DNA of 34,721 nucleotides from Fidelibacterota bacterium (GTDB lineage Bacteria; Fidelibacterota; Marinisomatia; Marinisomatales; UBA1611), in contig JAOHKG010000009.1 of NCBI GenBank assembly GCA_028101095.1, positions 1-34,721 of the forward strand, in the 5' to 3' direction. Under the pieces are notes generated by a model. That model saw only the letters and a program-made list of their open reading frames with translations, was not told the DNA's origin and did not search any database. Shown here piece after piece: positions 1-34,721 of this stretch. Position 1 is the first letter of the stretch, and every line of letters begins with the position of its first letter. Both the position numbers and the translations under genes were made by a program.

Positions 1-1803
1 ATATTTATAAAACCAGAATGGTTTTATATGTCAATATCTCTTTTGAATGGCCTTTTTTTTGTTCTCTTTAACACTCTATCTATTTGGTTAACAGCTTCAT
101 TAATAAATAATGTTTTAATTGATTTTGAGAAACTGGTAGAGAATCAGAAAAATTTAATAAATAAGATTGATCCATCTATAAATGAAAAGTTAAAAATATT
201 GGTAAATCAAGTTGTTCTAAGAGATACCAATATTGAAACATTAAAAGTTTTATGCCTTACTATTATAGTTGTATTCATTTGTAAAAATATATTTTCATAT
301 TTTAAAAACTTATCAATGTCCTATGTTCAGTTAAGAATTGTTACTAAACTTAGAAATCGTCTCTACGCCCACCTGCATACTCTTTCACTATCTTTTTTTC
401 ATAGGCGGAAATTTGGAGATCTTTCATCTGTACTTATGAATGATGTGAGTACAGTCAGGAACGCAATTGGTACAACTTTTCAAAAAATTATAGTGGAACC
501 TATAAATATTATTTCCTTTACGATATTCTTATTTATAATCAGTTGGGAGTTAATGTTAATAGCAATAATAATAATACCATTAAATCAAATATTAATCCAA
601 GGCATTGGTGGAAGTATTAGAAGAAAAGCAAGGCGCAATACATTACAAATCGGGGGAATTCTAAGTATTATTACTGAAACTTTATCTTCTGTAAGAATTG
701 TTAAAGCTTTTGCTATGGAGAAAGATGAAGTTAAGAAGTTTGATAAAGAATCTTGGAAATATTTTAACCTACTATTCAGATCTGCAAAACTAAGGCATTT
801 ATCTTCCCCTATAATTGAATCTATAGGAGTTTCAATGGCTGTTTTACTTCTATGGGTTGGAGGCTCTAAGGTCATTATTGGTGCAAGCTTATCTTCTGAA
901 GATTTTTTAAGATTTATGTTTCTTTTGTTTTCTATGTTAGGTCCAATTCGTTCTTTAAGTAATGTGCATATAACTCTTCAAAATGGGTATGCTTCTGCAG
1001 AACGTATTTTTGATATTTTAGATGAAATACCTGAAGTACCTGATATAGGAAAACAAAAGATTCAACAACTTAAATCTTCAATCAATTTTAAAAATGTTAA
1101 TTTTTTTTATGATGAAAAACATTCATTTAAATTGAAGAATGTATCATTCGAAATACCAAAAGGTAGTACCTACGCAGTTGTGGGAGAAAGTGGTTCCGGG
1201 AAGTCAACTATTGCCGATCTGATTCCTCGATTTTATGATGTTTCTTCAGGTGAAATTTTTTTAGATAATTTAAATATAAAAGAATATAATTTAGAAAGCC
1301 TCAGGAGGATGATGGGTGTCGTCACTCAAGAAACAATTTTATTAGATTCAACAATAAGAGAGAATATTTCATATGGAGACAAATCAATAAATGATGCTGT
1401 AGTTTTACAATCTGCAATTGGAGCAAACGCGGATGGTTTTATCAATAAACTTGATAAAGGCTATGATACAATCATTGGTGAAAGAGGTGTTAAACTTTCT
1501 GGCGGTCAAAGGCAAAGAATTGCCATTGCAAGGGCAATATATAAAAACCCATCATTCCTCATTCTAGATGAAGCAACATCGGCACTAGACACTAAATCAG
1601 AAAAACTAGTTCAAAATGCTCTAGATAACTTAATGGAGAATAGGACTGTTTTAGTTATAGCACATAGATTATCTACTATAATAAATGCAAACAAAATAAT
1701 TGTTCTAGATAATGGAGAAATAAAAGAAATTGGTAGCCATGAGGAACTCTATAAAGAGAGTGAGATTTATAAAAGTTTATATGATGCTCAATTTGATAAT
1801 TAG
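1..1803 (+). CDS. ABC transporter, fused permease/ATPase (MsbA-like exporter), 5' partial
   Basis: Walker A GESGSGKST, signature LSGGQRQR, Walker B FLILDEATSALD, H-loop IAHRLST. The frame stays open upstream of the ATG at 28 to base 1 (IFIKPEWFYM...), so the gene probably starts outside the window. Confidence 0.93.
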   Translation: MFIKPEWFYMSISLLNGLFFVLFNTLSIWLTASLINNVLIDFEKLVENQKNLINKIDPSINEKLKILVNQVVLRDTNIETLKVLCLTIIVVFICKNIFSYFKNLSMSYVQLRIVTKLRNRLYAHLHTLSLSFFHRRKFGDLSSVLMNDVSTVRNAIGTTFQKIIVEPINIISFTIFLFIISWELMLIAIIIIPLNQILIQGIGGSIRRKARRNTLQIGGILSIITETLSSVRIVKAFAMEKDEVKKFDKESWKYFNLLFRSAKLRHLSSPIIESIGVSMAVLLLWVGGSKVIIGASLSSEDFLRFMFLLFSMLGPIRSLSNVHITLQNGYASAERIFDILDEIPEVPDIGKQKIQQLKSSINFKNVNFFYDEKHSFKLKNVSFEIPKGSTYAVVGESGSGKSTIADLIPRFYDVSSGEIFLDNLNIKEYNLESLRRMMGVVTQETILLDSTIRENISYGDKSINDAVVLQSAIGANADGFINKLDKGYDTIIGERGVKLSGGQRQRIAIARAIYKNPSFLILDEATSALDTKSEKLVQNALDNLMENRTVLVIAHRLSTIINANKIIVLDNGEIKEIGSHEELYKESEIYKSLYDAQFDN

Positions 1804-1837
1804 AATTTTATTAATGTTATCTTTTATAAGTTGAATT

Positions 1838-2959
1838 ATGAAAAAAACTTTTTCGATACTTTTTGATAGTTATCATTTATATCATTTACCTCAATTTGAA
1901 CCACTTATAAATTTATTGTCAAAAGATGATCGATTTGAAATATTCCATTCAACATCAAGAACTCTAGGTATAGAAGAATTCAAACTCTGTTCCCAAGTTT
2001 TAAAAAAACTACCTGGAACGTATATTCAAGCAGAGACTGAAGACGAGAGAGCCTCCCTCATTAAAAGTTTAAAGCTAAATATCTTTATCTGCGGTTGGTC
2101 GCGGTATGATTTGAATAAATTTGTGAATAAAACAACCATAGTTGGTATGATCTATCATGGAATTGGAATAAAGCCTTCGTACTGGCTAGACAATCATGAA
2201 AGACTGGACTTTCGTTTAGTAGAGGGTGAGTATAGGATTGATCAGTTAAAAAAAAATAATGTTAATACAGATTTGCATTTAACCGGATTTATAAAAATGG
2301 ACCCTTTATTTAAAGAAAATCAAATAAATATAGAAAAAATAACTGAAAAGTTTGAATTAAATCCAAAGAAAAAAACCATTCTATTCGCGCCTACTTTTTA
2401 TCCAAGTTCAATAGAGTCTCTTGGTATGAAGATTGGCGAATATAGTGATGGATATAATCTGCTCATTAAACCGCATTTATTTACTTTTTATCTTGATAAG
2501 TTTGCAGATGTTAATTTGCGGCCTCAAATGAAAATATTACGCAAATTATCAAAAAATTTTCAACATGTGCATTTAATCTCTCCAGAATTTTATAATATAA
2601 TTCCATTCTATAAAATTGCTGATGTATTACTAACTGATGCGAGCAGTACAATTTACGAAATGCTTTCATTGGGAAAGCCTGTAATGGTTAATCGTTTTTT
2701 CAAACTAAAACTCTCACATCAGTTATTTAGAAAAAGGCTTTACAAGAAACGTTTAGATGCCAACATGGAAAATGATATTGGTAAATTTTGCTATCAAGTA
2801 ACAACACCATATGATTTACCAGAAGTGTTAGATAAAGTTTTTAAAAAACATGTTAAAAATTCTTTTCTCGAGGATGGCTTTTGTGAAAAAATGATTTATA
2901 AGACTGATGGGGAAGCGAGTCTTCGTGCTAAAAATATAATTTTATCAAAATTAAGCTAG
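1838..2959 (+). CDS. CDP-glycerol glycerophosphotransferase-like protein
   Basis: KKKTILFAPTFYPSS, LLIKPHLF and IIPFYKIADVLLTDASSTIYEMLSLGKPV resemble the TagB/TagF-type C-terminal fold. Confidence 0.75.
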   Translation: MKKTFSILFDSYHLYHLPQFEPLINLLSKDDRFEIFHSTSRTLGIEEFKLCSQVLKKLPGTYIQAETEDERASLIKSLKLNIFICGWSRYDLNKFVNKTTIVGMIYHGIGIKPSYWLDNHERLDFRLVEGEYRIDQLKKNNVNTDLHLTGFIKMDPLFKENQINIEKITEKFELNPKKKTILFAPTFYPSSIESLGMKIGEYSDGYNLLIKPHLFTFYLDKFADVNLRPQMKILRKLSKNFQHVHLISPEFYNIIPFYKIADVLLTDASSTIYEMLSLGKPVMVNRFFKLKLSHQLFRKRLYKKRLDANMENDIGKFCYQVTTPYDLPEVLDKVFKKHVKNSFLEDGFCEKMIYKTDGEASLRAKNIILSKLS

Positions 2960-2965
2960 CTTATT

Positions 2966-4051
2966 TTGAAAAAAATATTATTTGAAACTCATCATCTTTA
3001 CTATTGGCCAAACTATTTGCCAGTTATTGAAGAACTCAAAAAGAGAAATGGTTATTTAATTGAGGCCTCTATGCCTGTGAGGTCATCGAAAATTGAGTTT
3101 AATGCTCTTAAAAAAATGTGTAATACATTAAATATAAAATTCATTGAAAGCGGTAGTGAAATAAATAGAATAAGAAAAATAAAAAGTGAAGGATATGATG
3201 TTATCATAGTTGGTAATGTAGGACAGTTGAATAAATTAGTTAATAATAATACAATTGCTGTAATGGTTTATCATGGTATAGGGTTGAAGCAATCATATTA
3301 TAATGACATAGATGATAGAATTAATTTAAGAGCTGTTGAATCTTCTGGTCGGTACAAAGAGTTGCGAAGATTAGGGCATAATAACCTTGTTCTTACTGGA
3401 TTTACAAAGTTAGATAGGCTGAAAACAATTAACAAATCTGAAATTAAGGTAGTTAGAGAAAAATTAGATTTAAGTACAAATCAAAAAACAGTACTATTCG
3501 CACCAAGTTTTTATCCGACTTCTCTGGAGTTATTATATAATGAAATAAAAGTTTTAAGTAAGGAATGTAACGTGATTATAAAGCTTCATGCTTTTAGTTG
3601 GGAACAAAGTCGTTATAAATATCAGAGTAAAATGTATAAAAAGCTATCAAATGAGAATAAATCAATTACCCTTTTAGATAATAATATTTACGATATTATT
3701 CCTTATTATAAATTAGCAGATCTTTTAATTAGTGATATTTCATCAACTTTATTTGAATTTCTTCCAATGGATAGGCCAATAATTCAGGCGAGCTGTTTTA
3801 AGCTACGTTTCAAGCACAGAATTTTCAACAAACGTTTTATTCGAAAATTAGACTTGACTAGGTTAACTAATATTGACTTTTCATATAAAATAGATAATCC
3901 AAGTGATTTGTTAAGTAGAGTGTTTTACGCACTCGAAAACCCAAAAGAGATGGCAGATAAAAGAAAAATAGCTCTAGTCGACTACCTTTATAGCTTTGAT
4001 GGGAAAGCTTCGTCTCGGCTTATCGATTCAATTGAGGATTACAAAAATTAA
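2966..4051 (+). CDS. CDP-glycerol glycerophosphotransferase-like protein, tandem paralog (TTG start)
   Basis: Same motifs as the upstream gene: KTVLFAPSFYPTS, VIIKLHAFSW, IIPYYKLADLLISDISSTLFEFLPMDRPI. Starts TTG 7 bp after the previous stop codon ends. Confidence 0.75.
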   Translation: MKKILFETHHLYYWPNYLPVIEELKKRNGYLIEASMPVRSSKIEFNALKKMCNTLNIKFIESGSEINRIRKIKSEGYDVIIVGNVGQLNKLVNNNTIAVMVYHGIGLKQSYYNDIDDRINLRAVESSGRYKELRRLGHNNLVLTGFTKLDRLKTINKSEIKVVREKLDLSTNQKTVLFAPSFYPTSLELLYNEIKVLSKECNVIIKLHAFSWEQSRYKYQSKMYKKLSNENKSITLLDNNIYDIIPYYKLADLLISDISSTLFEFLPMDRPIIQASCFKLRFKHRIFNKRFIRKLDLTRLTNIDFSYKIDNPSDLLSRVFYALENPKEMADKRKIALVDYLYSFDGKASSRLIDSIEDYKN

Positions 4052-5027
4052 AATTGCTATCTATAGTCCTAACTGGATAGGTGATGCTGTAATGTCAATT
4101 CCTTTTGTAAAGGAAATAAAAAAAGAATATCCACAGGCTGAAATATATATAATTTGTAAAGATTGGGTTGTTGGGATTTTTGAAAATCATCAATCAATTA
4201 ATGGTATTATCTCATTTCCGCTAATAAAATTAAAAGGAATTAAGAATATTATCAAAACTGGATTGGTTCTTAAATCCGAAAAGTTTGATTTATCTTATAC
4301 CTTAACAGATTCTTTTAGAAGTGCTTTTATTCTTTGGATTTCAGGAGCAAAAAAAAGAGTCGGTTTTAAAACTCAAAATAGGAGCCTGTTTTTAACAGAT
4401 CCGATTCCTGTTCCAATTCAAATAATGCATCGTTCGAATAAATATCTAACTTTGACTAAACATAAATTTATAGATCAAATTTCCCCTCAATTTTTTTTAT
4501 TGAATCATGAAAAAAATTGGGCAAAACAAAAAATTAAAGACTTTGGATTATCTTCTCCAACAGCGCTATTACCCTTTAGTGTTGGTGAAGGACGTTCTTT
4601 ATCCATAAGTCATATTAAAAAATGGATAAAAAATTCAAAGAAAGATTATTTGATTTTTGGATCAAAGAATGATGCTGGTTCAGGAATATCCCTAGAGACC
4701 TCTTGTACAGAAAACTCAATTAAATCTATTTGTGGAGAATTTACCCTCAGGGAATCAATTGCTTTGATAAACCTTTGTAGTAGTTCAATTGCCACAGACA
4801 GTGGCCTTGGACATATTTCAGCTGCTTTAGGAACGCCAACAATTTCTTTTTTTGGGAAAGGAAATTCTAACGTGACGGCTCCAAAAGGGCTAAAAACTCA
4901 TGTGATTCAACATTGCAATCCATGTTTTGGAGATCGATGCAGCCAAGAGCAGGGTGATTTAATATGTATAGAAGATATTTCATGTGAAAACGTAGAAAAT
5001 GCTTTAAAAAAGTTAATTGAGCAGTAA
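4032..5027 (+). CDS. Glycosyltransferase family 9 (heptosyltransferase-like)
   Basis: IYSPNWIGDAVMSIPFVKEIKKEYP, ATDSGLGHISAALGTPTISFFG, C-terminal CNPCFGDRC. The track starts at 3996, but an in-frame TTG at 4032 gives a better N-terminus (LRITKIKIAIYSP). Confidence 0.85.
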   Translation: MRITKIKIAIYSPNWIGDAVMSIPFVKEIKKEYPQAEIYIICKDWVVGIFENHQSINGIISFPLIKLKGIKNIIKTGLVLKSEKFDLSYTLTDSFRSAFILWISGAKKRVGFKTQNRSLFLTDPIPVPIQIMHRSNKYLTLTKHKFIDQISPQFFLLNHEKNWAKQKIKDFGLSSPTALLPFSVGEGRSLSISHIKKWIKNSKKDYLIFGSKNDAGSGISLETSCTENSIKSICGEFTLRESIALINLCSSSIATDSGLGHISAALGTPTISFFGKGNSNVTAPKGLKTHVIQHCNPCFGDRCSQEQGDLICIEDISCENVENALKKLIEQ

Positions 5028-5035
5028 TTTTAGGT

Positions 5036-5749
5036 ATGAAAGCATTGATTCTAGCAGCAGGTGTATCACGGAGGTTATATCCTCATACTTACGATACTCC
5101 AAAATGTTTATTAGAGGTAGATGGGAAACCTATAATAAATTATCAATTAGAGGCTCTTGAGCATATAAAAGTGAGAGAAGTGATAATGATTGTTGGTTAT
5201 CATAGGGAGATGTTGCAAGAGCATGTTCAGAAAGCTTTTCCAGAACTAAATTTTACTTTCATCATCAATCATCATTATTTTGAAACCAATACTGCCTACT
5301 CTCTTTACTTAGGAAGAGAGAAGCTAATTACTGATTTTTTATTGATGAATGCGGATGTTATTTATCCAATTGAATTATTAGAAAAAGTATATTTATCTGA
5401 TTATGATACGACTCTAGCTGTTGATATTAAATCCTGTGGTGAAGAGGAAGTGAAGGTCATTGATGGTGGGAATAATAAAGTAGCTGCTATTGGAAAAAAC
5501 TTGATTGAAACTCAATGTCTCGGGGAATTTATTGGCGTAGCAAAGCTTTCATTAGATTTTAATAAGCATTTTTTAATCGCACTAGGAAAGTTAATTGATG
5601 CTGGTGGAGAAAATGATTATTTTGAAGCTGCAATCCATTTACTACTAGAAAAGACTGATGTTCGGTTTCTTGATGTATCAGAATATCCTTGTTTAGAAAT
5701 TGATTTTAAAGAAGATTTAGACTCTGCCCGAAATTTATTCAAGACCTAA
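5036..5749 (+). CDS. Sugar/choline-phosphate nucleotidyltransferase (LicC/IPCT-like)
   Basis: MKALILAAGVSRRLYPHTYDTPKCLLEVDGKPIINYQLEAL nucleotidyltransferase N-terminus; NADVIY; C-terminal ECALEIDF-like segment YPCLEIDFKEDLDSA. Confidence 0.8.
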   Translation: MKALILAAGVSRRLYPHTYDTPKCLLEVDGKPIINYQLEALEHIKVREVIMIVGYHREMLQEHVQKAFPELNFTFIINHHYFETNTAYSLYLGREKLITDFLLMNADVIYPIELLEKVYLSDYDTTLAVDIKSCGEEEVKVIDGGNNKVAAIGKNLIETQCLGEFIGVAKLSLDFNKHFLIALGKLIDAGGENDYFEAAIHLLLEKTDVRFLDVSEYPCLEIDFKEDLDSARNLFKT

Positions 5750-5750
5750 A

Positions 5751-6425
5751 ATGCGTGAAAATAACTGGATTCTAATTCTAGACTTTGACAGCACAATAAT
5801 TAAATCTGAGTCATTGGATTTACTATCGGGAATAGTACTTGATAAAGATAAAGACAAAGTGGCTAAATTACAGAAGATAAAGCGACTAACTGAGCAAGGA
5901 ATGAATGGAATTATTCCTTTTCAAGATTCACTGGATCAAAGGTTGCAAAGCATTGCAATTACGAAAGAAGATATCCAATTATTAAATGAAATACTGGTAG
6001 ATCTAATAACACCTTCGTTCATACAAAATCGTAAATGGTTGATGAAAAATTCTGACAGAGTGTATATATTTTCAGGTGGTTTTAAAGAAACTATTTTACC
6101 TGTAGCTGAGATATTTAAAATTAAATCGAATCATGTATTTGCAAACACATTTATTTATTCTGACATAGGAGAGGTCACTGGTATATGTAAAAAAAACCCA
6201 TTTAGCCGTTCTGGAGGGAAAGTTGAAAAAGCAAGAGAGCTTAACTTTAATGGCGAAATCATAATGGTTGGAGATGGAAATACGGATGCTGAAATGAAAA
6301 ATTTAAATCAAAATGTAAATTTTATAGCATTTACTGAAAATATCTATAGAGATTCGGTTGTTAAAAAAGCAGATGTTGTAGCAGAGTCTTTTAATGATGT
6401 GATCAATTTCATTCAACATGCATAA
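5751..6425 (+). CDS. HAD-family phosphatase, phosphoserine phosphatase-like
   Basis: HAD motif I DFDSTIIKSES, motif II FSGGF, motif IV MVGDGNTDAEM. Confidence 0.8.
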   Translation: MRENNWILILDFDSTIIKSESLDLLSGIVLDKDKDKVAKLQKIKRLTEQGMNGIIPFQDSLDQRLQSIAITKEDIQLLNEILVDLITPSFIQNRKWLMKNSDRVYIFSGGFKETILPVAEIFKIKSNHVFANTFIYSDIGEVTGICKKNPFSRSGGKVEKARELNFNGEIIMVGDGNTDAEMKNLNQNVNFIAFTENIYRDSVVKKADVVAESFNDVINFIQHA

Positions 6426-6465
6426 TAAATATATTTTATAATTATAGTTAAAAAAGGCATACAGC

Positions 6466-7737
6466 ATGAGTTTGTTAAAAGAGCAATTAAAAAATAAAAT
6501 ACCTGCAGTCCAAGAAGAAATCAAAAATTTATTGCACGAGAAAGGTGATGAAAAAATAAGTGAAGTAACGGTTTCACAGGCATATTCTGGTATGAGAGGA
6601 ATTAAAGCTTTTGTATGTGATACTTCTTCTGTTTCTGCTGATAAAGGTTTAATTATAAGAGGGAAACCATTACTCGATATAACAAATATTGCACCTGAAG
6701 AAGTCTTTTTTTTACTTCTAACAGGAGATTTACCAACTGTTAATCAAATGGATAATTTGAAAAAAGAATTCTCATCGCATTTAATTGTACCAGACTACGT
6801 TTGGAATGTTCTAAAAGCTTTACCAAAAGACACCCACCCCATGACGATGTTTAATACTGGAATTTTAGCTATGCAAGGTGAAAGTATATTTCAAAAAAAA
6901 TATGATAAAGGAATGCCTAAAGAAGAATATTGGGAAGCAATACTAGATGACGGAATAAGACTCCTAGCTAAATTACCTACTTTAGGGGCTGGAATATATA
7001 GGATGAGGTTCAATAAAGGTCCGAAGATTGCTCCTGATAGTACAAAAGATTGGGCTGGAAATTTTGTGCATATGACAGGACTCCCCGATGAACAGGGAAG
7101 CTTTCATAAATTAATGCAGTTGTATTTTATGCTCCATTGTGATCATGAAGGTGGAAATGTAAGTGCCTTTGCCTCGCATACAGTTGCTTCGGCATTGTCT
7201 GATCCTTATTATGCTGTTTCTGCTGGACTAAATGGTTTGGCTGGCCCCCTCCACGGATTAGCAAATCAGGAATGTTTAAAGTTTGTATTGAATGTTTTTG
7301 ATGAGTTCAAAGGACTTCCAAGTAAAAATGCTTTAACTGAATATTGTTGGAATAGGTTGAACAATGGAAGGGTTATCCCTGGATATGGACACGCAGTTTT
7401 AAGATGCCCTGATCCTAGGTTTTCAGCTTTTATTGATTTTGGACAAAAACATATAAAAAATGATGAGATTTTTGGAATTGTAGATCTTCTTTTTAAAGTT
7501 GTTCCCGGAGTTCTAAAAGAACATGGTAAAGCAAAAAACCCCTGGCCTAACGTTGATGCCGCTTCAGGATCGTTACTTTATTATTACGGGCTTAAAGAAT
7601 TTAATTTTTATACGGTACTTTTTAGTATATCTAGGTCTATGGGGATGATATCTCAAATGGTGTGGGAAAGAGCCCTTGGTATTCCGATTACAAGACCGAA
7701 ATCAGTTACAACAGAATGGATAAAAAATAATATTTAA
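6466..7737 (+). CDS. gltA: Citrate synthase, mitochondrial (eukaryote-like) type
   Basis: HCDHEGGNVSAFASH, NGLAGPLHGLANQE, VIPGYGHAVLRCPDPRF and KAKNPWPNVDAASGSLLYYYG closely match the animal mitochondrial enzyme from memory. Confidence 0.95.
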   Translation: MSLLKEQLKNKIPAVQEEIKNLLHEKGDEKISEVTVSQAYSGMRGIKAFVCDTSSVSADKGLIIRGKPLLDITNIAPEEVFFLLLTGDLPTVNQMDNLKKEFSSHLIVPDYVWNVLKALPKDTHPMTMFNTGILAMQGESIFQKKYDKGMPKEEYWEAILDDGIRLLAKLPTLGAGIYRMRFNKGPKIAPDSTKDWAGNFVHMTGLPDEQGSFHKLMQLYFMLHCDHEGGNVSAFASHTVASALSDPYYAVSAGLNGLAGPLHGLANQECLKFVLNVFDEFKGLPSKNALTEYCWNRLNNGRVIPGYGHAVLRCPDPRFSAFIDFGQKHIKNDEIFGIVDLLFKVVPGVLKEHGKAKNPWPNVDAASGSLLYYYGLKEFNFYTVLFSISRSMGMISQMVWERALGIPITRPKSVTTEWIKNNI

Positions 7738-7738
7738 A

Positions 7739-9982
7739 ATGAAGTATCGCCAATTAATCTTTATATCTTTATTCTTTTTTATAATTAATATTGGTTTTTC
7801 AAATTTAGAATATCAATCTGTTCGACTTTATAATCCAACTAGTGAAAAGATAGAAGCTATATCCGTTTTAGGTATTCCTTTAGATCATTCATCTGGAAAG
7901 AAAGGTTATTACATTGACTTTATAACAAATTCAGAGCAATTAGAAAAATTAAAATTAAGAGAATTCAACATTGAAATACTTATTCAAAACTTAACAGAAT
8001 ATTATAAATCAAGAAATATTGTTGAAGAAAGTAGAGATTTCCCTCTTGGCTCTATGCAAGGGAACTATACATTAAATGAATTAAATAATAGATTTGAGGA
8101 ACTTCAAGGACTCTACCCCAACCTCATTTCAGAAAAAGTAATTTTAGGTCAGTCTCATGAGCAGCGAGATATCTGGGCTTTCAAAGTTTCTGATAACCCA
8201 AATGTTAATGAAGATGAGCCTGAAGTACTTTATACTGGTTTAACTCACGCTCGCGAGCCTCTAGGAATGATGAATCTATTTTACTTTGTACAAAAATTAG
8301 TTGAACAATATGAAGAAGATTCTGAATCTAATTATTTAGTAAACAATCGAGAATTATGGTTTATTCCTGTTGTGAATCCTGATGGATATGTATTCAATGA
8401 ATCAATTGCTCCAAATGGTGGAGGTATGCATAGAAAAAACCGATATAATACGGGTTGCGGAGATGGAAATAGTCGTGGGGTGGATTTAAACAGGAACTAT
8501 GGTTTTGGATGGGGAAGTGATAATATAGGCTCTTCTCCAGATGGCTGTTCCGACACCTATCGTGGTGATAGCGAATTCTCAGAGATTGAAACCCAGATAG
8601 TGCGTGATTTTATTCTGAACAATCAATTCCAAAATATTTTACATTATCATTCCTATTCGAATGTTTATATCCATGCTTATGGTGATGGTTCAATACCAAA
8701 TGAGCCGGATATAAGTACACTGAATGATATTGGAAATGAAATGGCCCGATACAATGGATATGGTGTTGGAACTGGAAGTACTCTAATCGGTTATACTGTT
8801 AATGGGGATGCAGTTGATTGGACTTATGGAGACCAAGGTATCATAGCATATACACCAGAGGTTGGGACTCCAAGTCAAGGGTTCTGGCCATCAGAAAACG
8901 AAATCATTGATTTATGTCAAGATCAACTATATCCAAATAAAATATTTGCGTTCATTTCAGGGGCAGACGTTATAATAAAATCTTATGATATTTCAGACGA
9001 TTTAATCTTGCAAGAAGAAGTCGAAATTCAAGTTTTAATAGAAAATAGAGGTTTAGGGGATCTTGAAGGAACTTTAGAGATCTCTTTTTCACCTCTTAAT
9101 AATTGGGCTAATATTAATTCAGAAGTTGCTACAGTCGAGGAATTAGAAGCGAGAAGTTCAGAAGAATTATCCATACTTATGACAATATCTCAAAGTACTC
9201 CACAAGGAGCAACAACAGGAGTAATTATTAATATGCTATCCGAGAATAGTTACTCAAGGACAGATACTGTATTATTCACAGTAGGCGAAAGTGAAACATT
9301 TTATAATGAGAACTTTGAAGAAGAATTTAATGATTGGGACCTTGATGATAATTGGGGTTTGACAGAAATAACAGAACTTGGAAATTTTTCGTTAACAGAT
9401 AGCCCAGGAACAGACTACGACCCAAATCAAGTCACAGTTGCAGAACTGAACAAGGCTTTTGATTTTTCTTTTGTTTCAAACCCAATTGTAAAGTTCAAAG
9501 CTAAATGGGATATTGAGCTAAATTATGATTTTATAAGGTTTCAAGGGTATGTAACTGATTTAGGTTGGGTAAGTCTTGAAGGTGAATTTACTAAAAATGG
9601 AACAGGTAATCCTGCGCAACCAATTGGAGAACCTGGCTATGATGGTTCTCAAGAATCTTGGGTGGATGAGAAAATATATCTTAACCAATTAGGACAGGTT
9701 AATTTTGAAAAATTTCGTTTTATCCAAACATCAGATCAATATGTAGAAGGTGGAGGTTTTTTAGTTGATGATTTTCTAATAACAGGTTATCCTCAAGGAC
9801 AAATTGGTGATTTTAATTTAGATGCTGAAGTCGATATTTACGATTTATTATTGTTATCTGATTTACTTCTTTTTGGGAATTCACCAAGTGATTCACAGCT
9901 CTTTTACTCAGACTTGGATATGAATGGAACTCTAGATATTATGGATATAATTTTACTTACAAATAAAATTTTAAACTTTTAA
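7739..9982 (+). CDS. Secreted M14 zinc carboxypeptidase with dockerin-like C-terminus
   Basis: Signal peptide; zinc motif THAREP (HxxE); third ligand region ILHYHSYSN; catalytic Glu AYTPEVGT; CARDB-like segment; C-terminal DFNLDAEVDIYD and DLDMNGTLDIMD. Confidence 0.9.
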   Translation: MKYRQLIFISLFFFIINIGFSNLEYQSVRLYNPTSEKIEAISVLGIPLDHSSGKKGYYIDFITNSEQLEKLKLREFNIEILIQNLTEYYKSRNIVEESRDFPLGSMQGNYTLNELNNRFEELQGLYPNLISEKVILGQSHEQRDIWAFKVSDNPNVNEDEPEVLYTGLTHAREPLGMMNLFYFVQKLVEQYEEDSESNYLVNNRELWFIPVVNPDGYVFNESIAPNGGGMHRKNRYNTGCGDGNSRGVDLNRNYGFGWGSDNIGSSPDGCSDTYRGDSEFSEIETQIVRDFILNNQFQNILHYHSYSNVYIHAYGDGSIPNEPDISTLNDIGNEMARYNGYGVGTGSTLIGYTVNGDAVDWTYGDQGIIAYTPEVGTPSQGFWPSENEIIDLCQDQLYPNKIFAFISGADVIIKSYDISDDLILQEEVEIQVLIENRGLGDLEGTLEISFSPLNNWANINSEVATVEELEARSSEELSILMTISQSTPQGATTGVIINMLSENSYSRTDTVLFTVGESETFYNENFEEEFNDWDLDDNWGLTEITELGNFSLTDSPGTDYDPNQVTVAELNKAFDFSFVSNPIVKFKAKWDIELNYDFIRFQGYVTDLGWVSLEGEFTKNGTGNPAQPIGEPGYDGSQESWVDEKIYLNQLGQVNFEKFRFIQTSDQYVEGGGFLVDDFLITGYPQGQIGDFNLDAEVDIYDLLLLSDLLLFGNSPSDSQLFYSDLDMNGTLDIMDIILLTNKILNF
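9806..9979 (+). other. Dockerin type I-like tandem Ca-binding repeats in the M14 protein
   Basis: Two DxNxDxxxDxxD / DxDxNxxxDxxD loops, each followed by a hydrophobic helix (LLLLSDLLLFG, IILLTNKIL). Confidence 0.75.
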
Positions 9983-9983
9983 A

Positions 9984-11633
9984 ATGCATTTTTTTATATT
10001 TTTTTTAGTCACATTACTTTCAGGTTCACAGAAATATGATTTGGATAAATTTAAGTCAGCAAAAAGACATTCTAATGATTATAGAATTTGGGTTTATTTT
10101 GAAGATAAAGATCCTTCTATAATAAAAAAAATTAGTGATAGAGCACAAAAACGAAGAAATAAATCGGCGCCAAATAAGAGGGCTTATTGGTATGATTTAA
10201 ATGTATCTAAAGATTATATTGAGAGATTAAAAAAACTAGGCTTTTTAATTTTAAATCAAAGTAGATGGCTTAATGCTGTTACGATCAGTTGTGATTTTGA
10301 TGACTTTGAGCTATTGAAATCTTTAAAATTTGTAAAAAAAATTGAACCCGTTCATTTAATGAGGAAAAAAAAACATTTTGACACTTCTACCTTTAATGAT
10401 CAAAATAGGTCTTTTCTTTATGGAAATTCCCAAACTCAAATGGAGCAAATAAATGCCGTAAATGCCCATAATATGGGTTATTTTGGTCAAGGTGTTAGAG
10501 TCTTGTACATTGATACAGGTTTTAATTTGGAACATGAGGCTTTTGATTCTTTACAAGTTATAAGCCAGTATGACTTTATAAACAACGATAATGAAACCGC
10601 AAATGAGACAGAGGAAGAGTTTCAAAACAATCAAGATGAACATGGTTCATTATGTCTTAGTGTCCTATCAGGTTTCAAAGAGGGGCAATTAATAGGTCCG
10701 GCATTCAAATCAGAATTTTTATTAGCTAAAACTGAGATTGTTGACCAAGAAATTCAACAAGAGGAAGATAATTATGTAGTTGCGTTAGAATGGGGAGAAG
10801 CCTTAGGAGCTGATATAGCTTGTGCTTCGCTGGGATATGTTGATTGGTATAGCTATGAAGACTTAGATGGGGACACTGCTCCAACTACTAGAGCGGTTGA
10901 TATAGCATCAAGCTTAGGAGTCCTATGTGTGAATTCAGCTGGAAATAGTGGCAATGACGATTGGTATTATATTATTACTCCCGCCGATGCTGATTCAGTT
11001 ATATCCGTTGGTTCAGTAACTTCAGAAGGGACTCTCTCATCATTTAGCTCTCATGGACCCTCTTATGATGGAAGGATCAAGCCTGAGGTCTGTGCTATGG
11101 GTTCTTCAACTTTTTGTATCAGGCCTGGAACAAACTCAGAATATAGATATGCTAGCGGAACATCCCTTTCTGCTCCATTAGTAGGTGGTGCAGCAGCAGT
11201 TATTTTATCTGCAAATTATAATTGGAATGCAATGGAAGTCCGTAATGCAATAATGAAAACAGCATCTATGGCAGAAGCTCCAAATAATAATTATGGATAT
11301 GGTATTCTTAATACTGTAGATGCTATCCAGTATAATCAGCAGCTAAGAGTTGAAAATTCAGCCCCTATTCCAATTTTATATGAGGTTAAAACTTTTCCGA
11401 ATCCATTTAATCCAACTATTAATATTATTATATCTGGAGCAAAAGAAAAATTAGTGAACATTGAAATTTTTGATGTCAGGGGTAAGTTAATTCAAGGTAC
11501 CTATGAAAATAAAAGTTTGAATGATACATTCTATTTTAATTGGGAGCCATCAATAAAATCTAGCGGGGTCTATTTTATTCGCACAGATATTGATAATATG
11601 ATACAGCATAAAAAGGTTTCATTCCTCAAATAA
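9984..11633 (+). CDS. Secreted subtilisin-like (S8) serine protease with C-terminal sorting domain
   Basis: Asp LYIDTGFN, His DEHGSLCLSVLSG, Asn SAGNSGND, Ser SGTSLSAPLVGG; C-terminal FPNPFNPTINIIIS...GVYFIRTD tail. Confidence 0.92.
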   Translation: MHFFIFFLVTLLSGSQKYDLDKFKSAKRHSNDYRIWVYFEDKDPSIIKKISDRAQKRRNKSAPNKRAYWYDLNVSKDYIERLKKLGFLILNQSRWLNAVTISCDFDDFELLKSLKFVKKIEPVHLMRKKKHFDTSTFNDQNRSFLYGNSQTQMEQINAVNAHNMGYFGQGVRVLYIDTGFNLEHEAFDSLQVISQYDFINNDNETANETEEEFQNNQDEHGSLCLSVLSGFKEGQLIGPAFKSEFLLAKTEIVDQEIQQEEDNYVVALEWGEALGADIACASLGYVDWYSYEDLDGDTAPTTRAVDIASSLGVLCVNSAGNSGNDDWYYIITPADADSVISVGSVTSEGTLSSFSSHGPSYDGRIKPEVCAMGSSTFCIRPGTNSEYRYASGTSLSAPLVGGAAAVILSANYNWNAMEVRNAIMKTASMAEAPNNNYGYGILNTVDAIQYNQQLRVENSAPIPILYEVKTFPNPFNPTINIIISGAKEKLVNIEIFDVRGKLIQGTYENKSLNDTFYFNWEPSIKSSGVYFIRTDIDNMIQHKKVSFLK

Positions 11634-11704
11634 AGTAAGCAAAGGATTTTCTTGCCTTAACTTTAAAGTTCAACCAAATTCCAACTAACAGTTTTTAGAA
11701 CAGA

Positions 11705-13468
11705 ATGAAAATAAAATATAAAATATTACTAGTTAGGCTTGCGTTCTTTTTAAGTGTTATTATAGGCAATAATACTGAAAATGACGCGATTGTCGATTTG
11801 TCAGTTCATGATGGACAAGGTGGTTTACTGATTGAATGGTTTGCACCTAGCTTAATTCAAGTGAAAGAGGTGAAGGTTCTTAGAAAAAAAATTGGAAACC
11901 CGAATTTTATATTACTTTCAACTATTCTTAATAATAATGGTAGATATCTAGATAAAAGCTGTTTAGAAGATACGCGCTATTATTATAAAGTTGAAATAAT
12001 TCAAAATAATGGTACTGTTATAACCAGCGATGTTAAAAGACCTTCATTTGGAACTTGTTTAGAGTCAAAGAATGGAATTATCAAAAACATAAAGATAAAA
12101 TCATTGAGAAGTCTAATCATTTTTGATCTTTTAAATTCTCTTGATAATTCAATACTTGATAATCAAAAAAAATCTTTAAGTAGACTTTTAAACTCAACCT
12201 TAGAAAAAAATACTATTAGTTGGATTGAAAACTTTTCATTAGAGTATTTAAAAGAAAGTGCTTCATTGATTAATCATTTTTCTTTGCTGTTAGAAGAGTA
12301 CCCAACTGTAGAAAAAGCAATTAAATATCAACCCCTATTTAGTAATAAAATGCTTCTGACACCCACAGAATGGATTAATAATTTTAATAGTGAGATCATA
12401 ACTCTTCAAAATGAATGGACTCTTCTAGAGGCTGCATATCCAAAAGCAATTAACTATTTTGATAAAATTGATCCGTTAAAAATTGTGAAGTATTCTTATA
12501 ACCAGGATCATAAACCAGTTGTGAACTTATTTTTTTTCCATCCTGAAAAATTAATTAATAAAGAACTGTTTTTCCTCCATGATGATCAATATATAGAAAT
12601 TGATATTTCTGAAATATCTAATGAAAGAAATCAAGAAGTTCAAATACCTGAGTACTGGGATTACATTAGTTTGATGATGGATGATTCATTGATAGAAAAG
12701 TATGATTTAATTAAAAACAAAAATATAATTTATACATTAAAAAGAGAATTAATTCCTGCATTAGATGTAAAGAGTCCTTTTATAAAAGTCGAAAGACAGT
12801 ATTCTGATTTAAGAATTAATGAGGTGCAATGGAATAGTTTAACGAAAAAATTAAATTTAGAATTAACATATGATTTAAAACCAACTGATCGTTACTCGAT
12901 ATCTTGTTCATCACAAATTCTGTGGGAGTTAAATAGTGAAAATGATTTTAAAAATAATTTTATTGATTCATCGTTCAACATAGGTTACTCTGGATTAGAG
13001 TCCAAGGTTATAGAAATAAATATCAAAGAAAAAAGTCGAAATAAAACTCTAGAATATATTATCTTAAATAAGAACTCTTTTTTAAGGGCTAGAAATGAAG
13101 AGTTAAAATGGTCCCAAGTAGATAAAGAAACTTTTGGGAAATCAAATAAGGAATCTAGTCTTAATTATGATTCCAGTTTAGTTCCCGAGCTTTTTGTTTT
13201 ATACCAAAATTACCCAAATCCATTTAATGGCCAAACAAGGATTGCGTTTGATCTGCTAGGTGATGCGGTAGTTAGTCTCTTTATTGCAGATGCAACTGGT
13301 CGAATACATAATAAAATACTAGAAAAAGAATTTATCACATCAGGCTCTTATACTTTTTCGTGGAATGGTGATAAAAGATCAACAGGTATTTATTTTATCA
13401 CTCTTCAAGCTCAAGTTGATGAATTGCCTCCGGCAATAATCAGCAAAAAAATGATCTACCTTAAATAA
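11705..13468 (+). CDS. Secreted protein of unknown function with FNP-type C-terminal sorting domain
   Basis: Signal peptide; fibronectin-III-like N-terminal region (DLSVHDGQGGLLIEWFAP); C-terminal LYQNYPNPFNGQTRIAFDL...STGIYFITLQ. Confidence 0.75.
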   Translation: MKIKYKILLVRLAFFLSVIIGNNTENDAIVDLSVHDGQGGLLIEWFAPSLIQVKEVKVLRKKIGNPNFILLSTILNNNGRYLDKSCLEDTRYYYKVEIIQNNGTVITSDVKRPSFGTCLESKNGIIKNIKIKSLRSLIIFDLLNSLDNSILDNQKKSLSRLLNSTLEKNTISWIENFSLEYLKESASLINHFSLLLEEYPTVEKAIKYQPLFSNKMLLTPTEWINNFNSEIITLQNEWTLLEAAYPKAINYFDKIDPLKIVKYSYNQDHKPVVNLFFFHPEKLINKELFFLHDDQYIEIDISEISNERNQEVQIPEYWDYISLMMDDSLIEKYDLIKNKNIIYTLKRELIPALDVKSPFIKVERQYSDLRINEVQWNSLTKKLNLELTYDLKPTDRYSISCSSQILWELNSENDFKNNFIDSSFNIGYSGLESKVIEINIKEKSRNKTLEYIILNKNSFLRARNEELKWSQVDKETFGKSNKESSLNYDSSLVPELFVLYQNYPNPFNGQTRIAFDLLGDAVVSLFIADATGRIHNKILEKEFITSGSYTFSWNGDKRSTGIYFITLQAQVDELPPAIISKKMIYLK

Positions 13469-13527
13469 ATTTTTTGGTTCTTTTCCATTTCAGAATATCT
13501 TGAGTTCTCTGTATTTTCTTTTTAGAA

Positions 13528-14181
13528 ATGAATATTTATAAAGCAACATTACTCTTCTCTTTAATTCTTTTTTTATTTTCAGGTTGTGCCTCTCATGCTC
13601 CCGTGCTACCTCAAACTCCAAAAAAAGGGGAGGTGAATACCGGGTTCACATTTTCAGTTGAAAATGTAATACCTGTTATTTGGTGGAGGTACGGTATTAA
13701 TAAATATACAGACATTGGATATCGGCTAGGAATCCCACTTTCAGGTTCTGGAATAGATTTAAATAGGATCTTAATGAAAAAAGAATATAGTTGGGATGTC
13801 TTAAATACTTCATACAACTTTTCTCCAAATGCTAGCTTTGATTTCACATATTATAAGTTTAAAGGTTATAAGCGTAAAGGGCAATATTCACCATTTCATA
13901 TTAAATGGTATGCTGCACGTGCTATGATAATTCCAAGTGGTCGATATAAAGAAAGACCAGATAATGATAATCAGAGCATAAAATTTGGGCTGTTGTTTGG
14001 TCGCCGTTTTGGTCAAAGGTGGGGAGTTGAGACAGGATATTTTCATGATCTCAAAGCTGGATTTGATTCAAATAATGATGAATATCCACATAAATATAAA
14101 AATTGGCCAACTCAATTTTCAAGAGGAGCAGGCCTTTCAATGCAAGTCTTTTTATATATGGGTCCAAAAAAAGATAAGTAA
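13528..14181 (+). CDS. Putative outer-membrane-associated lipoprotein
   Basis: Lipobox LFLFSGCAS; beta-rich sequence following. Confidence 0.65.
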   Translation: MNIYKATLLFSLILFLFSGCASHAPVLPQTPKKGEVNTGFTFSVENVIPVIWWRYGINKYTDIGYRLGIPLSGSGIDLNRILMKKEYSWDVLNTSYNFSPNASFDFTYYKFKGYKRKGQYSPFHIKWYAARAMIIPSGRYKERPDNDNQSIKFGLLFGRRFGQRWGVETGYFHDLKAGFDSNNDEYPHKYKNWPTQFSRGAGLSMQVFLYMGPKKDK

Positions 14182-14194
14182 ATTATTTTGATTG

Positions 14195-15172
14195 ATGAAT
14201 AAAAATTCATTTAGAACCTTACTATTTCAAAAAGATTTTGATGGTTGTAGTAAAATAATTCAGAGCAAGGTTTCAACTTCAGACCTTGTTCAAATTATAA
14301 ACGATCTAATTTTTGTCAGCGCATCAATAGACCTTCCTTCAAATGAAAAAACTCATCCAATCGCCGTTATTAATTCAATTAAAAATGTTATTTCTGATGA
14401 CCTGCACAATCCATCAAAACTTTTACTTGAATACGGGGTGAAATATTTAATTAAATTCGAATTTAGATTAAAAGATAAAGAGTTCCTTAGTGAAGTAGTA
14501 AGAATTGGAGCTGGTGAAACAGTTTTCACTGGAGATTTAGAAGATGCATGCCAAGAGAATAATTGGGAAGAAGCAAAGATTTTAGTAGCAAAGTTATTTT
14601 TGGCATCCGATCAATCAAGAGCCACATTAGATACACTCGTAGAATTAGCATTACAAGATCCCAGTCAAAATTCTTTATTTTGTTTTCACTTACTTAGAGC
14701 ATATCAATTTCAAGAATTAAAAGAAGATAATTGGGCATTTATTTGTTGCATTTTTGATCATTTATCAAAAAAAGAGATGCCAAAGCCTCACAAAAACGAA
14801 AAGATAGAGATAGAACAATTCCAAAACGGGATGTTTTTTAAATCAGACCCAATTCTTTTTTCATCTGTTTTACGATTATGGAATGGTGATTATGTTAGGA
14901 TTAGAGGTTATCAAAGAGAATTGAGTCACTGGATAAAAAAAAATAGTAGAACTAATAAAAATCAAAACTTTACAACTTCAAAAAATATCGAGAACTCGCT
15001 CACTCCACCAAATTTTATCAAAAAAGCTGAAGCCGTAGTTGCAAGAAAGAATAAAATTAAAAATATAGCAGACGATTTAATTAAATTAGAAGCTTTTAGG
15101 TTTCTTTATAAAAAAAAAAGTAAGGAAGAAAAAGACTATATTTATTACTTAATATCTAAAATAGTGCAATAA
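14195..15172 (+). CDS. Hypothetical helical protein
   Basis: Long ORF with an ATG start at 14195 (the track's TTG is at 14192). No family recognised. Confidence 0.7.
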   Translation: MNKNSFRTLLFQKDFDGCSKIIQSKVSTSDLVQIINDLIFVSASIDLPSNEKTHPIAVINSIKNVISDDLHNPSKLLLEYGVKYLIKFEFRLKDKEFLSEVVRIGAGETVFTGDLEDACQENNWEEAKILVAKLFLASDQSRATLDTLVELALQDPSQNSLFCFHLLRAYQFQELKEDNWAFICCIFDHLSKKEMPKPHKNEKIEIEQFQNGMFFKSDPILFSSVLRLWNGDYVRIRGYQRELSHWIKKNSRTNKNQNFTTSKNIENSLTPPNFIKKAEAVVARKNKIKNIADDLIKLEAFRFLYKKKSKEEKDYIYYLISKIVQ

Positions 15173-15257
15173 TAAAGATGGATATTTTTTAATTTCTACC
15201 ACAATATAACTCAATTTATTATGATTAATTTATTTTTTAGTTTAAACAGTTAAGTAG

Positions 15258-15614
15258 ATGGAACCAAAAGAATCTCTATATCAAAAAGGTAAAAAGTTTT
15301 TTAAATCAAAAGAATATTTTCAAGCTCATGAAGAATGGGAAGATCTTTGGTCTGATTATTACTTAGAAGACAGAAAGTTTGTACAGGCGTTAATCCAACT
15401 TTCAGTTAGTTTTTATCATGTTGAAAATGAAAACTTAAATGGTGCAAAAAGCCAACTTGAAAAGGCTCGTTTGAAATTCATGAATTTTAAAAATACGCAC
15501 AGAGAAATCGATGTTGAAAAACTACTTATGCAAATTGAGAAAGTTTCAAATAATTATAGAACGATAGAGAAAGCTTCTGATTTTAATTGGGATCTAGTTC
15601 CTTCATTAGATTAA
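15258..15614 (+). CDS. DUF309-like small helical protein
   Basis: LYQKGKKFFKSKEYFQAHEEWEDLW...QALIQLSVSFYHVENENLNGAKSQLEKA resembles DUF309 (FNxGxyxeAHExWExxW). Confidence 0.75.
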   Translation: MEPKESLYQKGKKFFKSKEYFQAHEEWEDLWSDYYLEDRKFVQALIQLSVSFYHVENENLNGAKSQLEKARLKFMNFKNTHREIDVEKLLMQIEKVSNNYRTIEKASDFNWDLVPSLD

Positions 15615-15616
15615 AT

Positions 15617-15961
15617 ATGTCTGATATTTTACTTTTTATCAAAGATTTTGAACTAGGATCAAGGGTCTCTTCAGTATGTATTGATCATGAAAAAAACGTA
15701 GAATTCTCTGATGAAAACTCTGATTCTAAAAACTTTCCAGTTAGTGCAAAACTAGCTTTTATTGATATGGATGAAAAAGTCTTTTTGTCGGTAGGGCTTG
15801 TTTCAGAATTAAAAAGACATGGATTAAAGGTAATAGGGATTATGAAGAAAATAAACAACCGTCAAAATTCAAAATTAAAATTAGCAGGGTGCGATATGAT
15901 AGTTTCAAAATCCAGTCTGGTAAAAAATATACCAACTCTTTTATCAGAATATTTAACTTAG
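15617..15961 (+). CDS. Hypothetical, degenerate receiver-like alpha/beta protein
   Basis: ATG at 15617 (MSDILLFIKDFE); alternating hydrophobic strands AFIDMD, VIGIMKKI and CDMIVSKSSL suggest a REC-like fold. Confidence 0.55.
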   Translation: MSDILLFIKDFELGSRVSSVCIDHEKNVEFSDENSDSKNFPVSAKLAFIDMDEKVFLSVGLVSELKRHGLKVIGIMKKINNRQNSKLKLAGCDMIVSKSSLVKNIPTLLSEYLT

Positions 15962-16011
15962 GACTATTAACTAATTAAAATTTAACCTTTAATTTAAAAA
16001 GGACACAAAAT

Positions 16012-16422
16012 ATGTCTAATCCTATCATTACAAAAAAATATCATTTTTGTGCATCGCATAAATATGGCAACGATTATTGGTCTAAAGAAAAGAATTGGGA
16101 CGTCTTTGATAAAGATTATAATATTCATGGTCACAATTATATTTTAGAAGTATCAATCACCGGGCCCATCAACCCTGAAACTGGTTGGCTAGTCGACCTG
16201 CAAAAGTTAAATGATGTTGTTAAAACGAATGTTGTAAATATACTTGATCATTCTCAAGTTGAAGTTGATGTTGATTGGTTTAAAAATAAACAGCCTTCAT
16301 CTGAAAATATTGTGATTTGGATGTGGGGTGAAATAGAAAAAGATTTAAAAGAAGGATCTCTTCATAAATTACGCTTGGTTGAGACTCATTCTATTTACAC
16401 AGACTATTATGGGCCTAGCTAG
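16012..16422 (+). CDS. 6-pyruvoyl-tetrahydropterin synthase / QueD family protein
   Basis: FCASHKY...NIHGHNYILEVSITGPINPETGWLVDLQKL...ILDHSQVEVD...PSSENIVIWMW...LRLVETHS. Confidence 0.88.
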   Translation: MSNPIITKKYHFCASHKYGNDYWSKEKNWDVFDKDYNIHGHNYILEVSITGPINPETGWLVDLQKLNDVVKTNVVNILDHSQVEVDVDWFKNKQPSSENIVIWMWGEIEKDLKEGSLHKLRLVETHSIYTDYYGPS

Positions 16423-16425
16423 AGA

Positions 16426-17082
16426 ATGAAACTTAAAGAACAATTCTATGTAGTCCTTTCTGCTATTTTTATTGCATCTCTTATAACATGTAATCTAATT
16501 GCTAATAAATTCGTGACAGTAGATCTTGGCTTTAAAGTTTTTATTGTTTCTGCCGGAATACTACCTTATCCTTTGACATTCTTAGTTACTGACCTAATCT
16601 CTGAGTTATACGGACAAAAAAAAGCAAATCTGGTTGTCTTCTCGGGATTTATAGCATCAATATTCGTCTTATTCTTTTTATGGCTAGGTGGACAGTTCAG
16701 TTCAATACCTAGCTCAGTTGTTGGTGATTCTACTTATGATCTTGTTTTTCAAAACGCTTGGAGGATTATAGCGGCGTCAATGGTTGCATATCTTTTTGCT
16801 CAATTTATTGATGTCAAAATTTTCCATTTCTGGAAAAAACTTACAAATGGAAAGCATCTTTGGTTAAGGAATAATGGTTCTACTATAGTATCCCAGTTAG
16901 TAGATACAGCGCTAGTTGTATCTATTCTTTTTGTTGGAGTTTGGGATTCAAACCAGATTATCAGTGCAGTAATTGATGGCTGGCTATTTAAGATGTTAAT
17001 GGCTTTTATTGATACTCCGATTATATACGGTATAATTCATCTACTAAAAGGGAAAATTGATATTGCAAAAATTGAGGAATAA
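16426..17082 (+). CDS. yhhQ: Queuosine precursor transporter (YhhQ / VUT family)
   Basis: Multi-TM protein; ITCNLIANKFVTVDLG, PYPLTFLVTDLISELYGQKKAN, LRNNGSTIVSQLVDT. Confidence 0.9.
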   Translation: MKLKEQFYVVLSAIFIASLITCNLIANKFVTVDLGFKVFIVSAGILPYPLTFLVTDLISELYGQKKANLVVFSGFIASIFVLFFLWLGGQFSSIPSSVVGDSTYDLVFQNAWRIIAASMVAYLFAQFIDVKIFHFWKKLTNGKHLWLRNNGSTIVSQLVDTALVVSILFVGVWDSNQIISAVIDGWLFKMLMAFIDTPIIYGIIHLLKGKIDIAKIEE

Positions 17083-17086
17083 ATAA

Positions 17087-17650
17087 ATGCAAAAAAATAT
17101 AGAGAAAATAACAAAGCAATTGCTCGAAGAAATTGGAGAAGACCCGAATAGAGAAGGGCTTCTTAAAACGCCATCTAGAGTTGCGAAAGCATGGAAGTTT
17201 TTTTCAAAGGGTTATAACCAAAGTCTTGAAGAACTAATAAATAATGCAATTTTTAATGAAGATGCAAGAGATATGGTTATAGTTAGAGATATTGAATTTT
17301 TTTCATTATGCGAACATCATTTATTACCATTTTTTGGTAAGGCTCATGTTGGTTACATACCTAATGGAAAAGTAATTGGTTTATCAAAAATCCCAAGAAT
17401 AATTGATATGTTTGCAAGGAGATTACAGGTACAAGAAAGACTGACACACCAGATTGCAGATGCTATAAAAAATGTGCTTGAACCGAAAGGAGTTGCAGTT
17501 GTTCTTGAAGGTCGACATATGTGTATGCAAATGAGGGGGGTAGAAAAGCAAAATAGTTTTGCGGCTACAAGTGCCATGTCGGGACAGTTTAAAAAATCTG
17601 CAGAAACTAGATCTGAATTCTTAGCGATCACTAATAGAAATATTGTTTGA
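17087..17650 (+). CDS. folE: GTP cyclohydrolase I
   Basis: [68 protein letters not shown]. Confidence 0.97.
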
Positions 17651-19038
17651 TGAGAAAATTTGATATTGCAGTTCTGGGGGGTGGACCAGGAGGCTATGTT
17701 GCTGCGATAAAGGGTGCTCAGTTTGGTAAAAGTGTATGCCTTATTGAGGAAGATAAACTTGGAGGTGTCTGTCTCAATTGGGGTTGTATACCAACAAAAG
17801 CATTACTCAAAAATGCTGAAATACTTAACCAAATAAACTCCTCTCATAAATATGGAATTAATGTTGAGCATGTTTCTTTTGATTTTAAGTCAAATATTCA
17901 GCGTAGCCGAGATATAGCTAGTCGCTTAAGTAAAGGAATTGAGTTTTTAATAAAAAAAAATAACATAGCTCATATTAACGGTTTTGGGAAATTAACCTCT
18001 GAAAAAGAAGTACTAGTTCAAAAAGACGGAAGCTTAGAAAAAATTCATGCTGAAAATATAATAATAGCAACAGGTGCAAGACCAAAAAAAATCCCTGGAT
18101 TAACTCTAGATGGTAAGAGAGTAATTAGTTCAAAAAACGCACTAGAATTAAAAACACTTCCAAAAAAGATAGTCATAATCGGTTCAGGTGCTATTGGGTG
18201 CGAGTTTGCATATTATTATAATTCATTTGGATCTGAAGTACATATCATTGAAATCGCAAATAGGATTTTACCATTAGAAGATTTTGAGGTATCTAAAGAG
18301 TTAGAAAAAAGTTTTAACATTAAAGGGATTAAAACTTCAACATCAACTAAAGTATTAAAAGTTGAAGGTTTAAAATCAAAAGCAAAAATTCTTATTGAAA
18401 ATAATGGAACACAAAAATATTTAGAAAGTGAGATTGCATTAGTGGCTATAGGTGTAACAGGTAATATTGAAAATATTGGTTTAGATAAAGTAGGTGTTAT
18501 CACTAGCCCTGGAAAAATAAATATTAATAATGTAAATCAGACTAATGTACCAAATATTTTTGCTATAGGTGATGTTTCTGGCCCCCCCTGGTTAGCTCAC
18601 CGTGCTTCATCCCAGGCTCATGTGGCCGTTGGTCATATCCTTGGAAAAAAAGTTAGAACATTGGATAACCTCTTAATTCCTGGCTGTACATATTGTGAGC
18701 CTCAAGTATCTTCCTTAGGTTTAACGGAAGAAAATGCAATAAAAGAAGGTTACCAAATAAAAGTAGGTAGGTCATTTTTTAAATCAAGCGGAAAAGCTTT
18801 AGCTCTAGGCAATACTGAAGGGTTTATTAAATTGATATTTGATGAACAATATGGTGAATTAATTGGTGCTCATATTATTGGAGGTGAAGCAACTGAATTA
18901 ATTGGGGAATTAGTAATGGCAAAGCATCTCGAAGCAACAATCGAAGATTTAGCATACACAATACATGCCCACCCAACATTATCTGAATCAATAATGGAAG
19001 CTGCTTTAGATGCTTTGGGAATACCAGTTCATCATTGA
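17650..19038 (+). CDS. lpdA: Dihydrolipoyl dehydrogenase (E3)
   Basis: GGGPGGYVAAI, GGVCLNWGCIPTK redox motif, AIGDV, HAHPTLSE C-terminus. ATG at 17650 overlaps the folE stop. Confidence 0.96.
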   Translation: MRKFDIAVLGGGPGGYVAAIKGAQFGKSVCLIEEDKLGGVCLNWGCIPTKALLKNAEILNQINSSHKYGINVEHVSFDFKSNIQRSRDIASRLSKGIEFLIKKNNIAHINGFGKLTSEKEVLVQKDGSLEKIHAENIIIATGARPKKIPGLTLDGKRVISSKNALELKTLPKKIVIIGSGAIGCEFAYYYNSFGSEVHIIEIANRILPLEDFEVSKELEKSFNIKGIKTSTSTKVLKVEGLKSKAKILIENNGTQKYLESEIALVAIGVTGNIENIGLDKVGVITSPGKININNVNQTNVPNIFAIGDVSGPPWLAHRASSQAHVAVGHILGKKVRTLDNLLIPGCTYCEPQVSSLGLTEENAIKEGYQIKVGRSFFKSSGKALALGNTEGFIKLIFDEQYGELIGAHIIGGEATELIGELVMAKHLEATIEDLAYTIHAHPTLSESIMEAALDALGIPVHH

Positions 19039-19048
19039 TTAATTATAT

Positions 19049-19684
19049 TTGAAAAATCTTTCAGATCTTAGAATTCTTGACTTAGGGTTAAAGCCTTACG
19101 AAGAAGTATGGCTTTATCAAAAAAAGCTTCAAAAGCAGAGAATTAACAATCAAATAACAGATACTTTAATTCTAGTTGAGCACTTCCCTGTTTATACTTT
19201 AGGAAAAAATGCTGAAAACAATCATTTACTACAAAGTCGAGATAAATCGGTTAAAGTCTTTAATGTCGAAAGAGGTGGAGATATCACCTTTCATGGACCG
19301 GGCCAACTAGTTTGTTATCCAATCCTTGATCTAACACATTATAAAAAAAGTATTAGTTGGTATATGCGAATATTAGAACAAATTATAATTGATACTTTGG
19401 AACATTATGATTTAGTTGGAAGAAGAATTACGGGATTAACTGGGGTCTGGGTTGGCGAGGATAAGATAGCTGCTCAAGGTGTAAAAATTAGTCGCTGGGT
19501 AACAATGCATGGATTCTCTTTGAATATTAATCCAGACTTATTGTTTTATGATGGTATTATTCCATGTGGTATTTTTCATCATGGAGTCACATCAGTAGAG
19601 TTATTACTTGGAAAAAAAATAAATATGGAAGAAGTTAAAGAGATAATAATTAAAAATTTTAATAACTATTTTTATAAAAGATAA
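19049..19684 (+). CDS. lipB: Octanoyltransferase LipB
   Basis: GGDITFHGPGQLVCYPILDL, GLTGVWVGEDKIAAQGVKISRWVTMHGFSLNI. TTG start. Confidence 0.95.
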   Translation: MKNLSDLRILDLGLKPYEEVWLYQKKLQKQRINNQITDTLILVEHFPVYTLGKNAENNHLLQSRDKSVKVFNVERGGDITFHGPGQLVCYPILDLTHYKKSISWYMRILEQIIIDTLEHYDLVGRRITGLTGVWVGEDKIAAQGVKISRWVTMHGFSLNINPDLLFYDGIIPCGIFHHGVTSVELLLGKKINMEEVKEIIIKNFNNYFYKR

Positions 19685-19687
19685 CAT

Positions 19688-21691
19688 ATGGCAAATTTGA
19701 ACGGATTTTCAAAGAAACAAATTCTAGAAATATATTATAAAATGTCTTTATCAAGAGCTCTTGATAAAAAAATGCTGATTCTGTTAAAGCAAGGTAAAAG
19801 TTTCTTTCATATGGGTGCTTCCGGGCATGAAGCTGCTCAGCTTGCAGCTTCGTTGATTATAAAGCCCGGTAAAGATTGGTCATATCCTTATTACCGGGAT
19901 GGAGCTTATTGTTTAGGCCTTGGTATGACATCAAGAGAACAGTTATTAAGTTTTTTATCTAAAGCGGATGATCCAAATTCAGGTGGAAGGCAAATGCCCA
20001 TGCATTATGGACATAAAGATCTTCGTATTGTTAGTCAATCTAGTCCAACAGGTTCACAGTTTTTACAGGCTTTAGGTTCCTCTTTAGCTGCTCAGTATGA
20101 TAAATCAAGAGATATTGTATATGTCTCTTCTGGCGAAGGTACAACGAGTCAGGGAGATTTTCATGAGGCGCTTAATTGGGCGAGTAATGCAAAGGCTCCA
20201 ATAATTTTTCACATTCAAGATAATGAATATGCTATTTCAACTCATAAATCAGAACAAAGTGCAGATTCTGTCTTTACAAGAGCAGCCGGTTATAAAAATC
20301 TTTCAAGATTTGACGTTGATGGAACCAATTTTTTTGAATCTCATCTTGCATTTAAACAGGCAGCGGAGAGAGCGCGTAAAGGACAAGGCCCATCCATTAT
20401 CGTTTCAAATGTTGTTCGTCTACTTCCTCACTCTAGTTCAGATGATCAACGTAAATACAGGACTGAAGATGACTTAAATCAAGACCAAAAAAGAGACCCC
20501 TTGTTGATCCTGAAAAATCAAGCTTCAGAAAATAATTTTATTCTACAAAAAGAATTTGAAAAGATGGATTTGCTTGTAAAAGATCAAGTGGATTCGGATG
20601 TACTGTGGGCCGAGACTCAGTCTTATCCAGATGAAGAGACCGCTTTAAATCATATATATAGTACGGACCCTCCAATTACAGAATCAGTAGCTAAACCAAT
20701 AAGAGATAATATTGTAATAGTTGATGCAATTAATCATGCTTTGAAAGAGGAGATGCTCCAAAATAATAAGATGGTGATATTCGGACAAGATATTGCAGAC
20801 CCTAAAGGAGGTGTCTTCACAGCCACAAAAGGTTTGTCCGATGAATTTGGTACCAAGAGAGTTTTTAATTCACCACTTGCTGAGTCTTCAATTATAGGCA
20901 CCGCAATTGGACTTGCTGTTTCAGGTTACAAGCCTGTTGTTGAAATTCAGTTTGGTGATTATATCTGGACCGCAATGAATCAGATTAGGAATGAAGTTGT
21001 TACAATGAGGTATCGCTCCAATAATGCATGGAATTGTCCTTTGATTATTAGGACACCTGTTGGTGGTTATATTCATGGAGGCCTATGTCATTCACAATCG
21101 ATTGATGGGTATTTTATACATATGCCTGGAATTTATTTAGCATACCCCTCAAATGCTTCTGATGCTAAAGGACTCTTGAAAATGGCATGTAGAATGAATG
21201 ATCCAGTTCTTTTTATGGAACACAAAGGTTTGTATCGCCAAGGCTATGCAGCGACTGAGGAGCCAGATGAAGATTATGTGATACCCTTTGGTAAAGGTCG
21301 GATAGTATCAGATGGGGATATATTGACAGTTATTACGTGGGGAGCAATGGTTCAAAAAACAATTGAAGCTGTTAAATCCTTAAGCTTAGAAAAAGGTTTA
21401 GTTGAAATAATTGACCTAAGAACATTAAACCCTTTAGATATAAATATTATAAAAATATCTATAGAGAAAACAGGAAAAGCTTTGATAGTTTATGAGGATA
21501 ATTTAACGAATGGTCCTGGTGCTGAAATATCTGCAATTATTGGAGAGAAATGTTTTGAATATTTAGATGGTCCTATAAAAAGGATAGCATCTAAAGACTC
21601 TCCTGTGCCATTTAATTGGTTTTTAGAAAATAAAGTTTTACCGCAAACAGAAGATATTGCTTTGGGTATTAAAGAATTATTGGAGTATTAA
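19688..21691 (+). CDS. 2-oxoacid (branched-chain/pyruvate-type) dehydrogenase E1, alpha-beta fusion
   Basis: Alpha part with ThDP motif SSGEGTTSQGDFHEALNWAS...QDNEYAIS; beta part FGQDIADPKGGVFTATKGL...FNSPLAESSIIGTAIGLA, TWGAMV, in one ORF. Confidence 0.93.
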   Translation: MANLNGFSKKQILEIYYKMSLSRALDKKMLILLKQGKSFFHMGASGHEAAQLAASLIIKPGKDWSYPYYRDGAYCLGLGMTSREQLLSFLSKADDPNSGGRQMPMHYGHKDLRIVSQSSPTGSQFLQALGSSLAAQYDKSRDIVYVSSGEGTTSQGDFHEALNWASNAKAPIIFHIQDNEYAISTHKSEQSADSVFTRAAGYKNLSRFDVDGTNFFESHLAFKQAAERARKGQGPSIIVSNVVRLLPHSSSDDQRKYRTEDDLNQDQKRDPLLILKNQASENNFILQKEFEKMDLLVKDQVDSDVLWAETQSYPDEETALNHIYSTDPPITESVAKPIRDNIVIVDAINHALKEEMLQNNKMVIFGQDIADPKGGVFTATKGLSDEFGTKRVFNSPLAESSIIGTAIGLAVSGYKPVVEIQFGDYIWTAMNQIRNEVVTMRYRSNNAWNCPLIIRTPVGGYIHGGLCHSQSIDGYFIHMPGIYLAYPSNASDAKGLLKMACRMNDPVLFMEHKGLYRQGYAATEEPDEDYVIPFGKGRIVSDGDILTVITWGAMVQKTIEAVKSLSLEKGLVEIIDLRTLNPLDINIIKISIEKTGKALIVYEDNLTNGPGAEISAIIGEKCFEYLDGPIKRIASKDSPVPFNWFLENKVLPQTEDIALGIKELLEY

Positions 21692-22999
21692 ATGACGACT
21701 GACATCGTAATGCCTAAAATGGGCGAATCAATTACAGAAGGAACAATTTTAGAGTGGCGTAAAGAAGTTGGTGATTCAATAGAACTAGATGAAATCTTAC
21801 TAGAGATTGGAACTGACAAAGTTGACTCAGAGATCCCTTCAGCTGTATCAGGAACTATAGTCGAAATTTTGGCAGAACCAAATGATGTTATTGAAGTAGG
21901 TAAAGTGATTGCGAGAATTGATTCAAGTGGTAAAGTTCTAAAAAAAGAAGAGATTTTAAATGAAAAAGAGGATCTTAAAGAAAAACAACAAGTTCAAAAT
22001 TTTCATGCTGAGTATATTGAAAATAAGACTCTCCCCAAATCAATAGAAGTCGCTGGAATTAAAAAAAATAAAGAAGATCATAAAAGATTTTACACACCAG
22101 TAGTTCTAAAAGTCGCATCACAAAATAATATCACATTTTCTGATTTAGAAAAAATTGATGGCACTGGAAACAATGGAAGAGTTACAAAAAAAGATATATT
22201 AATTTATTTAAATAGTCTCTCTGGTTTAAATAAACTGGCAATAGAAACTAAAAAGTCAATAGAGTCAAGTGAATTTAGGCCAATAAATTCCTCTCGAGTT
22301 GAAGAAATGCCAAAAATGAGAAAACTCATATCATCTCATATGAAAGAGAGTTTAGATACGGCTGCACATGTTTATCTAATGACAGAAGTTGACATGACAA
22401 AAATTGTAAGCTTTGTTTCATCAAATGAAGAGAACTTTGCCTTAAAAGAAGGGTTTAAATTAACTTATACTCCATTTATAGTTGATGCTGTTGTCAAAGC
22501 TTTAATAGATCATCCTGAAATGAACGCTTCTCTAATTGATACAAAAATACATTATCATAAAAATATTAATATTGGTCTTGCAGTTGCTATTGAAAATGGA
22601 TTGATGGTTCCTTCAATATCAGGTTGTGAGGAAAAGAATTTTCTAGGCTTTTGTAGATCTATCAACCAAATGGCATCTAAAGCCAGGGAAAATAAACTTT
22701 CAATTGATGAAATTGAAGGATCAACTTTTAGTATTACAAATTTTGGTGTTTTTGGTATATCATTTGGAACTCCAATCATAAATCAACCTAATACTGGAAT
22801 CTTAGGAGTAGGAGCTATAAAAAAACAGCCTGTAGTTATTGAATCGGATGGGGTAGATGCAATTGGGATTAGAAATATTATGATGCTTTCTCTTGGTTTT
22901 GATCATCGTTTAATTGATGGTGCTGGAGGATCAAAATTTTTAAATTCAATACAATTATATCTTGAAGACTTTAATAAAGAGCTTTTTGGAACCTTTTAA
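21692..22999 (+). CDS. 2-oxoacid dehydrogenase E2, dihydrolipoamide acyltransferase
   Basis: One N-terminal lipoyl domain (EIGTDKVDSEIPS), E3-binding domain (FYTPVVLKVASQNNI...GRVTKKDIL), catalytic DHRLIDGAGG. Confidence 0.95.
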   Translation: MTTDIVMPKMGESITEGTILEWRKEVGDSIELDEILLEIGTDKVDSEIPSAVSGTIVEILAEPNDVIEVGKVIARIDSSGKVLKKEEILNEKEDLKEKQQVQNFHAEYIENKTLPKSIEVAGIKKNKEDHKRFYTPVVLKVASQNNITFSDLEKIDGTGNNGRVTKKDILIYLNSLSGLNKLAIETKKSIESSEFRPINSSRVEEMPKMRKLISSHMKESLDTAAHVYLMTEVDMTKIVSFVSSNEENFALKEGFKLTYTPFIVDAVVKALIDHPEMNASLIDTKIHYHKNINIGLAVAIENGLMVPSISGCEEKNFLGFCRSINQMASKARENKLSIDEIEGSTFSITNFGVFGISFGTPIINQPNTGILGVGAIKKQPVVIESDGVDAIGIRNIMMLSLGFDHRLIDGAGGSKFLNSIQLYLEDFNKELFGTF

Positions 23000-23829
23000 T
23001 GCCTGTAGATAATGTTCTAAAATTATATTCTAAAACTATTCGCTCATCTTTCTTGCATTACGGTTTTTGGGATAATCCAAGTGAAGTAAGCCTTGAATCA
23101 TTAACACTACAAGACTTGAAAATTGCTCAATTAAGATATGCTGAACATTTGTGTTCATATATACCTTCGGATGTAAATTCAATTCTAGATGTTGGTTGTG
23201 GAATTGGAGGTAATGCTGAATATCTGTTATCTAAAGGTTTTCACGTTGAAACTCTTTCTCCAGATAATTATCAAAAAAGAGTGATAAGCGATAAGTTTAA
23301 TAAAAAAATGATATTCCATCATACAAAATTTGAAAACTATGATTCAAAAAAAAAGTACGACTTGGTTCTTGAAAGTGAAAGTGCTTGCTATATAAAAATA
23401 GATGCAGGTTTTAAAAAAGCAAAACAAATTTTAAACAAAAAAGGCTATCTACTTGTTTCGGATTATTTTGTGCATTTTAGAGATGAATCAAAAAGTCCAC
23501 ATTTTAAGTCTTCACATGATATGAATACTTATTTAGAAAGTGCTCAGAAAAATGGTTTTGAACTTGTGAAGCAATATGATCAGACTGATAACACAATGCC
23601 AACATTAGAATACGCAGGTTACTTTTTAGAACGATTTATAAAACCAAGCTTAGACTATGGATTCTACTCTGTAAAAAAGAATTACCCTACAATTTCTAAG
23701 ATGATTGAAAAAATGATTGGATCAAAATGGGATAAAAAGAAACAACAATTAGATTTAATTGATAGTAAAAAGTTTAAAAAATATAGAAAATATATGATTT
23801 ATTTATTTAAAAAAAAATATGCAGAATAG
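22999..23829 (+). CDS. SAM-dependent methyltransferase
   Basis: Motif I ILDVGCGIGGNAEYLLSKG; YDLVLESESACYI; N-terminal FLHYGFWDNP as in small-molecule/CFA-like methyltransferases. Confidence 0.8.
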   Translation: MPVDNVLKLYSKTIRSSFLHYGFWDNPSEVSLESLTLQDLKIAQLRYAEHLCSYIPSDVNSILDVGCGIGGNAEYLLSKGFHVETLSPDNYQKRVISDKFNKKMIFHHTKFENYDSKKKYDLVLESESACYIKIDAGFKKAKQILNKKGYLLVSDYFVHFRDESKSPHFKSSHDMNTYLESAQKNGFELVKQYDQTDNTMPTLEYAGYFLERFIKPSLDYGFYSVKKNYPTISKMIEKMIGSKWDKKKQQLDLIDSKKFKKYRKYMIYLFKKKYAE

Positions 23830-24685
23830 TCTAAAAAAAAAATATAAACCAAAAGTAAAGCTCCAAATCACAGAAAATTATAAATTTGTGAATGAAGTCG
23901 TAACTGAAAATAAGCTTCATACTGTATGTGCTGAAGCACGTTGCCCAAATATTTTTGAATGTTGGGATCGAGGTACTGCGACAATAATGATTTTAGGTGA
24001 TACCTGTACTCGAGCATGTGGGTTTTGTTCTGTCAAAACTGGAAAACCAACATGGAGCGATTCTCTAGAACCCTACAGAACAGCAATGGCCGTAAAAAAA
24101 ATGAACTTAAAACATGTTGTTATAACCTCTGTAGATAGGGATGATTTAAAAAATGATTACGGAGCACATATATGGTCTGAAACAATACAACAAATTCATA
24201 AACATGTTCCAAATTGTAGCGTTGAGGTATTGACACCTGATTTTAAAGGATACGAGCCTGCAATAAATAAGGTTTTTAATGCAAAGCCAGAAATTTTTAG
24301 TCACAATGTAGAATGTGTAGAAAGAATAAGTAAGAAAGTTAGGTCCCAATCAGTCTGGGCAAGAAGTCTAAAATTACTCAAATTATCATCAGAATTCGGT
24401 TTAAGAACAAAAACTGGGATTATGGTTGGATTAGGAGAAAGTTATGAAGAGGTATTAACAACTATGAAAGAAGTTAGAGCTGCTGGAGTAGAAATTTTCA
24501 CCGTTGGACAATATTTACAACCAACTAAAAATCATTTACCTGTTAATCGTTACGTTGCAGAAACTGAATTCTTAGAATATGAAAAATTTGGACTTGATCT
24601 AGGGTTTAGTATTGTTAAATCAGGTTCACTGGTTCGAAGCTCGTATCGAGCAGAAGAAGGAGTTGAAAAACTTTTTAAGGTGTAG
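23819..24685 (+). CDS. lipA: Lipoyl synthase
   Basis: CAEARCPNIFEC auxiliary cluster, radical SAM CTRACGFC, C-terminal SGSLVRSSYRAEE. Confidence 0.97.
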   Translation: MQNSLKKKYKPKVKLQITENYKFVNEVVTENKLHTVCAEARCPNIFECWDRGTATIMILGDTCTRACGFCSVKTGKPTWSDSLEPYRTAMAVKKMNLKHVVITSVDRDDLKNDYGAHIWSETIQQIHKHVPNCSVEVLTPDFKGYEPAINKVFNAKPEIFSHNVECVERISKKVRSQSVWARSLKLLKLSSEFGLRTKTGIMVGLGESYEEVLTTMKEVRAAGVEIFTVGQYLQPTKNHLPVNRYVAETEFLEYEKFGLDLGFSIVKSGSLVRSSYRAEEGVEKLFKV

Positions 24686-24819
24686 CTATTATTGTACGGT
24701 TTTTTACCCGTCTGACATAATTGCAGACCAAAAAATAGCTTCCGACTAAAAAGCATGTAGTTCATAATGGTATAGTCATTGCAAATAAGTAAAAGAATAT
24801 AAATAACTAGGGAATAGCC

Positions 24820-27231
24820 ATGGCTGAAAAATTATCAGACAAAGAAATAGAAAATTTTAATTTAGAAGAATCAGATAAGTATCCTGTAATGCCCTTAAGG
24901 AATACTGTGCTTTTTCCTCAACAAGTTATTCCAATATACATAGGGCGAGAAAGAAGCCTGAAATTAATTAACGAGTTAGAAGCAAAAAAACGATATATTG
25001 TAGTTGTTGCTCAAGAAGATGGTTCTATCGAAAACCCCAAGCCAAAAGACTTATATTCTTATGGAACGCTAGCACAAGTTTTAAAAGTTTTTGATATGCC
25101 TGACAATAGTAAATCAGCCATTGTGCAAGGAATTTCAAGGGTAAAAATTTTAAATTATACTCAATTAGATCCCTATTTTACTGCAGCAGTGCAATCGATG
25201 GAAGATGAGCCAATTGTAGATAAAATTGAAGTAGAAGCTCTTTCAAATAATTTAAGACAAGCATTCGAAGACTTAATGAAAGTTGCGCCAAATCTGACGG
25301 AAGAGCATTCGGGGATGCTGAAAAATATCCAAAAACCAAATCGTTTAACAGATAGGGCCATCTCTGTTATTACGATCTCTAACCAAGAGAAACAAGAAAT
25401 TCTAGAAGAATTAAATATCAAAGAAAGAATGGAGAAAGCGTTAAACCTAATGGGTCGTGAGATGCAACGCATAAAATTAGGTGAAGAGATTCAAACCGAA
25501 GTACATGATGAGATCTCAAAAACCCAAAGAGAGTACTACTTAAGAGAGCAGATGAAAGCCATAAAGAAAGAACTTGGTGAAGATGAAGGAACTGTTGAAG
25601 TAAAAGAATTAGAAGATAAAATTAAAGCGGCAAAAATGCCAAAAGATTCTGAAAAAGTAGCAATGAAAGAATTAGATCGTCTATCTAGAATCCCAACTCA
25701 ATCCCCTGAATATAATGTTTCTAGAACATATATTGAATGGCTTGTTGATCTTCCATGGAGTGAATCTACAAAAGATAGAATAGATCTTAAAGAGGCATTA
25801 AAAATATTGGATGAAGACCATTATGGATTAAGTAAAGTAAAGCAGAGAATAATTGAATACCTTGCCGTAAGAAATTTAAAACAAAAGAAAGATCCTGAAG
25901 GTAAAGTCAGAGGAGCAATCCTATGTTTTGGAGGCCCCCCTGGAGTGGGTAAAACATCTCTTGGGAAATCAATAGCAAGAGCAATGGGACGTAAATTTGT
26001 GAGATTATCTTTAGGAGGAGTTCGTGATGAGGCTGAGGTAAGAGGGCATAGAAGAACATACATAGGTGCATTACCTGGTAGAGTTATTCAAAGCATCAAA
26101 AAAGCCGGCAAGAATAACCCTGTTTTTATGTTGGATGAAATTGATAAGTTAGGTTCTGATTACAGAGGAGACCCTTCTTCCGCTTTATTAGAAGTTCTAG
26201 ATCCAGAACAAAATCATGCTTTTAGTGATCACTATCTTGAAGTTGATTTCGATCTAAGTAATGTTATGTTTATTGCAACTGCAAATTATCAAGATGCTAT
26301 ACCACCAGCTTTAAGAGATAGAATGGAAATACTCGATTTTTCAGGATATATTGAAGATGAAAAAGTTCAAATTGCAAAAAGGCATATATTACCGAAGCAA
26401 ATTGAAGAGAACGGATTAGATAAAAGCCAAGTAACATTTGATACACCAAGTATTAAAGAACTTATAAGTTCATACACCAGAGAAGCAGGAGTAAGAAACC
26501 TTGAAAGAGAAGTTGCTAATGTTCTAAGAAAAGTTGCTCGTGAATTAGTCGAGTCTGAAGTTGAAAAAGTGAAAGTTACAAAAAAACAAGTAGGTGATTA
26601 TCTTGGAGCACCTCGTTTTTATTCTGACATCGCTGAACAAGCTACAAAGCCTGGCGTTGTAACTGGTTTGGCTTGGACTGCTGCTGGAGGAGATATTTTA
26701 TTTGTAGAATCCACTCTAATGACAGGTAAGGGGCAATTGACGTTAACTGGTCAGTTAGGTGACGTAATGAAAGAATCTGCAACAGCAGCCCAAACTTTTG
26801 TTCGGTCTCATGCGGATGATTTTGGAATTGATCCTAAATTTAATCAAACTTCAGATATCCATGTACATGTACCGGCAGGCGCTATACCCAAGGATGGTCC
26901 TTCTGCTGGAGTGAGTATGGTAACCTCTTTAGTTTCACTTTTAACAGATACACCTGTGAAAGAGAGAGTAGCGATGACTGGTGAAATAACACTTAGAGGG
27001 AATGTTTTACCAATTGGAGGGGTTAAAGAAAAAGTTACAGCCGCCCACAGAGCGGGTATTAAAGAAATAATTTTACCAGATCACAATAGAAAAGATTTAG
27101 AAGATGTTCCAGAAAATGTTGCAAAGGACTTAACCTTTCACTTTGCAAAGGAAATAAAAGACGTTTTAGAAATAGCTGTACCAGGCTCAATAAAAAAAAG
27201 AAAAAAATCTAATAACAATTCTAAGAAATAA
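24820..27231 (+). CDS. lon: ATP-dependent protease Lon
   Basis: N-terminal LPVMPLRNTVLFP-like, Walker A GGPPGVGKTS, catalytic PKDGPSAGVSM and downstream Lys region. Confidence 0.98.
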   Translation: MAEKLSDKEIENFNLEESDKYPVMPLRNTVLFPQQVIPIYIGRERSLKLINELEAKKRYIVVVAQEDGSIENPKPKDLYSYGTLAQVLKVFDMPDNSKSAIVQGISRVKILNYTQLDPYFTAAVQSMEDEPIVDKIEVEALSNNLRQAFEDLMKVAPNLTEEHSGMLKNIQKPNRLTDRAISVITISNQEKQEILEELNIKERMEKALNLMGREMQRIKLGEEIQTEVHDEISKTQREYYLREQMKAIKKELGEDEGTVEVKELEDKIKAAKMPKDSEKVAMKELDRLSRIPTQSPEYNVSRTYIEWLVDLPWSESTKDRIDLKEALKILDEDHYGLSKVKQRIIEYLAVRNLKQKKDPEGKVRGAILCFGGPPGVGKTSLGKSIARAMGRKFVRLSLGGVRDEAEVRGHRRTYIGALPGRVIQSIKKAGKNNPVFMLDEIDKLGSDYRGDPSSALLEVLDPEQNHAFSDHYLEVDFDLSNVMFIATANYQDAIPPALRDRMEILDFSGYIEDEKVQIAKRHILPKQIEENGLDKSQVTFDTPSIKELISSYTREAGVRNLEREVANVLRKVARELVESEVEKVKVTKKQVGDYLGAPRFYSDIAEQATKPGVVTGLAWTAAGGDILFVESTLMTGKGQLTLTGQLGDVMKESATAAQTFVRSHADDFGIDPKFNQTSDIHVHVPAGAIPKDGPSAGVSMVTSLVSLLTDTPVKERVAMTGEITLRGNVLPIGGVKEKVTAAHRAGIKEIILPDHNRKDLEDVPENVAKDLTFHFAKEIKDVLEIAVPGSIKKRKKSNNNSKK

Positions 27232-27253
27232 TTAAATTTTAATATATAAAGAA

Positions 27254-27327
27254 GGGCGATTAGCTCAGTTGGTTAGAGCACTGCGTTTACACCGCAGGTG
27301 TCGGGAGTTCGAATCTCTCATCGCCCA
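27254..27327 (+). tRNA. tRNA-Val (anticodon UAC)
   Basis: Cloverleaf: GGGCGAT acceptor / ATCGCCC; D-stem GCTC/GAGC; anticodon stem CTGCG-TTTACAC-CGCAG; T-arm GGGAG-TTCGAAT-CTCTC; discriminator A. CCA is not encoded. Confidence 0.96.
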
Positions 27328-27371
27328 CTAATCATTATTTAATTCTAAATAAAAAAATAAGTCTGAAAAAT

Positions 27372-27401
27372 AAAAAGCCACTATTCAAAAGTGGCTTTTT
27401 T
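27372..27401 (+). terminator. Rho-independent terminator downstream of tRNA-Val
   Basis: aaaaagccact-attcaaa-agtggctttttt: 11-bp stem, 7-nt loop, T tract. Confidence 0.85.
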
Positions 27402-27499
27402 GTTTAGTTCTAAGCATAATTAATTAATGATTTTAATATTAATTTGTATATCTTTTAGTAGTTCTTTAGACACACACTCCTTTAAATGGAAATTTTTTT

Positions 27500-27862
27500 A
27501 TGAATAATAAAATAAATTTTAAGAATAAGTATTCAAAATTCTTAGATATATGGTCTCCTAAAGTAATCGCAGAAATGAATGATTATCAAATTAAACTAGT
27601 CAAAATAAAAGGTGAGTTTTTATGGCACTCTCATGATAGTACGGATGAGGTCTTCATTGTTTTAGATGGTAGTATGGAGATCCAAACGGAAGACGAATTA
27701 GTTAAATTAGATTCTGGTGAGATGTATGTTGTTCCAAAAGGTGTTCCGCATAAACCATATGCTGAAAAAGAGTGTAAGATTATGATTATTGAACCAAAAG
27801 GAGTTTCGAACACTGGAAATGAAAATAATTTGATGACTTCAAAAAATGATGTTTGGATTTAA
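27500..27862 (+). CDS. Cupin-domain protein
   Basis: FLWHSHDSTDEVFIVLDGSMEIQ...LDSGEMYVVPKGVPHKPYAEKECKIMIIEPKG. Confidence 0.88.
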   Translation: MNNKINFKNKYSKFLDIWSPKVIAEMNDYQIKLVKIKGEFLWHSHDSTDEVFIVLDGSMEIQTEDELVKLDSGEMYVVPKGVPHKPYAEKECKIMIIEPKGVSNTGNENNLMTSKNDVWI

Positions 27863-27894
27863 TTAGGTTTTGTTTTTTTAGATCTTTTAAACCA

Positions 27895-28215
27895 ATGAAG
27901 TATATTATAATTCTAACTATTTTTATTTCTTGTACCCCCCCGGTAGACTATTTTGGAAATTCAGTTGATTTTAAAAAAGAAATTATTTATTTAACTAAAT
28001 TTAGAGAAGACTCTTCCGTTAAAGATAAGTACTATCTCACATTTAGACAGGTTTATGAAATACAGAAAGACGAAATTAAATTAAGAGAAAAAACACTTCA
28101 GCGATACCTTAATTTGATTATGGGCTATTACGGTTATTCAGAAAAAAAAATTATTTTTAAAAAAGATAAGAACTTTATAAAACCCTTATATCATGTAATT
28201 GTTCAATTTAATTGA
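27895..28215 (+). CDS. Small putative lipoprotein
   Basis: In-frame ATG at 27895 gives MKYIIILTIFISCTPP with a lipobox-like ISC. The track start at 27853 overlaps the cupin gene. Confidence 0.55.
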   Translation: MKYIIILTIFISCTPPVDYFGNSVDFKKEIIYLTKFREDSSVKDKYYLTFRQVYEIQKDEIKLREKTLQRYLNLIMGYYGYSEKKIIFKKDKNFIKPLYHVIVQFN

Positions 28216-28282
28216 CGGTTATTTTTATTTTTAAGGGATTTAATTGATTTAGAACTACTTCACTATATTATTTGGAGAAAAT

Positions 28283-29056
28283 ATGAAAGAATATATCAAA
28301 GGTTTTTTTACAGCTGTATGCCTAACTACTAGCCTCTTTATTTTTATGAGCTCAAATAATAAAAACTTAGGAGATATCGTTGTTAATAGTATCACGATCG
28401 TTCCGAGTGAGAATGGGGGTGGATTTCTCAAAGCATATAATGCCCAAGGAATGGAGACTGCTTATTTAGGAACGGCACAGGGCGGAGTTGGAGTTTTGGG
28501 ACTTCACAATTCGAGTGGTAACCAACTTGTCTATTTAGGATCGGGTGACAGGGGTTCAGGCTTATTAAAAACATATAATCAATTTGGTGTAGAAAATGTT
28601 TATTTAGGAAATGGAAGTAAAGAAGGTGGAACTTTACAAACATTTAATCAGGATGGGAAACAAACCTCTTTTTTGGGAACGGCTGAAAATGGTGTAGGTG
28701 TTTTAGGTGTTCATAATTCCTCAGGAAAACAGATTTCTTATCTAGGTACAAGTGCTCAAGGTGCGGGGTTCCTGAATATCAATAATAAAGAGGGCCGCTT
28801 ATCTTGCTACTTAGGCTCAGGAAAAGACAGTCGAGGAGGGCATATTCAAACATATAATCCAAATGGGTATTTGACATCATATCTGGGCTCTTCAAGTTCT
28901 AATAGTGGGCTTCTAGATTTAAATAATGAACTTGGAGTAAAAGTAAGTTCAATGGGTGCGATGTATGATAATACAAGCTATAATGGAGATGGCGGCATTA
29001 TGCTTTTTAATAAAAATGGTGAATATGGATGGTCGAAAGATGGTAAAATAGAATGA
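28283..29056 (+). CDS. Membrane-anchored or secreted repeat protein (predicted beta-solenoid)
   Basis: N-terminal hydrophobic segment, then about 8 repeats of 22-25 aa with the pattern G-G-x-L-x-x-x-N-x-x-G-x-x-x-x-Y-L-G. Confidence 0.75.
   Translation: MKEYIKGFFTAVCLTTSLFIFMSSNNKNLGDIVVNSITIVPSENGGGFLKAYNAQGMETAYLGTAQGGVGVLGLHNSSGNQLVYLGSGDRGSGLLKTYNQFGVENVYLGNGSKEGGTLQTFNQDGKQTSFLGTAENGVGVLGVHNSSGKQISYLGTSAQGAGFLNINNKEGRLSCYLGSGKDSRGGHIQTYNPNGYLTSYLGSSSSNSGLLDLNNELGVKVSSMGAMYDNTSYNGDGGIMLFNKNGEYGWSKDGKIE
28421..28965 (+). repeat. Coding tandem repeat, degenerate 66-75 bp units
   Basis: Units include GVGVLGLHNSSGNQLVYLG and GVGVLGVHNSSGKQISYLG, exactly 69 codons apart (nt 28484 and 28691). 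Confidence 0.8.
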
Positions 29057-29427
29057 GATCTCTTTGCCTCTTCATGTGCATATTTATTATCATATCTTCA
29101 ACACCACTTTCAGCAAAAGACAATTTACAAGACAGCCCTAATCTTTTAACTTCTACGTACAAAAAGGACCCATGGATTGGTATCGATAAAGTTCAACATT
29201 TTATGTATAGTCTTTTTATTTCTTTTGGGGCTCAATATATATTAGTGAATAAATTCAATATGTTAGAAAAAAAGGCAGTCCCATTATCAAGTAGCCTAAG
29301 TTTTATAGCTGGTTATTCAAAAGAGGTTTTTGATAAAAAATCAAGTCAAAATTTTTTTAGCAAAAAAGATATGTTCGCGAATAGCCTAGGCATTTTATGC
29401 GCCATTTTAATCATTCTCGATGACTGA
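29053..29427 (+). CDS. YfiM/DUF2279-like small membrane protein
   Basis: Signal peptide; DKVQHFMYSLFISFGAQYIL...SFIAGYSKEVFDKK...FSKKDMFANSLGI. Confidence 0.55.
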   Translation: MRSLCLFMCIFIIISSTPLSAKDNLQDSPNLLTSTYKKDPWIGIDKVQHFMYSLFISFGAQYILVNKFNMLEKKAVPLSSSLSFIAGYSKEVFDKKSSQNFFSKKDMFANSLGILCAILIILDD

Positions 29428-29570
29428 ATTAGAACTTGTAAAATTGAAAGAAAAATATTTTTGAATAACTTTTTAAATTATCAGTTATTTTTAAGTTCAA
29501 ATAATTAAGTAAAAATGATTATGATAAAGCAATTTGTGGTAAAAAAGATTTTAGAGACTTTATTTAAGTT

Positions 29571-30524
29571 ATGAAAAAAAAATTGGATGTTTTAGGAGCT
29601 TCAAAACGAATATCTAAGCATGTTAGACAAACCTACTTGTCTTACTCATCTTCTTTTTCAAATAATTTAAACAATCATGTATGGTTTAAATTAGAAAACT
29701 TGCAATACACGGGGTCTTTTAAAGTTAGAGGAGCATTTAATAAATTATTAAACCTCTCAACTAGAGATAAAAATAAAGGAGTATTAGCTGCATCAACGGG
29801 TAATCATGGAGCTGCGATAGCTTATGCATCTAAAGTTTTAGACATCACCTGTACTGTATATGTACCCTTCAATACATCACCTTCAAAATTAGATAATATG
29901 AAGCGATACGGAGCTTTAATTGAACTTTATGGTGATGATTGCATTCAATCTGAAATCAAAGCTAGAGAAGTTTCAATTAGAGATGGGAAAATATATATTT
30001 CTCCATATAATGATTTAGAGATAATTGAAGGACAAGGATCTATTGGTTATGAAATCTCAAATCAAGTTAATCATCCATTAGATGCTATAATCGTATCTGT
30101 TGGAGGTGGAGGTTTAATTAGTGGTATTTCAGATTATTTAAAATCTATTTGGCCAAATGTAAAGATAATCGGTTGTTCTCCAATGAATTCTGCGGTTATG
30201 CTTCATTCAATAAAAGCTGGAGAGATATTAGATTTGGAATCTAAATTGACACTTTCTGATGGTACTGCTGGAGGTGTTGAAAAAGGTTCTGTAACTTTTC
30301 CTTTTTGTGAAGACTACATTGATGAATCTGTTCTAGTTTCAGAAACAGAGATTAAAGAAGCTTTAGTTACATATATGGATATTGAGCATCAAATGATTGA
30401 GGGTGCAGCTGGCACTGCAGTTGCAGCATTAATTAAAAAACATGAAATGTTAAAAGATAAAAGAGTTGGCGTTATAATCTGTGGAGGGAATATGAATTTG
30501 ACAACAATTAAGAACCTGTTATGA
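29571..30524 (+). CDS. PLP-dependent threonine/serine dehydratase (fold type II)
   Basis: FKLENLQYTGSFKVRGAFNKL (PLP Lys), STGNHGAAIAYA, VSVGGGGLISGI, CGGNMN. Confidence 0.9.
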   Translation: MKKKLDVLGASKRISKHVRQTYLSYSSSFSNNLNNHVWFKLENLQYTGSFKVRGAFNKLLNLSTRDKNKGVLAASTGNHGAAIAYASKVLDITCTVYVPFNTSPSKLDNMKRYGALIELYGDDCIQSEIKAREVSIRDGKIYISPYNDLEIIEGQGSIGYEISNQVNHPLDAIIVSVGGGGLISGISDYLKSIWPNVKIIGCSPMNSAVMLHSIKAGEILDLESKLTLSDGTAGGVEKGSVTFPFCEDYIDESVLVSETEIKEALVTYMDIEHQMIEGAAGTAVAALIKKHEMLKDKRVGVIICGGNMNLTTIKNLL

Positions 30525-30558
30525 AAATAGAGTTAACTATTTAAATGATTAAAACCTT

Positions 30559-30978
30559 ATGATTTCAACAAGATTTCATCTTGCTTTTCCTGTACATGAC
30601 CTTGGTCTTGCTAGAAAATTTTACACAGATATTCTAGAATGTGAGGTTGGTCGAGAATCTAGTAATTGGATTGATTTTAATCTTTTTGGACATCAAATTG
30701 TTGCGCATCTTTCTCCAGAAGATTGTAATGTAACGATGACAAACTATGTTGATGGAGATAACGTTCCAATTCGTCATTTTGGATTGATCCTACCATGGAA
30801 TGAATGGGAAAAACTATATAAAAATCTTCAAAAAAATAACATTATATTTCATATTAAGCCCAAGATAAGATTCAAAGATCAAAATGGTGAACAGGGAACT
30901 TTTTTCTTAAAAGATCCTAGTGGTAATGGTTTAGAGTTTAAAAGTTTTAAAGATTTCAAGTACATTTTTAAGAAATAA
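30559..30978 (+). CDS. VOC/glyoxalase-family protein
   Basis: RFHLAFPVHDLGLARKFYTDILECEVGRES...GTFFLKDPSGNGLEFKSF. Confidence 0.87.
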   Translation: MISTRFHLAFPVHDLGLARKFYTDILECEVGRESSNWIDFNLFGHQIVAHLSPEDCNVTMTNYVDGDNVPIRHFGLILPWNEWEKLYKNLQKNNIIFHIKPKIRFKDQNGEQGTFFLKDPSGNGLEFKSFKDFKYIFKK

Positions 30979-30988
30979 GAGTAAGTAC

Positions 30989-32323
30989 ATGCCTAAAATA
31001 AATTTTCTTCCAGATAAAAAGGTATTAGAAGTTGAAAATGGAGAAACAATTCTTCAGACAGCAATTCGTAATAATATTCCTCACGTTAATGCATGCGGTG
31101 GAGAAGGAAAATGTACCACTTGTAGGCTTGTGATTTTAGAGGGCATAGAAAATTGTTCAGAACAAACAGAACAAGAAAAAGCTCTTAAAGAAAAAGTTCA
31201 TACTACCGATGAATTTAGGCTTGCATGCCAGACTCAAGCTGATGGAGATATAACAGTTAGAAGATTAGTTCTAAATAAAGAAGATATCGAATATGTTTCT
31301 GAAGGAGGTATTTCTGGTCGATTAGGTGAAACAAAAAAAATTGCAATTTTATTTAGCGATATCAGAGGGTTCACTCCTTTTTCAGAAAAATTGACGCCCT
31401 ATGATGTAGTCTTTATTTTAAATCGATATTTCACAAGAATGGTAAAATCAGTTGAAGATAATAATGGTACAGTTGATAATTATATTGGTGATGGAATGGT
31501 TGCTATTTTTGGCCTTCATGATGAGGGAAATTCTGCAAGATCTGCTGTAAAAGCTGCACTTAATATGTGTGATGAAATGGATGATATGAAACCATACCTT
31601 AAAACAATGTATGGGCAAGATTTTGACATTGGAATTGGTATTCATTGGGGTGAAGCGGTTGTTGGTGATATTGGTGCTGGTAAATCAAAACGTTTAACCG
31701 CTATTGGGGATTCAATGAACTTTGCGAGTCGTGTTGAATCGGCAAACAAACAATTTCAATCCCGTTTACTAGTTTCTGAAGAAGTTCATAACGAAATAAA
31801 AGATTCTATTGTTGTCAAAGATTTTATGCGTACGAATTTGCCAGGGATCGAAGGTCGAGTAACACTATACGAGATAGAAGATATTAATTTTTCAGAAGAA
31901 GAGAGTTTAAACTCTGAATTAGTTGAAGATGGTATTACTTGGAATAAAGGTCCTAAAATAGAACTATTTGAAGAAGCACCACAGCAGGTTGTGAAAATCA
32001 AAAGAGAAGATGTTCTAATTGTTAAAATAGAGCAAAAATATTATGCATTAAATGATAAATGCCCCCATGCATTTCTTAGCTTAATTGGAAGTGATATTGA
32101 CATTAAAAATGAAACTATTGCATGCAGATGGCATAAAAGTGAATTTTGTTATAAAACTGGAGAAGTTCGGGAATGGATGAAGTTAAGTAGTTTTCAGAAA
32201 ATGCTAGGCAAGATGGGCTTAAATGCAGAAGCTCAAGAAGTTTCACAAATGGAGCAGTTGCCAATCGATGTTTATTCAACAAAAGAAAAAGATGGTCATG
32301 TTTGGATTGGTTTAAATAATTAA
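30989..32323 (+). CDS. 2Fe-2S ferredoxin - class III nucleotide cyclase - Rieske domain fusion
   Basis: N-terminal CGGEGKCTTC...LACQ; CHD with LFSDIRGFTPFSE, YIGDGMVAIFG and GDSMNFASRVES; C-terminal Rieske CPH...CRWH. Confidence 0.93.
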   Translation: MPKINFLPDKKVLEVENGETILQTAIRNNIPHVNACGGEGKCTTCRLVILEGIENCSEQTEQEKALKEKVHTTDEFRLACQTQADGDITVRRLVLNKEDIEYVSEGGISGRLGETKKIAILFSDIRGFTPFSEKLTPYDVVFILNRYFTRMVKSVEDNNGTVDNYIGDGMVAIFGLHDEGNSARSAVKAALNMCDEMDDMKPYLKTMYGQDFDIGIGIHWGEAVVGDIGAGKSKRLTAIGDSMNFASRVESANKQFQSRLLVSEEVHNEIKDSIVVKDFMRTNLPGIEGRVTLYEIEDINFSEEESLNSELVEDGITWNKGPKIELFEEAPQQVVKIKREDVLIVKIEQKYYALNDKCPHAFLSLIGSDIDIKNETIACRWHKSEFCYKTGEVREWMKLSSFQKMLGKMGLNAEAQEVSQMEQLPIDVYSTKEKDGHVWIGLNN

Positions 32324-32344
32324 TATGATAATAAGGTTTTAATC

Positions 32345-32752
32345 ATGAAAGAAAATATAAAATGGACAAAACTAACTGATATCAAGAGTTTCGAATTAAA
32401 ACCTCAACAATTAATAAAGGTAAAGCGTGATGAAATTCTAATTATTAAAGACGATACGAACTTTCATGCACTAAATAATAGATGTCCACATATGGGGCTT
32501 AGTTTGAATGCAAGTGAGTGTAATATGAAGGACAAGACAATTCATTGTAAGTTCCATTCAAGTTCATTTTCGTATAAATCCGGAGAAGTAAATGACTGGC
32601 TGAATGTTAAAGGATTTGAAAAATTCATGGTTTGGCTTTATTCTAAATTTGATAAAGATGCCAAAGAAATGATGTCGATGAAGCCAGCCAAAGCTGAAGT
32701 CTTTAAAACCAAAGTCGAAGAAGAACATGTATGGGTTGGGATCGAGGACTAA
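32345..32752 (+). CDS. Rieske [2Fe-2S] protein, stand-alone paralog 1
   Basis: CPHMGLSLNASECNMKDKTIHCKFHSSSFSYKSGEV; aligns along its length with the cyclase C-terminal domain. Confidence 0.9.
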   Translation: MKENIKWTKLTDIKSFELKPQQLIKVKRDEILIIKDDTNFHALNNRCPHMGLSLNASECNMKDKTIHCKFHSSSFSYKSGEVNDWLNVKGFEKFMVWLYSKFDKDAKEMMSMKPAKAEVFKTKVEEEHVWVGIED

Positions 32753-32797
32753 GCTTGTTATTTTTTATTTAAATTAAATTAGGATAATTACTTAGAC

Positions 32798-33238
32798 ATG
32801 GCTGAAAATAATAATAAAGAGTTTACTGAAGGAAATATTCTTTGGAAAAATGTGGCAACCGTATCAAGTTTTGATAAAAAAGAACAACAGGTATTTAACG
32901 TAAATAAAAATGAAATACTTATTGCTAAAGTAGGTGATAAATTTAAAGCAATGCAAAGCAGGTGTCCTCACGCAGGTCTTTCAATGCTTGGAAGCCAAAT
33001 AAACTCGGAAAAAGATCTTATTTTTTGCAAGTGGCATAATACCAGTTTTTGTTACAAAGATGGAAAAGTTGATAAATGGGTTGATGTACCACCTTATCAG
33101 AAAAAATTGGTTAAGGTTCTTGCACTATTTAGTAAGAAATTGAAGCAGATGGTCGAAATGCCTGCAACCCCAATAGAAATTTTTAAAATTCAAGTCATTG
33201 AAAAAAATGTGTGGGTTGGAATAGAGGTCGCAAATTAG
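32798..33238 (+). CDS. Rieske [2Fe-2S] protein, stand-alone paralog 2
   Basis: CPHAGLSMLGSQINSEKDLIFCKWHNTSFCYKDGKV; C-terminal NVWVGIEV as in the other two. Confidence 0.9.
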   Translation: MAENNNKEFTEGNILWKNVATVSSFDKKEQQVFNVNKNEILIAKVGDKFKAMQSRCPHAGLSMLGSQINSEKDLIFCKWHNTSFCYKDGKVDKWVDVPPYQKKLVKVLALFSKKLKQMVEMPATPIEIFKIQVIEKNVWVGIEVAN

Positions 33239-33743
33239 AACGTTTCGGTACTTTGTTTTACTTTTAATTATTTCCTCATCATTAATCAACTGTAAAGATG
33301 TATGGTATGATAATAATCTTAAAGATATAGAAGATCTGTCTTTAATTCTAAATGCTCGAGGCGTTGAAGATAATGTTTGGGAAAAAAGAATCTATAGCTT
33401 TATGGAATTAAGATTTTTAGAACATAAAATTAATATTGTGAACAGCCAGATCCCCAAATTAGTTTTGGATGTTAATATAATAGATTCAAGAGTTGAGAAG
33501 ACTTCTTCTTTTTTAGTGTCTTTGAGTTTATATAATTACAGTATATCTGAGCCAATGTATTATAAATCTATTGCAGATACATTAATTACCAAAAAGCTCA
33601 TGACAAGCAAGGTTTTCTCCACTGAAATGATGGGGCAATCATCATCAAATAATTTATATAGAGATGTTGAAAAATCATTAAATAAATTAATCTCTATTTT
33701 TTTAGACCAATGGTATAGGGATAATCCTTTTAAGCAGTTTTAA
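33234..33743 (+). CDS. Putative lipoprotein, probable non-AUG (ATT) start
   Basis: The track ORF starts at 33402, but the open frame upstream encodes RTFRYFVLLLIISSSLINCKDVW, a lipoprotein signal with Cys. No ATG/GTG/TTG lies before the signal; ATT at 33234 is preceded by AGAGGT. Confidence 0.55.
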   Translation: MRTFRYFVLLLIISSSLINCKDVWYDNNLKDIEDLSLILNARGVEDNVWEKRIYSFMELRFLEHKINIVNSQIPKLVLDVNIIDSRVEKTSSFLVSLSLYNYSISEPMYYKSIADTLITKKLMTSKVFSTEMMGQSSSNNLYRDVEKSLNKLISIFLDQWYRDNPFKQF

Positions 33744-33835
33744 TCTTCTTCTTTTTAAATCTCTTCCTTTGAGATTGATTCAGGGTTATGTAAGTTTTCA
33801 TGAAAGTCTAAATTTACCTTTATTAAAAAATATCC

Positions 33836-34721
33836 ATGAACCAAGTCATTATTATATTAAATCTCTTGATTTTTTGTTTCGCCCAAGAAGTCACAAAAAC
33901 TGTTTCCTTAAAAACAGGGAATAATTTAGCTGTGTTAAAATTTGAAGGATGGGGCATTTCTGAACCACTTACAGTGTATTTAACAGAGGAATTGCGTAAG
34001 ACAATAAGAGGACTAGATATTTTTCAAGTCCAAGATAGAGGTATTACAAATGAGGTGGAAATTTTTTACCCTCGCAAAAAAGATTATTGGGCTTGCTGGA
34101 GTGAAGAATGTGCTCTTGATCTTGGTCGCAGACTGAACGTTAATTACATCATAGCTGGAAATATTCAAAAAAAGAACGGAGATGAATTCTTAATAAACGG
34201 ACGTCTATTTTCAGTTGATATGGAAACATTGTTAAATGAATTTGCAATGAAGAGTAGTGGCATCACAGATAGCTTACTATTAGAAATGAAAAAAATGGCA
34301 TACAATGTAAGTGGTTTACCTGTTCCTGATACACTTTCAGTAGGTTCGGATACATCTCAAATAGCTACCACTAGTGACTTAAACAGAAAAAGAAGCTGGT
34401 TTAAGCTTCCACCAATACCCAGTAAAATTAAAGCATTAATGATGTCAACAGCACTTCCAGGTAGTGGACAAATATGGGCACAAAAAAAACTTCCGGGATA
34501 TGGTTTTATGGGTACTGAAGTAACTTTAGGGACAGCAGCATTAATTTCTTATATACAATATCAGCAAGCATGGGGAGACTTTGAAAAAACGTATAATTCT
34601 TATCAAAATGGGACAGATCCTCATGATTTAATTGAAATTAGACCGGATGTTATTAGGTACGCATCCGATACGCGCAGATATAATTCTTTTATGAGAAATA
34701 TCAGAAGCGTTGGAGCTTCTA
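33836..34721 (+). CDS. CsgG/LpoB-like N-terminal region plus DUF5683-like C-terminal region, 3' partial
   Basis: ATG at 33836: MNQVIIILNLLIFCFAQEVTKTVSLKTGNNLAVLKFEGWGIS...LGRRLNVNYIIAGNIQ...MMSTALPGSGQIWAQKKLPGYGFMGTE. Open to the window end; absent from the ORF track. Confidence 0.75.
   Translation, partial: MNQVIIILNLLIFCFAQEVTKTVSLKTGNNLAVLKFEGWGISEPLTVYLTEELRKTIRGLDIFQVQDRGITNEVEIFYPRKKDYWACWSEECALDLGRRLNVNYIIAGNIQKKNGDEFLINGRLFSVDMETLLNEFAMKSSGITDSLLLEMKKMAYNVSGLPVPDTLSVGSDTSQIATTSDLNRKRSWFKLPPIPSKIKALMMSTALPGSGQIWAQKKLPGYGFMGTEVTLGTAALISYIQYQQAWGDFEKTYNSYQNGTDPHDLIEIRPDVIRYASDTRRYNSFMRNIRSVGAS

Follow-up and report, generated by a model that had tools for sequence, protein, structure and literature searches.

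A Fer2-CHD-Rieske protein encoded in the window

The window, by which we mean the whole stretch of 34,721 nucleotides analysed here, carries on its forward strand (30989..32323) an open reading frame with an ATG start that encodes a protein of 444 aa with known full-length relatives. A preliminary description had read this protein as a ferredoxin (Fer2), a class III cyclase homology domain (CHD) and a Rieske domain in one chain and, indeed, all three scored above their Pfam cut-offs: Fer2 with 41.0 bits (aa 9-84; cut-off 21), Guanylate_cyc with 78.8 bits (aa 114-296; cut-off 21.9) and Rieske with 44.7 bits (aa 329-399; cut-off 20.3). The N-terminal [2Fe-2S] ferredoxin domain (aa 1-95; 30989..31273, forward strand, as are all following features with a strand) is of the adrenodoxin/ISC type. 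Its ligands, C36-x5-C42-x2-C45-x34-C80, fit the pattern C-x5-C-x2-C-x~35-C of this type, ISC/adrenodoxin-type ferredoxins gave the best score (NCBIfam fdx_isc, 54.9 bits, which is below the equivalog cut-off of that family) and ferredoxin 1i7h was found as a structure match of the window protein by phmmer. The open reading frame starts at the Fer2 domain and no 6TM cytochrome b-like anchor precedes it.

A linker (aa 96-112; 31274..31324), bounded by residues L95, D99 and G113 that are invariant in 21 proteins, connects Fer2 with the class III CHD (aa 113-298; 31325..31882), which was identified by Pfam and by phmmer matches to CyaB (3r5g) and 2w01. The CHD contains the metal-binding Asp residues D124 (FSDIRG) and D168 (YIGDG) and the transition-state residues N244 and R248; the codon for Asn164, which takes the position of the adenine-selecting Lys in the alignment to CyaB and 2w01, lies at 31478..31480. 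A second linker (aa 299-316; 31883..31936), which is acidic and fast-evolving according to its dN/dS, leads to the C-terminal Rieske [2Fe-2S] domain (aa 317-444; 31937..32320; Pfam) with the ligands C358-x-H360 ... C379-x2-H382 and a ~30-residue insertion that follows the second of its ligand boxes. Its profile matches the Rieske ferredoxins of toluene, biphenyl and carbazole dioxygenases. The disulfide Cys pair of bc1-type Rieske proteins is absent from both boxes (CPHAFLSL and CRWHKSEF), so the domain is not of the high-potential bc1 type and a low potential is likely. An AlphaFold2 model of the fusion, built from two full-length sequences, had a mean pLDDT of 31 and was too poor to define domain contacts.

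Distribution of the fusion

Including the window protein, 20 full-length relatives were found in 19 of 245 Neomarinimicrobiota genomes. The window's own family accounts for 17 of these genomes (of 33 in the family), one of which, G018, has two copies; the others are G045, from another family of the same order, and G172, a more distant member of the same class. The closest named relative of the window contig is Candidatus Neomarinimicrobiota bacterium AH-657-N17, and a scan of genome contigs with the single protein gave no more than one close relative, apparently the G001 genome. All copies other than that of G172 are uninterrupted and about 442-446 aa long; they form three clades, set by identity and tree: A with nine members (window included), B with six and C with four. 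Several genomes of the family lack the fusion gene despite being at least 92% complete, and this patchy presence (17/33) indicates an accessory role.

The copy in G172 (L063:10374-11975, contig C1) has the architecture CDGSH-CDGSH-Fer2-CHD-Rieske with four predicted Fe-S sites, the two CDGSH motifs scoring 65.8 bits. The same contig also carries possibly misbinned metabolic genes; therefore, the taxonomy of G172 is uncertain and the bin may be contaminated.

Phyla beyond Neomarinimicrobiota were sampled through plasmid records only. Among these, plasmids of Rhizobium etli 8C-3 and R. gallicum R602sp encode a three-domain protein that is 36-37% identical to the window protein over 100% of the query; the two rhizobial copies are 97% identical to each other. 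Scans of viral contigs gave matches to the CHD only, with neither Fer2 nor Rieske among them, and the Fer2 scan of these contigs was empty.

The window's genome is a draft of 76 contigs and 60% completeness, a setting in which assembly or binning may join separate genes, and a misassembly had been named beforehand as something that would undo the reading as a fusion. The three-domain open reading frame is uninterrupted in 22 proteins, namely in copies of about 442-446 aa from 18 Neomarinimicrobiota genomes, in G172 and on two complete Rhizobium plasmids. Since the fusion is kept across genomes and plasmids, an artefact is excluded.

The preliminary description knew ferredoxin-CHD fusions, but none with an additional C-terminal Rieske domain. 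In line with this, our full-text literature search, which covered few subscription papers, brought up no paper that describes a cyclase with a Rieske domain, nor any relevant work on Marinimicrobia cyclases; the architecture itself, however, is not confined to this organism. The Rieske-bearing form thus adds to the known ferredoxin-cyclase kind and appears to be unstudied so far.

Genes next to the fusion gene and cyclic nucleotide receptors

A gene for a VOC/glyoxalase-like protein (30559..30978, +; Pfam Glyoxalase, 31.7 bits) ends 10 nt before the fusion gene. By synteny, such a gene is the nearest upstream neighbour in 14 of the 15 loci of clades A and B, but in none of the four clade C loci. 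On the other side, each of the nine clade A loci has a gene for a solo Rieske protein just downstream of the fusion gene; in the window there are two such genes. The first (32345..32752, +; 135 aa; Pfam, 53.4 bits) is 38% identical to the fused domain; the second (32798..33238, +; 146 aa; Pfam, 47.7 bits) is a paralogue also present in the congener G001 and groups in the tree with the solo protein of G001 (support 0.999). The solo Rieske proteins fall within the group of fused Rieske domains in the tree (support 0.81-0.82), a placement that a duplication within the family would produce.

Directly downstream, at 33402-33743 of the window, follows a member of a conserved family without a Pfam match; it has 113 aa here and 166 aa in relatives and is, therefore, probably truncated or mis-started. 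Across the loci, the neighbours comprise VOC and Rieske proteins, this 166-aa family and a weak DUF5683-like family. Further upstream in the window, 28283-29056 encodes a protein of 257 aa with glycine-rich imperfect repeats (GGVGVLGLHNSSG..., TYNQFGVENVYLGNG...) that belongs to no Pfam family.

No gene for a cNMP receptor was recognised beside the fusion gene. Domains binding cNMPs were present in all 35 related genomes searched, and the phosphate-binding cassette FGE...RSA of CRP-type receptors was found in each of the six receptor loci inspected.

On the R. etli 8C-3 plasmid pRsp8C3c (L059:342-9383), the fusion gene follows a cluster encoding a catechol dioxygenase, a ring-hydroxylating dioxygenase and a Fer2 reductase. 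In R. gallicum, the gene has a different location with no dioxygenase genes nearby. Because the aromatic dioxygenase neighbourhood is not kept with a copy of 97% identity, it was dropped as a clue to function.

Conservation and selection

The motifs for Fer2, cyclase and Rieske sit where the preliminary description had placed them and are invariant or nearly so down to ~37% identity, so they are no chance matches. In an alignment of 21 proteins, which takes in two members without a Rieske domain, the four Fer2 cysteines, D124, D168, N244 and R248 are invariant, and Rieske ligands are missing solely in the two members that lack this domain. All three domains are under purifying selection: where dS was measurable, pairwise dN/dS was about 0.01-0.09 for Fer2, 0.03-0.06 for the CHD and 0.03-0.14 for Rieske, values which are rough since many pairwise dS are near saturation. 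With complete ligand sets and purifying selection on both sides of the CHD, the view that two different Fe-S clusters flank the cyclase holds at the level of sequence.

The linkers behave differently. The Fer2-CHD linker is constrained (dN/dS 0.04-0.06 where dS was measurable) whereas the CHD-Rieske linker drifts (0.19-0.39 under the same restriction), which suggests that the ferredoxin is rigidly coupled to the cyclase and the Rieske domain is held on a flexible tether.

These data also bear on a reading in which the CHD is dead or purely regulatory and the protein serves as a scaffold for electron transfer from Fer2 to Rieske, together with the solo Rieske proteins or an oxygenase. The combination of Fer2 and Rieske recalls the reductase-ferredoxin chain of ring-hydroxylating dioxygenases, the R. 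etli gene stands after an aromatic dioxygenase cluster, and the purine-selecting position of the CHD is changed from Lys to Asn. However, neither the metal Asp pair nor the transition-state Asn/Arg varies, and in most dN/dS comparisons the CHD is under the strongest constraint of the three domains; moreover, the nearly identical R. gallicum copy lies away from dioxygenase genes and no oxygenase gene was recognised adjoining the Neomarinimicrobiota loci. We regard such a scaffold as very unlikely.

Purine-selecting residues and the product

The first purine-selecting position is occupied by Lys in adenylate cyclases and by Glu in guanylate cyclases (PMC4215837). By phmmer, N164 aligns with the Lys of CyaB (TIDKFVGD) and with the Glu of 2w01 (TIDEFMGDG). 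The purine-selecting pair of the fusion is N164/T237, and Asn plus Thr were found in 22 of 22 Fer2-CHD-Rieske proteins. Other cyclases matched by a motif expression had Lys in 68 of 70 cases, Asn in one and Asp in one; these counts are a sample, since the expression misses variant motifs such as that of L003, which also has Asn. This L003 (L003:808-2079, contig C3 of the window's own genome G000) is a separate membrane cyclase, and L002, which is cut at a contig start, resembles a second cyclase of this type.

The assignment as a class III cyclase made in the preliminary description, therefore, stands with regard to the metal-binding Asp and the transition-state Asn and Arg, and has to be amended at the purine-selecting position, where the Asn is neither the Lys of adenylate cyclases nor the Glu of guanylate cyclases. 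With Asn164/Thr237, the protein has neither the Lys plus Asp/Thr that define class III adenylate cyclases sensu stricto nor, with Asn164, the Glu that defines guanylate cyclases. Because Asn164 replaces the Lys, the product (cAMP, cGMP or another nucleotide) cannot be named from the sequence, and the enzyme could take another nucleotide or be weak. As judged from these residues, "cyclase" is a safe label for the fusion and "adenylate cyclase" is not.

One possibility is that an Fe-S regulated cyclase makes a nucleotide other than cAMP, such as cGMP or a pyrimidine product as in Pycsar, and does not feed a classical cAMP-CRP pathway. It would agree with the Asn164 seen in 22 of 22 proteins at the place of the Lys of adenylate and the Glu of guanylate cyclases, and the PADLOC model of PycC (PDLC00734) gave 94 bits with the window protein and 114.5 bits with the Rhizobium relative. 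However, class III cyclases without a Rieske domain reached 75-88 bits on the same model, so that most of the PycC signal is generic. Moreover, no PycTM- or PycTIR-like effector was recognised beside the fusion gene, the published specificity residues of PycC (Y/D/R, F/R/Q and F/K/F) include no Asn (PMC11224242), and the Asn is also present in the membrane cyclase L003 of the same genome. A product other than cAMP is, in our view, rather improbable but deserves consideration, the more so as it overlaps with our preferred explanation, which leaves the product open. Membership in Pycsar was rejected: control cyclases score nearly as high and no adjacent effector gene was recognised.

Possible function in redox signalling

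Most class III cyclases sense their signals through PAS, GAF, HAMP, BLUF or receptor membrane domains. A cyclase joined to two Fe-S electron carriers probably converts a redox or Fe-S state into a chemical signal. We favour, with some confidence, a class III nucleotide cyclase that is soluble and homodimeric, with an output that depends on the redox state or the integrity of its Fe-S clusters and is read by CRP-type or other cNMP receptors. The adrenodoxin-type Fer2 would be the input domain, coupled to the catalytic domain via the short constrained linker, and the geometry of the cyclase dimer would change when the [2Fe-2S] cluster of Fer2 is oxidised, reduced or lost. The loosely linked Rieske domain of the dioxygenase-ferredoxin type may give electrons to, or take them from, the Fer2 cluster or external partners, for example a co-encoded solo Rieske protein, and the resulting cyclic nucleotide would act on proteins of the CRP family or other cNMP-binding proteins. 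The three-domain build and its conservation, the complete cluster ligands and catalytic residues, the purifying selection and the cNMP receptors in the related genomes searched are observations. Cluster loading, dimerisation, the direction of electron flow, the product and the gating, for which the preliminary description had likewise suggested redox state or electron flow, are elements that we infer. More far-reaching versions, in which electrons cross the cyclase dimer between Fer2 and Rieske, the solo Rieske proteins are dedicated partners, the output reports electron flow and Asn164/Thr237 confers a nucleotide preference that differs from those of known adenylate or guanylate cyclases, are speculative and we give them little weight.

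The input could also be the cluster itself: its loss or nitrosylation by oxygen, peroxide, NO or iron starvation would act as an apo/holo switch like that of FNR, and reversible electron transfer would play no part. Exposed 2Fe-2S clusters are chemically labile, and the additional CDGSH motifs in G172 fit sensing of cluster status as well as they fit an electron path. Against this, an ISC-type ferredoxin and a Rieske domain of the dioxygenase-ferredoxin kind are electron-transfer types and not typical labile sensor folds, and the adjoining solo Rieske paralogues suggest electron exchange; we consider a pure integrity sensor unlikely.

If the preferred reading as an Fe-S-controlled cyclase is true, the fusion would link redox or Fe-S status directly to a second messenger in SAR406 (Neomarinimicrobiota), a widespread and largely uncultured phylum of the ocean, and would represent a compact, genetically encoded converter of redox state into a cyclic nucleotide. 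The Rhizobium copies make the fusion testable in culturable bacteria, and the invariant Asn at the purine-selecting position poses a separate, directly testable question of cyclase specificity.

Comparison with known systems

In the CHD tree, the ferredoxin-linked cyclases sampled form one clade (support 0.966) with two branches. One (0.998) comprises membrane Fer2-cyclases with Lys at the purine-selecting position; the other (0.982) is soluble and has Asn in the Rieske-bearing members and Asp in a Rieske-less protein from Hymenobacter. By this phylogeny, the fusion and its soluble relatives are the sister group of the membrane-bound cytochrome b-ferredoxin cyclases known from the literature. 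In these class IIIb cyclases, a ferredoxin precedes the CHD and follows an anchor that resembles cytochrome b and is predicted to bind two hemes (PMC4821796). The membrane branch matches them, which indicates that the coupling of electron carriers to cyclases recurs. Like the fusion, the class IIIb enzymes with a 6TM cytochrome b-like part (Rhodopseudomonas palustris Q132R4; cluster 1 in PMC4821796) have Fer2 directly N-terminal to the CHD, and the membrane Fer2-cyclases of rhizobia and G172 share the 0.966 clade and the electron-carrier logic with it. Unlike the fusion, the membrane type has predicted hemes, no Rieske domain and Lys in six examined proteins. Two Fer2-cyclases of the membrane-anchored type, both with the purine-position Lys, are encoded in the G172 bin (L063:7698-9380 and L064:5472-7169), the former on contig C1 together with the CDGSH fusion.

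The Hymenobacter volaticus protein (WP_245126431.1) is, like the fusion, a soluble Fer2-CHD protein and aligns with 66% of the window protein at 40% identity, but lacks the Rieske domain and has Asp/Ala instead of Asn/Thr as purine-selecting pair. CyaB of Pseudomonas aeruginosa (3r5g) and Cya2 of Synechocystis (2w01), the best sequence matches with solved structures, share the common class III core; in contrast to the fusion, the solved chains have no Fe-S domains, and the purine position is taken by Lys in CyaB and by Glu in Cya2. PycC of Pycsar has a class III CHD like the fusion (PDLC00734, 94 bits) but different specificity residues. Finally, the Rieske ferredoxins of toluene, biphenyl and carbazole dioxygenases (4emj, 2e4p, 3dqy, 1vck) have, as the fusion, CxH...CxxH ligands and no bc1-type disulfide Cys; they are, however, free-standing carriers of oxygenases, whereas the fused domain has an extra insertion and resides on a cyclase.
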